From the NCBI GenBank assembly GCA_027485915.1, contig JAIXQA010000001.1, positions 124,001 to 188,000 on the forward strand: a stretch of DNA of 64,000 nucleotides, read 5' to 3'. This DNA is from Alphaproteobacteria bacterium (lineage in GTDB: Bacteria > Pseudomonadota > Alphaproteobacteria > Caulobacterales > Aquidulcibacteraceae). Positions 1 to 64,000 of the stretch are shown in pieces (position 1 is the stretch's first letter; each line of letters begins with the position of its first letter). Both the position numbers and the translations under genes were made by a program. The notes under the pieces are model-generated. The model was not told the origin of the DNA. It ran no database searches and saw only the letters and a program-made list of their open reading frames with translations.

Positions 1-84
1 TTCTGGCTTGAGAGCACATTGGGCAAAGGTACGATTGCAAAAGTCAGTTTGCCTTATGCCGACCTAGAGGCTCCATCAGCCTAA
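1..84 (+). CDS. Sensor histidine kinase, C-terminal fragment
   Basis: The reading frame is open from the first base and stops at TAA 82-84, giving the last 27 residues of a longer protein. They contain WLESTLGKGT followed by AKVSLPY, the typical end of a HATPase_c domain (G2 box and last beta strand). The protein is therefore most likely a histidine kinase or hybrid kinase. The input domain and partner lie outside the window. No terminator is evident after the stop. Confidence 0.6.
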   Translation, partial: FWLESTLGKGTIAKVSLPYADLEAPSA

Positions 85-320
85 ACGAAGCCTATTCCAA
101 GTGGCCGGGCCCAATCCACACAGCAAATCGTAGCGGTGACGCCCATTTTTGTGTGTCAAACCGCTTTGGCTCGATATTGGTTAAATGGATATCGTGACCG
201 TTCTGGCACGCAACAACTCTGCCTTGGGGCATTTCAATTGAGCAAAGATGTTCGATTTGGGGATATTTGCTTTTGTACATGCACATCCATCATAAACCCT
301 GCGCAAAGTATTGTAGGAAT

Positions 321-349
321 TTGACTATTTTCTGCCACTGAAGTATTTA
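321..349 (+). promoter_or_regulatory. Sigma-70-like promoter for the methyltransferase gene
   Basis: TTGACT (321-326) and TATTTA (344-349) are separated by exactly 17 bases, close to the sigma-70 consensus. Transcription would start near 355-357, so the ATG at 353 would not be in the message; this favours the later start at 386. The rest of the gap (85-320) shows no convincing gene or RNA. Confidence 0.5.
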
Positions 350-385
350 AAAATGAGAATTATTAGTATTATGGTGGGAATCTCG

Positions 386-1129
386 ATGGTTGACGTAGAA
401 TTGGAAGCACGGCTTGAGCGTGAGCGTGCGTTTCATAATGATCGTTATGAAGAGGGCGATAGTCGAGAAGCCCAGATGAAATATTATTGGGCGATTGAAG
501 AGGGAGCTGCAAGGTATACTCAAAAAGTGATGGATAGCTCTGTCGGCAAAGATGTTTTGGAATATGGATGCGGAAATAGCCACATGGCCAGTCGACTTGG
601 CCAGCAGGCGCGGACAGTTAAGTGCATTGATATTTCTGATACTGTTATCCAGCGGGCTAACGACTCAAATACGCATGAAAACGTAGAGTATCAGGTCATG
701 GACGCCATGAATATGACCTATGCCGATGGCAGCTTTGACTTAGTATTCGGTAGCGGCATCATTCACCACCTCGACACAGATCTTGCCTGCAGCGAAATAG
801 CGCGCGTAATCCGCAGTGGCGGCAAAGCGACTTTCTGGGAGCCCTTGGGCCTGAACCCTGCGATCAATTTATATCGTGTCATGACGCCATCAGCGAGAAC
901 ACCTGACGAGCACCCTTTGTTGCCAGCCGACTTCAAAATTATGCGTCGTTATTTTAAGTCGATCGAAGTTGAGTATTTTGGTCTGGTCACACTTGTTGCC
1001 GTTCCGTTTCGAAACAGTAGCTTTGGGGCTGGTTTCTTGGCATTCTGCAAAAAAGTCGACCAGTTTATGTTCCAAATCCCCGGTTTCAAATGGATGGCTT
1101 GGTATAGCTTGTATACTTGCTACAAATGA
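386..1129 (+). CDS. Class I SAM-dependent methyltransferase
   Basis: This 247-residue protein has a Methyltransf_11-type fold: motif I is VLEYGCGNSHMA near residues 57-68, the acidic residue after beta 2 is in CIDIS, and a later motif reads DLVFGSGIIHHL. It should transfer a methyl group from SAM to a small molecule or lipid; the substrate cannot be told. Start codons are possible at 353, 371 and 386. I chose 386 because GGTGGGA lies just upstream and because the putative promoter ends at 349. The gene is visibly richer in A and T than its neighbours and stands alone, so acquisition by transfer is possible. Confidence 0.8.
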   Translation: MVDVELEARLERERAFHNDRYEEGDSREAQMKYYWAIEEGAARYTQKVMDSSVGKDVLEYGCGNSHMASRLGQQARTVKCIDISDTVIQRANDSNTHENVEYQVMDAMNMTYADGSFDLVFGSGIIHHLDTDLACSEIARVIRSGGKATFWEPLGLNPAINLYRVMTPSARTPDEHPLLPADFKIMRRYFKSIEVEYFGLVTLVAVPFRNSSFGAGFLAFCKKVDQFMFQIPGFKWMAWYSLYTCYK

Positions 1130-1209
1130 GCCACGAAAGAAATAGACAGTCTTTCCAAGTTTTTGTGTTCTTCGAGTAATGTTGTAGTCCGCCGATGTAA
1201 CGGCAGTCC

Positions 1210-2034
1210 TCAAAACTCGGCGGCAAACGTAAATGCTGCGACCAAGTCACCAACCTCCACAACAAGGCGGGTCACTGTGCCGGCCCGGCTGGTGATTTCG
1301 ATCTCAAACGTATCGCGTGGGTCGGCATTGAGTACCGCACGCGTGGTGGCATCGGAGAAAATAAACAAAGTTCCTGCCCGTGGCTTTGACTCTACGCGCG
1401 CTCGGGTGGCGGCGGGCCGTCTCGATGCGGCAACATGGATCGTGCTCCCGCTGCGTAACGGCGGGGTGAGGGTTCTACTTGGTTGTGGCGGTCCTAATTT
1501 TGAAAGATCGCGCAGAAATAACCGAGCACCAGATGCATCCACGTCGGGCGTTTCAACCGCAAAGCTGAGACCGCTGCCACTGGCTACCAGGCCCGCCCGC
1601 GTGGCACCACCGGTGTCTTGCACCGCGCGCCAAATATCCTTGCCACCCCGATCGACGCGCCAGCTGCGAACTTGCCCGGCGTAATTTCCGGTCAATTGTG
1701 CCCGCCAGCCCTTATGGGCTGCGATAATGCGTTGGGCTTCAGCTTGAACCGCGGGATCACGACAAGCCTTTGCTGCTGCGGCTGCTTTGGCCTGGCCCGC
1801 AATCATATCCAATCGCTGGGTGCTGGCCCCAGAACGCAATGCAGCGCCGCGGGCTTGAGCGGTAAAGCCTGCCAAAGCACGACGTGGACCAGCGTCTAGG
1901 AGTTTGCAGCGCTCATCGATGGCGCGCATTGCCATTCGTTCGGCATAGCTACGTTCCAGTCCGTTGACTTGGGCGTGACTTGTAACAGGCACTAAAAGTG
2001 CCAGAAAAAACGCGGCGCGATGAAATAAAATCAT
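1210..2034 (-). CDS. Secreted protein of unknown function
   Basis: The protein has 274 residues and begins with a clear Sec signal peptide (hydrophobic run FFLALLVPVTSHA, cleavage probably after SHA near residue 21). The next 70 residues are Ala- and Arg-rich and likely helical, with two cysteines (RCKLL and KACRD) that could pair. The second half looks beta-rich and ends in a stretch resembling a structural domain (FEIEITSRAGTVTRLVVEVG). I recognise no catalytic motif and cannot name the family. It is divergent from the DUF1491 gene, with a shared promoter region of about 60 bases. Confidence 0.7.
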   Translation of the reverse strand: MILFHRAAFFLALLVPVTSHAQVNGLERSYAERMAMRAIDERCKLLDAGPRRALAGFTAQARGAALRSGASTQRLDMIAGQAKAAAAAKACRDPAVQAEAQRIIAAHKGWRAQLTGNYAGQVRSWRVDRGGKDIWRAVQDTGGATRAGLVASGSGLSFAVETPDVDASGARLFLRDLSKLGPPQPSRTLTPPLRSGSTIHVAASRRPAATRARVESKPRAGTLFIFSDATTRAVLNADPRDTFEIEITSRAGTVTRLVVEVGDLVAAFTFAAEF

Positions 2035-2092
2035 GCTATCAAACTACAGCGTCTACTCTTTCACTTCGATTAAGCCCGGTGCAAACCAAGCT

Positions 2093-2434
2093 ATGAGCAG
2101 CAACGATCTTCGAAGTGATATTTGGGTGCAAGCCCTATTGCGGACAGCCCAAAGTCAAGGTGCCACGGGCTATGTGATACGCCGGGGCGACGAGACTGCA
2201 GGCGCAGTTTTGGTCAAAGTAGCGAGCCTAGACGGAAATGCACGCCTTTTAATTCCCGCACGCGATGGTCTTGGTGATCGTATCTATCTCGATCTAACAG
2301 GTAAAACAGCTGGACCAGATGAGGCCTCTATTGATGCGTATCTCTCAAAACGCGCCTCACAAGACCAAGATGTTTGGATTGTTGAGATTGAAGACAAGTT
2401 AGGCAGAAGTTTTCTGACCGAGCGTGTGGACTGA
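2093..2434 (+). CDS. DUF1491 family protein
   Basis: This 113-residue cytoplasmic protein matches the DUF1491 family as I know it: N-terminal LRSDIWVQALLR, a central RGDETAGAVLVKV, and the C-terminal DVWIVEIEDKLGR followed by FL. The family is small, largely alphaproteobacterial, and has no established function. The ATG at 2093 begins the conserved part; an in-frame start at 2033 would add 20 residues overlapping the divergent gene and is less likely. It is followed by another small unknown gene on the same strand after about 50 bases. Confidence 0.8.
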   Translation: MSSNDLRSDIWVQALLRTAQSQGATGYVIRRGDETAGAVLVKVASLDGNARLLIPARDGLGDRIYLDLTGKTAGPDEASIDAYLSKRASQDQDVWIVEIEDKLGRSFLTERVD

Positions 2435-2483
2435 TTATTAACCCAAGCGCGCTAGGGTGTTCAACTCGACTGGAGACGTTTGC

Positions 2484-2870
2484 ATGCTTTTTTTGTTCAA
2501 TGACCGCGTTTTGATGATAACTGGCAACGCCGATGTAGTGATCAACGCAGGCATTCCAGCAGCGGCGGTCGCTCGCTATACATTGAATGATTCCATTTTG
2601 GCTGTTCAGACCGCTATCATGGAAATGCCGAACCTCGCGTCGGAGGCCCCGCAAAAAGCTGCAGCCTTAGCTTGGCTAATTGCCAGCCGCAGCGACGCCA
2701 ATGCAATCTTGTTTATTGCGCCACCAAAGTGTCGGCGTCCGCAAGAAGTTGGTTTCCGGTTGGCGACAGTCTCCTTGACGACTTTGGGCAGTCTTAAAGC
2801 TCAACAAGATGCGGGGCGCTTGACTTCGGGAATCATCAATACCTCCGTCTGGCAATCTGTCGCCGCCTAG
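2484..2870 (+). CDS. Small protein of unknown function
   Basis: This is a 128-residue protein. The start at 2484 is chosen because GGAGA (2472-2476) lies seven bases upstream; an in-frame start at 2457 lacks such a site. The sequence looks like a compact alpha/beta fold (MLFLFNDRVLMITGNADVVI at the N-terminus, NAILFIAPP in the middle) with no signal peptide or membrane segment. I do not recognise the family. It lies between a DUF1491 gene and prfC, about 130 bases before the latter. Confidence 0.6.
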   Translation: MLFLFNDRVLMITGNADVVINAGIPAAAVARYTLNDSILAVQTAIMEMPNLASEAPQKAAALAWLIASRSDANAILFIAPPKCRRPQEVGFRLATVSLTTLGSLKAQQDAGRLTSGIINTSVWQSVAA

Positions 2871-3001
2871 GTTTCGGGCAAGCGAACCTATTGCTCTAAG
2901 GCCTTTAATTGTGACGAGGCCTCAGCTAGATGAAGGGGTCAAGGGCTTGAGCATTCAGGTCATTCCTCCGTTCATCCATTCGTCTTAGTCAGGCCTAAAT
3001 C

Positions 3002-4606
3002 ATGTCAGCCGAACTCGCGCGGGAAGTTAAGCGCCGTCGCACCTTTGCCATCATTTCTCACCCTGACGCCGGCAAAACGACGCTGACTGAAAATCTCTTG
3101 CTCATGGGCGGCGCAATTCGCGCTGCAGGGGCGGTCCGTGCACGCGGCGAACAGCGCCGGACGCGTTCAGACTGGATGAAGATCGAACGCGAGCGTGGCA
3201 TCTCTGTTTCGGCTTCGGTTATGACGTTCGAACATGATGACTGTATCATCAATCTCTTGGACACACCGGGCCACGAGGATTTCTCAGAAGACACGTATCG
3301 CACGCTGACCGCAGCAGACTCTGCCGTCATGGTCTTGGATGCCGCAAAAGGGATTGAACCGCAGACGTTAAAGCTATTCGAGGTCTGCAGATTGCGCGAT
3401 ATCCCAATCCTAACTTTCATCAATAAGATGGACCGGGAAGCCCAGGATCCAATGGAGTTGTTGGATGAAGTAGCATCAAAGCTCGCACTCGATCCAGCTC
3501 CCATCTTTTGGCCGCAAGGATCAGGGAATCGTTTCCGCGGCATGGTGGACTTGCGCAACAACCGCTTCACCGTGTTCCGTCGCCCTCAAGTGGGCGATAC
3601 GGGACCACTGGTGCATGACGCCATCGATTTGTCCTCTAAAGAGATCGCAGAGGTTTTGAGCCAAGCAGAGATGGACGAATTGCGCGGTTCTGCTGAGCTT
3701 GTGCAAGGTGGTTATCCAGCTTTTGACCTAGAATCCTACCGCGAGGGGCACATGACGCCAGTCTTCTTTGGCTCTGCACTTCGACAGTTTGGTGTGCGCG
3801 AATTGCTGGACGGGTTGCGCGACTATGCGCCGTCGCCACGTGACCAAAAAGCGATGGACAAAGGGGCGGCGACCCAAATCCAAGCAGATCGAGATGAAGT
3901 GACTGGCTTTGTCTTTAAAATTCAGGCCAATATGGACCCCGCCCATCGTGATCGTGTTGCCATGGTGCGTTTGGCATCAGGTAAATTCCAGCGCGGCATG
4001 CGTTTGAAGACCGGGTCGGGCAAACAGATCGGCGTCCATGCGCCGCTCATGTTTGTTGGCCAAGACCGCGAAATCACTGACGAGGCTTGGGCCGGAGATG
4101 TGATTGGTGTCCCAAACCATGGCGTACTGCGCGTTGGCGACAGTCTGTCTGAGACCGGCCAAGTTAAGTTTGCCGGTATTCCAAACTTTGCTCCTGAGAT
4201 ATTGCGCCGCGCATCCGTCAAAGATCCCCTTAAAGCTAAGCACTTGAAAAAGGCACTTGAGTCTTTGGCTGAAGAAGGGGTGACCCAGTTATTCCGTCCA
4301 CATTTCGGCTCGGACTTGATTGTTGGTGCCGTTGGCCCTTTGCAGTTCGATGTGTTGGTGGAGCGCTTAGCGGCTGAATATGGGCTCCAGGTGGTTTTTG
4401 AGACCTGCTCCTTTAATGGAGTCCGCTGGATCGCGGCTGATACGGCTGCCGATCTTGAACAATTTGCCGATCGCAATCGTGCGGGTATGGGAACGGACCT
4501 AGATGGTGCAGAGGTCTTCTTGGCAAAAAATGCTTGGGAAATCGGCTATGTCGCTGAAAAATTTCCTAAAATCCGCTTCACCAATGTGCGTGAGCGCATG
4601 ATTTAG
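3002..4606 (+). CDS. prfC: Peptide chain release factor 3
   Basis: RF3 is the translational GTPase that removes RF1 or RF2 from the ribosome after peptide release. The 534-residue length fits the family. GTPase motifs are present in order: P-loop HPDAGKTTLTE (G1), the switch region with RGISVSASV, DTPGHEDFS (G3) and NKMD (G4), followed by the beta-barrel domain 2 and the RF3 C-terminal domain (PLQFDVLVERL). The gene is convergent with the DUF2336 gene, 43 bases away; a weak TTTTCG/CGAAAA stem around 4617-4637 lies between them. Confidence 0.97.
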   Translation: MSAELAREVKRRRTFAIISHPDAGKTTLTENLLLMGGAIRAAGAVRARGEQRRTRSDWMKIERERGISVSASVMTFEHDDCIINLLDTPGHEDFSEDTYRTLTAADSAVMVLDAAKGIEPQTLKLFEVCRLRDIPILTFINKMDREAQDPMELLDEVASKLALDPAPIFWPQGSGNRFRGMVDLRNNRFTVFRRPQVGDTGPLVHDAIDLSSKEIAEVLSQAEMDELRGSAELVQGGYPAFDLESYREGHMTPVFFGSALRQFGVRELLDGLRDYAPSPRDQKAMDKGAATQIQADRDEVTGFVFKIQANMDPAHRDRVAMVRLASGKFQRGMRLKTGSGKQIGVHAPLMFVGQDREITDEAWAGDVIGVPNHGVLRVGDSLSETGQVKFAGIPNFAPEILRRASVKDPLKAKHLKKALESLAEEGVTQLFRPHFGSDLIVGAVGPLQFDVLVERLAAEYGLQVVFETCSFNGVRWIAADTAADLEQFADRNRAGMGTDLDGAEVFLAKNAWEIGYVAEKFPKIRFTNVRERMI

Positions 4607-4649
4607 CCATGCTTGTTTTCGCGGATTAAACGAAAAGGGCTTGGACGCT

Positions 4650-5738
4650 TTAGGCTGCTTGGGCCGATACATTGGCGCGCAAACGCAGGAAACGCAGTGC
4701 GCGTTGGGCTGCCTCTGGCGGCACATCATTATACATATTGCCAAGAACTTGGGCTTGACCCATGCCATCGTTACCCAGCACCAATACTGCTATGGTCACG
4801 AACAAGGCGCGATCAAAATTGGCAGCACGGCATACCATGGCCATGGTATCGATATCTTTCTTCTCAAATAGCAATGCTGTCTGATAGAAATCGAGGCCTG
4901 TAAAATCGCCAAAGGCGATCATGAACTTGGTGGATTCCTGATTGCGCCACAGGGTCGGCAACATGGCGCGATTAATCGCATTGGCTGCCTTTTGTTTGGT
5001 GTATTCGCGGTGCACCACTTCGAAATCTGAAGGCAAGGTGCCATTCACAACTGCAACGCGGGTCTGCGCCCGGCGCATCGCGCGCTCGACTTCTTCTTCT
5101 GTGAACTCTGAATTTCGCTCTAGGATTTCACGCCGCATTGGGCCTTCCACAATCGTATAGAGCCGGTTCAAATGTTCGGGCGAAATGACTTTGCGGTCCG
5201 CGATTGGGCGATGCAATTCGGGATTTTTGGCTGCACGATCCACAATCTTGTCGAAGGTCTCGTCTGATACCTTTGCCGTTTGGTTGCTGACCAAAGATGC
5301 GACAACACGATCATCGCCGTGCGAAACCAAAGCTTCAGATAGTTCCTCGCCCACATCTGGGCGCTGGGTCACAACCATTTGGTGGGCATGACCGCGGGTT
5401 TCAACCACGCGAATTAGGTCGTCTTGGGTCAGCGAAGTCGATCTGCGCAAAATGGGGCCTGCAATGCCAATCTCTTCATCGCTTGCCATCATCACCGCTA
5501 GACTGCGCGGTGCTTCGCCACCAGCAAATCGTTGGGCCAACTCTTTGCGAACTTCATTGTCCAATTCATAAGCTACTTTTGCGATTAAATCGCCAAAAAG
5601 CTTGGTTTCGACTGGGCTTTGATTGTCCTGAGAGTCGAAGAACAAATCGGTGACTTCATTGAGCAGCACGCGACGTTTTTCGCTGGAGCTCTCGCCCGCA
5701 ACCTCTAGTAGCTTAGCGTATCTTTCGCCAACTTGCAT
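4650..5738 (-). CDS. DUF2336 domain-containing protein
   Basis: The 362-residue protein resembles the DUF2336 family of alphaproteobacteria, made of repeated short helical units similar to HEAT repeats. Examples are AYELDNEVRKELAQRFA, IGIAGPILRRSTSLTQDDL and DDRVVASLVSNQTAKVSDE. It has no signal peptide, membrane segment or catalytic motif and is probably a cytoplasmic scaffold. The molecular role is not established. It lies 80 bases downstream of the PAN-domain gene on the same strand, so the two could share a transcript. Confidence 0.8.
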   Translation of the reverse strand: MQVGERYAKLLEVAGESSSEKRRVLLNEVTDLFFDSQDNQSPVETKLFGDLIAKVAYELDNEVRKELAQRFAGGEAPRSLAVMMASDEEIGIAGPILRRSTSLTQDDLIRVVETRGHAHQMVVTQRPDVGEELSEALVSHGDDRVVASLVSNQTAKVSDETFDKIVDRAAKNPELHRPIADRKVISPEHLNRLYTIVEGPMRREILERNSEFTEEEVERAMRRAQTRVAVVNGTLPSDFEVVHREYTKQKAANAINRAMLPTLWRNQESTKFMIAFGDFTGLDFYQTALLFEKKDIDTMAMVCRAANFDRALFVTIAVLVLGNDGMGQAQVLGNMYNDVPPEAAQRALRFLRLRANVSAQAA

Positions 5739-5818
5739 CTCAATTCCCTATCTCTACCCTTGTCCTACAGGATAAGCGTAAACATTTGGTGGTCAGAATT
5801 CATCAAAATGAAAAAAAG

Positions 5819-7042
5819 TTACCCACCGGGACCACCGCTGAGTCGGGGCTCTCGGTCAATGTAGGAAGGATTGCGTGCCCGCTCGCGAACCGCTTGGTTC
5901 AGCGCGCTTTGACGAGGCGAACTGGATTGTTCTGCGCGTGGCGTACCACGAGCGCCTTTTGATTTCACGGTTGGCTTCTGCACCTCAGATGCAGATGGAT
6001 CCTCGTCCGCTAGTAAGTTGGCGGGATCTGAATCATATCTGGGGCTAGGCTTGTTTGATTTTGGTTGCGCGGCTTCTGGGACAGGTACCGTCCCTGCCAG
6101 CGGATCTGCGCGGACTTCGCCATTTGACGCAGCGCGTTGACGTTCTTGTTCGACTGCTTCCCATTCACGTTGGACAGCATAAGCTGGCTGGCCTGTCGCG
6201 CGCGCTGAGTTGATTTGTGCACGGCGCATGGCAGCGGCGTCAACCATGCCGTCTGCGCCTCTAAACTTCGATAAATCAGAAGCTTGTTGCGGTGCCGCTT
6301 GGCTTTGCATTTGCTGCTGGGGTGCCGGGGATGCGGCTGCAGGAGTCGCGCCTTCATTCATAGGTGTTGGGCTTGGAACGGCTGCAACAAGCGGTGGGTT
6401 GGGTTGCGCAATATTCGTCGGGCGCGAGCCGAAATAGGACGGTGGCACCGGCCTCGCCACATTTTCAGTTTCCTGCTGGCGGGGCATACCACGTGCCCCG
6501 GTTCGTGGAGCACTCATCTCACTTGGGGCTGCTGCTGCGACAGCAGGTTGTGCAGGCACAAACTCAACCCGACCAGCGGACGGTGGTGTCGGCGGCGCGG
6601 CAGTCATCGTGGGTGGAGGAGCAATCGGTGCCCCTTGATTATAGCTAGGTACTGGCTGGGGAGCCCGGGCACGTGGGTCCAACCAAGGGGCGGGGCGAAC
6701 CTCGTAATTCGCTGGGCCATCCGCATAGCGCCCAGTCGGTGTTAAAATACCTGTTCTGCGGGGAAGTCCTGATTCGAAGCCCGCTTGACTGACTGGCACC
6801 AGCGATGTTGAAAGCGCGCACATCTGGGGTGGCGGCCCCGCATTTTTCTTTGACCGGCCTGTTGCCTCCCCCACCGAAGTTGCACCACCAAACGACCAAG
6901 ACGCACACATTCTGTCGCTAGTACAAGCAGTTGCACATGTATCCGCCGTTGCTGTTGGAAATTTCGAGTAAGCAGCATTTTGGGCGAAACTGGGACCTGC
7001 CAAGATAAATGCCAGCCAGAAGGCGAAATCACGCGCACGCAT
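5819..7042 (-). CDS. Secreted PAN/Apple-like domain protein with proline-rich tail
   Basis: The protein has 407 residues. A signal peptide (ending near GPSFAQ, residue 21) is followed by one small cysteine module: TCATACTSDRMCASWSFGG, then QMCALSTSLVPV and FESGLP. This spacing fits a PAN_4/Apple-like domain, a fold that binds protein or carbohydrate. The remaining 300 residues are low-complexity, rich in Pro, Ala, Gln and Arg, with no recognisable domain, and probably extended. It probably acts in the envelope, but ligand and role are unknown. The domain call rests on the cysteine pattern only. Confidence 0.65.
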   Translation of the reverse strand: MRARDFAFWLAFILAGPSFAQNAAYSKFPTATADTCATACTSDRMCASWSFGGATSVGEATGRSKKNAGPPPQMCALSTSLVPVSQAGFESGLPRRTGILTPTGRYADGPANYEVRPAPWLDPRARAPQPVPSYNQGAPIAPPPTMTAAPPTPPSAGRVEFVPAQPAVAAAAPSEMSAPRTGARGMPRQQETENVARPVPPSYFGSRPTNIAQPNPPLVAAVPSPTPMNEGATPAAASPAPQQQMQSQAAPQQASDLSKFRGADGMVDAAAMRRAQINSARATGQPAYAVQREWEAVEQERQRAASNGEVRADPLAGTVPVPEAAQPKSNKPSPRYDSDPANLLADEDPSASEVQKPTVKSKGARGTPRAEQSSSPRQSALNQAVRERARNPSYIDREPRLSGGPGG

Positions 7043-7120
7043 ACACTCTCTCCTAATATAGGACTTATCGGTGCCGTGCGCCGGTTAAGGTAGAATTAAG
7101 TTTGATTTCAAATCGCAGAT

Positions 7121-8953
7121 TTAGGCGCTTGATGACAGAGTTTCTTTGAGTTCCAGTAGCGTCAGCCACTCATCTTCGCTTGCCTGCAGCTGTGCCCGCA
7201 CTTGTACGGCCTGCGTTGATGTCCTTTCAAATCGTGTTGGATCGCGACTGTAGAGATTTGGGTCGTTCAATGTTTTTTCCAATTGGGCGATTTGGGCTTC
7301 TAGCTTGGGGATGAGACCTTCTAATTCGCCTAAGCGCCGCTCGTCTTTATAGGAGAGCTTTTTGGCGGGCACTTTCGCCGCCGGCTCTGCTGCGGGAGCT
7401 GAAGTTGGTTTGGGCTTGGAAGCCTGTTGATGACCCAAAATTGGGATGCCCTGCCTTACAAGATCCGTCCAACCGCCGGGCGTCTCGATCCAAGTGCCGT
7501 CGCCGCGTGGTGCCAAGGTGGCCGTCACGACTCCATCGAGAAAGGCCCGATCGTGGCTAACCAGCAGAACCGTGCCATCATATTCGGCCAGCATATCCTC
7601 TAGAACATCCAAGGTTTCCATGTCCAAGTCATTGGTCGGCTCGTCCAGCACCAAAACATTGGAAGGTTTAGCAAGCGCCAAAGCCAAGAGCACACGGTTG
7701 CGTTCGCCGCCACTGAATGAACCGACTGGCTGGCGAAGATGCCGGCTGTCGAACAAAAAGTCTTTGGCATAGGCCGCGACGTGCTTTGGACGTTCGCGCA
7801 CCATGATCTGATCACCTCCAGCCGGAGCAAACGTGTCCCACAAGGTTGCTTTTGGGTCGAGGGCGGCACGCGACTGGTCTAGATAGGCGATGGTGAGGTT
7901 CTTGCCCATGCGGGTTGTTCCCGCATCTGGCTCCAAGCTCCCAACCAGCATTTTGATCAAAGTGGATTTGCCCACCCCATTGGGCCCTACAATGCCGAGG
8001 CGATCACCGCGCACAATGCGCAGATCGAGGTTCTTAATAATGTCGCCTCGGCCCTCGAAGCCTTTTGAAACGCCCTTGGCCTCGAAGATAAGTTTGCCCG
8101 AAGTACTGCCGGTGTCGGCCTGAAGTGCGGCGGTGTCTTTACGGACGAGGGCCGCCTGACCTTTACGGGCTTCACGCATATCCATCAAACGGCGGAGGCG
8201 GCCTTCATTGCGGGTGCGCCGGGCCGTTACGCCACGCGCCAACCAGCGGGCTTCATCTTCAAGAGTTTTGTCGAGCTTTTCCAATGCTTTGCGGTCTTGC
8301 TCTTCGATACTGGCTGCCCAAGGTTCAAACTTCGAGAACGGGGCATCTAATCGGCGGACCACGCCATTGCGCAGCCAGAGGCATGAGGTGGAGATCGCAG
8401 ACAGGAAGGCGCGATCGTGGCTAACGACCAAAACGGCACCTGAAAACTGCTTCAGGCGGCGCTCAAGTTCCTCTATGGCAGCAATATCAAGGTGGTTAGT
8501 CGGCTCATCCAGCATTAAGAGGTCGGGGTCGGCAGCTAACGCGCGGGCAAGGGAAGCCCGACGTGCTTCTCCGCCAGACATGCCAGCAACTGGGCGATCA
8601 GGGGATAGGCCAAAGCTATGGAGTTCCGCTGCTGCGGCAGCTAAGCGGGCGGCTTCGTCCCGGTCGTGCGGCACATCTTGTGCCGCCCATTCTAAGAGAC
8701 TTGATGCACCGCTAAAGTCAGGTTCTTGGGTCTGGGTTGCAGCATGGGTGCCGTTAGACACAACGCGCTCGCCCGAGTCATAGTCAAGCTGGCCCGCAAG
8801 CACCGCCATCAAAGTCGACTTGCCAGCACCATTGGCCCCGACCAGTGCCGCCCGCTCGCCACGGCGCAACGTGAGGTCGACCCCAGAAAACACAGGGGCA
8901 CCACCACGCTTCAGCTCAATATCTTTGAGTTGGATGACAATATCTCGGCTCAT
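7121..8953 (-). CDS. uup: ABC-F family ATPase, Uup type
   Basis: This 610-residue soluble protein has two ABC nucleotide-binding domains: Walker A GANGAGKST and GPNGVGKST; signatures MSGGEARRA and FSGGERNRV; Walker B LLMLDEPTNHLD and VLVLDEPTNDLD. There are no membrane segments. After a Pro/Ala/Lys linker comes a coiled-coil C-terminal domain (KKLSYKDERRLGELEGL onward), as in Uup. ABC-F proteins act on the ribosome or on DNA-linked processes rather than as transporters. The start at 8953 (MSRDIVIQL) is chosen over an upstream in-frame codon at 9013, whose extra 20 residues look non-coding. It is divergent from the amidohydrolase pair. Confidence 0.92.
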   Translation of the reverse strand: MSRDIVIQLKDIELKRGGAPVFSGVDLTLRRGERAALVGANGAGKSTLMAVLAGQLDYDSGERVVSNGTHAATQTQEPDFSGASSLLEWAAQDVPHDRDEAARLAAAAAELHSFGLSPDRPVAGMSGGEARRASLARALAADPDLLMLDEPTNHLDIAAIEELERRLKQFSGAVLVVSHDRAFLSAISTSCLWLRNGVVRRLDAPFSKFEPWAASIEEQDRKALEKLDKTLEDEARWLARGVTARRTRNEGRLRRLMDMREARKGQAALVRKDTAALQADTGSTSGKLIFEAKGVSKGFEGRGDIIKNLDLRIVRGDRLGIVGPNGVGKSTLIKMLVGSLEPDAGTTRMGKNLTIAYLDQSRAALDPKATLWDTFAPAGGDQIMVRERPKHVAAYAKDFLFDSRHLRQPVGSFSGGERNRVLLALALAKPSNVLVLDEPTNDLDMETLDVLEDMLAEYDGTVLLVSHDRAFLDGVVTATLAPRGDGTWIETPGGWTDLVRQGIPILGHQQASKPKPTSAPAAEPAAKVPAKKLSYKDERRLGELEGLIPKLEAQIAQLEKTLNDPNLYSRDPTRFERTSTQAVQVRAQLQASEDEWLTLLELKETLSSSA

Positions 8954-9076
8954 GCGTGGCAAGTGTCTGCGCTGTCGAGGAAGGTCAAGGCCGCCACGCA
9001 GATAGGGGCACAATCACACTGCGAAAGTGCGAAGATCGCTCTTGTGCATGTTCACAATTTCGTGTTGCCTGACAAG

Positions 9077-10591
9077 ATGAACATCGTCAGCCAGAAAGCA
9101 ATTGCCTTGTCTCTGCGTCACTCCATCCTTTCCGCCTCGGCCTTGGCTTTGGCCTTCTCTGTCACTCTGGTAGCCGGATGCGCGACAACTTTGTCCGCAC
9201 AACCTGCTGCGGTGCCAGGTCCTGAATCTGCAGCCAAGCCAAAGCCTGCGCCAAAGCCCTTGGCCAAGGGGATGGATAGCAATGCTGCGCTCGACCCGTT
9301 TCCATCAACTTACAAGCCACTATTTGGTGTAACGACAGCGATTGTCGGGGCCACAATCCTGACTGCAGCTGGCAATGAGATTGAGAATGGCACGATCGTC
9401 TTCTCAGAAGGCAAGATTGTTGCGGTCGGCAAGGATGTCGCCATCCCAGACGGCGCAAAGCGCGTGGATGGGCGCGGCAAATTTGTTACCCCCGGCATTA
9501 TCGACATTCACTCCCACTTGGGCGTCTATCCCAGCCCCGGGGTGCAAGCTAATTCCGACGGCAATGAAGCCACCGACCCTAATACAGCCGAGGTTTGGGC
9601 CGAGCATTCAATTTGGCCACAAGACCCAGGTTTTAACCGCGCGCGCGAAGGTGGGGTCACCAGCTTAATGATCTTGCCCGGTTCTGCCAATTTGTTTGGT
9701 GGTCGCTCCGTAACCTTGAAAAACGTGCCCGCGGTTACCCAACAGGGCATGAAGTTTCCGGGCGCACCCTATGGTCTGAAGATGGCCTGTGGCGAGAATC
9801 CAAAGCGCGTTTACGGTTCACGCTCGCGCGCGCCTTCGACCCGGATGGGCAATATCGCCGTTGCACGGCGCGCGTGGATCGATGCAGCAGACTATAATCG
9901 CAAATGGGCTGACTATCGGGCTAAAGTGGCGGCAGGGGAATCGGCGGCCGATCCGCCCAAGCGCGACCTAAAACTGGAGACGCTGTCTGGCGTGCTCAAT
10001 GGCGATATTCTCGTTCAAAACCATTGCTATCGCGCCGATGAAATGGCGCTAATGATCGATATGGCCAAGGAATTTGGCTATAAAATTACCACGTTCCACC
10101 ATTCGTCAGAGGCCTATAAGCTCGCCCCAGTTTTGAAAGAAGCTGATATATGTTCAGCAACATGGGCTGATTGGCAGGGCTTTAAGATGGAATCTTTGGA
10201 CGGGATTGCCGAAAATGCGGGAATTCTTCAGGCCTATGGTGCCTGCACCATTATCCATTCTGATGATGCCACTATGATTCAGCACCTTAATCAGGAAGCC
10301 GCTTTGGCGATGGGGGCAGCTGCCCGCGCTGGAATTCCGGTATCTCGCTTAGATGCGATTAAATGGATCACTGCCAATCCAGCGCGCGCCATGGGCATCG
10401 CGTCTAAGACGGGTTCTTTGGAAGTTGGCAAGATGGCTGACATCGTGCTGTGGGACCGTGATCCCTTCTCGACTTATGCCCTTGCCCAAACCGTCTATGT
10501 TGACGGCGGCATCGCCTATGACCGTCATGACCCGGCCACCCATGCTCGGTCCGACTTTGACCTTGGTCGCCCCAGCTTGGAGCAAAAATAA
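9077..10591 (+). CDS. Amidohydrolase-family lipoprotein with intact metal site
   Basis: The 504-residue protein starts with a long signal sequence and a lipobox LVAGC, Cys35 being the likely lipidated residue; a Pro/Lys-rich tether follows. The rest is an amidohydrolase (imidazolonepropionase-like TIM barrel): GKFVTPGIIDIHSHLG carries the HxH metal ligands (H145, H147), further histidines lie in TTFHHSSEA, and IIHSDDATM near the end supplies the catalytic Asp. It should hydrolyse a cyclic amide or peptide-like substrate outside the cytoplasm; the substrate is unknown. The stop codon overlaps the next start (TAATG at 10589-10593), which implies translational coupling with the paralogous second gene. 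Confidence 0.88.
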   Translation: MNIVSQKAIALSLRHSILSASALALAFSVTLVAGCATTLSAQPAAVPGPESAAKPKPAPKPLAKGMDSNAALDPFPSTYKPLFGVTTAIVGATILTAAGNEIENGTIVFSEGKIVAVGKDVAIPDGAKRVDGRGKFVTPGIIDIHSHLGVYPSPGVQANSDGNEATDPNTAEVWAEHSIWPQDPGFNRAREGGVTSLMILPGSANLFGGRSVTLKNVPAVTQQGMKFPGAPYGLKMACGENPKRVYGSRSRAPSTRMGNIAVARRAWIDAADYNRKWADYRAKVAAGESAADPPKRDLKLETLSGVLNGDILVQNHCYRADEMALMIDMAKEFGYKITTFHHSSEAYKLAPVLKEADICSATWADWQGFKMESLDGIAENAGILQAYGACTIIHSDDATMIQHLNQEAALAMGAAARAGIPVSRLDAIKWITANPARAMGIASKTGSLEVGKMADIVLWDRDPFSTYALAQTVYVDGGIAYDRHDPATHARSDFDLGRPSLEQK

Positions 10592-11940
10592 TGAAACCCG
10601 TTGCTCTTGCTCTCGCTTTTGCCGTTTCAGCCCCCGCACTCGCTCTCGCTGAACCCATCGCCATCATTAATGCCAAGATCGAAACCGTGGGCCCTGCTGG
10701 AACACTTTCGGCTGCGACACTTGTGATGGACAAGGGCAAGATTGTCGCCGTGGGCCCTTCCGTTGCCATTCCTAAAGGCGCGCAAATCATTGACGCCAAA
10801 GGTGCGGTGGTCACGCCCGGTTTAGTGGCCGCCACTACAAGTCTTGGCATCTCAGAGATTGAACAAGTGCCCTCAACGCGCGATGATGGGGCGGGCGGCC
10901 AAATTGGGGCAGCCTTTAATCCAGCTGCAGGGGTCAATCCTGATGCGCCAACGATTAGACTGGCGCGTCTAAACGGCTTGACGCGGGCCTTCCTAACCCC
11001 CGTTGCGGGTCGTTCTGGCAATGGTGCTCATGCCCATGACGATAGTGCCTTTGAAACGGCAGGCGGCCATGAACAAGATGATCCAACCTTGTTTGCTGGC
11101 CAAAGTATTGGCATCAACCTCTCGGCCAATTCACCTGACCTGATCTTTAGGATCAATGCAGGCATGGTGCTGGAATTTGGCGAGTCGGCAGCTGCGGCGG
11201 CGGGTGGGTCGCGTGGCGCGTCTTTGATCATTCTCAAACGCGTCTTGGCCGATGTGCGCCATTTTGCGGCCAATCGCGCCTTATATGATAAGGGCGAGGG
11301 GCGAGACTTGATGGTCAGCCGCTTAGATCTGGAAGCGTTGGTACCTGTGGTGCAAGGCAAGTCACCCCTCTTGATCCGGGTGTCGAGCGCCAATGATATC
11401 CGCCAAGTTCTGAAGCTGGCGAAAGAAGAAAAGCTATCCGTGGTTTTGGAAGGGGCCGAGGAAGGCTGGCGCGTTGCGTCTGAACTGGCCGCGGCCAAAG
11501 TGCCCGTCATTATCGACAGCCAAGCCGCTCTTCCTGCAAGCTTTGAGACACTGGGCACGCATTTGCGCAATGCCCAAATTCTCGATCAGGCAGGCGTTCA
11601 GGTCTCGATTATGGGCAGCCGCGATTACAATAATCTGCGCCAAAGCCGGATGAATGCAGGCACCGCTGTGGCTCATGGCTTGCCTTACCAAGCAGCATTG
11701 GCCGCCATCACCTTGAATCCGGCCAAGATTTGGGGGGCTGATAAAGAGATTGGCTCAATTGAAGCGGGCAAAGCTGCCGATGTCGTCATCTGGTCAGGTG
11801 ATCCATTAGAGGGTCAAAGCTATCCAACTGCGGTTTATATCGCAGGCCAAGCCCAACCCATGACCAGCCGCTCGACCGAACTCGCCGCCCGCTATAAGCC
11901 GAGCGCTGACGGAATCGCACGGCCGGCCTATCGGAATTAG
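10591..11940 (+). CDS. Amidohydrolase-like exported protein lacking metal ligands
   Basis: The protein has 449 residues with a Sec signal peptide (MKPVALALAFAVSAPALALA). It is homologous to the preceding gene: compare IVAVGPSVAIPKGAQIIDA with IVAVGKDVAIPDGAKRVDG, and the C-terminal LNPAKIWGADKEIGSIEAGK with the matching part of the first protein. The position of the HxH motif reads TPGLVAATTSLG, and the later HSDD motif reads MGSRDYNNL. The metal-binding residues are therefore missing. It is probably a non-catalytic partner or regulator of the first protein, made in step through the TAATG overlap; this role is inference. Confidence 0.85.
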   Translation: MKPVALALAFAVSAPALALAEPIAIINAKIETVGPAGTLSAATLVMDKGKIVAVGPSVAIPKGAQIIDAKGAVVTPGLVAATTSLGISEIEQVPSTRDDGAGGQIGAAFNPAAGVNPDAPTIRLARLNGLTRAFLTPVAGRSGNGAHAHDDSAFETAGGHEQDDPTLFAGQSIGINLSANSPDLIFRINAGMVLEFGESAAAAAGGSRGASLIILKRVLADVRHFAANRALYDKGEGRDLMVSRLDLEALVPVVQGKSPLLIRVSSANDIRQVLKLAKEEKLSVVLEGAEEGWRVASELAAAKVPVIIDSQAALPASFETLGTHLRNAQILDQAGVQVSIMGSRDYNNLRQSRMNAGTAVAHGLPYQAALAAITLNPAKIWGADKEIGSIEAGKAADVVIWSGDPLEGQSYPTAVYIAGQAQPMTSRSTELAARYKPSADGIARPAYRN

Positions 11941-11961
11941 ACGTCGTTGAAATGGCCTGTT

Positions 11962-13893
11962 CTAGCGCACAGGCCGTGATCCCAAGCGGCCACCGCCCAT
12001 AGCTGCAGGGGCGGGGGTTGGTTTGGTGGGGCTTGATTTGCCGCGCGCCATTTTGCTGGCTTTGGGCTCTTCTTCGAACAATTCAGCCAGCTTATCGACA
12101 ATCGCGCCGCCCAATTGTTCGGCATCTACAATTGTCACAGCGCGACGATAATAGCGCGTCACATCATGGCCGATACCGATGGCGATTAGCTCCACTGGGC
12201 TATAGTCTTGGATCTTGGCGATGGTGTCGCGCAAATGGCGTTCCAAATAGGCTCCCGAATTGACCGACAAGGTGCTGTCATCCACGGGGGCACCGTCTGA
12301 AATCACCATCAGAATGCGGCGCTGTTCCGGCCGGGCCAGCAGGCGATCATGTGCCCAATCCAAGGCCTCGCCGTCGATATTTTCTTTGAGCAGGCCTTCG
12401 CGCATCATCAGGCCCAGATTGCGCCGCGCCCGCCGCCAAGGGGCATCCGCACTTTTATAAATGATGTGGCGCAGATCATTCAGGCGACCGGGATTGGCGG
12501 GCTTGCCCGCCTTCATCCAGCTATCGCGCGATTGGCCACCTTTCCAAGCCTTGGTGGTAAAGCCCAAAATCTCAGTCTTGACGCCGCAGCGTTCCAGCGT
12601 GCGGGCCAGAATATCGGCGCAAATGGCAGCAATCATAATGGGCCTACCGCGCATAGAGCCCGAGTTATCCAATAAAAGCGTCACCACGGTATCGCGGAAA
12701 TTGGTATCATCTTCCATCTTGAAGGTGAGCGGCGCCAAAGGCTCGGTCACCACGCGCGACAGGCGGGCGACATCGAGCACGCCTTCTTCCAGATCAAACT
12801 GCCAGCTGCGGTTTTGCTGGGCCATCAGGCGGCGCTGCAAGCGGTTCGCCAAGCGGCCGACAACGCCTTGAAGCTGGGTCAATTGGGCGTCGAGATAGCT
12901 GCGCAAGCGGGCCAATTCTTCCCCGTCACACAGATCTTCGGCACCCACCGTCTCGTCAAAGGCCTTGGTATAGATTTTATAGGCAAAGCCATCACCATCG
13001 CCCGGTTTGAAGTTGGGTCGGACGGGCGTGGTGCCTTCATCGACCTCACTGTCATCATCATCGGGAGCGTCACTATCATCGGCCTCGACGCGCACCTGCA
13101 CATCTTCCTGCTCGCTGCCTTGCGACTCCCCGCGCTGGGTGTCCTCTTGCTGCTCGCCGCCTTCTTCTTGCTGATCCTCATTCTGGCTGGGATCTGGCGG
13201 GGGCTGGTCGGCGCCATCTGGTTCTTCGCCATCCTCATCGGATGGATCAGGCTCTGCCCCCAATTCATCACCCAGATCGAGGTCGCGGATGAGGTCACGT
13301 GTGACTTCGGCAAAGGCCTTTTGATCGCCCAAGCGTTCGATCAAGCGATCAATCGTCTCGCCCGCTTTGGCCTGCACTTCATCGCGCCACAGATCGGCAA
13401 TACCGCGCCCGGATTCAGGCGGGGCAAGCCCGGTCAGGCGTTCGCGCAGCAAGAGGCCCAAGGCATCGGCCAAGGGTGCGGTCTGCCGGTCCATCATGCG
13501 GGCATAGCCCTTTTTCTCGCACGTCTCCACTAAAGCCGCTGTTAGGTTTTGTGCAACCCCTGGCATGGCCAAAGCGCCAATCGCCTCAATGCGGGCTTTT
13601 TCGGCCACTTCATACAGGGCACGCGCACGTGGACCCTCGGGCATAGCAGCATTGTGGGCAGCTAAATCATGGTGGGCGAGGCGCAGCGCGGCGGCATCGG
13701 CATGGCCGCGCAGACGCGAGACTTCTTGCTCACCCAAGGCGCGCGCCGGATGGGGCAAGCCAATGCGATTGCCCGACACACTTGGCCCATCGGCAGAGAA
13801 GCTCACCTCCACCTCCTCGGTACGCGACAACGCGCGCGCCGTATGGGTAATCACACGTTTGAAAACGTCTTGAGGGGTTTCTTTGCTCGCCAT
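11962..13893 (-). CDS. cobT: Cobaltochelatase subunit CobT
   Basis: CobT joins CobS and CobN in ATP-dependent cobalt insertion during aerobic cobalamin synthesis. The 643-residue protein shows the family layout: a helical N-terminal part, a very acidic linker (about residues 210-290, rich in Asp, Glu and Gln), and a C-terminal von Willebrand A domain with MIDAS motif DNSGS at 409-413, then [14 protein letters not shown]. Neither CobS nor CobN is in the window. A GGCCTGT/ACAGGCC stem (11954-11975) overlaps the stop codon and may help end transcription against the convergent amidohydrolase gene. Confidence 0.93.
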
Positions 13894-13972
13894 AGTCAGA
13901 CTGACATAAGCCGGAGCCGTATGCCTGTCACGCCTCTATGTGCGTTGATTTCAGTGGGGCATGATTCTGCTC

Positions 13973-14397
13973 TTAGATTTCAATCACGCCTATCCCCAAA
14001 GCCTTTGCCGCCGCCAACATGTGTTGATCCAAGGTGACAATCGGCAGGCCTACTCCAGCAGCGACGGCAAGATGCAATGCATCGCCACTGCGAACCCTTA
14101 AACCGGCTTGATTGGCAAAGATTGCGGCGCGCTGGAACGCATGCTGGTCAGCTTCGAGCAACACAAAGCTTCTACGGACAGCGCTTCCAAAGGCCGCGAG
14201 TGCTTCGGCCCGCTCATATTCTGTGATTGAGCCAATTTGAAGTTTGCCTGCCATGGCTGACGAGAATTCAGTGATGCACCAGCGGCTAATGCTAAAATCT
14301 CGGTGCGTTGCTGAGACATCCACTTCTGGACTGCAAAGGTCGTAGGTTCATTGGACCAGAGCGCCACCAGGACCGATGTGTCGAGATAGATGCTCAA
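13973..14397 (-). pseudogene. VapC-type PIN-domain toxin, frameshifted
   Basis: A PIN-domain ribonuclease toxin is split between two frames. From a TTG start at 14397 the first frame gives MSIYLDTSVLVALWSNEPTT (first catalytic Asp) through VQKWMSQQ. The second frame gives the rest: RWCITEFSSAMAGK, then GLRVRSGDALHLAVA and LPIVTLDQHMLAAAKALG with the other acidic residues. The switch falls near 14296-14325 and is consistent with loss of one base. Without it the protein would be about 140 residues, normal for VapC. The TTG overlaps the antitoxin stop. Either the toxin is dead, or the base is a sequence error; no good slippery heptamer is visible. Confidence 0.75.
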
Positions 14398-14627
14398 TAG
14401 CGCTCCGCATTGCGCATATCTTCGACAAAGCTGCCCGGATAAGGCTTCATTTTACTAGTAAGGGCGCGCATTCTTTCAAAATCAAGCTTTTCCTTTGGTA
14501 GGTCGGGCGTCACAATTTTCGCAATTGCTTTTCCGCGCCGAGTAATCATCACTTCCTCTCCAGCTATCACTGCATCCAAAATCTCAGACAGTTTTGCTTT
14601 GGCTTCGGCCACACTCACACGTTTCAT
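14394..14627 (-). CDS. Phd/YefM-type antitoxin of a vapBC-like pair
   Basis: The 77-residue protein begins MKRVSVAEAKAKLSEILDAV and continues EEVMITRRGKAIAKIV, the signature of the prevent-host-death (Phd/YefM) antitoxin family, which binds DNA through its N-terminal half and the toxin through its tail. I chose the ATG at 14627 because AGGA lies at the right distance upstream; an ATG five codons earlier is less well placed. The stop overlaps the TTG start of the PIN toxin, typical for such operons. With a frameshifted toxin, the antitoxin may be a relic or may still repress its promoter. Confidence 0.85.
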   Translation of the reverse strand: MKRVSVAEAKAKLSEILDAVIAGEEVMITRRGKAIAKIVTPDLPKEKLDFERMRALTSKMKPYPGSFVEDMRNAERY

Positions 14628-14636
14628 TGGCTTCCT

Positions 14637-14652
14637 GACCATTTAGATGGTC
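14637..14652. promoter_or_regulatory. Inverted repeat at the antitoxin promoter, likely operator
   Basis: GACCAT-ttag-ATGGTC is a perfect 6-bp inverted repeat with a 4-base spacer, directly upstream of the antitoxin start. Phd-type antitoxins usually repress their own operon by binding such palindromes, so this is the best candidate operator. Its identity is inferred from position and symmetry only. Confidence 0.4.
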
Positions 14653-14681
14653 ATCTACAACATAGGTTCTGATGCCGCGCA

Positions 14682-14714
14682 AAACAAAAAAGGGCCACCC
14701 GTTGGGTGGCCCTT
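14682..14714 (-). terminator. Rho-independent terminator of the beta-oxidation operon
   Basis: On the minus strand an 11-bp stem (AAGGGCCACCC/GGGTGGCCCTT, 14690-14714) with a 3-base loop is followed by a T-rich tract (complement of 14682-14691). It lies just after the stop of the FadB/FadJ-like gene at 14743 and is a strong intrinsic terminator for the operon. Confidence 0.88.
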
Positions 14715-14742
14715 CGTGTATTCATGAGAAGAAGAAAGGCGC

Positions 14743-16944
14743 TTAAGCTGCCTTTTTCGCGGCCTCGCCGCCAAAGCGGCCATAGAAGGTTTCGCCGTTT
14801 TTCGCCATGTCTTTCAAGAGCTTGTTTGGCTTGAAGCGGGGACCGTATTTTTTAGCCAAGCGCTCTGCTTCGGCAACGAAATTGGCGATGCCAATGCCGT
14901 CCATAAAGCTGACCGTGCCGCCGGTATAGGGCGCAAAGCCCCAGCCCAAGATAGAGCCGATGTCGGCGTCGCGTGGGTCGGTGATGACGCCTTCTTCAAA
15001 GCAACGCGCGGTTTCCAAAGCCTGACGATAGAGAAGGCGATTTTTATATTCCTTCACCATGGCCGGATCGGCCTCGTGGATCTTGGTCGGTACGACCGAG
15101 GTTAGGCCTGGCCAAATCGCTTTGGTGCCGTCTTCCTTATAATCATAGAAGCCCTTCTTATTTTTGCGGCCAAAGCGACCGAGGCCTTCGACCATTTCTT
15201 CGATGATCAACTGGCTGGGCGTAGCCACCCATTTGTTGCCAAGGTCCTTTTTGGTTTGCTGACCAACCTTATAGGCGAGGTCGAGGGCTACTTCGTCTGC
15301 CATGGACAAGGGCGGCACGGGCATGCCGGTCATGCGGCCCACGTTTTCAATGATGGCTGGCTTAATGCCTTCGGCCAACATTTCTTGGCCTTCTTGCACA
15401 TAGGTGCCAAAGCAACGACTGGTGTAGAAGCCGCGGCTGTCATTGACCACGATCGGGGTCTTTTTGATCTTCAAGACGTAATCAACCGCCTTGGCCAAGG
15501 TTTCTTGCGTGGTCTTTTTGCCCATGATGATTTCAACAAGACCCATTTTGTCGACGGGGCTGAAGAAGTGGACACCGATGAAATTCTTGGGCCGCTTGGA
15601 TGCGGTGGCCAAGCTGGTGATGGGTAGGGTGGAGGTGTTGGAGCCAAAGACTGCGTTCGGGCCTAACATGGCTTCGGCCTTCTGGGTTACCTCGGCCTTG
15701 ATCTCGCGGTTTTCAAAAACGGCTTCGATCACGAGATCCGACTTCTTCACATGGGCATAGTCGGTGGTTGGCGTGATGAGGGCCAAGACGGCATCTGCCT
15801 TCTCTTGGGTCATTTTGCCGCGAGAGACCGCCTTATCGAGCAGCTTCTTGGAATAATCCTTACCCTTTTCAGCGGCTTCTTGGCTTTGGTCGATCAGGAC
15901 GGTTTCGATACCGGCCATTGCCTGCACATAGGCAATGCCTGCCCCCATCATGCCCGCACCTAGAACCGAGACCTTTTTGATCTCATATTTATCAAAGCCT
16001 TGTGGGCGGTTCGCACCCTTGGCGAGGGCTTGGGTCGACAAGAAGAGCGAGCGCACCATGGCCTTAGCCGAGGGGCTTGCCATGTTTTTCAAGAAGTAGC
16101 GGGTCTCAATACGCAAAGCCGCGTCGATGGGCACTTGCACGCCTTCAAACACCGCGCTCATGATCGCCTTTTGGGCGGGATAATTGCCATAAGTGGTTTT
16201 CGAAAGCATGGCATTGCCGCCAACAAAGGTCATGCCACCACCGGGGGAATAGGGGCCGTCTTTGACGCGATAGCCTTTGACGTCCCAAGGCGCGACGGCG
16301 TTTGGATTGGCCAGCACCCAGGCCTTGGCTGCTGCAACGGTTTCACCGGCCGGCACAACGGCACCGACAACACCCTTCTTCAAGGCTTCTTGTGGGTTCA
16401 TGCTGGTGCCTTGCAACAGATGCGGCATGGCATTCATCACACCAATGAGGCGTGGCAGACGCTGTGTCCCGCCTGCACCGGGCAGAAGGCCGACTTTTGC
16501 TTCTGGTAGACCGAATTGAATTTTTGGATTATCGGCCGCCACGCGGTAATGACAGGCCAAAGCGATTTCGAGACCGCCACCAAGTGCCAAGCCTTCGAGC
16601 GCACAAGCCACAGGCTTGCCGCAGGTTTCAAGCGCACGCAGCGAACGGTTGAGGCTGAAGCCTTGTTCGAACGACTTCTTCAGCTTTTCATCTTCCGACA
16701 ACTTCTTGTCGGCATCCATGCTGCCGCCACCGATTTCGCCAAGGTCAGCACCTGCACAGAAACCATTGTCTTTACCGGAATAAAGTACGGCCCCTTTGAT
16801 GGCATCATTGCCTTTGATCTCGGCGACCAATTCGCCCATTTCCTTCATCACGCCACCGGTGATGGTGTTCATGGTCTTGCCGGGAACATTAAATGCGATG
16901 TGCAACACGCCATCAGCATCGAGGTTGGTTTTGAAATTTTCCAT
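14743..16944 (-). CDS. fadJ: 3-hydroxyacyl-CoA dehydrogenase / enoyl-CoA hydratase (fatty-acid oxidation alpha subunit)
   Basis: This 733-residue enzyme catalyses hydration and NAD-dependent oxidation in beta-oxidation. The N-terminal crotonase domain shows CAGADLGEIGG, ALEGLALGGGLEIALA and PEAKVGLLPGAGGTQRL. The dehydrogenase part begins at KKVSVLGAGMMGAGIAYVQA (Rossmann GxGxxG) and has IGVHFFSPVDKMGLVEII with the catalytic His, then the C-terminal 3HCDH domains. GGAG precedes the start. It is the last gene of the operon, downstream of the thiolase, and the two probably form the usual multienzyme complex. FadB and FadJ cannot be told apart here with certainty. Confidence 0.93.
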   Translation of the reverse strand: MENFKTNLDADGVLHIAFNVPGKTMNTITGGVMKEMGELVAEIKGNDAIKGAVLYSGKDNGFCAGADLGEIGGGSMDADKKLSEDEKLKKSFEQGFSLNRSLRALETCGKPVACALEGLALGGGLEIALACHYRVAADNPKIQFGLPEAKVGLLPGAGGTQRLPRLIGVMNAMPHLLQGTSMNPQEALKKGVVGAVVPAGETVAAAKAWVLANPNAVAPWDVKGYRVKDGPYSPGGGMTFVGGNAMLSKTTYGNYPAQKAIMSAVFEGVQVPIDAALRIETRYFLKNMASPSAKAMVRSLFLSTQALAKGANRPQGFDKYEIKKVSVLGAGMMGAGIAYVQAMAGIETVLIDQSQEAAEKGKDYSKKLLDKAVSRGKMTQEKADAVLALITPTTDYAHVKKSDLVIEAVFENREIKAEVTQKAEAMLGPNAVFGSNTSTLPITSLATASKRPKNFIGVHFFSPVDKMGLVEIIMGKKTTQETLAKAVDYVLKIKKTPIVVNDSRGFYTSRCFGTYVQEGQEMLAEGIKPAIIENVGRMTGMPVPPLSMADEVALDLAYKVGQQTKKDLGNKWVATPSQLIIEEMVEGLGRFGRKNKKGFYDYKEDGTKAIWPGLTSVVPTKIHEADPAMVKEYKNRLLYRQALETARCFEEGVITDPRDADIGSILGWGFAPYTGGTVSFMDGIGIANFVAEAERLAKKYGPRFKPNKLLKDMAKNGETFYGRFGGEAAKKAA

Positions 16945-17004
16945 AAGGTATCTCCAAAATTCAGGGTCTAGGCCTCGCCACTGGACCGGGCGTCAGGCCA
17001 GCTA

Positions 17005-17025
17005 GCGGGCAACCAAGCTGCCCGC
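17005..17025 (-). other. Hairpin between thiolase and fadJ
   Basis: GCGGGCA (17005-17011) and TGCCCGC (17019-17025) form a perfect 7-bp stem with a 7-base loop in the 99-base gap between the two genes. There is no T-tract, so it is not a standard terminator. It could stabilise or process the operon mRNA. Confidence 0.35.
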
Positions 17026-17043
17026 GTCACAGGTTAGGTGGGC

Positions 17044-18255
17044 TTAAACCCGCTGGATGATGGTTGCAGTGCCCATGCCTGCGCCGACGCACAGGGTGAT
17101 GAGGGCCGTTTCCTTGCCAGTCCGCTCCAACTCGTCGAGCACGGTGCCGAGGATCATGCCGCCGGTAGCACCTAAGGGGTGGCCCATCGCGATGGCCCCG
17201 CCGCACACATTGATCTTGTCATGTGGGATGTTGAGGGCCTGCATGAAGCGTAAAACAACCGAGGCAAAGGCTTCATTGAGTTCGTAGAGATCAATGTCTT
17301 CTGGCTTCATGCCAGCTTTAGCCAGTGCCTTGCAGGCCACAAATTCTGGACCGGTCAACATGATCGAAGGCTCTGACCCGATCGAAGCCATGGCGATGAT
17401 TTTGGCGCGTGGCTTCATGCCTGTGGCCTTGGCCATCTTCTTATTGCCGATCAAAACTGCCGAAGCGCCGTCCACAATGCCCGAGCTATTGCCCGCATGG
17501 TGCACGTGGTTGATGGTTTCCAGTTCAGGGTAGCGCTGTTGGATGATGGCATCGAAGCCTGGCATCATGGTGCCTTGGGCGATGAAGCTGGCGTCCAGCG
17601 AAGCAAGGCTCTGCATGGTGGTGTCGGGGCGCATGTGTTCGTCATGGGCGAGGATGATGGCACCCATTTGGTCCTTGACGGGCACGATGGACTTGGCGAA
17701 GCGGCCTTCTTTCCACGCCGTCGCCGCGCGCTTTTGGCTTTCAACCGCATAGGCATCGACGTCATCGCGCGAGAAGCCGTACTTGGTCGCAATCGTGTCG
17801 GCACCAATGCCTTGTGGGGCAAAATAGGACTTGATGGCGATTGATGGGTCAGAGGCCCAAGCACCCCCATCAGAGCCCATGGGCACGCGGCTCATGCTTT
17901 CAACGCCACCACCAATGGCCATATCGGCTTCACCGGAAATGACTTTGGCCGCTGCCATATTGCAAGCTTCTAGGCCCGATGCGCAGAAGCGGTTGATCTG
18001 CACGCCAGCAGTGGTTTCCGCATAATCAGCGTTCAGCACTGCGATGCGGGCGATGTCGCTGCCTTGCTCACCAACCGGGCTTACGCAGCCCAGAACGACG
18101 TCGTCTACTTTAGAGGTATCCAGATTGTTGCGGTCCCGAATAGCCTGCAAGGCTTGGGTGGCTAAGCTCAAAGCCGTTACTTCATGCAACGACCCGGTGT
18201 TGCGACCTTTACCCCGTGGGGTACGGACTGCGTCATAGATAAATGCTTCGGCCAT
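17044..18255 (-). CDS. Acetyl-CoA C-acyltransferase (thiolase)
   Basis: The 403-residue thiolase carries the acyl-accepting cysteine in [14 protein letters not shown], the conserved HPLGATGG near residue 360 and the C-terminal CVGAGMGTA with the second catalytic cysteine. It performs the last step of beta-oxidation and would pair with the downstream FadJ-like protein as the beta subunit. The start at 18255 ([15 protein letters not shown]) is chosen because AGGGAG lies upstream and thiolases begin this way; a longer in-frame extension to 18471 overlaps the thioesterase gene. FadA/FadI or AtoB assignment is open. Confidence 0.93.
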
Positions 18256-18271
18256 TTTGGCGCTCCCTTTG

Positions 18272-18709
18272 TTATACGTCTGCTTTAATCTGCAAGGGCG
18301 TGATCGCCAAGGCAGAAGTGGCTTTGGCGGAGATTTTCCCCCGACAATCATAGAGGTCCGCTTCAGCGAACATGACGCTGGGACCTTTGTTGGTGATGCG
18401 TGCGGCGACCTCAATCTTGCCGACCCGAACTGGGCGCAGATAATGGACGTGCAAATCAATCGTGCTGGCAAAGCTTTTGGGCGCGACTTTCAACATCGCC
18501 ATCATGCCCATGACATCATCCAGCATGGCGGAAAGAAAACCGCCTTGAATATAGCCAGTTGGATTGGCAAATTCGGGCTTGCCCGCAAATTCAACCCGCG
18601 CGGTTCCGGCCTTCACATCCATCTCAATCAACGTAAAGCCCAAAGTCTGTGAGCTTTGCGACGGCTGTTTCATGCCGATGTCGAGGAAGGTTTGGGCGTG
18701 ATCGCTCAT
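18272..18709 (-). CDS. PaaI-type hotdog-fold thioesterase
   Basis: The 145-residue protein fits the PaaI/YdiI hotdog thioesterase family: [20 protein letters not shown] contains the conserved Gly-Gly and acidic catalytic region, followed by [16 protein letters not shown]. It would release CoA from acyl-CoA intermediates, plausibly preventing CoA trapping during beta-oxidation. Its first codon overlaps the OsmC stop by four bases (ATGA), and the thiolase begins 16 bases after its end, so it belongs to the operon. Substrate specificity cannot be read from the sequence. Confidence 0.85.
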
Positions 18710-19155
18710 GCGCCAATTCTCACGGGGCAGGCCAAGGAATTGCCAATATAGCAGGCCTTGTGGGCCCTATGGTGCAAGAGGTCGACGTCGGCAGCCCCTG
18801 GAATGTTGTCACCACCCCAGCTGATTTTGGGGTTCAGGACCACTTCCACAAAGCGCTCTACGCCCGCTTCATCCTTACCCAAAGTGCCGACTGGGCCATC
18901 TTGATAGCTATCGACAATAAAGCCCGCTTGTTTGGCAAAGGCCAAGAAGAACATCATGTGGCAACTGGCTGTAGCCGCCACCACCATCTCTTCGGGGTCA
19001 GCTGCCGGCACCGTGTTAGACGGCAACGGCAGGGCCGTTGTCACCGCGATACCCACCCCGCCGTCAAAGCTTGCCTGATGGGTACGGGCATAATGGCCGT
19101 CGGTGAAGACGGCGTCTCCGCGTTCCCAAAGAATTGAGGCGGTATGGTGGCTCAT
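18706..19155 (-). CDS. OsmC family protein
   Basis: The protein has 149 residues and shows the OsmC layout: an N-terminal beta region, then DPEEMVVAATASCHMMFFLA with the first redox cysteine, and HKACYIGNSLACPVRI near the C-terminus with the second. OsmC/Ohr proteins reduce organic hydroperoxides, often fatty-acid hydroperoxides, with two cysteines. Overlaps of four bases on both sides place it firmly in the beta-oxidation operon, which suggests detoxification of lipid peroxides or handling of acyl substrates. Subfamily (OsmC or YhfA-like) is not certain. Confidence 0.88.
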   Translation of the reverse strand: MSHHTASILWERGDAVFTDGHYARTHQASFDGGVGIAVTTALPLPSNTVPAADPEEMVVAATASCHMMFFLAFAKQAGFIVDSYQDGPVGTLGKDEAGVERFVEVVLNPKISWGGDNIPGAADVDLLHHRAHKACYIGNSLACPVRIGA

Positions 19156-19436
19156 CCTTTGGCTCCATCCAGCAAGAGCTGGACTTCATAAGCCATCAGG
19201 CCTGTTGTCATTTGTTCAAACAAATAGGCGCGATGTTCGGGGATGTTGTCTGCCTGCATGTCCTCAATCGTTTCTTGAAAGCTTTCAACGGCGAGTTGAT
19301 TGATTTCATCTTCGGTTGCGGCATGGGCCAAGGCCAGGCGAACCGAAAGCGCGCGCAAATTATCATCGCTTGGCTCAGGGTTTGCTTCGATCAAGGCAAG
19401 CGCATCCGCAATGGCAGAGTGGAGGGGGTCGTTCAC
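19152..19436 (-). CDS. Small acidic helical protein in the beta-oxidation operon
   Basis: The protein has 94 residues, is acidic and probably all-helical, without cysteines, signal peptide or membrane segment. A central stretch reads EDEINQLAVESFQETIEDM. I do not recognise a family. Four-base ATGA overlaps with the acyl-CoA dehydrogenase upstream (19433-19436) and OsmC downstream (19152-19155) indicate a real, translationally coupled gene. It may be an accessory to the dehydrogenase or OsmC; this is only inference from position. Confidence 0.7.
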   Translation of the reverse strand: MNDPLHSAIADALALIEANPEPSDDNLRALSVRLALAHAATEDEINQLAVESFQETIEDMQADNIPEHRAYLFEQMTTGLMAYEVQLLLDGAKG

Positions 19437-20596
19437 AAGGTCCTCGCAATCAAAACTTTCATGACTTCATTGGCCCCGCCATAAATGCGCTGGACGCGGC
19501 TATCGCGCCACATGCGCGCGATGGGCATTTCATTCATATAGCCCCAGCCGCCATGCAATTGTAGGCATTCGTCTATCACTTCATTTTCAACGTCGGAAAC
19601 CCAGTATTTCGCCATGCTGGCCGTAGCGGGGTCTAGCTTGCCTTCCAGCAAAAGCTCGATGCAGCGGTCACAGAAGGCGCGCGCCACGGTTGCTTTGGTC
19701 TTGCACTCGGCCAGTTTGAATTGGGTGTTTTGGAAGTCCAGGATTGATTTGCCAAAGGCCTTGCGCTCTTTGACATAGGCAATGGTTTCAGTCAGCGCGC
19801 GTTCCATGCTGGCAACGCCCTGAATGCCGATTTGCAAGCGTTCACTGGCCAATTGCTCCATCAATTGGATAAAGCCCATGCCTTCGACGGGACCCAAGAG
19901 ATTGGAGGTTGGTACACGCACCTCGTCGAAGAAAAGCTCGGACGTATCTTGTGCGTCTTGACCAACCTTGTCCAAGTTACGACCACGACGGAAGCCTTCG
20001 ACTTCCTTGGTCTCTACCACAATCAAGCTCGTCCCCTTCGCGCCTTGGGTTGGGTCGGTCTTAGCGACGACAATGATCAAATCGGCGGTCGCACCATTGG
20101 TGATAAAGGTCTTAGAGCCATTGATCACATAATGATTGCCGCTTTTGACTGCGGTAGTTTTAATGCCTTGCAAGTCAGAGCCAGCACCGGGCTCGGTCAT
20201 GGCAATTGCCCCCACCAATTCACCCGAAGCCATTTTCGGCAACCATTTTTGCTTCTGCTCTTGGCTGCCATAATGCTTGATATAAGGCGCGATAATAGCG
20301 TTGTGCAAAGGCAGGCCAAAACCATCAATGCCCATCGTGCCCATCACATCCATGATCACCGCTTCATGGCGGAAATCACCGCCACCACCGCCAAATTCTT
20401 CCGGCATGGAGACACAAAGTAGGCCGGCTTGGCCCGCCTTGGTCCACATCTCGCGGTCCACAATCCCATTCTCCCGCCATTTCGCGCACGCTTCAGGCGG
20501 CGCTTCCTTGGCGAAGAAACCACGCACGGAATCCTCGAACATGGTAAGCTCTTCGCTGTCGCGCCAAACGGCTTTCGGCATGGTGATGGCTGTCAT
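19433..20596 (-). CDS. Acyl-CoA dehydrogenase
   Basis: This FAD enzyme of 387 residues makes the first oxidation of an acyl-CoA and passes electrons to ETF. Recognisable parts are AIAMTEPGAGSDLQGIKT (FAD/substrate binding), SKTFITNGATADLIIVV, LQLHGGWGYMNEMPIARM and the C-terminal YGGANEVMKVLIART, where Glu is the catalytic base. The start at 20596 has AGGGAGA upstream; the frame continues to 20785 but that extension covers a repetitive palindromic region and is not coding. ETF-QO at 56.5 kb would receive the electrons. Confidence 0.95.
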   Translation of the reverse strand: MTAITMPKAVWRDSEELTMFEDSVRGFFAKEAPPEACAKWRENGIVDREMWTKAGQAGLLCVSMPEEFGGGGGDFRHEAVIMDVMGTMGIDGFGLPLHNAIIAPYIKHYGSQEQKQKWLPKMASGELVGAIAMTEPGAGSDLQGIKTTAVKSGNHYVINGSKTFITNGATADLIIVVAKTDPTQGAKGTSLIVVETKEVEGFRRGRNLDKVGQDAQDTSELFFDEVRVPTSNLLGPVEGMGFIQLMEQLASERLQIGIQGVASMERALTETIAYVKERKAFGKSILDFQNTQFKLAECKTKATVARAFCDRCIELLLEGKLDPATASMAKYWVSDVENEVIDECLQLHGGWGYMNEMPIARMWRDSRVQRIYGGANEVMKVLIARTL

Positions 20597-20637
20597 GGTG
20601 TTTCTCCCTTGAGTGTCGACGTTTTGTTGTTGTTTGT

Positions 20638-20800
20638 CCGCCCCCGCGAAGGAGGGGTGATCCGCGTAGGCCCTGTCCTCCACTGCGAAGCGGGAGGGGG
20701 ACCGTGCGAAGCATGGTGGAGGGGGCATTTGGGTTGCGCGGCTGAGTTGGTTTCCCCTTTCCACCGCGCTGCGCGCGGTCCCCATCCCCCGTGGCCGGGA
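20638..20800. repeat. Intergenic palindromic (REP-like) element
   Basis: The gap between the two dehydrogenase genes holds several GC-rich hairpins: CTGC-GAA-GCGG and CCGTGC-GAA-GCATGG around 20692-20717, and CCGCG-ctg-CGCGCGG near 20764-20778, mixed with GGAGGGGG/CCCCTCC strings. This composition matches dispersed repeats that I know from intergenic regions of Caulobacterales and other alphaproteobacteria. No second copy is visible in the window. It lies inside the operon and may weaken or stabilise the message. Confidence 0.6.
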
Positions 20801-20810
20801 GAGGGCAATT

Positions 20811-22589
20811 CTAAAACTCCTCAGCGCTCAGCGCCATCACCGGTGCAGCACCGGTTTTGACCTTGGCCAAGTGACCAGCAATTTCTGGTAAGATCCGGTC
20901 GACGAAATAGCGGCCGGTCTTGATCTTGGTGTCATAGAAGGGCTCGGTACCTGCCTTGGCATAGGCAGCCTTAGCCATCAGGGCCCACATATAGGCAAGG
21001 CCTGTCAGGCCGAACACATGCAGATAATCGTGGCTAGATGCCCCGGCATTGTCAAAATTGCTCATGCCATTGGCCATCAGCCACATGGTGGCATCTTGCA
21101 ATTGCGCGCGGGCCGAAGCGAGGCCTGCGATGAAGGGGGCGAGATCGGCGTCACCCTCATGCTCGGCCACAAAAGCGTCGATCTCCGCAAAGAAGGTCTG
21201 GATGGCGCGACCACCATTTGCAGCGAGCTTGCGACCCACAAGGTCAAGGGCCTGCACCCCATTGGTGCCTTCATAAATCATAGCGATTTTGCTGTCGCGA
21301 AGGAACTGGCTGGCCTGATAATGCTCGGTAAAGCCTGAGCCACCATGGACTTGCAACGCGTCAGACGCATTCTTGTGGCCCTTGTCGGTCAAATAGGCTT
21401 TGAGGACGGGGGTCAGAAGGCTCATATAATCGCCAGCTTTTTGGCGGACGACTTCGTCAGGGCTCTTGTGCAGGAGGTCGCCATAGAGCGCGGTCCAGTA
21501 CAAGAAAGCGCGACCGCCTTCAGTATGCGCCTTAATGTCCATCAACATCCGGCGTACATCTGGGTGGACCAGAATGTTATCGGCTGGCTGATCAGGCTCT
21601 TTTGGGCCGGTCAGGCTGCGGCCTTGCCGGCGATCCTTGGCAAAGGCGAGGGCGGCTTGATAAGCCGATTCACCAACTGCCATGCCTTGCAGGCCAACAC
21701 CGAGGCGGGCTTCATTCATCATTACGAACATGATGGACAGGCCTTTATTGGGCTCGCCAATCAGATACCCTGTCGCTTCTTCATATTGCATGACGCAAGT
21801 GGCATTGCCGTGAATGCCCATTTTTTCTTCAAGGCCCACGCAGGTTACGGTGTTACGCGCACCCAAGCTGCCATCAGCGTGTACGATGAACTTAGGGACG
21901 ATGAAGAGCGAAATGCCCTTAACCCCAGCTGGCGCGCCTTCGATGCGGGCGAGGACCAAGTGAATGTGGTTTGATGTCATCGAGTGTTCGCCACCCGAGA
22001 TCCAGATCTTTTGGCCTGAAATCTTATAGGTACCGTCGGCTTGGGGGACCGCTTTGGTACGCAAGAGGCCCAAGTCCGTGCCGCAATGGGGTTCGGTCAA
22101 ATTCATCGTACCGGCCCATTCGCCGCTGGCGAGCTTGGGCAGATAGAGGTCCTTTTGCTCGTCCGTGCCGCCCTCGTGGATCGCCGAATAGCAGCCATGG
22201 GTAAGGCCCGGATACATGCCAAAGGCCATATTGGCTGACGAGGTCATTTCACTATAGGCCATGTTCACAACATGCGGCAGGCCTTGGCCGCCATAGTTAG
22301 GGTCGGCGCTTAATAGCGGCCATCCGGCTTCCACTAGGGCATGATAGGCTTCGGTGAAGCCTGCTGGGACAGTCACTGTATTATCCGAGTTCAGCTTGCA
22401 GCCTTGCTTGTCGCCGACCGCATTCAAAGGGGCCAGCACATTTTCGCAGAATTTTGCACCTTCTTCGAGGATCTGGTCGCGCACATCTTTTGGCGCGTCC
22501 GCGAAACCTTCGAGGTTAGAAAACCGATCTAGTTGCAGAACATCATCAAACAGAAACTTCATGTCACGAATTGGTGCTTGATAGCCCAT
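20811..22589 (-). CDS. Acyl-CoA dehydrogenase with C-terminal extension
   Basis: The 592-residue protein belongs to the longer acyl-CoA dehydrogenase group (DmdC/AcdC-like), with an N-terminal extension (YQAPIRDMKFLFDDV), the substrate-binding core (GTMNLTEPHCGTDLGLLRTK), and the C-terminal catalytic region KIAMIYEGTNGVQALDLVGR followed by an extra helical domain. Such enzymes act on medium or long-chain acyl-CoA or related thioesters. AGGGAG precedes the start. It is the first gene of the operon, under the MerR-type gene; the repeat element separates it from the second dehydrogenase. Chain-length preference is unknown. Confidence 0.93.
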   Translation of the reverse strand: MGYQAPIRDMKFLFDDVLQLDRFSNLEGFADAPKDVRDQILEEGAKFCENVLAPLNAVGDKQGCKLNSDNTVTVPAGFTEAYHALVEAGWPLLSADPNYGGQGLPHVVNMAYSEMTSSANMAFGMYPGLTHGCYSAIHEGGTDEQKDLYLPKLASGEWAGTMNLTEPHCGTDLGLLRTKAVPQADGTYKISGQKIWISGGEHSMTSNHIHLVLARIEGAPAGVKGISLFIVPKFIVHADGSLGARNTVTCVGLEEKMGIHGNATCVMQYEEATGYLIGEPNKGLSIMFVMMNEARLGVGLQGMAVGESAYQAALAFAKDRRQGRSLTGPKEPDQPADNILVHPDVRRMLMDIKAHTEGGRAFLYWTALYGDLLHKSPDEVVRQKAGDYMSLLTPVLKAYLTDKGHKNASDALQVHGGSGFTEHYQASQFLRDSKIAMIYEGTNGVQALDLVGRKLAANGGRAIQTFFAEIDAFVAEHEGDADLAPFIAGLASARAQLQDATMWLMANGMSNFDNAGASSHDYLHVFGLTGLAYMWALMAKAAYAKAGTEPFYDTKIKTGRYFVDRILPEIAGHLAKVKTGAAPVMALSAEEF

Positions 22590-22616
22590 TGTGTATCTCC
22601 CTTAAGGGCCGGTGAC

Positions 22617-22651
22617 GGCTGTTGGTTTTTGGGAAAACAAAACCACCAGCC
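22617..22651. promoter_or_regulatory. Inverted repeat upstream of the first acyl-CoA dehydrogenase gene
   Basis: GGCTGTTGGTTTT (22617-22629) and AAAACCACCAGCC (22639-22651) pair over 13 bases with one mismatch around a 9-base loop. It lies 28-62 bases upstream of the start at 22589. No T-tract follows, so it could be an operator or an mRNA leader hairpin rather than a terminator of the MerR gene. Confidence 0.4.
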
Positions 22652-22718
22652 GCTGGCCTATCCTTGATATTGTCGCAGTTTTTTTGAGGGGCCCTGAGCA
22701 GGCCTTGCCTTGGCTTTT

Positions 22719-23210
22719 TTAAGAGGCTTTTTCATTCATGAAGGTGGCGTCGTCGCCATCGAGGCGGGCACGTGCAACTGCATCATAGGCAGTCGCCCCG
22801 GCGACAGCGAGATCGGCTGGAGCCTTCGCCAATTGCTCATTGAGCCATTGAACGCCATTTTCAAGTGTTTCGATCGAACCTACAATGTCCTCGCGTTGGC
22901 GCTTTAATAGCTCAATTTGTTTGATATATTTGTCGCGTGTACGCTGCATTTGGGTGCGTTGATTGTCGCCCAAATCATAGAGGTCGATCATTTCGCGGAT
23001 TTCTGACAAGGAAAATCCGACCCGTTTGCCGCGTAAAATCAGCTTAAGGCGGGCACGGTCACGCACGGAATAATGTCTATTCAAGCCTTCGCGTGCTGGG
23101 CTTAAGAGGCCCTTATCTTCATAGAAACGCAAAGCGCGGGCAGTGGCACCAAATTCACGCGATAACTCGCCAATCGTCCAAACCCGGTTTTTCTCAACTT
23201 GATCAGACAT
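22719..23210 (-). CDS. MerR family transcriptional regulator
   Basis: The 163-residue regulator starts with a MerR winged helix (VWTIGELSREFGATARALRF, then YEDKGLLSPAR and the RHYSVRDRARLKLIL region) and continues with a long dimerisation helix. The C-terminus lacks the cysteines of metal sensors. MerR proteins next to acyl-CoA oxidation genes often belong to the LiuR-like group that controls fatty-acid and branched-chain amino acid breakdown. The start at 23210 is supported by GGAGG six bases upstream. It probably regulates the downstream operon and itself through the palindrome at 23249-23269. Confidence 0.9.
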   Translation of the reverse strand: MSDQVEKNRVWTIGELSREFGATARALRFYEDKGLLSPAREGLNRHYSVRDRARLKLILRGKRVGFSLSEIREMIDLYDLGDNQRTQMQRTRDKYIKQIELLKRQREDIVGSIETLENGVQWLNEQLAKAPADLAVAGATAYDAVARARLDGDDATFMNEKAS

Positions 23211-23248
23211 ACCAGACCTCCAGAGGTGACCTTGGAGTCGCCTTTGGC

Positions 23249-23269
23249 TTACGTTTACGCACACGTCAA
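23249..23269 (-). promoter_or_regulatory. Candidate MerR/LiuR-type operator
   Basis: The 21 bases contain TTACGT at the left, ACG in the centre and ACGTCAA at the right, forming imperfect half-sites (TTACGT and TTGACGT in opposite orientation). This resembles operators described for LiuR-type MerR regulators. On the minus strand TTGACG also matches a -35 box, as expected for MerR sites placed in an overlong promoter spacer. It lies 39-59 bases upstream of the regulator start. Confidence 0.45.
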
Positions 23270-23408
23270 GTAAAATCTTGGTGTTACCTGTCCCGCAGGA
23301 TTGGGGAAATACGTAATCTGCTACCCCTTAGGCACGAACCCGCGTGCTCTTCCCTTTGTTTTCTGCTTTGTTGCGATAGCGAAATAAAGTGAGTGGGGAA
23401 AATCAATC

Positions 23409-23879
23409 GTGCGTATTAAACTGCGGAATCTTGCTGTGGCTCTTGGCGGGGTGGTGGCTTTAACCGGTGTATCGGCTGAAGCGGGGGCCTATCGGCGGCC
23501 TATGGACGCAGCAAGTGTCGCAGCGCCCATCCCAAACCAAGGTGTTTCCTCCTATGGCCAGGGGGAGAATACCGCTCATCCCAGCGGCGGTCGGACGACG
23601 CCTGCTGGGTATCCGGCGGAGACTGAGGTCAATTTTGCTTGGAACGGCATGGAAGGGCCCGCTTATGGCTATGGCTATTCGCTCAATCTGCCCGCGGATG
23701 GCAATTGGCGCTTTATCGAGCCGCGTTGCTATGGAAGCCGGACAGGCCAAGTCTGCGTTGACGGTCATTGGGTGCGGCGCAAACCCGGACGCTGCGAAGA
23801 GGTAACCGCCCACAGTGTGCGTCGTGGCAATTATATCCGCATGGTGCCACAAGGCCCAGTTGCCAGTTGTCGACGCTAA
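23409..23879 (+). CDS. Secreted cysteine-containing protein of unknown function
   Basis: The 156-residue protein begins at a GTG with a GGGGA site upstream and has a signal peptide (LAVALGGVVALTGVSAEAGA). The mature part is Gly-, Pro- and Tyr-rich, then carries four cysteines in CYGSRTGQVCVDGHWVRR, GRCEEV and VASCRR, suggesting a small disulphide-bonded periplasmic or outer-membrane-associated domain. I do not recognise the family. It stands between the divergent MerR gene and tadA. Confidence 0.65.
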   Translation: MRIKLRNLAVALGGVVALTGVSAEAGAYRRPMDAASVAAPIPNQGVSSYGQGENTAHPSGGRTTPAGYPAETEVNFAWNGMEGPAYGYGYSLNLPADGNWRFIEPRCYGSRTGQVCVDGHWVRRKPGRCEEVTAHSVRRGNYIRMVPQGPVASCRR

Positions 23880-23917
23880 GGCTGGTCTCGGCCGCCTAAA
23901 GCCGCTAACAAAGCCGG

Positions 23918-24394
23918 ATGCTGGACGATCAGGATCAGGGGCGGGATACCTATTGGATGGGGCGAGCTTGTGAGCTTGCGGAGCAGGCTGCCCGCTTGGG
24001 AGAAGCCCCGATTGGGGCTGTCCTAGTGGATCAAAAAACCCAAGCCCTGATTGCAGAAGCCCATAATGAGCCGATCATTTTGCACGATCCGTCTGGTCAT
24101 GCCGAAATTCTGGCGATCCGGCGGGCGGGGGAGGCTTTGGCCAATTATCGACTGGCCCCAGACCTAACCCTTTATGTGACCTTAGAGCCTTGCACCATGT
24201 GCGCTGGAGCTATCAGCCACGCCCGCATCGCCCGTTTGGTTTATGGCGCGTCGGACCCAAAGGGCGGGGCAGTGGAGCATGGGGTGCGGTTTTTTGAGCA
24301 AAAGACCTGCCATTGGCGACCAAAAGTGACATCGGGTATCTTGGCGGATCGTTGCGCCGAGATGTTGCGCACTTTCTTCCGTGCCCGGCGCTGA
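23918..24394 (+). CDS. tadA: tRNA-specific adenosine deaminase
   Basis: TadA converts A34 to inosine in tRNA-Arg(ACG), which is needed to read CGN codons. The 158-residue protein has the zinc deaminase motifs: HAE in SGHAEILAIRRAG and PCTMCAGAI with the two zinc cysteines, the Glu being the proton shuttle. The start at 23918 lacks a strong ribosome site; a second ATG (23957) is possible but would trim the conserved first helix only slightly. Length is normal for the family. Confidence 0.93.
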   Translation: MLDDQDQGRDTYWMGRACELAEQAARLGEAPIGAVLVDQKTQALIAEAHNEPIILHDPSGHAEILAIRRAGEALANYRLAPDLTLYVTLEPCTMCAGAISHARIARLVYGASDPKGGAVEHGVRFFEQKTCHWRPKVTSGILADRCAEMLRTFFRARR

Positions 24395-24452
24395 TAGAGC
24401 CCTTCTTATTCGTGGGGGGAATCACTAGATAGGTCTGGTCAAGGAGCCCCTT

Positions 24453-25418
24453 ATGTCAGAAATTCGCCACGCCCCCGTCCTGATCATTGGTTCTGGGCCA
24501 GCCGGCTATACAGCCGCTATTTATGCTGCTCGAGCTATGCGCCAGCCCGTGCTGGTCGAAGGACCGCAACCAGGCGGGCAGCTGACCATCACGACCGAAG
24601 TGGAAAACTATCCGGGCTTTGCAGATGTTATCCAAGGGCCTTGGCTGATGGAACAAATGCGCGCCCAGGCAGAGCATGTTGGCACGCAAATCATTTCCGA
24701 CTGGATCATGGATGTCGACTTGACGAGCCGCCCCTTCAAGGCCACCGGTGATGCTGGCCAAGTCTACACCGGCGACACACTCATCATTGCGACGGGCGCG
24801 CAGGCAAAATGGCTGGGCTTGCCGGAAGAGCAAGGCCTATGCGGCTTTGGCGTTTCGGCCTGCGCCACATGCGATGGCTTCTTCTATCGCGGTAAGGAAG
24901 TGGTTGTCGTCGGCGGGGGGAATACCGCCGTTGAAGAAGCGCTTTTCCTAACTAATTTCGCCAGCAAAGTGACTTTGGTGCACCGCCGTGCGGAATTGCG
25001 GGCTGAACGTATTTTACAAGACCGCCTGTTTGCCCATCCCAAGGTCGAAGTGGTTTGGGATAGTGCGGTGGAAGAAATCTTATCTGACCCCGAGCCAAAG
25101 TCCGTAACCGGGGTGCGCTTGAAGAATCTGAAGACGGGGGCGCTTTCCGACCTGCCGGCCCATGGAGTGTTTGTTGCCATTGGCCACAAACCCGCGACGG
25201 ATTTGTTCATTGGCAAAGTCGCCATGCGCGACAATGGCTATATTATTGTTGAGCCTGGCACGACGCGCACCAATGTGCCGGGCGTGTTTGCCGCGGGCGA
25301 TGTAGCTGACGAAACCTATCGTCAGGCCGTGACCGCTGCGGGCCTCGGCTGTATGGCGGCGTTGGAGGCCGAGCGTTTTCTCGCGGAGCATGGACAAGAG
25401 GCCGCTGCTTCGGTCTGA
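24453..25418 (+). CDS. trxB: Thioredoxin reductase
   Basis: TrxB is a 321-residue FAD enzyme that reduces thioredoxin with NADPH. It has the N-terminal FAD motif LIIGSGPAGYTAAIYAARA, the redox site CATC (in ACATCDGFFYRG), the NADPH-binding motif VVGGGNTAVEEAL, and GVFAAGDVADETYRQ near the end. The gene follows tadA after 58 bases. Length and motif order are standard. Confidence 0.96.
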   Translation: MSEIRHAPVLIIGSGPAGYTAAIYAARAMRQPVLVEGPQPGGQLTITTEVENYPGFADVIQGPWLMEQMRAQAEHVGTQIISDWIMDVDLTSRPFKATGDAGQVYTGDTLIIATGAQAKWLGLPEEQGLCGFGVSACATCDGFFYRGKEVVVVGGGNTAVEEALFLTNFASKVTLVHRRAELRAERILQDRLFAHPKVEVVWDSAVEEILSDPEPKSVTGVRLKNLKTGALSDLPAHGVFVAIGHKPATDLFIGKVAMRDNGYIIVEPGTTRTNVPGVFAAGDVADETYRQAVTAAGLGCMAALEAERFLAEHGQEAAASV

Positions 25419-25441
25419 TCAAGCGGGCGGTAGGAAAAGCA

Positions 25442-25528
25442 GGCTGCGGCGCAAGGTCTATCACGGTCTTGTGAACTTAGCCCGCGGTGTATTCACGCTT
25501 CGGTGCCTTGCGCATCGAGGCCACAGCC
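25442..25528 (+). other. Possible structured leader upstream of the TerC gene
   Basis: In the 225-base gap between trxB and the TerC gene, GCGCAAGG (25449-25456) pairs perfectly with CCTTGCGC (25506-25513), GGCTG (25442-25446) can pair with CAGCC (25524-25528), and GTGAA/TTCAC form an inner stem. It may be an RNA regulator of the TerC gene. I do not recognise the yybP-ykoY manganese riboswitch core in it. Confidence 0.35.
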
Positions 25529-25643
25529 CCATATGCAGCCCACTACCGCAGTCCGGGCCCCTCTGGCGATCAAGGCGTTGATCGTGATGTCGGATTGATT
25601 GTTCTCGTGGAAGACGCAGCCAATAAGTGGGGGACCGGGGCTT

Positions 25644-26705
25644 ATGGATGCTCTGCCTTTTTTAACCGCCGTTTACGCGGGCCAGCCAATATGGCTGTGG
25701 CTCGCTTTTTTGTCGTTCATCGGTTTCCTTTTGTGGCTTGACCTTGGGGTCATCAACAATAAGGACGGGGTGGTTTCGGCATCGAAATCTGCCAAAATGT
25801 GGGCGGCTTTTGCCAGCCTTGCCATCGCCTTCGGGGCTTATGTCTATTTCGTCTACGAACCTGATCCGCAGTATTACAACAGCCCGGACAATCTAAACCA
25901 GCAAGCGGTGATCCAGTATTTCACCGGCTATTTGTTGGAAACAGCGTTGGCTTTTGACAATATTTTCGTCATCGGCATGATCTTCACCTTCTTCGCTGTT
26001 CCGCGGGAATATCAACACCGCGTGCTGTTCTGGGGCATTATTGGCGCGATTGTATTCCGGGCGATCTTCATCAGCTTGGGCTCGGCTGTCGTAAATGAGT
26101 TCACTTGGGTGCTCTACATCTTTGCCGCCTTCTTGATCTTCACCGGTTGGAAAATGCTATTCGGTGGCGAGCATGAGATGAAGTTGGAAGACAACCCCGT
26201 CTTGAAGTTCGTGAAGAAGCGCATGCGCGTGACTGAGACGATCGAGAACCACAATTTCTTCGTAAAGAAGCCGCATCCAGATGGTTCGGGCAAATTGGTT
26301 CTATGGGCAACGCCTTTGTTCTTAGCTTTGATGATGGTTGAGATCGTCGATATCGTTTTCGCCGTAGACAGCGTGCCTGCGATCTTCGCCGTTACGCGCG
26401 ACCCATTCATCGTCTACACCTCCAATATCTTCGCGATCTTGGGTTTGCGGTCGATGTATTTCATGTTGGCTGAGGCGGTAGAGCGCTTCAAATATCTGAA
26501 ATATGGCTTGTCGCTTGTACTGGTTTTGATCGGCTGTAAGATCATCTGGAACTTCGGTTTGTCGAAGGAACTGAAGATGGTGCCATATATGGAGCCGCAC
26601 TGGTCGCTAATCGCAACCTTGACTTTGCTAGGTGGCGCAATTGCGTACTCCTTGTGGAAGACGCGCAAGGTAGAAGAAAAACCCGACGTGAAGCCAGCTG
26701 AATAA
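25644..26705 (+). CDS. TerC family integral membrane protein
   Basis: The 353-residue protein has the TerC fold with about eight to nine membrane helices. Typical family strings are LWLDLGVINNK, YLLETALAFDNIFVIGMIF and MMVEIVDIVFAVDSVPAIFA, whose Glu and Asp residues line a metal path. Members are linked to tellurium resistance and, more generally, to manganese export or metal loading of exported proteins. The start at 25644 has a G-rich ribosome site; an upstream TTG at 25599 is unlikely. A strong terminator follows at 26727. Confidence 0.9.
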   Translation: MDALPFLTAVYAGQPIWLWLAFLSFIGFLLWLDLGVINNKDGVVSASKSAKMWAAFASLAIAFGAYVYFVYEPDPQYYNSPDNLNQQAVIQYFTGYLLETALAFDNIFVIGMIFTFFAVPREYQHRVLFWGIIGAIVFRAIFISLGSAVVNEFTWVLYIFAAFLIFTGWKMLFGGEHEMKLEDNPVLKFVKKRMRVTETIENHNFFVKKPHPDGSGKLVLWATPLFLALMMVEIVDIVFAVDSVPAIFAVTRDPFIVYTSNIFAILGLRSMYFMLAEAVERFKYLKYGLSLVLVLIGCKIIWNFGLSKELKMVPYMEPHWSLIATLTLLGGAIAYSLWKTRKVEEKPDVKPAE

Positions 26706-26726
26706 TCAGCTCGGTAGCTGAACATA

Positions 26727-26761
26727 AAAAAAGGGCGGGACCTAAAAGTCCCGCCCTTTTT
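26727..26761. terminator. Bidirectional intrinsic terminator
   Basis: GGGCGGGAC (26733-26741) and GTCCCGCCC (26748-26756) form a 9-bp GC stem with a 6-base loop. It is flanked by A's on the left and T's on the right, so it can stop transcription from the TerC gene and from the opposing small membrane protein gene, which ends five bases away. Confidence 0.9.
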
Positions 26762-26765
26762 GCTG

Positions 26766-26984
26766 TCAGAAATCCGATGATGGCACTTGATTGGACTTCA
26801 GGGGTGTGTCGCAACCTCGAGTGCGGTGGCAGACCTCTTTGTTAGGCTCTCGAATGTGCTCAATCAGCATTACCAAAATGACCATTGTCATGACGAGAAT
26901 TGCCATGATGGCTTCAAGGCTAATCGGTATGGCAGCTCGAATTTCTGCCAGCCATTTCTTCCAAGGGTTGCCATCTTCGACCAT
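26766..26984 (-). CDS. Small single-pass membrane protein coupled to prenyl synthase
   Basis: The 72-residue protein starts with an ATG that overlaps the stop of the prenyl diphosphate synthase gene (TAATG at 26982-26986 on the minus strand) and ends only five bases before a bidirectional terminator. It carries one hydrophobic segment, ISLEAIMAILVMTMVILVML, after an amphipathic N-terminus (NPWKKWLAEIRAA) and a short C-terminal tail with two cysteines. Both boundaries argue for a real gene. Family and function are unknown. Confidence 0.55.
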   Translation of the reverse strand: MVEDGNPWKKWLAEIRAAIPISLEAIMAILVMTMVILVMLIEHIREPNKEVCHRTRGCDTPLKSNQVPSSDF

Positions 26985-27994
26985 TAGTTCAGTCGTGCGA
27001 CAACATAATCTGCAAGATTGGCCAAAAGGGCAGGGATGACCCCTTCGGGCAGGCGAGCCAAGGCCGCTTTAGCTTCTGTTATGTGCCCGCGGGCTTCATC
27101 CAAAGTGGTCTCGACAGCCCCACGTAGGCGCATGGTTTGGATGGCTAAAGCTAGATCCTCGTCCTGATGCTTGCGCGCCAGAACCCGCTGCCAGAACAAG
27201 CGCTCCTCGCCTTGGGCGCGCTCTAAAGCGATGATCAGGGGGAGCGTCGCTTTGCCCTCGCGGAAATCATCACCAGTATTCTTGCCTAAGCTTTGGGTCA
27301 GGCCGCCATAGTCCAACGCGTCATCGACCAATTGGAACGCAAGGCCAAGTTTCAACCCGAAGGTTGCGAGTGCATTCACCATTTCGTCAGACGCACCGGC
27401 GGTGATCGCACCAGCTTCACACGCAGCAGCAAATAAGGCAGCAGTTTTGGCTTCAATGACTTGATAATAGCGTTCACGGCTGGCCTCACCGCGATTGGTG
27501 GTGGCCAGTTGCAGCACCTCGCCTTCCGCAATCGTGCTGGCTGCCTTTGCCAAGATGTCCAACACGCGCAGTGAGCCGGTCTCAACCATCAGATTGAACG
27601 CGCGAGCAAAAAGAAAATCGCCAACCAGAACGCTAGCCTTATCACCCCAAATCAGATTGGCCGCGCGCTTGCCCCGCCGAAGCGACGAGCCATCCACCAC
27701 ATCATCATGCAGCAAAGTCGCGGTATGAATGAACTCTACAGCTGTCGCCAGCTTGACCGCAGGCTCCCCGCCACCGCCGCAGGCCCTAGCCGCAGCGAGC
27801 GTCAACAAGGGACGCAGACGCTTTCCACCGGCGTCAACCAAATGATGGGCGACATCGGGGATCAAACCGACGGGGCTGTCCATCCGGGCCGCGATCTCTG
27901 CCTCGGTTGCCGCCAATTCAGATGCCAACACGGCAGCGAGTGCTTCAGTCGGATTAACCGACACGGCATCAACTGGGCGGGTGGTGACATTCAC
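26984..27994 (-). CDS. ispB: Polyprenyl diphosphate synthase (octaprenyl/decaprenyl type)
   Basis: This trans-prenyltransferase of 336 residues extends farnesyl diphosphate with isopentenyl diphosphate to make the ubiquinone side chain. It has the first Asp-rich motif DDVVD (97-101) followed by GSSLRRG, and the second in LVDDALDYGG, plus GGKRLRPLL near residue 56. AAGGAA precedes the start. Chain length (C40 to C50) cannot be determined. UbiG at 36.4 kb acts later in the same pathway; IspG and IspE feed it. Confidence 0.92.
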   Translation of the reverse strand: MNVTTRPVDAVSVNPTEALAAVLASELAATEAEIAARMDSPVGLIPDVAHHLVDAGGKRLRPLLTLAAARACGGGGEPAVKLATAVEFIHTATLLHDDVVDGSSLRRGKRAANLIWGDKASVLVGDFLFARAFNLMVETGSLRVLDILAKAASTIAEGEVLQLATTNRGEASRERYYQVIEAKTAALFAAACEAGAITAGASDEMVNALATFGLKLGLAFQLVDDALDYGGLTQSLGKNTGDDFREGKATLPLIIALERAQGEERLFWQRVLARKHQDEDLALAIQTMRLRGAVETTLDEARGHITEAKAALARLPEGVIPALLANLADYVVARLN

Positions 27995-28166
27995 GACAGC
28001 TTGTTCCTTATAAGTCTCTTAATTCCATGCCCTCTTGAGGGGGCTTGGGTCAAGCACATGCTGCTTCCAACCTTGGCGTTCAAAACAGTTTAGTTGACAG
28101 CCGTTCCGTTTGAGGTCTCAACCACGGAATACAATCTACCCCTAAGGCGCAAGACAGGATGCCTGA

Positions 28167-28907
28167 ATGATCGAAACAACCCATGATATATTCCTGAAAG
28201 GGGCTTTGACCATAGAGCAACCCAGCAAGGGCTATCGGGCGGGTACAGATGCTGTCCTATTGGCGGCGGCAGCTGCCGCAATCCATGTTGGCAAGGCTTT
28301 AGAAGCGGGCTGTGGTGTCGGAACTGCACTGTTGAGCCTTGCCTCTTTACGGGCTGATTCGACACTGCAACTGACCGGTCTTGAAAAGGACGAGGCGGCT
28401 TGGTGTTTGGCCGTCAGCAATGCCAAAGCGAATTCGGTTTCAGGCGAGGTCAAGTTTGTGCTGGGTGATGTTTTGGTACCGGATGAGGCTCTCCTTGGAG
28501 CATATGACCTTGTCTTCTCCAATCCACCTTATTTCGATGATGATCAGGCCATCCGAGACCCCGATGCGGCGCGCCATGCCGCTTACATTTTAGGGGCCCC
28601 TTTGGACGCTTGGATTAAAGGCATGTTGGCCATGGCAACGCCCAAAGGTCGGTTTTTGATGATCCATAGAGCTGACCGGCTGCCAGATATCTTGGCAGCT
28701 CTTCGAGGCAGGGCGGGCGATATTGGGATTTGTCCGGTCCGTCCGCGGGCAGGGACCCCGGCAAAACGGGTTTTAGTTTCAGCGCGTAAAGGCTCGCGCG
28801 CGCCACTACGTCTTCTGGCGGGTATCGATATGCACCCGCCAGTCGGCGAGGGGCGGTTTAGTGCGGACTATCAAGCGATTTGCGACGGTGGGGTCTTGGC
28901 CGTCTAG
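28167..28907 (+). CDS. TrmN6-type tRNA (adenine-N6)-methyltransferase
   Basis: The 246-residue protein matches the COG4123 methyltransferases, which include TrmN6/YfiC acting on A37 of tRNA-Val. It shows PSKGYRAGTDAVLLAAAA at the start, a SAM-binding ALEAGCGVGTALL, and the catalytic FSNPPYFDDDQ (NPPY, as in N6-adenine methyltransferases). Its position divergent from the prenyl synthase gene is, as I recall, common in alphaproteobacteria. tRNA target specificity is inferred from the family. Confidence 0.85.
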   Translation: MIETTHDIFLKGALTIEQPSKGYRAGTDAVLLAAAAAAIHVGKALEAGCGVGTALLSLASLRADSTLQLTGLEKDEAAWCLAVSNAKANSVSGEVKFVLGDVLVPDEALLGAYDLVFSNPPYFDDDQAIRDPDAARHAAYILGAPLDAWIKGMLAMATPKGRFLMIHRADRLPDILAALRGRAGDIGICPVRPRAGTPAKRVLVSARKGSRAPLRLLAGIDMHPPVGEGRFSADYQAICDGGVLAV

Positions 28908-28991
28908 ACCTAGCCGCCACTTCATCGTAACGCCTTTCTGGAAGCGGCAAGCCGACAAAACAGCCGCCCTCTTTTTTGCTCAGGAGTGACC

Positions 28992-30104
28992 ATGACCGAC
29001 GTGTCTGCCTTGTTTCAGCCAATCACCATTCGTGGTGTGACGATCTCAAACCGTATTGCAATGGCCCCAATGACGCGGTCCTTCTCACCCAATGGTGTGC
29101 CCGGGCAGAATGTGGCGCATTATTATGCACGCCGGGCGGCAGCAGATGTGGGCCTGTTGATCACAGAAGGCACGGTCACGGACCGTAAGGGTGCCTCCAA
29201 CGACCCGAACGTCCCCCGTTTTCATGGAGCAGACGCTCTGGCTGGCTGGGCAAAAGTGGTCGAGGATGTCCACGCCCAAGGCGGCAAGATTGCCCCGCAA
29301 ATCTGGCATCAGGGCATGATGCGTAAGCCCGGCACAGGCCATTATCCCGATGCGCCAACCGACAGCCCCTCTGGCCTCACTCACACCGGCAAGTCCGTTC
29401 TGCCGATCCCTACCACCGAAGAAGTTTGGGACATGGTGCAAGCCTATGCGCGCGCAGCAGGTGATGCGGCCAAGTTGGGTTTTGATGCCATCGAAATCCA
29501 TGGCGCGCATGGCTATCTGATCGACGAATTCTTCTGGGATGTCATGAACGTTCGCACCGACCGCTATGGTGGCTCTTTGCCAGAGCGGGCGACCTTCGCT
29601 GCAGAGATTGTGGCTGAATGCCGCAAACAAGTGGGTCCAAACATGCCAATCATCCTGCGCTTCTCGCAATGGAAGCAGCAGGATTACACGATCAAACTAG
29701 CCCATACGCCTCAAGAACTTGAAGCCTTTTTAGCCCCAATTGTGGCAGCCGGTGTAGATATGCTGCATTGCTCGCAACGTCGCGTCTGGGAGGCAGAATT
29801 CCCCGAAGTGGATGGCGAGAATGGCCTTAATTGCGCTGGCTGGACCAAAAAAGTTACAGGCGTTCCCACCATCACTGTGGGTTCAATCGGCTTGTCGAGC
29901 GATTTTGCGGGTTCCTTCCGCGGTGAAGGTTCTGCTAAAGCACCGCTGGACGATGTAGTCCGCCGCTTAGAAAAGGGCGAATATGACATGGTCGCGATTG
30001 GCCGTGCTTTGCTACAAGACCCCGAATGGGCCAAGAAGGTCAAAGAAGGCCGTACCGATGATCTGATGGATTATGACGGCAAGGCACTGGCGACTTTGTA
30101 TTAG
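28992..30104 (+). CDS. NADH:flavin oxidoreductase (old yellow enzyme family)
   Basis: The 370-residue FMN-dependent TIM-barrel enzyme starts VSALFQPITIRGVTISNRIA and MAPMTRSFSPNG, then shows IAPQIWHQGMM with the active-site His, the IEIHGAHGYLIDEFFWD region and NVRTDRYGGS. Near the C-terminus are ITVGSIGL and MVAIGRALLQDPEW for phosphate binding. It would reduce activated alkenes (enones, nitroesters); the natural substrate is unknown. The start at 28992 follows AGGAG; a GTG two codons earlier overlaps that site. Confidence 0.92.
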   Translation: MTDVSALFQPITIRGVTISNRIAMAPMTRSFSPNGVPGQNVAHYYARRAAADVGLLITEGTVTDRKGASNDPNVPRFHGADALAGWAKVVEDVHAQGGKIAPQIWHQGMMRKPGTGHYPDAPTDSPSGLTHTGKSVLPIPTTEEVWDMVQAYARAAGDAAKLGFDAIEIHGAHGYLIDEFFWDVMNVRTDRYGGSLPERATFAAEIVAECRKQVGPNMPIILRFSQWKQQDYTIKLAHTPQELEAFLAPIVAAGVDMLHCSQRRVWEAEFPEVDGENGLNCAGWTKKVTGVPTITVGSIGLSSDFAGSFRGEGSAKAPLDDVVRRLEKGEYDMVAIGRALLQDPEWAKKVKEGRTDDLMDYDGKALATLY

Positions 30105-30114
30105 GTTTGAACAT

Positions 30115-30145
30115 ATGGGCCTGACCGCAGAGGGCAGGCCCATTT
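30115..30145 (+). terminator. Intrinsic terminator after the flavin oxidoreductase gene
   Basis: ATGGGCCTG (30115-30123) and CAGGCCCAT (30135-30143) form a 9-bp stem with an 11-base loop, followed by a very short T run. It sits 10 bases after the stop, between convergent genes, and may be a weak terminator. Confidence 0.6.
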
Positions 30146-30148
30146 CAA

Positions 30149-31291
30149 TTAAGCTGTCGTGGCAAGCTCTTCTTCCGCTTTCGCCGCGCGCATTTCTACA
30201 GCCTTGGCTTCCACCAACTCTACAATATGGTCAATCATGCCATCATTGGAGAGCTTGTGATGGGCTTTGCCGGCCATATAGACCATGCCTGCGCCCTTGC
30301 CGCCGCCGGTAAAACCCAAGTCCGTATAGAGCGCCTCGCCCGGCCCATTGACCACACAGCCAATGATAGACAGGGAAATTGGCTCTGACACATGTGACAG
30401 ACGGCTTTCCAATGCTTCCACGGTGCGGATCACGTCAAAGCCCTGGCGCGCACAAGACGGGCAGGCAATGATGTTCACACCACGTGTGCGAAGGCCCAAG
30501 CTCTTGAGAATGTCATAGCCGACGCGCACTTCCTCTTCTGGCTCTGCCGACAATGACACCCGGATCGTATCGCCAATGCCCGCCCAGAGGAGCGAGCCAA
30601 TGCCAATGGCGGACTTTACGGTGCCAGAGCGAGCGGCCCCAGCTTCTGTCACACCAAGATGAAGCGGGCAGTCAATCGCTTCGGATAGAGCCTGATAGGC
30701 AGCGACCGTTAAAAACGTGTCAGACGCTTTCACCGAGATTTTGAACTCATGAAAGTCGAGGTCCTGCAGAATGCGCGCATGGTCTAGCGCGCTTTCGACC
30801 ATGGCTTCGGGGCAGGGTTCCCCATATTTTTCAAGAAGATCGGCTTCAAGTGAGCCTGCGTTCACACCAATGCGTATCGAACAGCCATTGTTGCGTGCCG
30901 CGCTGACCACTTCGCGCACGCGCTCTGCCGAGCCAATATTGCCTGGATTAATGCGCAAGCAAGCAGCGCCCGCTTCAGCGGCTTCGATTGCGCGCTTATA
31001 GTGGAAGTGGATATCAGCCACGATGGGCACTTTAGCGGCGCGTACAATGGTTTTGAGAGCCGCAGTTGACTCCACATCCGGGCAAGAGACGCGAATAATA
31101 TCGACGCCGACTTCTTCACAGCGGCGGATTTGGTCGATGGTCGCGCCAGCATCGGGTGTTGGCGTATTGGTCATGGTTTGGACACTGATCGGCGCATCGC
31201 CCCCAACTGCCACTTTGCCCACCATAATCTGACGGGACTTACGCCGCACAATGGTGCGCCAAGGGCGGATATGTTCCAGACCGGTCGCCAC
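30149..31291 (-). CDS. ispG: 4-hydroxy-3-methylbut-2-enyl diphosphate synthase
   Basis: IspG (GcpE) is a [4Fe-4S] enzyme that converts MEcPP to HMBPP in the non-mevalonate isoprenoid pathway. The 380-residue protein has the TIM-barrel start ([20 protein letters not shown]), [19 protein letters not shown], and the cluster cysteines in [12 protein letters not shown] and [12 protein letters not shown]. It starts with GTG at 31291, supported by AGAGG upstream. IspE, an earlier step of the pathway, is at 62.0 kb. Confidence 0.96.
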
Positions 31292-31463
31292 GTCGTAACC
31301 TCTTGTTTCTCAATGCCTCGAAAGGCCAATTCAGCGCAAAGGTTTTGCATGCGCCTTTAAGGCTATAGCCATAAAATACGCTTTCCATCGCCCACGCGCA
31401 AACGGGTAGGCAAACTATAAGACGGCTTTTGTAGAAGTTCCAGTCACGCGCCTGTGCGGCTTC

Positions 31464-32498
31464 TTAGCGGGGAGCTGGTGCCGTTGCCTGTGTGACGGGT
31501 GCGGTCACCGTAACGGGCATCGCATTGGCCGGAGCAACCGATGCTGGTGCCTTGCTAACAGTGTCCGGCGTGGCTGGTACAACAGATTGAGTTGCTGCGG
31601 GCTGGGCTTTTGCCTGTGCCGCAGCAAGCTTCGCAGCCTCCGCGGCTGCAACAGCTGCGGCTGCCTCAGCCTCAGCCTTTGCTTTGGCAATTGCAATTGC
31701 TTCAAAATCCGGCACGCGCCAATTGACGACTTTGATCCCTGCTTCGCCAATAATAACCGTTTGGCCATAGCCGCTGGCTTCTAACACGCCGCCGAACGGG
31801 GCCGAAACGAACCAGCGCCCAAGACCATCGGTCGAAATGCTTTCGTCTTTGCGCAGGATACGGTCTGTGACCAAGGCACCGTCTTCGCCACGCAAAGTCA
31901 CACGCACGTCTTGCAGGGCCTTTAAGGTCGATAGTGGTTGCACATCGGCGGTGGCATGAACTGGCCCTTTTGGTTGTGCTTCGGCCCAAGCCTTGATTTT
32001 CTCGTCGGGCGGCGCGACTACGTCTACAGGGGGGGGCTTCAGCGCATGCAGGCTAGCCCAAACAATCAACCAGCCCAAAAGCGCCAATGCCACAACGGCC
32101 CCTGCAGGAGCAACAAACTTGGAAGGTTGAGTTGCAATTTCAGATTCGCGACGACGCTGAACTGGTTCCCATGCGTCACGGAATTCGCTGACAAGGCCGT
32201 CGCAGTCAACGAGGCCTAAGAGTTCGCCATAGGCCCGAACATAGCCAAGCGCATAACCTAGGCCAGGTAATTTCTGGAACTGCATCGACTCGATGGCGGC
32301 AACCTGCTCTGGCTTCAGCTTTAAGGCCGCTGCGACTTGATGAATAGATAGCTCTTGATCGCGGCGGGCAGCTTGCAAACGAGCGCCTGGACCATCCGCA
32401 TCTGGATTATCGACTGAGCCCACCAGACGCAAATGCGCACGCCCAGCATGGAGCGCCTTGGCTGCGTCTAACGTGCGTGCGGCCTCTGCCGGACTCAT
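31464..32498 (-). CDS. RodZ-like HTH membrane protein with DUF4115 domain
   Basis: The protein has 344 residues. A RodZ-type helix-turn-helix occupies residues 38-98 (ARLQAARRDQELSIHQVAAA, then LGYVRAYGELLGL), one membrane helix spans about 130-152, and the periplasmic C-terminal part includes a DUF4115-like beta domain (LRGEDGALVTDRILRKDES, then WFVSAPFGGVLE). The tail is a long Ala/Lys/Pro-rich stretch. RodZ links MreB to the membrane and controls rod shape. The protein may serve this role or a related regulatory one. The start at 32498 removes 14 unlikely residues. Confidence 0.85.
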   Translation of the reverse strand: MSPAEAARTLDAAKALHAGRAHLRLVGSVDNPDADGPGARLQAARRDQELSIHQVAAALKLKPEQVAAIESMQFQKLPGLGYALGYVRAYGELLGLVDCDGLVSEFRDAWEPVQRRRESEIATQPSKFVAPAGAVVALALLGWLIVWASLHALKPPPVDVVAPPDEKIKAWAEAQPKGPVHATADVQPLSTLKALQDVRVTLRGEDGALVTDRILRKDESISTDGLGRWFVSAPFGGVLEASGYGQTVIIGEAGIKVVNWRVPDFEAIAIAKAKAEAEAAAAVAAAEAAKLAAAQAKAQPAATQSVVPATPDTVSKAPASVAPANAMPVTVTAPVTQATAPAPR

Positions 32499-32571
32499 CG
32501 TGTCAATCCTCGATCTGTGACCGCACCACACTGCGGGCATTTAGTTTAGAAATCATTAGCGTAACTTCGTG

Positions 32572-34833
32572 TCAGTTTACTATAACCTTGTGTGCTTTTG
32601 CATAGTCTTTCAGTGCATTGCGTAGGTGCCCGTCGCCTTTGCGCAACAAAGACATCAAGGTTTTGGAGAATTCTTCCCCATTAAGGGACATTAGCATTCT
32701 TTTGACAGGACCGATTCCCGCGGCAGGCATAGAGAGCCGGCTAAAGCCTAGGCCAATCATTGCCATAGCTTCAAGGGAACGACCGGCATGCTCTCCACAA
32801 ATCGAGATCGGCGTTTGACCAGCGCTGTCGCGAATATGCTTCAAAAATGTAAGCGCCGGCCGCGACAAAATATCGTACCGATCTGCTACTTTGGCAGTGC
32901 CACGGTCAGCCGCGAAGAAGAATTGCATCAGGTCATTGGTACCGATAGACAAGAAATCGGCATGCTCGGCAATCGCGCTTGTATCCCAAGCCAAAGCTGG
33001 AGCTTCAATCATGGCTCCCGCTTCCACCCGACTTGGCCCTAGGCGGCCATTGGCGCGCGCCCAAGCCAATTCCTTCTCCAACAATTCTCGCGCTCGGTGA
33101 AACTCATCCACCACAGCGACCAACGGGAACATCACCCTCAAAAGCCTGCCTTCGGCAGCACGAACAAGCGCCCGCAATTGATAGCGTGACAGGCCAGGTC
33201 GATCCAGGCCCATTCGCACGGCGCGCCAACCCATTGCCGGGTTTTCTTCCCTTTCTGTTGGCATGTAAGCCGCAACCTTGTCGCCGCCTAAATCCAATGT
33301 CCGGAAAGTGACGGGGCGGCCCTTAGCAAGGTCGAGAGCTTCTGTATAAAGGGCGGTCTGAGCATCCAAGCGCGGCAGAGAGTCTGCAATCATGAACTGA
33401 AATTCAGTCCGATAAAGTCCGACGCCACTGGCCCCAGTCGTTTCCAATTGCTCTAAGTCGATTGCGAGGCCTGCATTGAGCAGCAATTGGATCGTTTGCC
33501 CATCCAAAGTTTTGCTGGGCAAATCCTTGGTCGCAGCAAACAATTCCTGTTCAGCACTTTGGGCTTCAAAGCGGCTGTGCAGCGCCTGAGACACCATCCT
33601 ATCTGGCCGCAAATAGGCTTGTGCCTCATTGCCGTCGACAATGATGGTGTCGCCCGCTTCTACCCGGGAAAGTAAGTTGGGCAATTGACCAATCATTGGC
33701 ACGCCCATGGCCTTCGCGACAATCGCAGCGTGAGAAGAAGGCGAACCTTCTTCTAAAAGAATGGCTTTGATCCGCCCACGACCATATTCGAGCAGCTCGG
33801 CCGGTCCTATGTCGCGCGCCACCAAAATAGAATCCTCGGGCGCTTCTTTGCGGTCGCCTGCATCTCCCGACAGATAGCGCAATAACCGATTATCGAGCTC
33901 TTCCAAATCATGCAGACGGTCGCGAATATAGCCGTCTTTGGCACTGCTCATGCGGGCACGGTGCTCTGAGCGAACTTGTTCGACGGAAGCTTCTGCGGTT
34001 AAGCCGTTTTTGACCCCATCGCGCAGCCGTCGTTCCCATGAGCGATCTTGGCTGAGAAGGTGAAACGTCTCAAGTACTTCAAACGACGTGCCGCCCAAGG
34101 TTTGAACATCACCGGCTAGAAGAGCTTCAAGGCCCGAACGTAATTTAGTGAGGCCTTCATCCAGCCTTTGCTCTTCTGCCAAGGGGTCGTCGGACAAATA
34201 GCGCGTCGGCTCCACGTCAGGATCGTGGAGAAGCGCATGCCCAGAAGCCAGACCACGCGAATAGGCTTTACCTTTCAGGGTCTCTGGTGCAGTTGGCTTA
34301 ATCTGAAACTCTGACAGAGCACCGGTCAGATCTTCGACAGAAACAATTTCGGCAAGCACTGTGGCAATAAGCTGCAGCGCTTCGATTTCGTCATCTTCAT
34401 AGGTGCGGGCATAGCGGTTCTGAACCACCAACACCCCGACAACACGACCACTGCGCAGGACAGGCACGCCCATAAAGGATTGAAACGGATCTTCGCCAGT
34501 TTCAGGGCGGTAGGAAAAGCGGGGGTGTTTGGGTGCGTCCGCCAAGCTGATTGGCTCTACCCCCTCGGCCACTAGGCCAACGAGGCCTTCGCCTGCTTTC
34601 ATCCGAGTCCGGTGGATCGCGTCGCGAGATAGGCCCTCAGTGGCGAACAATTCTAGCGAGCCGTCGGCGCGCCGAAGATAAATTGAGCACACGTCTGCAA
34701 CCATCGTCGTGCCAATTTGCGCAACGATCCGGTCTAAGCGGGTTTGGGTGTCGACGTCCTGCACCATGACATCGCGCAGGCGACGCAGTAGAACGCGTGA
34801 CCCCCCCGCATTGCCAGAAGAAACAGGGCTCAT
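32572..34833 (-). CDS. ptsP: PTS-Ntr enzyme I (phosphoenolpyruvate-protein phosphotransferase)
   Basis: PtsP phosphorylates NPr from PEP in the nitrogen-related PTS. The 753-residue protein begins with a GAF domain (about residues 20-160: DVCSIYLRRADGSLELFATE) and continues with enzyme I domains: the phosphohistidine site GSPSSHAAIVAKAMG, the PEP-binding FRTLDLGGDK, SIGTNDLMQFFFAADRG, and the catalytic Cys in SICGEHAGR. It follows lysC on the minus strand, an order I recall as conserved in Caulobacterales. Nitrogen or glutamine sensing by the GAF domain is known in relatives and inferred here. Confidence 0.95.
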   Translation of the reverse strand: MSPVSSGNAGGSRVLLRRLRDVMVQDVDTQTRLDRIVAQIGTTMVADVCSIYLRRADGSLELFATEGLSRDAIHRTRMKAGEGLVGLVAEGVEPISLADAPKHPRFSYRPETGEDPFQSFMGVPVLRSGRVVGVLVVQNRYARTYEDDEIEALQLIATVLAEIVSVEDLTGALSEFQIKPTAPETLKGKAYSRGLASGHALLHDPDVEPTRYLSDDPLAEEQRLDEGLTKLRSGLEALLAGDVQTLGGTSFEVLETFHLLSQDRSWERRLRDGVKNGLTAEASVEQVRSEHRARMSSAKDGYIRDRLHDLEELDNRLLRYLSGDAGDRKEAPEDSILVARDIGPAELLEYGRGRIKAILLEEGSPSSHAAIVAKAMGVPMIGQLPNLLSRVEAGDTIIVDGNEAQAYLRPDRMVSQALHSRFEAQSAEQELFAATKDLPSKTLDGQTIQLLLNAGLAIDLEQLETTGASGVGLYRTEFQFMIADSLPRLDAQTALYTEALDLAKGRPVTFRTLDLGGDKVAAYMPTEREENPAMGWRAVRMGLDRPGLSRYQLRALVRAAEGRLLRVMFPLVAVVDEFHRARELLEKELAWARANGRLGPSRVEAGAMIEAPALAWDTSAIAEHADFLSIGTNDLMQFFFAADRGTAKVADRYDILSRPALTFLKHIRDSAGQTPISICGEHAGRSLEAMAMIGLGFSRLSMPAAGIGPVKRMLMSLNGEEFSKTLMSLLRKGDGHLRNALKDYAKAHKVIVN

Positions 34834-34966
34834 TCAATTCCTCGAAACGGTGCGGTGTGGCACCCCGCACGCGCAAGACCACACCATAAGTCGCCTTCCT
34901 CATACAAGAGAAGGGATAAACTGTCCTTCAAAGCGACAGCATTTTTTGCTGCAAGCTGCACAAATC

Positions 34967-36211
34967 TTAGGCAGCGTCGAGCCCATAGGCTGTATGCAGC
35001 GCCCGTACGGCCAATTCTGTGTAAGAACTGTCGATCAGAACGGAGATTTTGATCTCAGAAGTGGCAATGTTCTCAATGTTGATCCCCTTCTTGGAAAGGG
35101 CATCAAACATAATGCGGGCAACACCAACATGCGAGCGCATCCCGACGCCGATCACGGAGACTTTTGAGACATCTTTTTTGACTTCGACCTGCTCAAAGCC
35201 AATTTGTTCTTGTGCGGCACTCATCAGCGCCATGGCGCGATCAGCCTCGCGCTCAGGCACGGTGAAGGTCATATTCACAGCCCCTTCAGTGCGCGATGGC
35301 GCTTGGACGATCATGTCCACATTGATGTTGGCTTCGGCCAAGCGGCCAAAGATATCGGCGGCGACGCCGGGGTGATCCTGCAAAGCTTTCAGCGAGACTT
35401 TGGCTTCGTCGCGCGAATAGGCAATGCCCGACACGATTTGCTTTTCCACAATTTCATCCTCATCACAGACCAAAGTTCCAGGGTTTGGCTCACCAGGTTC
35501 CACAAAGCTCGACAAGACTCGAACGGGTACGCGTTTGGCCATGGCCAATTCTACCGACCGCGTTTGCAAGACCTTCGCCCCAAGCGAGGCCATTTCCAGC
35601 ATTTCTTCATAGGAGATTTTTTCAAGGCGCTGGGCCTTGGGCACCATGCGGGGGTCGGTCGTATAGACCCCGTCCACATCGGTATAAATATCGCAACGTT
35701 CTGCTTTTAGCGCAGCCGCGACCGCCACCGCAGAAGTGTCTGACCCACCCCGCCCCAGAGTCGTGATGCGGTCTTCTTCGGTCACGCCTTGGAAGCCTGG
35801 GATGACGGCCACTTCGCCGGAATCAATCGCCGCTGCCACTTCATCAGCATCAATGTCGGAAATCCGCGCCGAGCCGTGGGTGGAACTGGAGGCCACGCGG
35901 ATTTGCCAGCCCTGCCATGAACGGGCTGGAATACCCATGCTACGCAGCGCGAGCGCGAGAAGGCCCGTCGTAACTTGTTCGCCCGTGGCGACCACCACAT
36001 CATATTCATCGTCGAATAATTCTGGTGGCAGGCCGTCGCCCGCTTGGCGCGAAAGCTCGACCAAGCGATTGGTCTCGCCCGACATGGCCGAAACCACCAC
36101 CGCGATCCCGCGGCCTGCTTGCCGCTCGGCACTGACCAAGCGCGCAACGCGGCGGATACGTTCGACGTCTCCCACAGAGGTTCCACCAAACTTCATCACC
36201 AGACGCGACAT
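34967..36211 (-). CDS. lysC: Aspartate kinase
   Basis: This 414-residue kinase makes aspartyl phosphate for lysine, threonine, methionine and diaminopimelate synthesis. Motifs are [17 protein letters not shown] at the N-terminus, [30 protein letters not shown], and two C-terminal ACT domains ([38 protein letters not shown]) that give feedback control. It is divergent from ubiG with a 150-base gap that must hold both promoters. Confidence 0.97.
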
Positions 36212-36361
36212 GCTTCTTTGCTCCTCAGCTATGCCATTAGACGCAGAATTCTGCTGTTACAAACAGACGATGGCTCTCGACGCGCGCGCTCTTCGCTCTA
36301 TGAAGTCTTTAGGTCAATCCTTTTGCATGTTGCAAACTGTCATACAGGTGAGTTGAACCCG

Positions 36362-37144
36362 ATGCCCAAAGCCACCCAAGACGCTACGATGGAGATGCCG
36401 CCACGCTCTCCGTCGATCGACCCTGCAGAAGTGGCCAAGTTTGCGGCCATGGCCGAAGATTGGTGGAACCCTTACGGCAAATTCCGCCCTCTGCACAAGT
36501 TCAACCCCACGCGGCTGCACTTTATTCGCGAAACGGCGGAGGCGCATTTCGGCCTGAAGCCCGGAATAGACTTACCGCTTAAGGGATTGAAACTTCTTGA
36601 TATTGGCTGTGGTGGCGGGCTATTGAGCGAGCCCATGACGCGCCTGGGGGCTAAGGTCACTGGGGTGGACGCGACCGAGCCTAACATCAAAACAGCCATG
36701 ACCCATGCGGCCCAAACAGGCCTTGAAATCGATTATCGCCATGGCACGGCCGAAGGCTTGTTGGCAGCAGGCGAGGGTCCATTTGACATCGTCCTTAATA
36801 TGGAAGTGGTTGAGCATGTGGCAGATGCAACAGCTTTTCTAAAGAATACTTCGCAATTAGTGGCACCAGGTGGTCTAATGTTTGTCGCCACCATCAATCG
36901 AACCCCTAAAGCGCTGGCCCTCGCCATCATCGGGGCGGAACGAATCTTGCGCTGGTTGCCACCTGGCACGCATGATTACGACAAGCTGGTCAAACCGTCT
37001 GAGATCCAAGCTGCACTCAAGACAGAAGCGGGGCTTACTCTCGATCAGCCAATCGGCGTCAATTACAACCCTTTGATGGACCGTTGGTCCTTGGGGTCTG
37101 ACACCAGCATGAATTATATGATTGTGGTACGCAAAGCGGCCTAA
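36362..37144 (+). CDS. ubiG: Ubiquinone biosynthesis O-methyltransferase
   Basis: UbiG makes both O-methylations of ubiquinone. The 260-residue protein has [19 protein letters not shown] and [15 protein letters not shown], both typical of UbiG, then the SAM motif [34 protein letters not shown] and [12 protein letters not shown]. The C-terminal [12 protein letters not shown] is also conserved. The start at 36362 (MPKATQDAT) lies well after an in-frame ATG at 36044 that falls inside lysC and is rejected. IspB supplies the prenyl tail. Confidence 0.95.
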
Positions 37145-37167
37145 GCAACAGCGCTGCCGTCATATCC

Positions 37168-37215
37168 CGAAAAACAACAGGACCAAACCGAGTGGCTTGG
37201 TCCTGCTTTTCTCGG
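37168..37215. terminator. Bidirectional terminator between ubiG and recA
   Basis: CAGGACCAA (37178-37186) pairs with TTGGTCCTG (37197-37205); outer CCCGA/TCGGG can extend the hairpin. A-rich sequence on the left and TTTT on the right give a T-tract in both directions, so it can end ubiG (plus) and recA (minus) transcripts. Confidence 0.82.
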
Positions 37216-37243
37216 GAATCGCGCAACGCGCCCCAATCCAAAC

Positions 37244-38335
37244 TTACATATCGTCCATCTCTCCATCGTCAGAGACGGGCTCGCCAGCCAAGGCTTCCGC
37301 GAGAATACCGGCATTCTGGCGTACCTTATGTTCAATTTCAGCAGCCATTTCAGGGTTTGATTTCAAAAAGGCGCGAGCATTGTCCTTGCCTTGGCCAATC
37401 CGTGTGCTGTCATAGGAATACCAAGAGCCGGATTTTTCCACGATCCCGGCTTTCACGCCCAAATCAATCAATTCGCCCTGCTTGGAGATTCCTTCACCAT
37501 AGAGAATGTCGAACTCCACTTGTTTAAATGGCGGCGCAACTTTGTTTTTGACGACTTTGACGCGGGTGACATTGCCAACCACATCTTCCTTGTCTTTGAT
37601 CTGGCCGATGCGGCGAATATCTAAACGGACCGAAGCATAAAATTTCAGCGCATTGCCACCTGTTGTGGTTTCGGGGTTGCCAAACATCACGCCAATTTTC
37701 ATGCGGATCTGATTGATAAAGATCACCAAGGTCTTTGAGCGTGAAATTGAGCCGGTCAATTTGCGCAAAGCTTGGCTCATCAATCGAGCCTGCAAGCCCG
37801 GCAAACTGTCACCCATATCGCCTTCGATTTCAGCCTTGGGCGTCAGCGCAGCAACCGAGTCAATTACCAAAACGTCCACCGCGCCAGAGCGCACCAAGGT
37901 GTCGGTAATTTCAAGCGCCTGTTCGCCGGTGTCAGGCTGGGAGATCAAAAGATCGCTTAAATCTACACCGAGCTTGCGGGCATAAATGGGGTCGAGCGCA
38001 TGTTCCGCATCAACAAAGGCACAAACACCGCCGCTTTTCTGAGCTTCAGCAATGCAATGAAGCGCCAAAGTGGTTTTGCCCGAGCTTTCAGGGCCATAGA
38101 TTTCGATGATCCGGCCACGTGGCAGGCCGCCAATGCCAAGGGCAATATCGAGGCCCAGCGAACCAGTTGAAACCGATTCTATTTCTACAGCGGCGCCTTG
38201 TTCACCCAAGCGCATGATCGAACCTTTGCCAAAGGCGCGCTCAATCTGAGACAGGGCTGATTCGAGAGCTTTTTCTTTGTCCATATCGTTTTTTTCCACC
38301 AAGCGAAGCGCTGCATTTGAAGCCTGAGTAGCCAT
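37244..38335 (-). CDS. recA: Recombinase A
   Basis: RecA drives strand exchange and triggers LexA self-cleavage. The 363-residue protein shows Walker [34 protein letters not shown], loop L2 [19 protein letters not shown] with GGNALKFY, and an acidic tail ending DDGEMDDM. The start at 38335 ([12 protein letters not shown]) has AAGGGG upstream; an in-frame extension to 38374 is less likely. A LexA box lies 112-126 bases upstream. Confidence 0.98.
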
Positions 38336-38446
38336 CTTTGAACCCCTTTTCACGATTCCCGCCTGTGTCAGCACAATAGGCTCAGTGGAGCTTTGTGCAA
38401 ACTAGGCCTTGTCACGTCACCAAGGTTTGTATCTGATATGTTCTCA

Positions 38447-38461
38447 GAACACAAGTGGAAC
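38447..38461 (-). promoter_or_regulatory. LexA (SOS) box of recA
   Basis: GAAC-ACAAGTG-GAAC on the plus strand reads GTTC-N7-GTTC on the minus strand, an exact match to the alphaproteobacterial LexA box. It overlaps a plausible minus-strand promoter (TTGTTC, 17 bases, CATATC), so LexA would block recA transcription until DNA damage. Confidence 0.85.
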
Positions 38462-38483
38462 AAAGTGGATAAATCTACTTTTT

Positions 38484-38512
38484 AAAAACACATACGTCCA
38501 ATATTGACGTAT
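38484..38512 (-). terminator. Intrinsic terminator after cckA
   Basis: ATACGTC (38492-38498) and GACGTAT (38506-38512) form a perfect 7-bp stem that begins at the last base of the cckA stop codon. On the minus strand it is followed by GTGTTTTT. It likely ends the fliQ-fliR-flhB-cckA transcript before the recA promoter. Confidence 0.6.
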
Positions 38513-40416
38513 CAAGCCGCCGCAAGTTCAGTTTTTACCCGCTCTGCTAATTGTGCCAGCGTAAATGGCTTTGGCAAGAAGGAGATGGAGCGTTCATCTT
38601 CTAATGTTTGCGCAAAGTCTTGCTCAGCGTAACCAGACATAAACACAATCCGCGCATGGCCTAAATAGGGCTTAGCGGCTTTAAGAAGGCCTGGACCATC
38701 AAGACCCGGCATGACGACGTCGGATAAGACGAGGTCAAAGCTATTAGGGTCATTTTCGAGAATTTCTAGCGCTTCTTCCCCGTCGCCTGCGGAGGTCACC
38801 TGATAGCCGCGCTGGGTCAGAAGACGAGTCGCGATATTGCGAACACCCTCTTCATCTTCGACGAGCAAGATCCGTCCGCGTCCAGCCAAATCCATCGGCC
38901 GGGCTTCGGCAATTTGGGCTTGAGCTTGAGGCAAGTCGTCGCTGACTTCGTCGACGGTCGTGGCAGGCAGGAAAACGTGGAAGGTCGTGCCTTCATTCTC
39001 CACCGAGTCGAGGGCGATAAAGCCATCGGACTGTTTGATGATGCCATAGACCGTGGCCAAACCAATGCCAGTGCCCTTACCCTGTTCCTTTGTGGTGAAG
39101 AAAGGCTCGAAGATCTTCGTCGCAATATCTTGGCTCATGCCGGTCCCAGTATCGGTCACCGAAATCATCGCCCAATCACAGTTTTCAATATCGGCGATGC
39201 TGAGACCTTTGAGTGCTGCGCGTACATCTTGCGTGGTCGCGCGCTTGGTCCGCACGGTCACCGAGCCCTTACCCTTGCCTGACATCAAAACCGCGTCGCG
39301 GGCATTGGTCACAAGGTTCATAAACACGGTTTCAAGTTGTTGTTTATCGGCGCGCACATTAGGTAGGTCGCGGCCATGGGTAATTTCAAAGACGATGCGT
39401 TCATCCAAGACTTGGCGCATAAGAACCGCAAATTCGGTCAAAACCGCGCCAACGTCTAAAACATCGCGACGGAAAGTCTGCTTCCGGGCATAGGCTAGCA
39501 GCATTTTCACCAATTCTGCAGCCCGCGAGCTGGTGTTCTGAATGCTTTGCAACTCGCCGTAACTGGGGTCACCAACAGGGTGGCGGGCGAGCAATGCATC
39601 GCAGTTTAACGTGATCACGAGTAAGAAATTATTCAGTTCGTGGGCGACGCCACCGGCAATTTGGCCAACTGCCTGCATTTTGCTGGTCTGGGCAAGGCGA
39701 TGCTCCATTTCGCGGCGGGTTGAGACATCGACCAGCATCAGGGCGGCACCATCATTTTCGTCCCCTAACAGCCAGCCTTCGCAGGTTTGACCGCCGGTAT
39801 TGGCCATATCCAGTTCAATCGCCCGTTGACCACCGACTTCTAGGCGGTCCAGATCATCCACATGCGCTGGGGCAACGAGATCGGAAAGCTTGGTACCTTT
39901 GCCGGCACCTGCAATTCGAATGAAGGCGGGATTTGCTTCTTGGATGATGGCCTGCCGCGCATCGCGACGGTCTAGCCTGGCAAAGCCAACTGGGGCTTCG
40001 GCAATCAAGCGCGCAAGACCGGTCAAGAGAGACGAACTGGTCTGAACTGCGAGGGCTGCTTGTGAGTCAGCGACTGCGCTGCTGTTCAATATCTGTTGAG
40101 CTGATGATACATCATCGACCTTGGTCAATCTTACCAAGGCGTGTTCGCCAATTGCACTCACACGCACGCGCATGCCATTTTGGGTTTCATCTAAAGCCAG
40201 GCCGCGACGAACGGCTTTTGATGCTCGAAAGGCACATGCTTGATCCAAAAGGCTCATCAAGAGCGGGTCAATGGAGACAGGCCGGTAGAGGGCGTCATAG
40301 GCAGAATTGGCTGCGACGAAGCGCCCCGTGCGCGTGAAGAGGGCAGAGGGCCCGTCCATACTCGCTAGCCAGTCGTGCGACTCCGACCGGGAAAACATCT
40401 TCAATAGTCCAGCCAT
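38512..40416 (-). CDS. cckA: Hybrid histidine kinase CckA
   Basis: CckA feeds phosphate through ChpT to CtrA, or withdraws it, to time the cell cycle. The 634-residue protein has two PAS-like regions (about residues 20-100 and 135-230), HisKA with GQIAGGVAHELNNF (His259), HATPase with NLVTNARDAVL and GTGIGLATVYGI, and a C-terminal receiver domain (LLVEDEEGVRNIATRLL; LVLSDVVMPGLDG). HPVGDPSYGELQSI and FRRDVLDVG are typical of CckA. Unlike Caulobacter CckA, no membrane segment is visible at the N-terminus. It follows flhB after 33 bases. Confidence 0.9.
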   Translation of the reverse strand: MAGLLKMFSRSESHDWLASMDGPSALFTRTGRFVAANSAYDALYRPVSIDPLLMSLLDQACAFRASKAVRRGLALDETQNGMRVRVSAIGEHALVRLTKVDDVSSAQQILNSSAVADSQAALAVQTSSSLLTGLARLIAEAPVGFARLDRRDARQAIIQEANPAFIRIAGAGKGTKLSDLVAPAHVDDLDRLEVGGQRAIELDMANTGGQTCEGWLLGDENDGAALMLVDVSTRREMEHRLAQTSKMQAVGQIAGGVAHELNNFLLVITLNCDALLARHPVGDPSYGELQSIQNTSSRAAELVKMLLAYARKQTFRRDVLDVGAVLTEFAVLMRQVLDERIVFEITHGRDLPNVRADKQQLETVFMNLVTNARDAVLMSGKGKGSVTVRTKRATTQDVRAALKGLSIADIENCDWAMISVTDTGTGMSQDIATKIFEPFFTTKEQGKGTGIGLATVYGIIKQSDGFIALDSVENEGTTFHVFLPATTVDEVSDDLPQAQAQIAEARPMDLAGRGRILLVEDEEGVRNIATRLLTQRGYQVTSAGDGEEALEILENDPNSFDLVLSDVVMPGLDGPGLLKAAKPYLGHARIVFMSGYAEQDFAQTLEDERSISFLPKPFTLAQLAERVKTELAAA

Positions 40417-40449
40417 GCTTCTTCGCCCCAAACCGGTCCAAAGTTGCAC

Positions 40450-41553
40450 CTATGCGGCGTTTTGGACTCGACTCTGGAGAGAATCACCTGATTTGCGCCG
40501 CGCGGCTACACCCAAAATCACTCCGATGATTTTTGCTACAGCTTGATAATGTTCAGCAGGAATTGTTTCTTCTAGATCGACGCTGGCATAAAGCGCACGC
40601 GCCAACGGTGGATCTTCGATGATGGGCACATCTGAAGCGGTTGCAATCTCGCGAATTTTCAAAGCTATATTATCCACACCCTTAGCCACACAAACAGGCG
40701 CAGCGGTTTCACCGGCTACATAGAGCAAGGCCACGGCATAGTGCGTAGGGTTCGTGATGATGACCGTAGCTTCAGGCACTTTGGCCATCATTCGATTGCG
40801 GCCGCGTTGCATCCGGATTTGGCGCAGCTTCATTTTGATCTGCGGATCACCCTCCAACTTCTTATATTCGTCTTTCTGCTCTTGCTTACTCATGCGGTTA
40901 CGCTTGATCCAAGCAAAGCGCTGGATCGCATAGTCCGCAACGGAGGCGACAGCGATGATCCCAATCAGGGCAAAGCACAGCTCCACCAGAATTTTGACCA
41001 ATACTGGCATCAGAGCCGCCGGCTCCATCGCAACTAAAATCGGCATTTCACGAGCATGGGGGGCCAAGATTGCATAGGCGACCCAGCAAATGACGATCAG
41101 CTTCAATACTGTTTTGCCAAATGTCATCAGAGCTTCGGCCCCAAACAAGCGCTTGAAGCCAGCGATTGGCGAGATTTTTTCGAGCTTTGGCTTCATTTTC
41201 TCGCCGGTGAACAACAGGCCTGATTGGACCAAGTGACCTGCTAGGCCTGCAACGAAAATCGCCCCCACCGTTGCACTCATCAAAATGACCATCCGGCCGC
41301 CGACGTCAAAGCTCAGGCGCTGAAGGGCACCACTATCGACCGCAAATTGTTCAGGCCGCTCAATAAAGACCGTCATATATCGTGCGAGGTCTTGGGCACT
41401 ATGTAAGCCAAGAGTCAGAAGGACTGCAACGCCAGCCGTTAGAACAAACAAGGTCGCAATGTCTTGCGATTTCGGAACATCGCCCTTTTTGCGCGCTTCA
41501 TCCAGCTTATATTGGCTGGGGGCTTCCGTCTTTTGTGATTCATCTTCTTCCAT
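40450..41553 (-). CDS. flhB: Flagellar export switch protein FlhB
   Basis: FlhB sits in the flagellar type III export gate and switches substrate class by cutting itself. The 367-residue protein has a cytoplasmic N-terminus with ESQKTEAPSQYKLDEARKKG (typical), four membrane helices, and the cytoplasmic domain with the autocleavage site NPTH in TNPTHYAVALLY. The order in transcription is fliQ, fliR, flhB, cckA, with only 9 bases after fliR. Confidence 0.97.
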   Translation of the reverse strand: MEEDESQKTEAPSQYKLDEARKKGDVPKSQDIATLFVLTAGVAVLLTLGLHSAQDLARYMTVFIERPEQFAVDSGALQRLSFDVGGRMVILMSATVGAIFVAGLAGHLVQSGLLFTGEKMKPKLEKISPIAGFKRLFGAEALMTFGKTVLKLIVICWVAYAILAPHAREMPILVAMEPAALMPVLVKILVELCFALIGIIAVASVADYAIQRFAWIKRNRMSKQEQKDEYKKLEGDPQIKMKLRQIRMQRGRNRMMAKVPEATVIITNPTHYAVALLYVAGETAAPVCVAKGVDNIALKIREIATASDVPIIEDPPLARALYASVDLEETIPAEHYQAVAKIIGVILGVAARRKSGDSLQSRVQNAA

Positions 41554-41562
41554 CTGGCGGCC

Positions 41563-42312
41563 TCAATTCAAAGACCGGCCGGCGGTGGCAATGGCTTCTA
41601 GCCAGACCAGCATGCCCGCGCCTGCAGTGATCGCAAACAACATGATCCCCAACAGCACTTGCACGGGCTGGGCGATGAAGAAAACCTGGATGGCTGGGGC
41701 CACGCGGTTGATGATGCCTAAAGCTACATTGATCACCACCCCAAAGAGCAATAGAGGCGCGGTAATTTGGATCGCGAGTGAAAACGCTTGGCTAAACGCG
41801 CGCAAACTAAATTGGGCCATGTCGCCCAAGGGTAATGGTCCGCCGGGTAGGAAGTTTTCGAAACTCTTTGCTGCCCCTGAAATGAAAAGATGGTGCACGT
41901 CGCTTTGAAATACTAACGCCGTACCCAAAAGCGCCAAAAAGGTGCCGAACACGGCCCCTTGCTGTTGCTGCGATGGGTCAAATGCCATTGCCATACCAAG
42001 GCCTGTCTGCATGCCCGCAATTGCGCCGGCTGTAGCCAAGGCTGAGAAAAGAATGCGGGTGGTCAGGCCCAGGGACAGACCGATGAGGATTTCTTTCGCG
42101 ATGGCAAGAAACATAGTGGCCGTATCAGAGGGCAAGGGGCCAATTTTGTTGGCGACAACCGGTGCCAGCGTAAAGGCTATGAACAGCGCTACCATGAGAC
42201 GGGCGCGCGTCGGCACGAATTGGTCGCCAATACCAGGTGCCAACATCATTAAAGCGCCCACGCGCGCGAACACTAAGCCAATCACCCAGACCGTTTGTGG
42301 GAGGAGTTCCAT
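41563..42312 (-). CDS. fliR: Flagellar export gate protein FliR
   Basis: FliR is an integral component of the flagellar export gate (FliPQR). The 249-residue protein has about six hydrophobic helices and the family strings FARVGALMMLAPGIGDQFVP and RILFSALATAGAIAGMQTGL. It lies between fliQ (12-base gap) and flhB (9-base gap), as in other Caulobacterales. FliP is not in the window. Confidence 0.95.
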   Translation of the reverse strand: MELLPQTVWVIGLVFARVGALMMLAPGIGDQFVPTRARLMVALFIAFTLAPVVANKIGPLPSDTATMFLAIAKEILIGLSLGLTTRILFSALATAGAIAGMQTGLGMAMAFDPSQQQQGAVFGTFLALLGTALVFQSDVHHLFISGAAKSFENFLPGGPLPLGDMAQFSLRAFSQAFSLAIQITAPLLLFGVVINVALGIINRVAPAIQVFFIAQPVQVLLGIMLFAITAGAGMLVWLEAIATAGRSLN

Positions 42313-42324
42313 CTGCGGGGCCCG

Positions 42325-42597
42325 CTAGCCCGCGCCGCCAGAAGCAACCTTGGCCATCATCTGGGTCATGAATTCTCCCAGCATTCCACCCATTAAGGGC
42401 AGAAACAGCAAAAGTGCCGCAAAAATAGCTAAGATCTTCGGCACAAACACCAAAGTTTGTTCTTGAATCTGCGTGAGAGCCTGTAGAAGGCCAATGACCA
42501 AGCCCACAGCAAGCCCCACCAACATGACCGGTGCCGACATTGCGATTGTCAACCAAATCGCGTCGCGGGCAACATCAAGGACTTCTGGGGCATTCAT
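42325..42597 (-). CDS. fliQ: Flagellar export gate protein FliQ
   Basis: FliQ is a small gate subunit with two membrane helices. The 90 residues contain ARDAIWLTIAMSAPVMLVGL and VGLVIGLLQALTQIQEQTL, then the second helix, all typical. The start at 42597 has GGAGAAG upstream; an in-frame start nine codons earlier is less likely. It is first in the operon, with a CtrA-like site 73-87 bases upstream. Confidence 0.95.
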   Translation of the reverse strand: MNAPEVLDVARDAIWLTIAMSAPVMLVGLAVGLVIGLLQALTQIQEQTLVFVPKILAIFAALLLFLPLMGGMLGEFMTQMMAKVASGGAG

Positions 42598-42669
42598 CGT
42601 CAGCTTCTCCGACTCAGGGCGCATAAAACCAATTCTAGTTTCGCACTGGTATGGGATGGCTTGGCATGG

Positions 42670-42684
42670 TTAACAAAGTCTTGA
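42670..42684 (-). promoter_or_regulatory. CtrA-like binding site before fliQ
   Basis: TTAA-CAAAGTC-TTGA matches the CtrA box TTAA-N7-TTAA at seven of eight positions. CtrA activates early flagellar operons in Caulobacter, fliQ among them as I recall, so position and sequence agree. It also lies close to the start of the divergent YdeI-like gene. Confidence 0.5.
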
Positions 42685-42722
42685 TAAATGAGATTCCGAG
42701 CTGAACTCCGGCGGTAGAAGTG

Positions 42723-43337
42723 ATGAATTTTCAACATGTCGAGGTAAAAAGCCGCACTGAGCTGCGCGCTTGGTTGGGCCAATATGCCGAGGTCTATTCC
42801 AAGAGTATTTGGCTTGTGACGTATAAGAAGGGTCGGGGCCCGACCGTCAGTTATGATGAGATCGTCGAGGAGGCTATTTGCTTTGGCTGGATCGACTCCC
42901 GCATCGCCAGACTGGACGAAGATAGGTCTATGTTGCTGCTCTCACCCCGCCGCCCAACCAGTTCTTGGTCTGCGCTCAATAAACAACGCGTTGAAAAGCT
43001 GATGAAACAGGGCCTGATTATGCCGCTTGGGCTTGCGATGATCGAACAAGCGAAAGTCAATGGCGCTTGGGACCGTTTGAACGACGTCGATGCATTAATT
43101 GAACCCGCCGATCTTAAAGCCGCTTTGGCGGCAACAGCCTATGCCCTTGAGAATTGGAATTTGATGCCAGCCTCTAGCCGGCGGGGGATATTAGAATGGA
43201 TTGCGTCTGCGAAAAGGCCTGAGACAAGGGCAGAACGTGTTGAGCGAACGGCTACACTCGCCAGCCACGGCAAAAAGGCTAATTTCCCGGAAGGCCGCAA
43301 TATGATCCCCGGTGCGATCGGTCCAAAGACCTCTTAG
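42723..43337 (+). CDS. YdeI/OmpD-associated family protein
   Basis: The 204-residue protein matches the YdeI family, some of which have been linked to protection against antimicrobial peptides: SKSIWLVTYKKGRGPTVSYD, EEAICFGWIDSRI, SPRRPTSSWSALNKQRVEKL and a Lys/Arg-rich C-terminus with WIASAKRPETRAERV. No signal peptide is visible, so it is probably cytoplasmic. Function is poorly known. It is divergent from fliQ and its 3' end overlaps the convergent peptidase gene by four bases. Confidence 0.88.
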   Translation: MNFQHVEVKSRTELRAWLGQYAEVYSKSIWLVTYKKGRGPTVSYDEIVEEAICFGWIDSRIARLDEDRSMLLLSPRRPTSSWSALNKQRVEKLMKQGLIMPLGLAMIEQAKVNGAWDRLNDVDALIEPADLKAALAATAYALENWNLMPASSRRGILEWIASAKRPETRAERVERTATLASHGKKANFPEGRNMIPGAIGPKTS

Positions 43338-43999
43338 AGCATGTCTTCATAGAAGGCCCCGGCCCTCAAGACGTGGTCGACAACGTGGATCTCAAGAATC
43401 CAACAGGCGGAGGAGGGGGTTTTGCCAAAGGCCTTGAGCTTGCCGCTGTGATGCACACGGTGTGGGAAGGCCCCGATCCGATGACCGGATGCGCCTTCCA
43501 GTGCCAAGGTCCGTCCACGTTTGGCTGCTTCAGCCAAAGCAAATTCATAAAGCGCGATGCCATTGGCCCCAGTTTCGGACCAATGGGCTTTCACCGCCGC
43601 AAATACCGCCTTGGAATCGTCAATTAAGCTTTGGTAGGTTGGGACTTGTCCGAGCGTGAACCCCGCCCCGACATCGCCCTCATGGCCATCATAGCAAGGT
43701 CCGATATCAAGGAAGAAGATATCATTAGGTGCTAGGATGTGCGGGGAAGCAGGTACCTCCCCAAAAGGGAGAAGCGTATTGGGGCCAAAGCGGACTTGGC
43801 TTGCATGCCAAAGTCTGTCCGCGCCACTATCCAAAATGGCTTGATCAACAATGGCTTTGCCGTCGAGATCATTCATGCCTGGCTCAATCATGGCCGCAGC
43901 ACGCGCCAAAGTCTCCCACGCGCGGGTTTGCGCCGCTTCTTGCAAGTCCAAGCGGAAATGGGGATGGTTGGCTTCGCGTGGATCGAGCGGTGCGGTCAC
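43334..43999 (-). CDS. M24 family metallopeptidase-like protein
   Basis: The 221-residue protein has the pita-bread fold typical of M24 (methionine aminopeptidase/Xaa-Pro peptidase): FFLDIGPCYDGHEGDVGAGF with Asp ligands, then GHRIGAFPHRVHHSG with the histidine region. The N-terminal domain of prolidases is missing, so it is a short form. It starts with GTG directly after the queF stop (43999/44000), which suggests coupling. Its role next to queuosine synthesis is unknown, and peptidase activity is not certain. Confidence 0.8.
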   Translation of the reverse strand: MTAPLDPREANHPHFRLDLQEAAQTRAWETLARAAAMIEPGMNDLDGKAIVDQAILDSGADRLWHASQVRFGPNTLLPFGEVPASPHILAPNDIFFLDIGPCYDGHEGDVGAGFTLGQVPTYQSLIDDSKAVFAAVKAHWSETGANGIALYEFALAEAAKRGRTLALEGASGHRIGAFPHRVHHSGKLKAFGKTPSSACWILEIHVVDHVLRAGAFYEDML

Positions 44000-44476
44000 T
44001 TAGCCGCGCCCACGATAGGGCGGCACGCCTTGGTCTGGAATCCATACGCCTTCTGGCGCTGGCCCTGTGGCATAAAACACGTCAATTGGAATGCCACCGC
44101 GCGGGTACCAATAGCCCCCGATCCGCAACCAGTTTGGGGCCAGCAATTCCACCAAGCGCTTCCCAATCGCGACCGTGCAATCCTCGTGGAAAGCACCGTG
44201 ATTGCGAAAGCTTGTTAGAAACAGCTTCAAGCTTTTACTTTCCACCAACCAGTCGCTAGGCACATAGTCGATAACCAGATGCGCAAAGTCAGGCTGCCCA
44301 GTCACGGGGCAAAGGCTTGTGAACTCGGGTGCCACGAAGCGCGCTAGATAGGCGGTACCTGGATGGGGGTTGGCGACGCGCTCCAGCACAGCCTCTTCGG
44401 GAGAGGCATAGCCACGAACGTCTTGGCCGAGGGTGCCTAGACCCTCATAAATAGAAGAATTGCTCATGAGGCTCAT
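44000..44476 (-). CDS. queF: NADPH-dependent 7-cyano-7-deazaguanine reductase
   Basis: QueF reduces preQ0 to preQ1 in queuosine synthesis. The short 158-residue form has the catalytic Cys in [20 protein letters not shown] and the substrate-binding [21 protein letters not shown] second ATG at 44467 is possible. No other queuosine gene is in the window. Confidence 0.95.
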
Positions 44477-44700
44477 GTAGCGCTAAATCGGCGTTCGTGC
44501 ACCTTACCACTGCACGCGGCGCACCTCCTAGCCCTGCATCTGCCTCAGAACCTGCTTCAAACCGATCAAGTGTGCAGCAGAAGCAATGATTAGCACGTTG
44601 TTTTGTTGCCAATCTGGGCAGAGGGCACTAGCGTAAAGTCACGAGGGAGAAAGCGACCCAAAAGTGTCGCACCCACATGAACCTGTTTAAGGGGGGTTGA

Positions 44701-46239
44701 ATGGCTGAAACCAAACCGGCGACCGGACTTAGTCGAATTTTCGCGCGCAAGTCAGTCGCTCAAATCATGAGCGAGAACGAAAAGAGTGAGTTGAAGCGGA
44801 CTTTAGGGCCGGTCAATCTGGTGCTTTTGGGCATTGGTTGTATCATTGGCGCTGGTATTTTTGTGCGGACCGGTAATGCAGCTGCTTTGCACGCAGGCCC
44901 CGCTGTAATGTTGTCTTTCGTCGTTGCCGGTCTGGTCTGCGCATGCGCTGGTCTGTGCTATGCAGAGCTTTCCTCTACCCTGCCTGTCTCAGGCTCAGCC
45001 TATACTTATTCCTACACCACTTTGGGCGAGTTCGCCGCTTGGATCATGGGCGCGCTCTTGCTGCTTGAATATGGGCTTGCGGCTTCGGTGGTGGCGGTGG
45101 GCTGGTCTGGCTATGTTGTCAGTCTCTTAGGGGACTTCGGCCTTGTCATACCGCCGGAATTCACCGGTCCGATGAACCATGTGACCACGCTGAAGGATGG
45201 CACCACGCTGACGACTTTGTTCAACGTCCCCGCTTTCTTGGTGACTTTGGTTTTGGCTTGCTTGCTCACTATTGGGATTTCTGAATCCAGCCAAGTCAAC
45301 AACATCATTGTGGCGATCAAGGTCACGGTGATTGTGGCGTTTATTGTGATCGGCGGCTATAAAGTTCTGACCCATCTACCTGAATTGTCAAAGAATTGGG
45401 TGCCGTTTATTCCCGAAAATGAGGGTGAAGGCAAGTTTGGCTGGGAAGGTGTGTTCCGCGCCGCTTCCATCGTTTTCTTCGCTTATATCGGGTTCGAAGC
45501 AGTTTCGACCGCTGGCCAAGAAGCGAAGAACCCGAAGAAAGACATGCCAATCGGCATCATCGGTTCCTTGCTGGTCTGTACCGTTCTATACATGCTGGTG
45601 GCGGCAGTCTTGACCATGCTGGTTAATTATAAAGAACTGAATGTGCCCGATCCTGTGGCTGTGGCCGTTGATTCTATGGGTCCTCAGTGGGCTTGGTTCG
45701 CGATGACGATTAAGGCCGGTGCGATCATCGGCCTCACCTCGGTGATCTTGGTCCTCATGTACGGCCAAACACGGATCTTCTATGCCATGGCCCGTGACGG
45801 TCTGTTGCCAAAGATCTTCTCACGCGTGCACCCCAAGTTCCAAACCCCTTGGATCAACACGATTGTTGTCGGCATCATTGTGGCTTTGGCTGCAGGTCTG
45901 TTCGACATCAATGTTTTGGGTGACGTCACCTCGGTTGGCACTTTGGCAGCTTTTGCCATCGTCTGCGTTTCGGTGATTTGGTTACGTCAGGCCCGTCCAG
46001 ACCTACCACGCGGCTTCAAGGTTCCTTTGTATCCCATTCTGCCCATCTTTGGCATTTTGTCGTGTGGAGCTTTGATCTTCACCGTGGAACAACGCGTGTT
46101 GCACTTCTTCTTTATCTTCTTGGTCGGTGCGACGGCGGTCTATTTCCTCTATGGGATGTGGAACTCCAAGCTCGCTAAGGGTGAATTCGTGACAGGTCAT
46201 GAGCCTGCCGCGAATGAATTGCCACACAAACTCGACTAG
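44701..46239 (+). CDS. APC family amino acid permease
   Basis: The 512-residue transporter of the amino acid-polyamine-organocation family is similar to cationic amino acid transporters (YfnA/CAT-like). It has about twelve to fourteen membrane helices; the first reads LVLLGIGCIIGAGIFVRTG, a typical APC substrate-binding unwound helix, and later GFEAVSTAGQEAKNPKKDMP is also typical. The 224 bases upstream contain no gene and no recognisable site. A terminator with a UUCG loop follows. Substrate is unknown. Confidence 0.92.
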   Translation: MAETKPATGLSRIFARKSVAQIMSENEKSELKRTLGPVNLVLLGIGCIIGAGIFVRTGNAAALHAGPAVMLSFVVAGLVCACAGLCYAELSSTLPVSGSAYTYSYTTLGEFAAWIMGALLLLEYGLAASVVAVGWSGYVVSLLGDFGLVIPPEFTGPMNHVTTLKDGTTLTTLFNVPAFLVTLVLACLLTIGISESSQVNNIIVAIKVTVIVAFIVIGGYKVLTHLPELSKNWVPFIPENEGEGKFGWEGVFRAASIVFFAYIGFEAVSTAGQEAKNPKKDMPIGIIGSLLVCTVLYMLVAAVLTMLVNYKELNVPDPVAVAVDSMGPQWAWFAMTIKAGAIIGLTSVILVLMYGQTRIFYAMARDGLLPKIFSRVHPKFQTPWINTIVVGIIVALAAGLFDINVLGDVTSVGTLAAFAIVCVSVIWLRQARPDLPRGFKVPLYPILPIFGILSCGALIFTVEQRVLHFFFIFLVGATAVYFLYGMWNSKLAKGEFVTGHEPAANELPHKLD

Positions 46240-46263
46240 GGCTTCAGCCTTGTTTGATCGATG

Positions 46264-46291
46264 ACGGCGGGTCTTCGGACCCGCCGTTTTT
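46264..46291 (+). terminator. Intrinsic terminator of the permease gene
   Basis: ACGGCGGGTC (46264-46273), a TTCG tetraloop and GACCCGCCGT (46278-46287) make a 10-bp stem followed by TTTT (46288-46291), a strong terminator 25 bases after the stop. Confidence 0.93.
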
Positions 46292-46351
46292 GCTTTAAGG
46301 CATGTGCAGCCGGGGTGGTCAAACTGTGCTACGCAGGATAGGCCCTTGGCC

Positions 46352-47107
46352 ATGGAACGTATGAGAGCAGATTTACTCCTAGTGGCACGTGGTCTTATCG
46401 CCACCCGCGCGAAGGCACGAGAGGCGATTGAGGGTGGTCTGGTCCGTTCCGGCGAACGCGTAATCGTCAAGCCTTCAGAGCTTCTGGAGCCAGATTGCCC
46501 ACTTACGGCCCAACTTGCCTATCATTGGGTGTCGCGCGCAGGGCTGAAGCTGATCGCGGCTTTGGACGCTTTTGGCATTATGGCAACGAACCGGTATGCG
46601 CTGGACATTGGGGCTTCAACCGGTGGCTTTACGCAAGTGCTGCTCAGTCGAGGCGCGACCCATGTCGTCGCCGTCGATGTGGGGCGCGAACAGCTGGACG
46701 CAAGCTTGCGCGGCAATCCCGCTATAACCTCGCTTGAAGGCACAGATGCCAGAGGCTTAACCTTAGACGACCTAGGCGAGCCTGTGCCCGACCTTGTTGT
46801 GATCGATGTGAGTTTCATTGGGCTAGAGAAAATTCTGCCCTCCATCTTGCCTTTGGTCGCCCCTAGTTCAGATTTGGTGGCGCTCGTAAAGCCGCAGTTT
46901 CAGGCAGGCCCCGCGCGCGTAGGCAAACGCGGGCTCGTCGATCCAGCCATTGCTGCGATTATTGCAGAGGAAGTCCGCCAAGCGTTAGACGGCCTATGTG
47001 GCTTCAAGGTTCTTGGCCTGATCGAAAGCCCGATTGCCGGTGGCGATGGCAACCGAGAATATCTTTTGCATGCGCGACGCGACGGCGTGGACGGGGAAGC
47101 GCACTAG
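46352..47107 (+). CDS. tlyA: TlyA family rRNA 2'-O-methyltransferase
   Basis: TlyA methylates 2'-hydroxyls of cytidines in 16S and/or 23S rRNA; it was once called a hemolysin. The 251-residue protein has an N-terminal S4 RNA-binding domain (RADLLLVARGLIATRAKARE; GLVRSGERVIVKPSELL) and an FtsJ-like domain with ALDIGASTGGFTQVLLSRGA, then VIDVSFIGLEKILPS and LVKPQFQAGP. ATG codons exist at 46352 and 46361; the first is given. Its 3' end overlaps the next, convergent gene by four bases. Confidence 0.92.
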   Translation: MERMRADLLLVARGLIATRAKAREAIEGGLVRSGERVIVKPSELLEPDCPLTAQLAYHWVSRAGLKLIAALDAFGIMATNRYALDIGASTGGFTQVLLSRGATHVVAVDVGREQLDASLRGNPAITSLEGTDARGLTLDDLGEPVPDLVVIDVSFIGLEKILPSILPLVAPSSDLVALVKPQFQAGPARVGKRGLVDPAIAAIIAEEVRQALDGLCGFKVLGLIESPIAGGDGNREYLLHARRDGVDGEAH

Positions 47108-47742
47108 CGCGTGCACACCATGCAAGGCGGTGGGAAGCTGCCAGGATGCATGCCGCCAGTCATTGGAACAGGTTGGCTACCGACATAGGAATCGCGTGGC
47201 ACTTGCGCGGGCCGGGGAATATCGGCTGGCGCTGCATACAGGGGCCCGCGTCGCTCACGCCCATAATAAGAATGAGGTGATGACTGATACCAGTCGCCAC
47301 CCACCACACGCTGGGCCGTTGGCGCTGTCACAGGCTCTGGCATAGGCCGATAGCCCGCATGTGGATGCAATTCTTGCTCGGCTTGGGGTTCAAAATTCGG
47401 CCTTGCAGCCGGTACTGTTTCGCAGGTGACATTTGCGCCGCCTATCTGGGACCCCACAAAGGCCCCAACAAGCGCACCGACCACGATGCCTTCGGGTTGC
47501 ACGGCCGCTGCTGCCAGAGCTTTACCGGCAATCCCGCCGCCAACAGCCCCAATCATACCACCGGCTGCCCGAGAGCCTGATTTGGCTTCTGCGCATGGGC
47601 CTGAAAAGCCTTCCGGCTGGCCCATCGCGCGTGGCATAGGACTGCGCTCTCCCACCCCGTGAGCGGATGCTGGTGTTGCGCCCAAAAGAGCGGTTGCACA
47701 CAGACTAGCGAGCAGAATTGAATGGACGGGTTGGCGCATCAT
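47104..47742 (-). CDS. Secreted glycine-zipper protein
   Basis: The 212-residue protein has a signal peptide (ILLASLCATALLGATPASA) and a glycine-zipper segment (AAGGMIGAVGGGIAGKALAA, then VGALVGAFVGSQIGGA), as in small outer-membrane or periplasmic proteins of the Gly-zipper 2TM group. The C-terminal half is Pro/Tyr/His-rich and ends with a cysteine pair (PPPCMVC). It is the first of three neighbouring secreted protein genes on the minus strand. The start may be 47739 instead of 47742. Confidence 0.75.
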   Translation of the reverse strand: MMRQPVHSILLASLCATALLGATPASAHGVGERSPMPRAMGQPEGFSGPCAEAKSGSRAAGGMIGAVGGGIAGKALAAAAVQPEGIVVGALVGAFVGSQIGGANVTCETVPAARPNFEPQAEQELHPHAGYRPMPEPVTAPTAQRVVGGDWYQSSPHSYYGRERRGPLYAAPADIPRPAQVPRDSYVGSQPVPMTGGMHPGSFPPPCMVCTR

Positions 47743-47777
47743 CGTCTCCCAGAAAGTCAGAAATCAGAGCTTGGCGA

Positions 47778-48557
47778 TCAATAGCCCGGTGGGCGCCAGC
47801 CTTGCGGACATTGGCAGACCCAAGTTTGCTGTGGGGGCGTGGTACGACCGTCTGGAGTGGTGATGGTTTGAACACTCCAGCCACAAATCATCCCACCATG
47901 TTGCATCTGCATGGCGGGTGCTGGCCACGAGGTCATGCCGCCTTGGCTCGACCAGGTGCTCATCGATGAAGACGAAGACCAAGTAGAATTGCTCCAAGCA
48001 CTACTCTCGCTCGCCAATGACATCGCGGAGCCATTTGAAGCGGCTTCATAGCTGGTAGCGCGGTCCTTGATCGGGTCAACATAGGGACGGCGGTCATGGG
48101 CCCAAGCCGAAGAATGGCCGGTGGAGCTTTGTACTCGCTTGGCCTTCGTCGCAGAACGCCGATGGTTGGACGGGGCAATTGCAGCACGTGTGCGCTTCTT
48201 GGTTGCACGCGCCTTTTGTTTGCCACGATCTGCATAGCCATCACGGTAACCATCCCGATAGCCGTGCCGGTAGGCATGCTGCGTGTGCTGTTGGTGCTGC
48301 GCTCGGTGCCCATTGTGCGTTTCTGGTTCACGCACAACTTCTTCCCGCACAAAGGTCTCGGTTACCGCTGGCGATACCGTAACCGTTTGTTGGAACTGAT
48401 GTTGGGATACGCCAGATGAGGCGGCGGACGAGGTCGATCCACTAGAACTTGATATGCCGCTTCCAGACAAGCCGGGACAGGCGACATAGACGCATTGAGC
48501 CAAGGCAGGGCTAGCCATAAAGCCCGAAAGCGCGACACCAAGTAAAACTTTTCGCAT
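47778..48557 (-). CDS. Secreted Ser/His-rich protein with Cys/Trp C-terminal module
   Basis: The 259-residue protein has a signal peptide ending near ASPALA, then a Ser-rich stretch, a His/Arg/Gln-rich part with the repeat YRHGYRDGYRDGYADR, and a C-terminal module CGWSVQTITTPDGRTTPPQQ then WVCQCPQGW. A related module (CGWGEAALRRPDGLYERQQ) ends the next gene upstream. The ATG at 48557 has AAAGGA upstream. Function unknown. A TTAACCAT motif lies at 48636-48643. Confidence 0.72.
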   Translation of the reverse strand: MRKVLLGVALSGFMASPALAQCVYVACPGLSGSGISSSSGSTSSAASSGVSQHQFQQTVTVSPAVTETFVREEVVREPETHNGHRAQHQQHTQHAYRHGYRDGYRDGYADRGKQKARATKKRTRAAIAPSNHRRSATKAKRVQSSTGHSSAWAHDRRPYVDPIKDRATSYEAASNGSAMSLASESSAWSNSTWSSSSSMSTWSSQGGMTSWPAPAMQMQHGGMICGWSVQTITTPDGRTTPPQQTWVCQCPQGWRPPGY

Positions 48558-48725
48558 ATTCAAGTCCTTTTCTGGGACGTTCGAATCAATTCTCGACGAA
48601 ATTCTTTCGTCACTTCACAACACTATGCCAAACTATTAACCATAAGGCGCTGATCTTCACCAAAATAGGGAAAAGAAAACACAGACATAGCTGCGGGCGT
48701 TCCCTACCGGGTTCACAAACCCAAG

Positions 48726-48751
48726 CCGCCTCCCCTGGGTGGGGGAGGCGG
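48726..48751 (-). terminator. GC-rich hairpin after the glycine-zipper gene, possible terminator
   Basis: CCGCCTCCCC (48726-48735) pairs with GGGGAGGCGG (48742-48751). On the minus strand it lies just after the stop of the 48772 gene, but the T-tract is poor, so termination may be weak or of another kind. Confidence 0.5.
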
Positions 48752-48771
48752 TCCAAACTTAGTGCATGGAT

Positions 48772-49359
48772 TCAGTTGACTGCTTGCCACTCGCCACGAT
48801 TGTCGCGGCACATCCAAACTTGTTGACGCTCATAAAGGCCGTCCGGACGTCGCAGAGCAGCTTCACCCCAACCACATTCCTGGCGGCTAGCTACAGGCGG
48901 GGTATAGCTAGCTTGATAAGCCCGATCATGGTCGCGATGGTGTCCACGGCGGCTAGGACGATAGTCGCTGTAGCGGTCGTCGCGGGAATAACCATAGTCT
49001 TGCTTGCGGTACTCTTCTTGGCGCGCTGGGCGCTGGTTGGGCTCATAGCCACGATAGACAGGGTCATCGCAGGCAACGCGGCCCTTGGCGATTTGCGAAC
49101 CAGCCACTGCACCGACAACAGCACCGAGGACAGTGCCCTCTTTGCGGGCATTACGCCCAGCTAGTTGCTTACCCAACACCGCGCCAGCAACCGCACCAAT
49201 AGCCCCACCGGCCAAACGATTATTGTTCAAGCTTTGCTGGCAGTCCTGTGGAACCGAGCCATAACTTGGATAGGCGTTGTCATAGGTTTGGGCAGAGGCC
49301 ATTGCGGGGGCTGAAAGGGCCAGCGCTGCAGCCAAGCTTGAGAAAATCAATGTACGCAT
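48772..49359 (-). CDS. Secreted glycine-zipper 2TM-domain protein
   Basis: The 195-residue protein has a signal peptide (LAAALALSAPAMASA), a glycine-zipper segment with AGGAIGAVAGAVLGKQLA and EGTVLGAVVGAVAGSQIA, and an Arg/Tyr/Asp-rich middle. The C-terminal module CGWGEAALRRPDGLYERQQ then VWMCRDNRGEW resembles that of the neighbouring gene. The ATG at 49359 with AAGGAG seven bases upstream is preferred to the GTG at 49362. It is divergent from the RNA methyltransferase gene. Confidence 0.8.
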   Translation of the reverse strand: MRTLIFSSLAAALALSAPAMASAQTYDNAYPSYGSVPQDCQQSLNNNRLAGGAIGAVAGAVLGKQLAGRNARKEGTVLGAVVGAVAGSQIAKGRVACDDPVYRGYEPNQRPARQEEYRKQDYGYSRDDRYSDYRPSRRGHHRDHDRAYQASYTPPVASRQECGWGEAALRRPDGLYERQQVWMCRDNRGEWQAVN

Positions 49360-49464
49360 CACGATGCTCCTTTACAGAGAAGACCCATGAGTTAGAGGGG
49401 GCAGGTGCAGGCCTTCTGTGAAAGCTAACTTGCAACATCCTCCCTGAACGGCGCATGAGCAGAT

Positions 49465-50718
49465 ATGAACAATAGCATTCAGGAAACTCTCACGCTCAAC
49501 ATTGAGCATATTGGCGCACGCGGTGATGGTGTTTCGCGCGACCAAGACCGTGCGGTCCATGTGCCTTTCACTTTGCCAGGCGAACAAGTTGAAGCCCACC
49601 AGCGCGGTGATCGCGCGACGCTGATCAACGTCTTGAAGCCCTCACAAGAGCGGGTTGAACCGGTTTGCGGCCACTTTGGTGTTTGTGGCGGCTGTGCCCT
49701 GCAGCATTGGGCGGAAGGCCCTTATTTAGCTTGGAAGGCAGGCTTGGTTGAGCGGGCGCTGCAACGCGTCGGGATCGAAATTGCCTTGCCGCCGACCCAG
49801 CCTGCTTGGGGCCAAGGGCGCAGACGCGCGACTTTTCATGGCAAGCATGCGGGTCCCCGCTTTTTGTTCGGCTTTACCCAAGCCAAAACCCATCAGATTG
49901 AACCAATCAGCGCCTGTCCTGTTCTAACCCCTAGCCTCAATGCTGCTATTGCCCGCTTAGCGATCCTTGCAGAGGCGCTCGCGCCCAAACAGGAAACAAT
50001 TGATCTCCTTGTTACGGAGACACCGGTGGGCCTTGATGTCGACGTTCGTCATGCGGGCAGGATTGATAAGTTTGAGCGTAAAGGGCTCGAACGTTTGGCA
50101 GCGCTTGCTGAAGCGGCAGACATTGGACGACTGACACTCCATGGTCAGACGGCGTTAACCCGTGTCACCCCGCGCGTAAAAATGGGCCAAGCGATTGTCG
50201 AATTGCCAGCTGGTGCGTTTTTGCAGGCCACGCGTGCCGGCGAGGAGGCTTTGGCTGCGCGCGTGCTGAAGTGGACCGAAGGCCGCAAGCATGTTGCCGA
50301 CCTATTTGCCGGGATCGGTACCTTTGGGTTGCGGCTGAAGGAAAAGGCCCAGGTGCGTGCCATTGAATCCGACGTCCAAGCTGTGGCCGCGATGAAAAAA
50401 GCGTCAGACGGTCTGGCAGGGGGAAAAACATTGATTGCGGAGGCCCGCGACCTGTTTCGGGCACCCCTAGCGCCTTTGGAGATGAAAGGCTTAGACGCCA
50501 TCGTCTTTGACCCACCACGGGCGGGGGCGGAAGCACAAAGTGCCCAGATTGCGCGCTCCAAGATTGATCTGGTGGTCGCCATCTCGTGCGATCCAGCCAG
50601 CTTTGCCCGCGATGCCCGCATTTTGGTCGACGGAGGTTATCGCCTCGCTGAGATCGAGACCTTTGACCAATTCCGCTTCACGCCGCATGTCGAAATTGCA
50701 GCGAAGTTTGTACGGTAG
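49465..50718 (+). CDS. RNA m5U methyltransferase (RlmD/RumA type)
   Basis: The 417-residue protein is of the TrmA/RumA family that methylates uridine C5 in rRNA or tRNA. It begins with a TRAM domain (LNIEHIGARGDGVSRDQDRA) and holds a [4Fe-4S] cluster by Cys68, Cys74, Cys77 and Cys151, spacing like that of RumA. The C-terminal catalytic domain has DLFAGIGTFGLRL, FDPPRAGAEAQ and the nucleophile Cys in ISCDPASFARD. The exact target is unknown. It is followed by the YcgN gene after six bases. Confidence 0.92.
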   Translation: MNNSIQETLTLNIEHIGARGDGVSRDQDRAVHVPFTLPGEQVEAHQRGDRATLINVLKPSQERVEPVCGHFGVCGGCALQHWAEGPYLAWKAGLVERALQRVGIEIALPPTQPAWGQGRRRATFHGKHAGPRFLFGFTQAKTHQIEPISACPVLTPSLNAAIARLAILAEALAPKQETIDLLVTETPVGLDVDVRHAGRIDKFERKGLERLAALAEAADIGRLTLHGQTALTRVTPRVKMGQAIVELPAGAFLQATRAGEEALAARVLKWTEGRKHVADLFAGIGTFGLRLKEKAQVRAIESDVQAVAAMKKASDGLAGGKTLIAEARDLFRAPLAPLEMKGLDAIVFDPPRAGAEAQSAQIARSKIDLVVAISCDPASFARDARILVDGGYRLAEIETFDQFRFTPHVEIAAKFVR

Positions 50719-50723
50719 ATCAT

Positions 50724-51170
50724 ATGCCCTTTTGGACCGATACCAAACTTGCCGATATGACCGAGGCCCAATGGGAAAGCCTGTGTGATGGCTGTGGCAA
50801 ATGCTGCTTGATCCGACTAGAAGACGAGGACACAGGCGATATCCATACAACCGACGTGCATTGCAAATTGTTTGACTCGGGCTCTTGCCGCTGCAGCAAT
50901 TATGCTGAGCGCAAGACTCATGTACCCGATTGTGTAAAATTAACACCGCAGACCTTGGCCGAGCTGACATGGCTGCCCATGACCTGCTCTTATCGGTTGG
51001 TGCAAGAGGGCAAGCCCCTGTTTAATTGGCATCCCCTAGTCAGTGGGGATCCCGAAAGCGTGCATAAGGCGGGTATGAGCGTTCAGAACCAGACAGTTCC
51101 AGAAGGTCAAGTCAAAGTTCGCCACTTGGTTCGGCGCATCAAAATTTGGCCCGGGGAGGAAAGCGCCTGA
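50724..51170 (+). CDS. YcgN family cysteine-cluster protein
   Basis: The 148-residue protein matches UPF0260/YcgN: MPFWTDTKLADMTEAQWESL, CDGCGKCCLIRLEDEDTG and CSNYAERKTHVPDCVKL, whose cysteines probably bind a metal or Fe-S cluster. Function is unknown. It directly follows the RNA methyltransferase gene (5-base gap) and is probably co-transcribed. Confidence 0.92.
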   Translation: MPFWTDTKLADMTEAQWESLCDGCGKCCLIRLEDEDTGDIHTTDVHCKLFDSGSCRCSNYAERKTHVPDCVKLTPQTLAELTWLPMTCSYRLVQEGKPLFNWHPLVSGDPESVHKAGMSVQNQTVPEGQVKVRHLVRRIKIWPGEESA

Positions 51171-51178
51171 CACCTTAG

Positions 51179-52114
51179 CTAGAGATCACGCGCCGAGAAC
51201 GTATCGCAAGCGCGCGTATCGCGGCTCTCAAGTCCCTTGTTAAACCAAGCCATACGTTGTGCACTGGTGCCATGCGTGAAGCTATCGGGCACCGCAAAGC
51301 CTTGTGCGCGCTTTTGTAAGCGATCATCGCCAACCGCGCTGGCTGCCCCTAAACCTTCTTCAATATCACCGGGCTCAAGGGCTTGGGTTATATTGGACTG
51401 GCCAGCCCATAGACCGGCATAACAATCAGCCTGAAGCTCGATTCGAACAGCGAGCGAGTCTGCCCCTTTGTTTCGCCCCTCCTGGCGCATCGCACGGTTG
51501 GCTTTCGGTAAGGCGCCGGTGACGTCTTGGACGTGGTGGGCGACTTCATGGGCGATCACATACGCTTGAGCGAAGTCGCCCTTTGCGCCGAGTCCACGGT
51601 CCATTTCTTCAAAGAAGCTCATATCCAGATAGATTTTCTTGTCCCCCGGGCAGTAAAATGGCCCTGTCGAGGCACTGGCTGTGCCGCAGGGGGAGCTCGT
51701 TTGGCCGTTAAACAAGACTAAGGTTGCGGGGGGGTAGGTTGCCCCATTCTTCGCAAAATCTGCTGTCCAGAAGTCTTCTGTCGATCCTAACACAGCCGCT
51801 ACACGGTCAGCCGTTTCTGCCTCGCTGCGGCTAGAGTTAGCCCGTTGATCCAAGCCGTTGGGTTGAGTTGTTTCTGTCTCAAAGCCTTCAGACGGGCCGG
51901 CAAGACCCGAGCCAGCTCTCAGGATCGACATAAGTGTGCCAAGGGAATCGCCGCCGCCAAAGAAGACAAGTAATAAAACGATCACGATCATGGCGATGCC
52001 ACCGCGACCACGAAGGGGCAGGCGAGGGCCACCGCCACCGCTGAGTCCGCCGCCGCCGCCTCCGCCACGACGATCTTCAATATTGCTCGATCGGCGAATG
52101 TCATCCAAACGCAT
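51179..52114 (-). CDS. Neutral zinc metallopeptidase (YpfJ/KPN_02809 family)
   Basis: The 311-residue protein has a Gly- and Arg-rich N-terminus, one membrane helix (IAMIVIVLLLVFFGGG), and a periplasmic peptidase domain with the zinc motif HEVAHHVQ. YLDMSFFEEMDRGLGAKGDF, LQADCYAGLWAG and FNKGLESRDTRACDTF are family features. It is divergent from the glycosyltransferase pair. Physiological substrate unknown. Confidence 0.92.
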   Translation of the reverse strand: MRLDDIRRSSNIEDRRGGGGGGGLSGGGGPRLPLRGRGGIAMIVIVLLLVFFGGGDSLGTLMSILRAGSGLAGPSEGFETETTQPNGLDQRANSSRSEAETADRVAAVLGSTEDFWTADFAKNGATYPPATLVLFNGQTSSPCGTASASTGPFYCPGDKKIYLDMSFFEEMDRGLGAKGDFAQAYVIAHEVAHHVQDVTGALPKANRAMRQEGRNKGADSLAVRIELQADCYAGLWAGQSNITQALEPGDIEEGLGAASAVGDDRLQKRAQGFAVPDSFTHGTSAQRMAWFNKGLESRDTRACDTFSARDL

Positions 52115-52207
52115 GGCGTGCCCCTTCTACTCACTTGGCTGAACTCTGCCATCGGCTTACACTTAACCCCCTTGCCACTGGCTCACGCAAGCCCTTCTAG
52201 TGCGACT

Positions 52208-52903
52208 ATGACTTCTGCACCGCTTTCTATCGTCATCCCAACTTTGAACGCGATGCCTAGACTGGCTGATTGTCTTGCCACATTGGTGGCGGGGCTTGGT
52301 GCTGGCCTTGTCCGCGATGTGGTGGTGGTGGATGGAGGTTCCAGCGACCAAAGCCCTGAATTGGCTTTAGATATGGGTTGTCATGTCATTCAAATGGGCT
52401 CCCAAGGTCGGGGGCGTGGGCAGCAATTGGCTGCAGGTGCGAAAGCGGCGAAGGGTGAGTGGCTTTTGTTTTTGCATGGCGATTCAGTGCCCCTCGAAGG
52501 TTGGATCGCAGCCTGTGAGGCGCATATGGCGAAGACGCCGCAATTGGCTGCCTACTTTCAGTTAGGCTTTGACGATCAGGCAAGAGCTGCAAAGCGGATC
52601 GCCTTTTGGGCAAATTGGCGCGCACGCCTGTTGGGTTTACCCTATGGCGACCAAGGCCTTCTGATTTCGCGCAGTCTTTATGAGTCACTTGGAGGCTTTA
52701 GCCCGATTGCCTTGATGGAAGATGTCGATCTCGTTCGCAAGATCGGAAAGGCGCGTCTTCGCGGCTTGTCCGCAAAAGTTGAAACCAGCGCCGAGCGTTA
52801 TCGTCGCGGTGGTTGGTGGTTTGTTCCTTTACGCAATCTGTTACTGCTTGCTGCCTTTTTGTGTGGCGTTTCACCCGATCGTATCAAAGGCTTTTATCGG
52901 TGA
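52208..52903 (+). CDS. Glycosyltransferase family 2, TIGR04283-like
   Basis: The 231-residue protein has a GT-A fold: LSIVIPTLNAMPRLADCLAT, VVVVDGGSSDQSPELA (DxD region), FLHGDSVPLEGW and GDQGLLISRSLYESLGGFSP, with EDVDLVRK and a C-terminal hydrophobic segment. TIGR04283 enzymes are annotated for arsenosugar or related glycolipid synthesis; no arsenic methyltransferase is in the window. The start at 52208 begins the conserved part. The stop overlaps the next start (GTGA). Confidence 0.85.
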   Translation: MTSAPLSIVIPTLNAMPRLADCLATLVAGLGAGLVRDVVVVDGGSSDQSPELALDMGCHVIQMGSQGRGRGQQLAAGAKAAKGEWLLFLHGDSVPLEGWIAACEAHMAKTPQLAAYFQLGFDDQARAAKRIAFWANWRARLLGLPYGDQGLLISRSLYESLGGFSPIALMEDVDLVRKIGKARLRGLSAKVETSAERYRRGGWWFVPLRNLLLLAAFLCGVSPDRIKGFYR

Positions 52904-53493
52904 GACCCCATCTTCTGATTTTTGCCAAATCTCCACGTATGGGACTTGCCAAGACGCGTTTAGCGCGTGGCGTAGGAATGGTTGCAGCTTGGCGAACCAA
53001 GCGACGTTTGGACAGCCTCACCTGTCGCATTGCTCGCTCACCTGCATGGGAAACCCATTTGGCAGTTGCACCGCAAAGAGACCTGAGCGCCCGGTTTCCT
53101 GGTATCTGGCCGTCTGATCTGAGCCGGATAGGCCAGGGACACGGCGATTTAGGACAACGCATGGCGCGGGCTCTCATTGCGTTTGGGAGTGCGCCTGTTT
53201 GCATCATCGGCTCTGATTTGCCAGATCTGAAAAGGGCCGATCTGGCGATAGCCTTTCGCGCCTTAAAGCACGCAGACGTTGTTCTGGGGCCGGCTACAGA
53301 CGGCGGCTACTGGCTAATCGGTATGGCCCCGCGCGTGGCACGACGTGCCCGACTTGCCCCCGTTCGTTGGTCGAGCCCACATACATTAGCGGATACATTG
53401 GCGTGCTTGCCCACCACTTGGCGAGTCGCGTTCCTGCGTGAACTGGAGGATGTCGACGATGCGGCGAGCCTCAAGCGATCAACGCAAAGATAA
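52900..53493 (+). CDS. TIGR04282-like nucleotidyl/glycosyltransferase
   Basis: The 197-residue protein has the LLIFAKSPRMGLAKTRLARG start and IIGSDLPDLKRADLAIAFRA, VLGPATDGGYWLIGM, typical of the TIGR04282 family, which pairs with TIGR04283. It begins with GTG in a GTGA overlap with the upstream gene, so translation is coupled. Its end overlaps the convergent transglycosylase by 15 bases. The sugar and acceptor are unknown. Confidence 0.82.
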   Translation: MRPHLLIFAKSPRMGLAKTRLARGVGMVAAWRTKRRLDSLTCRIARSPAWETHLAVAPQRDLSARFPGIWPSDLSRIGQGHGDLGQRMARALIAFGSAPVCIIGSDLPDLKRADLAIAFRALKHADVVLGPATDGGYWLIGMAPRVARRARLAPVRWSSPHTLADTLACLPTTWRVAFLRELEDVDDAASLKRSTQR

Positions 53494-55323
53494 GGCACCC
53501 GAATTGGCGAAACCAGTCGATCCGGTTGCCGCAGTCACACTTGTTGACGTTGCGGTATTGAACCGTGTCGTTGTACTTGCCAAGCGCGGACTATCTTGCG
53601 GCTCATAGGTTGGCACAAGACCACGAGCCAGCTTCTCAAGGCTCGGTGCGCGCTGGCCAAAGCGGCGGTGATAGATCCACATATTGCTCATCACGCGCTC
53701 GGCATAAACACGTGCTTGCCCATTAGGGGCTGCCTCCATGAACATCAATGTGTCCTCGGCACCCTTCACGCTCGCACTCCAGCGCGTCACATTTCCTGGC
53801 CCTGCATTATAGGCCATGAAAGTCCGCGTCAGACAATTGGAGACGACGCCCATCGCCATCATTTTCTCCAAATAGGCCTCACCCAAAGTGACGTTCAATG
53901 TGGTGTCATTTAGAAGACGTGGATTGCTAGCAAGGTCGCGCCGCCCCGTCATCCAAGCCGCTGTTCGGGGCATCACCTGCATCAAGCCGCGCGCGCCAGC
54001 ATAGGATTTTGCATTGCTGTCAAACTTTGACTCTTGCCGCATCACTGCCAGAACGACGGCTCGGTCCAGCACGAATTCGCCGCCGACAGGGCGAAATTGG
54101 TCTGGAATCGGATAAAGGGCTGCTAAAGCCGCGGCAGAAGAAGACTGGGCAATCCTTTCGGCAACTGGGGCTAGGTCAAGGCTGCGAGCGACGGCAAGGT
54201 AGCCGAGGTCGTCTTCGGCCCGACCACGGCTCCAGCTTGTGAACAATTCGGCCTCGGCATCGGATTGACGGCCAATCTCTTTCAAGGCCATCGCCCGGCG
54301 AACGCCCGGATCTGTCCGCATCAAACGTGCTGCGCGATCCTTTTCATCTTGTGCCTGAGGAATGCGCAAGGTTTCCCAACGCCCAAGCCGCGCCAGCGCC
54401 AATTGACCGTAAAAGGTTAAAGGGTTTGAGGCAGCCTGCTCCAGAAACGTCTGAGTTTTGGCTTTGTCACCGAGCCTTTCTGAAGCGCGTGCCGCCCAGA
54501 ATGCCCCAGCAGAGCGCGCCCAATCATCACTCGCATTCCAATTCGCAGCGGCGGTGAACAAGGTTTGAGCCGTTGCAAAGTCACCGAGGCGGTAAGCGGC
54601 AAGACCGCCAATCCAGCCGGCTTGACCAGATTGTGGCCCACTAACTGCTTCGCGTGCCATCGCCAGTGCGGTTTCATCGTCGCCCGCATAAAAGCGCGCT
54701 GCCAACGCATCAATCTGCGCACGATCTGCTCTTGTTGCCCCTTGCCCGATGGGTACTGGAATAAAGCTTGGTTCGCGCACAGCTCCCATAGAGCGGCGCG
54801 CTGGTACGGGATCCGGCCGCTTTAGTCGGAACGGTGTTGGCACAACACCCATGATGCGGGCAGCTTGAATTGCATCTTCCTGAGCGTCTTGTGCGCGTTC
54901 ATAAACCGCGCTTGCCCCCGCCACATCACCCCAACGTTCAAGCCAAGCGGCCATAGCTGGCAGATCTGGCGGAGCAGCCGTCGCAATAAGGCGTACCCGC
55001 TCTACATGGGGTTTCAAGGTGCCGTCAGAAATGCCTGGCAAAAGCTCTTCGAGGACATCCTTTTGGTTCATGGCCGCCGCAGCGAAGGCCTTGCGATAAC
55101 TGGCCTCATCACTGCTGTTCAGGATGTCGGATCCTGCAACCGTGCCGCGTAAAGCCGGGACAGCCGCTGCGGTTTGAGCGAATGTAGTTGAAGGGACGCC
55201 TGAAAGTGCAACGTAGCCAATCGCTAAGATCGACCACACCAAGGGACGCTGTCGCACATCAATCTGTGTCCTATAACCTAGCGTCAAATCAATAGGCCCT
55301 TTGCCGAAGTGCTTGATAAACAT
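53479..55323 (-). CDS. Soluble lytic murein transglycosylase
   Basis: This 614-residue periplasmic enzyme cleaves peptidoglycan glycan strands to 1,6-anhydro-muropeptides. A signal-like hydrophobic segment (LVWSILAIGYVALSGVPSTT) is followed by a long helical superhelix and the SLT domain: VLAVMRQESKFDSNAKSYAG with catalytic Glu, ARGLMQVMPRTAAWM, LGEAYLEKMM and AYNAGPGNVTRW. A Ser/Thr-rich tail ends the protein. Slt-type architecture. Confidence 0.92.
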   Translation of the reverse strand: MFIKHFGKGPIDLTLGYRTQIDVRQRPLVWSILAIGYVALSGVPSTTFAQTAAAVPALRGTVAGSDILNSSDEASYRKAFAAAAMNQKDVLEELLPGISDGTLKPHVERVRLIATAAPPDLPAMAAWLERWGDVAGASAVYERAQDAQEDAIQAARIMGVVPTPFRLKRPDPVPARRSMGAVREPSFIPVPIGQGATRADRAQIDALAARFYAGDDETALAMAREAVSGPQSGQAGWIGGLAAYRLGDFATAQTLFTAAANWNASDDWARSAGAFWAARASERLGDKAKTQTFLEQAASNPLTFYGQLALARLGRWETLRIPQAQDEKDRAARLMRTDPGVRRAMALKEIGRQSDAEAELFTSWSRGRAEDDLGYLAVARSLDLAPVAERIAQSSSAAALAALYPIPDQFRPVGGEFVLDRAVVLAVMRQESKFDSNAKSYAGARGLMQVMPRTAAWMTGRRDLASNPRLLNDTTLNVTLGEAYLEKMMAMGVVSNCLTRTFMAYNAGPGNVTRWSASVKGAEDTLMFMEAAPNGQARVYAERVMSNMWIYHRRFGQRAPSLEKLARGLVPTYEPQDSPRLASTTTRFNTATSTSVTAATGSTGFANSGALSLR

Positions 55324-55367
55324 TAGAACTCTGGAAGTTCATCAATTCACTTGCTTGCTTGTTTTGA

Positions 55368-55410
55368 CCTTTTACGTCAAAAGTCCGTGACGCCCTCGAC
55401 CCGTAAAAGG
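55368..55410. promoter_or_regulatory. Inverted repeat upstream of the transglycosylase
   Basis: CCTTTTACG (55368-55376) and CGTAAAAGG (55402-55410) are exact inverted copies, 25 bases apart, 45-87 bases upstream of the transglycosylase start. It could be an operator or a hairpin after the UDG-like gene. Nothing else is visible in this short gap. Confidence 0.35.
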
Positions 55411-55427
55411 AGGTCGGACGGGCAGGT

Positions 55428-56282
55428 TTACCTAGCTTTTGCCTCGTTTCTGCCCTTTGTGGCAACGCCCAATGCTGAGATTTTCTGTTCAAAAATTAAT
55501 AAATCTTGCCAGGCGAGCGCTTTGTCCCGGGGTCTGTTCATTAGATAGGTTGGCGAAACCAGGCACTGAGCGTAGGCAGTCCGCCCTTCGGCGTCGAGGC
55601 CAAGGCGGTAGTCAAATGATCGGGTGCGCAACTTCATGATGCCGTCAGCCGTGTTCAAGAGCGTCTGAGCGGCAACACCGCCCACGATCAAAATTGCTTT
55701 GGGTGCCGCAAGCTCGATATGGCGTGTGAGGAATGGGCGACACAAACCTATTTCCTGGGCAGTTGGATTTCGATTGCCAGGTGGTCGCCATGGGATGAGA
55801 CAAGTGAGATAACAATCTTGCTGCCGATCAAGACCAATGCTTGCCAGCATCTTTGTAAGCAATTCCCCTTCGGGCCCTTGGAAAGGTTTGCCGATTTCAT
55901 CATCCTCGCGAACGGCGGTCTCCCCAATCACCATGATTTCGGCACCTATTCGGCCATCGGAAAAGACGGTCGTGCGTGCATTGGCTTTCAACCCGCAGCC
56001 ATCAAAACTCTCCAAAGCTTTGTGAAGGGCGTCTAAACTGGTGCAAGACTGTGCCAAGCGCTGCGCTTCTGCTAGCGCATCGACTGGCTTTTTGGCGTTT
56101 GTCACACGCGCTGGGGTAATTGCAGCCGCGGGTGCCAGAGCGTCAGCCGCCGGAGGCTTTTGGGCTTGAGCGCGTGCTCGCAGAGCCGGAGCTAAGTCAA
56201 TCGGCTCTAACCCTGCCAGTTCCCACCATTGCGCCAGCGCTTGGGCAGCGGTTTCCACTGTTAAACTTGGGCGTACATGCAT
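55428..56282 (-). CDS. Uracil-DNA glycosylase family protein with altered motifs
   Basis: The 284-residue protein aligns with family 4/5 Fe-S uracil-DNA glycosylases: FDGCGLKANARTTVFSDG (cluster Cys region), EIMVIGETAVREDDEIGKPF then QGPEGELLTKMLASIGLD, CLIPWRPPGNRNPTAQEIGL, and PKAILIVGGVAAQTLL. The usual motif GEAPG reads GETAV, and the usual HPAYLLR reads SPTYLMN, so two active-site motifs are changed. It may have lost activity or recognise another lesion. The start at 56282 (MHVRPSLTV) is chosen; the frame runs further but the extension looks non-coding. Confidence 0.82.
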   Translation of the reverse strand: MHVRPSLTVETAAQALAQWWELAGLEPIDLAPALRARAQAQKPPAADALAPAAAITPARVTNAKKPVDALAEAQRLAQSCTSLDALHKALESFDGCGLKANARTTVFSDGRIGAEIMVIGETAVREDDEIGKPFQGPEGELLTKMLASIGLDRQQDCYLTCLIPWRPPGNRNPTAQEIGLCRPFLTRHIELAAPKAILIVGGVAAQTLLNTADGIMKLRTRSFDYRLGLDAEGRTAYAQCLVSPTYLMNRPRDKALAWQDLLIFEQKISALGVATKGRNEAKAR

Positions 56283-56463
56283 ACGTTCAGCATTCCTATC
56301 GCAGAGATTGCGGCGATTTGGGCGCCTAACTGGTCTTGACCTTCGTCCTTTAAGACCTCGATAAGCATTCGTGAGGCTGATGACAAAGGCAATCTGAAAT
56401 TTGTCCTCATGCGATAACAGTCTAACTGATCCATGCAGGGCCGAGGCGAAAAGGGGAAAGACG

Positions 56464-58125
56464 ATGGCTTTTGACGCGATTGAGCGTGAATCGATGGAAT
56501 ATGACGTCCTAATCATTGGAGCTGGACCAGCAGGCTTGGCGGCTGCGATCCGTTTGAAACAGCTCAATGAAGATTTGGCCGTTGCAGTGCTGGAAAAGGG
56601 CGGCGAAGTTGGTGCCCATATTCTTTCTGGCGTTGTTGTTGATCCGAAGGCTTTAGATGAACTCGTGCCTGAGTGGCGTGAAGCGTCGGACCGCCCCTTG
56701 ACCACCCAAGTTGAAAAAGATGAGCTAAAGCTCTTGGGGGAAGCAGGCAGCTTGCCTTTACCCAATTTCATTATGCCGCCTTTGATGAACAATCATGGCA
56801 ATTTCATCGGCTCGCTGGGCAACGTGTGCCGCTGGCTCGGTGCTAAAGCCGAAGAATTGGGCGTGGAAATTTATCCAGGCTTTGCCGCCGCCGAGGTGGT
56901 CTATGATGACGCAGGTGCTGTAAAGGGCGTGCAAGTAGGTGATATGGGTGTCACGCGCGAAGGCGAAATGGGTCCAGATTTCACCCCGGGCATCAATATT
57001 TTTGCAAAGTACACATTGATTGGTGAAGGCGTCCGCGGCTCACTCGCCAAGAAGATCATTGCCAAATACAATCTTGATGAAGGCAAAGAGCCTCAAAAAT
57101 ATGGCATTGGCCTCAAAGAAGTTTGGCAGGTCTCGCCAGACAAGCATAAGCCCGGTCTCGTGCAACACGCGTTTGGCTGGCCCTTGGATTGGAGCACGGG
57201 CGGTGGTTCCTTCCTTTATCACTGGGGCGATAATCTCGTCTCAGTCGGCTATGTAGTTCATTTGAACTACAAGAACCCGTGGATTAGTCCATTTGATGAA
57301 TTCCAACGTTTTAAGCAGCACCCAGATGTCCGCCCAACCTTTGAAGGCGGCAAGCGGTTGTCTTATGGTGCACGCGCGATCACGGAAGGCGGGTTGCAGT
57401 CTGTCCCCAAATTGCCATTCCCGGGTGGTGCCTTGATCGGATGCTCAGCCGGCTTTGTGAACTTGCCGCGCATTAAAGGCAGCCACAATGCGATGAAGAC
57501 AGGCATGTTGGCGGCTGAAACTGTTGCAGCAGCCATAGCTGCCGGCCGGTCAGGCGATACCCTAGAGGAGTATCAAACCGCTTACGAAACCAGCTGGGTC
57601 TATAAGGACTTGCTACTGGTTCGTAATGTGAAGCCTCTTCTGTCAAAATTTGGCACCATTATGGGTCTTGGCCTTGGTGGCATTGACATGTGGTGCACTA
57701 CGGTGTTCGGCGGCTGGTCGCCATTTGGCACACAAAAACACGGCAAATCCGATGCAGCAAGTCTGTTGCCTGCGGATCAGTTCGCAAAGATTGAGTATCC
57801 AAAGCCCGATGGTGTGATCAGCTTCGATAAGCTGTCCTCAGTTTTCTTGTCCAATACCAATCATGAGGAAAATCAGCCGATCCATTTGAAAGTTGCTGAC
57901 CTTGCGCTTCAAAAATCGAGTGAATTAGACGTCTTTGGCGGGCCGTCGAACCGTTATTGCCCTGCAGGCGTTTATGAATGGGTTGAAGATGGGGCCGGGC
58001 AGCGCTTCCAGATCAATGCGCAAAACTGCGTACATTGCAAAACCTGCGACATCAAAGACCCTAACCAAAATATCACCTGGACCACCCCACAAGGTGGGGA
58101 GGGACCAATCTACCAAAATATGTAG
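56464..58125 (+). CDS. Electron transfer flavoprotein-ubiquinone oxidoreductase
   Basis: ETF-QO takes electrons from ETF, which collects them from acyl-CoA dehydrogenases, and reduces ubiquinone in the inner membrane. The 553-residue protein has the FAD motif VLIIGAGPAGLAAAIRLKQ, HILSGVVVDPKALDELVP, AFGWPLDWSTGGGSFLYH and a C-terminal [4Fe-4S] domain CVHCKTCDIKDPNQNITW. The start at 56464 has AGGGGAA upstream. It works with the beta-oxidation operon at 14.7-22.6 kb. Confidence 0.97.
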   Translation: MAFDAIERESMEYDVLIIGAGPAGLAAAIRLKQLNEDLAVAVLEKGGEVGAHILSGVVVDPKALDELVPEWREASDRPLTTQVEKDELKLLGEAGSLPLPNFIMPPLMNNHGNFIGSLGNVCRWLGAKAEELGVEIYPGFAAAEVVYDDAGAVKGVQVGDMGVTREGEMGPDFTPGINIFAKYTLIGEGVRGSLAKKIIAKYNLDEGKEPQKYGIGLKEVWQVSPDKHKPGLVQHAFGWPLDWSTGGGSFLYHWGDNLVSVGYVVHLNYKNPWISPFDEFQRFKQHPDVRPTFEGGKRLSYGARAITEGGLQSVPKLPFPGGALIGCSAGFVNLPRIKGSHNAMKTGMLAAETVAAAIAAGRSGDTLEEYQTAYETSWVYKDLLLVRNVKPLLSKFGTIMGLGLGGIDMWCTTVFGGWSPFGTQKHGKSDAASLLPADQFAKIEYPKPDGVISFDKLSSVFLSNTNHEENQPIHLKVADLALQKSSELDVFGGPSNRYCPAGVYEWVEDGAGQRFQINAQNCVHCKTCDIKDPNQNITWTTPQGGEGPIYQNM

Positions 58126-58273
58126 GGTATTTTTGAACTCGGGCGCGGATTGCGATCACATTTCACAGGCAGGCCTTGGTCTAGCCCTTGTTTGGTTATC
58201 CAATCAGCGCCAGTTTAGTGCACGGCCAATTTTTGGCCGAACCATCTATCTGAGCTACCAGCAGGATTTTGCC

Positions 58274-60241
58274 ATGCGCCTTAGAGCAGTCCTTTTTGCG
58301 ACCACAACCTTCCTCATGGGCTCCTCTTTGGTGGCAGATATGGCTTGGGCCGCAGCGCCACCGGTTATAGAACGCACCCCCGACGTCGGCTCGGCAAACG
58401 CAATTGAACGTGAGCGGGCTTATGCCGGGCTAAGTTTAGGTGATGCGATCCGCCAAGCATTGATTGATGATGATTTAGAGTTTGCCTTTAAATCCCTGGC
58501 TGCCCTTGGCCGGGCAGCAGGTGATAACAGTACTGGCCTCTACTACAGTGGGATCAAGGCGCTCAGCCAGCAAAACTATTCGGACGTTACCACCACCCTG
58601 CGCGACAGTGATCCAAACGACATGTTGACGGCCGCCTTGGTTGCTTGGGCGCATGTAGGCCAAGGCCAGCTAAACCAAGCGATCAATGGATGGGAAACCT
58701 ATGGCGGTGATGGTGAACGGCCATTTTTCAACGCTTATCGTGCTCTTTTGGCTGAGCAGAACGGCGAAGTTAATGCAGCATTGGACTATTACGCACAGGC
58801 TCAAAAGGGCGGCGAACTCCATTTTGTTCGTGATTTGACTAAGCGCTACATCACTTTGCTTGTTCAAGCTGGCCAAAAGGAAGCGGCCTTGAAGGCCCAT
58901 GAGGATGTCTTCGGCGACCCAAAGAGCCTTGACCGGATTGATGCCCTGTTTCGTGAATCGATTGTCGCCGGCACGCCGGCCACTTTGGCTAAATTATCGC
59001 CTGAGGCAAGCGTTAGCTCGCTGATGAGCAATTATGCTTCAGCCATGATGGTCGTGCGGATGTTGCAGGCTAATCAGGAACAAAATGATCCGAGCAAGAC
59101 TGAGGCAGATCTGCCAGTTGAAAGACCAGATGCTGATGCTCAATTCGTTAGAGATGCGCTCTTATTGCGAACTGCTTTAAAGATTGATCCCACCAATCAA
59201 AGTGCACGCTTCGCATTGTCAGAAGTTCTTGGCGAGATTGATGAGGATAAGGCCGCGCTCGCTACATTGGCACCCATCACATCCGGGGAGCGGGTAGATG
59301 AAGCGCGTCACGCGAAAGCGGTGCTTCATATGAGCCTTGAAGATGCGTCTGGGGCCAAAGCTTTGCTTGATGAGGTTCCAGAGCGCTTGCGCGACCGGCG
59401 TTGGTGGGACTTAAATGCCAGCGCATTGAGCGCGCGTGGCGATTTTAAGGGTGCATTTGAGAGTGCTAGCAAAAGTGCTGCTGTCGCCAAAGGCACCGGC
59501 GATTGGGATGAAGATCTCGCTCGCTTGAGTTTGATGCGTGCACATTACGACCTTGGCCAGAAAGCTGAAGCCATTGAAATCGCACGCGGGCTAGTCAAGA
59601 AATTAAAGCCAGAGAACCCAATTCGCGGATCTGCTGGCCTCTTCCTCGCTGGCGAGCCGTCGACCCATCGCGAGGGACTGCCCGCTGCACGTGAGAGCCT
59701 TAAAATGCTGGGTGCCGATAGTCGCTCAAAGTTGTCGCTAGGCGGTGTGTTGGCTCAATTCCCCTCTACCCGCGCCGAAGGTGTGCAACTGATGCGCGAT
59801 GCTTTGGAAGAAATGCCGCGCTCACCATTGTTCATGAATGCGTTGGGCTACACGCTGATCGAGTACGATATTGACCTCGACGAGGGTTTTCAATTGCTTT
59901 TGAAAGCATATGAATTAAGGCCATATTCCGGCGCTATTACCGACTCTTTGGGGCGTGCCCACTATAAGCTTGGTCAATTGGATGAAGCCCAACGTTTGAT
60001 CGAGAAGGCAGTTGCAATGCGGAAAGATTCACCGGACCCAGAGATTTACGACAATCTCGGTGACGTCTATTGGCATCAGGGTAAAAAGGTCGAAGCCCGT
60101 CGGATGTGGCAGATGGTGAAAGATTTTGGCGGGCATTATTTCAAGCAGGACCAATTAGACGACAAATTGAAAAATGGTCTAAGGGGTCCCGCCCCCGTTG
60201 AGCGGACTGCGCCTGTGGTCGCGGAACCAGGCAGTGTTTAG
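58274..60241 (+). CDS. Exported TPR-repeat protein
   Basis: The 655-residue protein has a signal peptide (RAVLFATTTFLMGSSLVADM then AWAAAP) and many tetratricopeptide-like repeats; near the end these read NALGYTLIEYDIDLDEGFQL, ITDSLGRAHYKLGQLDEAQR and NLGDVYWHQGKKVEARRMW. It probably binds other proteins in the periplasm. An in-frame extension to 57935 overlaps the ETF-QO gene and is rejected. The next gene is paralogous and overlaps its end. Confidence 0.85.
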   Translation: MRLRAVLFATTTFLMGSSLVADMAWAAAPPVIERTPDVGSANAIERERAYAGLSLGDAIRQALIDDDLEFAFKSLAALGRAAGDNSTGLYYSGIKALSQQNYSDVTTTLRDSDPNDMLTAALVAWAHVGQGQLNQAINGWETYGGDGERPFFNAYRALLAEQNGEVNAALDYYAQAQKGGELHFVRDLTKRYITLLVQAGQKEAALKAHEDVFGDPKSLDRIDALFRESIVAGTPATLAKLSPEASVSSLMSNYASAMMVVRMLQANQEQNDPSKTEADLPVERPDADAQFVRDALLLRTALKIDPTNQSARFALSEVLGEIDEDKAALATLAPITSGERVDEARHAKAVLHMSLEDASGAKALLDEVPERLRDRRWWDLNASALSARGDFKGAFESASKSAAVAKGTGDWDEDLARLSLMRAHYDLGQKAEAIEIARGLVKKLKPENPIRGSAGLFLAGEPSTHREGLPAARESLKMLGADSRSKLSLGGVLAQFPSTRAEGVQLMRDALEEMPRSPLFMNALGYTLIEYDIDLDEGFQLLLKAYELRPYSGAITDSLGRAHYKLGQLDEAQRLIEKAVAMRKDSPDPEIYDNLGDVYWHQGKKVEARRMWQMVKDFGGHYFKQDQLDDKLKNGLRGPAPVERTAPVVAEPGSV

Positions 60242-62042
60242 ACCCAATCAAATCTCAATCTTACGTGCCCTTGTCCTTGCGGCTATCCCGCTTTGTTTCC
60301 AAGTATCAGGAGCGATGGCACAAAGCCCAAAGAAAGCAGCGCCCCCGAAGGCATCGAGGCCTGTCGTGTTGACGCCTGCTGCGCCGGTGCTGCTACAGCG
60401 AACAGACGCCGACGTGTTCGCCGCAACTTTGACCGGCCGTTATGCGCAAGGGGTCGATAATCCAAAATTAGCAGCGCAGGCTTGGTCGCGGGCCTTTTTC
60501 CGCCGCACTTCAGACCAAGAGCTTTATGAGCGCGCAACCTTCGCCAATCTTGAGATTGGTGACCTTGAGATGGTCGCGCGTATGGCTAAAGTGGTTGCCC
60601 CGGGTCAACGCGTGCCAAAGGCAACATTGACTTTGGCTATCGAAGCGCTTGGCCAAGGACGCTACCTGGATGTCACCCGGCTGCTTGAGGGGGAGAAATT
60701 CAACCCAAGCCTCACTCAATTTGCCAACCATTTGCGTGCATATGCCCTCCTAGAGCAAGGTCAGGTCCAAAAGGCGATTGATTTGGCGGGGCAAGGTGCT
60801 GGTAGTCCTGACCTGGAAAATGCGGCTTTGATGTCTCGAGCCATGCTTCTTTTTCGCGCCAAACAACCATTAGAGGCCATCTCCTTGTTCGAGAAGGCCC
60901 GGGAACTTGGCCAAGATTCGCCTGCCGGTTTGCGTTTTTACAGCCAAGTGTTGTTGTCCGTAGGCCAGAAAAGCAAGGCGGAAGCCCTACTGGCACCGTT
61001 AGCGGAGCGAAGTTCAGTCAGGGCCTCGTCTTTCAGCGACGCGCTTACCAAACTGCGCACTGGGGGTAAGGGTGAAGTTGCGCTTAATACGCGAGATCAT
61101 ATTGCGATTGGCTTGCTGACCTTGGTTGAAGCCATGCAAGACAGCCGTCCACCAACTGAAACCTCAGATCTCTTGTTTCTTCTAGCTTTTTTCAATCCCA
61201 GTTCTAACGAAATCAATTCGGCCCTCGGCCAGCATTTGGCCACTCACGGCTATATAGAACTCGCTGAACCGTATCTGCAGCGCGTTATGGCTAGTAGCCC
61301 TGATTACATTGCCTCGCGAACTGAGCTTGCTTGGCTAATTTATGCCCGCGACCCAAATCAAGCTTTGAAAGAGGCGCGGGAGCTTTCCACCAAATATCCG
61401 AAGAGCTTCCCCGCAATGACTCTGTTGGCCGACATGTTGGCGGCCAATCGTCTCGATGCCGAGGCCGAGGCGACATATGATCGACTCATTCAGATGGCGG
61501 AGGTGGCTGAGTGGTCGCCTGCGGAGATATGGCCGCTTTACTTTGGTCGTGGTGGAGCACGGGAACGCCTTGGTCGCTGGCCAGAAGCGTTGGCGGATTT
61601 ACGCTTAGCGAAAGCCGCCGCCCCCAATCAGCCAAATGTGTTGAACTATCTGGGCTATGCGATGGCCGATCGCGGCGAGAATTTGGATGAAGCTGTGGCT
61701 ATGTTGCGTAATGCCATGCGGTTGCGTCCTGCTTCTGGCGCGATTTTGGATTCCTATGGGTGGGCCCTTTACAAGAGCGGCCGGTTTGAAGAAGCGGCCA
61801 CGATTTTGGAGCGTGCATCGGGGCTGGCACCAAACCTTGCTGAGGTGGCAGATCATTTAGGCGACGTCTATTGGCGAACCGGGCGACAAGAAGAAGCGCG
61901 GCTAGAATGGCAGCGCGCTTTATCGTTGAAGCCAACTGCAGAACAAGCAAGAGCGCTCGAAATCAAATTAGTTGATGGGCTACCGCCGGACCCAAATAGG
62001 GCGGCTGATGCGGCTATTGCCGCCCAAACAAAACCCAACTGA
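60234..62042 (+). CDS. Second exported TPR-repeat protein, paralogue
   Basis: The 602-residue protein has a signal peptide (ILRALVLAAIPLCFQVSGAM then AQ) and TPR units resembling the previous protein: NYLGYAMADRGENLDEAVAM, ILDSYGWALYKSGRFEEAAT and HLGDVYWRTGRQEEARLEW. The GTG at 60234, which overlaps the previous gene by eight bases, is the best start; an earlier TTG at 60198 is less likely. Overlap suggests coupling. IspE follows after 7 bases. Confidence 0.82.
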   Translation: MFRPNQISILRALVLAAIPLCFQVSGAMAQSPKKAAPPKASRPVVLTPAAPVLLQRTDADVFAATLTGRYAQGVDNPKLAAQAWSRAFFRRTSDQELYERATFANLEIGDLEMVARMAKVVAPGQRVPKATLTLAIEALGQGRYLDVTRLLEGEKFNPSLTQFANHLRAYALLEQGQVQKAIDLAGQGAGSPDLENAALMSRAMLLFRAKQPLEAISLFEKARELGQDSPAGLRFYSQVLLSVGQKSKAEALLAPLAERSSVRASSFSDALTKLRTGGKGEVALNTRDHIAIGLLTLVEAMQDSRPPTETSDLLFLLAFFNPSSNEINSALGQHLATHGYIELAEPYLQRVMASSPDYIASRTELAWLIYARDPNQALKEARELSTKYPKSFPAMTLLADMLAANRLDAEAEATYDRLIQMAEVAEWSPAEIWPLYFGRGGARERLGRWPEALADLRLAKAAAPNQPNVLNYLGYAMADRGENLDEAVAMLRNAMRLRPASGAILDSYGWALYKSGRFEEAATILERASGLAPNLAEVADHLGDVYWRTGRQEEARLEWQRALSLKPTAEQARALEIKLVDGLPPDPNRAADAAIAAQTKPN

Positions 62043-62049
62043 GCCATCC

Positions 62050-62916
62050 ATGACTTCCTACTTTGCTCCCGCCAAGATCAATCTGACTTTAAGAGTCGGG
62101 CCACCACAGGCCGATGGTCGACATCCTCTCGATAGTTTGGTTTGTTTTACCCGCATCTGCGGCGATCAGATTTCAGTCGAGGCGGCAGAGGCTTTGCACT
62201 TGGAGATCTCAGGACCTTTTCGCCAAGGCCTAAGCCTAGGACCGGATAATCTGGTGATCCGGGCAGCAGAAATCCTTGCCAGTGCATCACATAAATCAGC
62301 GCAAGCACATATTCGCTTGATTAAGAATTTGCCCATCGCATCAGGTATTGGGGGGGGCTCGGCCGATGCAGCAGCGACCATGCATGCGCTGAACGCGTTT
62401 TGGAAGCTGAATTTGCCGCTGGAAGAACTTTTGGATTTAGGCACGCAATTGGGAGCCGATGTACCAGCTTGTCTGATCGGCCGGCCCGTTCATATGACAG
62501 GAACTGGCGAGACTTTGGCATCGGTAGGACCCTTGGCCACGATGGGTGTCGTCTTGGTCAATCCGGGGGTCCCGTGCCCGACCGGGCCCGTCTATCGCAC
62601 CTATGACGCCTTAGGAACTGGGCCTGAGCTTTATGTTCAGCCGATCCCCGATGTGGCTTCTCGCGAGGGCTTGCTGACTTATCTTCAGGCTATGTCGAAT
62701 GATCTTGAGCCGGCGGCTATCAAGCTTGTTCCCGAAGTCGCCGATGTCTTGGCCTGCTTGGCTGCTAGTCCTCAAGTTCGCTTTGTCCGGATGTCTGGGT
62801 CTGGTGCCACATGCTTTGCCCTCTATGACGATCTGCCAGCCGCGCAGCTTGGCAAAAAATTTGTTCAACAGGCTCTTGCCAATCGCGGCTTTTGGGTTGA
62901 GGCAGATCTCATCTAG
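62050..62916 (+). CDS. ispE: 4-diphosphocytidyl-2-C-methyl-D-erythritol kinase
   Basis: IspE phosphorylates CDP-ME in the non-mevalonate isoprenoid pathway. The 288-residue GHMP kinase has SYFAPAKINLTLRVG, the ATP-binding LPIASGIGGGSADAAATMHA and the C-terminal VRFMSGSGATCFALY-like stretch (VRMSGSGATCFALYDD). It follows the second TPR gene by seven bases and is probably in one transcript with both TPR genes. IspG is at 30.1 kb. Confidence 0.95.
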   Translation: MTSYFAPAKINLTLRVGPPQADGRHPLDSLVCFTRICGDQISVEAAEALHLEISGPFRQGLSLGPDNLVIRAAEILASASHKSAQAHIRLIKNLPIASGIGGGSADAAATMHALNAFWKLNLPLEELLDLGTQLGADVPACLIGRPVHMTGTGETLASVGPLATMGVVLVNPGVPCPTGPVYRTYDALGTGPELYVQPIPDVASREGLLTYLQAMSNDLEPAAIKLVPEVADVLACLAASPQVRFVRMSGSGATCFALYDDLPAAQLGKKFVQQALANRGFWVEADLI

Positions 62917-62954
62917 TCATTGTGGATAGACCACAGACATGTGGAGGGGCTCTT

Positions 62955-63575
62955 ATGATTATTGTGCATCACCTTAACGATTCACGATCGCAACGGATTT
63001 TGTGGCTGTTGGAAGAAATGGGGACGCCCTATGAAATCAAAAAATATCAACGCGATGCGGTAACCAATCTAGCTCCGCCCGAACTCAAAGAGGTTCATCC
63101 GTTGGGCAAGTCACCCGTGGTGACCGATAATGGCGAAGTATTGGCCGAATCCGGCATGATTATTGACGTATTGGCACGCCGTTATGGTCCTGATCTGGCT
63201 GTTGATTTTTCTTCACCGCTCTACCCAGCTTATTCCCACTGGCTCCACTTTGCCGAAGGCTCAGCCATGCTGCCGTTCCTTTTGGCGCTTTACACTGGGC
63301 GCTTAGGCGATGCCGCAGCACCTCTGATGCCACGCATCACCAGCGAGATCATGAACCATTTATCCTATGTCGAAGCCTCGCTAAGTGGGAAGCAGTATTT
63401 TGTAGGTGATCGTTTGACCGGCGCGGATATCCAAATGAGCTTCGTCGGCGAGATTGCTAAAGGCCAGGGCGCGCTCGGCATGTTGCCAAATTTGAAAGCT
63501 TGGCTCGAGGGGTTACACGCCCGCCCACAATGGCAGACCGCCCTTGAAAAGGGTGGGCCTTACAGATTTGCATGA
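62955..63575 (+). CDS. Glutathione S-transferase family protein
   Basis: The 206-residue protein has a thioredoxin-like N-terminal domain (IVHHLNDSRSQRILWLLEEM, with Ser near the glutathione site; HPLGKSPVVTDNGEVLAESG) and an all-helical C-terminal domain (FVGDRLTGADIQMSFVGEIA). GGAGGGG precedes the start at 62955. It likely conjugates or reduces with glutathione; substrate unknown. Confidence 0.9.
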   Translation: MIIVHHLNDSRSQRILWLLEEMGTPYEIKKYQRDAVTNLAPPELKEVHPLGKSPVVTDNGEVLAESGMIIDVLARRYGPDLAVDFSSPLYPAYSHWLHFAEGSAMLPFLLALYTGRLGDAAAPLMPRITSEIMNHLSYVEASLSGKQYFVGDRLTGADIQMSFVGEIAKGQGALGMLPNLKAWLEGLHARPQWQTALEKGGPYRFA

Positions 63576-63596
63576 GCTAGCTCGAGTGCCCTAATC

Positions 63597-64000
63597 CTAG
63601 CGTGGGCCGGGTCCTAATGTGCGATCGAAGAAGTTCAAGATCGTGAGTTGGACATGCTTGGCCCGCGCTTTTTCGCGAATGCCGTGCTTCTGCCCAGGAT
63701 AGACCATGGTCTCAAAAGGAATGGATGCAGCTTGCAGTGCGTCAAAAGCGGCTGTGGAATTATCAAACGTGACATTGTCATCGGCCATACCATGCAGAAT
63801 CAAAAGCGGTTGCTTAACCTGTTTTAAGCGCGGCAGAACAGAGGATCGCGAATAGGCTTCAGCCTCATCTTGTGGCTTGCCCATGAAACGCTCTGTGTAA
63901 TGCGTGTCGTACAACGACCAGTCTGTAACAGGAGCTCCTGATGCATATGCTGCAAAGGCCTCTGGTGCCTCGGTTGCCAGCCGCAAGGTCATGTAACCCC
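63597..64000 (-). CDS. S9 prolyl oligopeptidase-family peptidase, C-terminal fragment
   Basis: The frame is open to the window edge, so only the C-terminal ~134 residues are seen. They match the alpha/beta hydrolase domain of S9 peptidases (DPP4/acylaminoacyl-peptidase type): GYMTLRLAT just after the expected nucleophile elbow, QPLLILHGMADDNVTFDNST with the catalytic Asp, and VYPGQKHGIREKARAKH with the catalytic His. The catalytic Ser and the beta-propeller lie beyond 64000. Confidence 0.85.
   Translation of the reverse strand, partial: GYMTLRLATEAPEAFAAYASGAPVTDWSLYDTHYTERFMGKPQDEAEAYSRSSVLPRLKQVKQPLLILHGMADDNVTFDNSTAAFDALQAASIPFETMVYPGQKHGIREKARAKHVQLTILNFFDRTLGPGPR

Follow-up and report, generated by a model that had tools for sequence, protein, structure and literature searches.

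Pseudoenzymes that serve as subunits are known, and one of them is a dead amidohydrolase. The pseudo-dihydroorotase of Pseudomonas aeruginosa is inactive, yet it is needed for the assembly and activity of aspartate transcarbamoylase (ATCase), and in this PyrB-PyrC' system it is an obligate structural subunit with an amidohydrolase fold (PMC7053772). Among live enzymes, the secreted metalloBSH has the ligand set H, H, K, H, H, D, which was assigned by comparison with Caulobacter Cc2672 (PDB 3mtw) (PMC13081902). An amidohydrolase of Thermotoga maritima (PDB 3ooq) is the closest solved relative of both proteins described below; no papers naming it were found in the open-licence literature, judged by titles and the starts of abstracts. 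To our knowledge, neither Cc2672 nor metalloBSH has a dead partner. CRMP and other dihydropyrimidinase-like proteins, which are animal and cytosolic, have an amidohydrolase fold without enzyme activity and form oligomers, and we know of no operon that joins one of them to a live paralogue. As far as we searched, again by titles and abstract starts in the open-licence literature, there is no account of a live/dead amidohydrolase pair among the papers listed, and a conserved pair of this kind is not known within that scope.

The window analysed here, a stretch of 64,000 nucleotides from an alphaproteobacterium, carries a predicted live amidohydrolase gene (A) and a predicted dead paralogue (B) next to each other on the + strand, both with open reading frames. 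Gene A occupies 9107..10591, stop codon included, and gene B, whose product (P0002) has 449 aa, occupies 10591..11940. The sequence-only reading had started A at ATG 9077, which gives a product of 504 aa (P0001), and the residue numbers of A are counted from that codon. A start at TTG 9107 is more likely, because the codon at the place of ATG 9077 is not a start codon in any of the six relatives compared, all six have GTG or TTG at the equivalent of TTG 9107, and in one of them (L042) an in-frame stop separates the two candidate starts. The stop codon of A (TAA, 10589-10591) and the start codon of B (ATG, 10591-10593) share one base in the sequence TAATG (10589..10593). This overlap had been taken to imply a fixed stoichiometry; the shared base is there, but a stop-start overlap suggests coupled translation only, so that part of the claim is unsupported in this form. 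Neither promoter-like sites (2 vs 1.6 in shuffled sequences) nor terminator-like sites (1 vs 3.9) rise above shuffles. The flanking genes are both on the - strand: an ABC ATPase gene with two nucleotide-binding domains lies beyond A (7121-8953), and a CobT-like gene (Pfam CobT, CobT_C) lies beyond B (11962-13893).

The two proteins have export-type leaders of different kinds. A carries an LVAGC lipobox (9167..9181, with the Cys codon at 9179-9181) in addition to its HSH and HSDD motifs, in line with its earlier description as a lipoprotein with an intact metal site, and is thus predicted to be lipoprotein-like. B has a signal-peptide-like stretch without a lipobox, as judged by eye, and its predicted export by this route also stands. 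A loose pattern finds a lipobox-like motif near the N-terminus of 49/65 A proteins; the other 16, among them six fused ones, are without it. In B the same pattern matches 3/65 within about the first 32 residues, a rate that is not like for like with that of A because a longer stretch was scanned in A. From these leaders we infer that A may be lipidated and that both proteins are probably exported.

Both products match amidohydrolase profiles. A scores above the Pfam cut-offs with PF01979 (Amidohydro_1; 59.5 bits, cut-off 25) and PF07969 (Amidohydro_3; 59.1 bits, cut-off 29.7), and so does B (45.5 and 46.3 bits, respectively). A therefore has the profile of the superfamily, and B has its profile and predicted fold but lacks its metal ligand set. 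The earlier suggestion of an alignment with imidazolonepropionases led nowhere, given that the HutI model (NCBIfam TIGR01224) gives A 49.2 bits and B 46.7 bits, far below its cut-off of 298.15, and we reject this identity for both proteins. By sequence, 3ooq is the nearest solved structure for A (E 4e-65) and for B (E 5e-30); 3mtw, unlike 3ooq, has only weak sequence similarity to A (E 1.3e-08).

In a joint alignment, A has the whole two-metal ligand set HxH, K, H, H, D, namely H145-S-H147 (9509..9517), K235 (9779..9781), H316 (10022..10024), H342 (10100..10102) and D396 (10262..10264). K235 is present in all 57 complete A rows and stands where the bridging (carboxylated) lysine would be expected, a role assigned by analogy with PDB 3mtw and metalloBSH, whose ligand set is of the same kind and which is secreted, as A seems to be from its predicted leader (PMC13081902). 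Window B keeps none of the six ligands. H145 and H147 are replaced by T82 and S84 (in T82-T83-S84, 10834..10842), K235 by V193, H316 by R263, H342 by G288 (11452..11454) and D396 by S343 (11617..11619, where the alignment has gaps nearby). Glycine takes the place of H342 in 63/68 rows filed as B. The sequence-only reading had B without its metal site and with ATT at the place of HSH; the first part is borne out, and the loss spans all six ligands, but the residues at the HSH place are T82-T83-S84.

The same division runs through the homologues. All six ligands are kept in 57/57 complete A rows (the broken rows of loci L135 and L139 are left out, and the motifs readable in both are intact), in 6/6 second domains (A2) of a fused protein described below, and in 5/5 single enzymes, including the aligned part of 3ooq. 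Among 66 B rows (the 68 filed as B minus L104, a live paralogue, and L104b, its dead neighbour), 44 have lost all of the ligands, one is left in 19 rows and two are left in 3. Since every one of the 66 B rows has at most two of the six ligands while every complete A row has six, the loss is not due to chance, and B is probably unable to bind metals in its former two-metal site. B homologues with intact ligands, named beforehand as the result that would speak against such a loss, are absent from these 66 rows; the sole row filed as B with six ligands, L104, groups with the live proteins in the tree. As a separate observation on motif use, one simple HxH pattern matches 2/6 further amidohydrolase-like genes in this genome; because several relatives use other motifs, the figure has no value as a control and says nothing about how rare ligand loss is.

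The pairing is conserved in other genomes, a point that the sequence-only reading had put forward for testing. Of the named organisms in the scan, those nearest to this genome are Aquidulcibacter, a bacterium of the Hyphomonadaceae and a MAG that bears the name Maricaulis, with 92-96% identity over B. The family, class and phylum samples all include the window's own genome. B is matched in 52/60 genomes of the family sample at E <=0.001 (5 weakly, at E >1e-6, and 47 at E <1e-35) and in 11/240 genomes of the class sample, in one of which (L096) B opens the contig and the place of A is not visible. Across 349 Pseudomonadota genomes at E <=1e-30, A occurs in 51 and B in the same 51, with A directly upstream of B on the same strand in all of them. 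Both genes share a strand in 65/65 pair loci that were read, and their spacing is <=15 bases in 63 of these, the gaps in L135 and L139 being 187 and 252 bases. The genes overlap by 4 bases in 38/65 loci and by 1 base in 14/65 (52/65 together), a count that favours overlaps because B start codons were chosen nearest to the A stop. A 1076 aa frame of Thalassomonas (L043) matches B in parts only and was not counted.

Outside Pseudomonadota, only plasmid records and 3ooq were seen. Records of Nonomuraea, Acetoanaerobium, Monoglobus and Cytobacillus each have one matching place for both the A and the B query, and the proteins encoded there keep all six ligands. A plasmid of Hymenobacter volaticus (Bacteroidota; L142, 3281-7702) has broken short frames similar to the fused protein and, after it, to B; they may reflect decay or sequencing error, and with its frames broken this locus was kept out of the alignments.

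B shows the marks of a maintained protein. Its dN/dS is 0.035-0.039 and that of A is 0.036-0.047 (six within-genus comparisons each, at a high synonymous divergence, dS 0.8-1.4), and purifying selection acts on B as strongly as on A. The AlphaFold2 model of B has a pLDDT of 90.7 and a pTM of 0.90, and its best PDB match is again 3ooq, with a Z of 47.2 across 375 residues; the second-best entry reaches a Z of 26.5, and CRMP-type entries take ranks 43-47 among the listed fold matches. Given the low dN/dS and a model that matches 3ooq, B is being maintained, and its amidohydrolase fold is predicted with confidence. Over longer distances B is much more variable than A (mean entropy 2.04 vs 1.20 bits). 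The distances among A proteins and among B proteins at 57 loci correlate with r 0.63, uncorrected for shared species history, and the highest of 1000 permutations reaches 0.18, which agrees with co-evolution.

Each protein also ends in a motif of its own. The C-terminal tail SDFDLGR of A (10550..10570) is present in strict form in 50/57 A proteins and in none of the 63 B, 6 A2, 6 C (the first domain of the fused protein) and 5 single-enzyme rows. The tail R427-x3-L431-x2-R434-Y435 of B (11869..11895) is found in 54/63 B proteins and in none of the 57 A, 6 A2, 6 C and 5 single-enzyme rows. These counts leave out 5/68 B rows and rely on a small sample of single enzymes, in which the 3ooq sequence ends 7 residues early. 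In 3ooq, unlike in A and B, neither tail occurs within the portion that was aligned, residues 13-389 of a chain of 396.

Three architectures were found. The common form is A followed by B. In six loci (L118-L123) from Pseudomonadota outside the window's class, probably Gammaproteobacteria, a dead-live fusion of about 1000-1050 aa is followed by B; its first domain, C, has no ligands in 5/6 cases and one in 1/6, and its second domain is A2. In one genome of the class to which the window belongs, a normal pair is accompanied by a very divergent live-dead pair, L104 (G416:C1:1646000-1655000), with genes at 3042-4475 and 4496-5698 whose products keep 6/6 and 1/6 ligands, respectively. In a tree of 129 rows (13/142 near-duplicate or partial rows were left out), 58/60 rows filed as B group in a single clade with an SH-aLRT of 98, and the support is 99 for A, 100 for A2, 100 for C and 99 for the single enzymes. 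L104b sits on a long branch apart from the B clade, and L104 lies on the live side. No fusion of A with B was seen among the loci examined; two apparent cases (L084, 1010 aa; L086, 976 aa) were rejected, with A in another frame over the same stretch. A model of the L119 fusion, built from a 6-row alignment, was rejected as a proxy for the complex (pLDDT 45.7, pTM 0.30); this poor model has a strand-rich region between the two barrels.

We suspect, with a probability of about 0.7, that A and B form an exported obligate hetero-oligomer in which A is catalytic and B is a structural or regulatory pseudoenzyme. In this scenario, the two genes would encode one exported enzyme with two homologous subunits. 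A would supply a two-metal amidohydrolase site built from the His pair of strand 1, the bridging Lys, two more His and the Asp, and its lipidated Cys may anchor the enzyme to a membrane. B, with the same fold, would be the obligate partner of A and may take the place of one A copy in what was probably a homo-oligomer, with docking perhaps mediated by surfaces particular to each class, the conserved C-terminal tails among them. We infer the physical complex from the pairing, the overlap and the fusions, and along with it an activity of A and its dependence on B. An obligate role for a dead subunit can be compared with the pseudo-dihydroorotase, which like B has a dead amidohydrolase fold. PyrC' is unlike B in that its partner is a transcarbamoylase for pyrimidine synthesis (PMC7053772), whereas the partner of B is a live paralogue and both have export-type leaders.

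The hetero-oligomer is supported by the co-occurrence of the genes, the ligand pattern, the selection on B and its fold, the tails, the six fusions beside B and the distance correlation. Several observations count against it: 22/66 B rows still hold one or two original ligands, A2 is without the A tail, 16/65 A proteins have no lipobox-like motif and no A-B fusion was seen. B still follows the fusion in six loci, so not every lineage can be explained by a simple one-to-one dimer, and the far greater variability of B means that its interface with A would have to tolerate drift.

Of the alternatives, the one that fares best, though we consider it unlikely, is that B works apart from A as an exported binding or carrier protein whose old barrel pocket holds the substrate or product of A without a lasting complex. 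The retained fold of B and the export-type leaders on both proteins would suit such a role. The former ligand positions speak against it: five of the six have an entropy of 3.2-3.6 bits, well above the mean of 2.04 over 402 columns (9/68 B rows, including L104 and L104b, are left out of this table), and the sixth is a nearly fixed Gly. Such variability is unlike that of a conserved binding site, although a ligand that varies between lineages could be reconciled with it.

Slightly less probable is that B is an enzyme of a different chemistry, which either uses no metal or has its metal site in another part of the protein. The strong purifying selection on B could be read in this way, as could the 22/66 rows with one or two original ligand residues and the only two nearly invariant Asp residues, D98 and D404. 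In the 54-row B alignment, however, the only invariant residues are R126, G129, G170, A296, A378, G388 and G419, and no His, Cys or Glu is invariant or nearly so; ligands moved elsewhere, the other result named beforehand as speaking against the loss, are thus absent from this alignment. The high variability of five of the six former ligand positions speaks against a new active site common to the B proteins there.

An alignment error, with the ligands of B at other sequence positions, could be suspected from the gaps around the last ligand, but we consider it very improbable, given that the match of the B model to 3ooq extends across 375 residues, no gaps interrupt the alignment at the motifs of strands 1 and 6 and B has no alternative conserved set of His. 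Least probable of all, and already contradicted by the results, is a decaying duplicate retained only through linkage to A, which would fit the ligand loss and the long-distance variability of B but not a dN/dS of about 0.04 within the genus, the presence of B in all 51 sampled genomes with A, or its intact leader and frame.

Returning to the hetero-oligomer, the recurrence of a live-plus-dead pairing in many bacteria suggests an undescribed two-part enzyme. A broader version, to which we would give even odds, is that there is a widespread class of exported metallo-amidohydrolases in which each live barrel is obligately assembled with one dead barrel of the same superfamily (A with B) or with two (the C-A2 fusion with B). 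The division of labour would then predate the split of the sampled Pseudomonadota classes and would have been extended later in some of them by an extra dead domain.

The proposed enzyme would probably act outside the cytoplasm, on substrates such as small amides, dipeptides or N-acyl amino acids. In 9/65 pair loci (L092, L103, L106, L107, L127, L128, L129, L130 and L143, with Pfam PTR2 confirmed for L143), A is preceded on its own strand by a gene for a POT-type peptide transporter, at an estimated 95-210 bases from A in seven of them and at 540 and 962 bases in two, which gives weak support to a peptide-like substrate. The largest clusters in the common-neighbour search were shadow frames, and the transporter is the only neighbour that was used.

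Live and dead amidohydrolases side by side in Alphaproteobacteria and other classes of Pseudomonadota offer a tractable case from nature in which the need of an enzyme for a non-working copy can be studied. They also carry a warning for annotation: B is recorded in Qipengyuania as an "amidohydrolase family protein", and a sizeable group of proteins under this name is probably without amidohydrolase activity.

B lies between A and the CobT-like gene, and not beside pyrB or another aspartate transcarbamoylase gene as PyrC' does. The same genome has, at another locus (L151; G000:C63), two overlapping genes on the - strand (1585-2898 and 2867-3841), one aspartate transcarbamoylase-like and the other dihydroorotase-like with HVS in place of HxH, which is probably the known pseudo-dihydroorotase arrangement, as named from a reading of the sequence.
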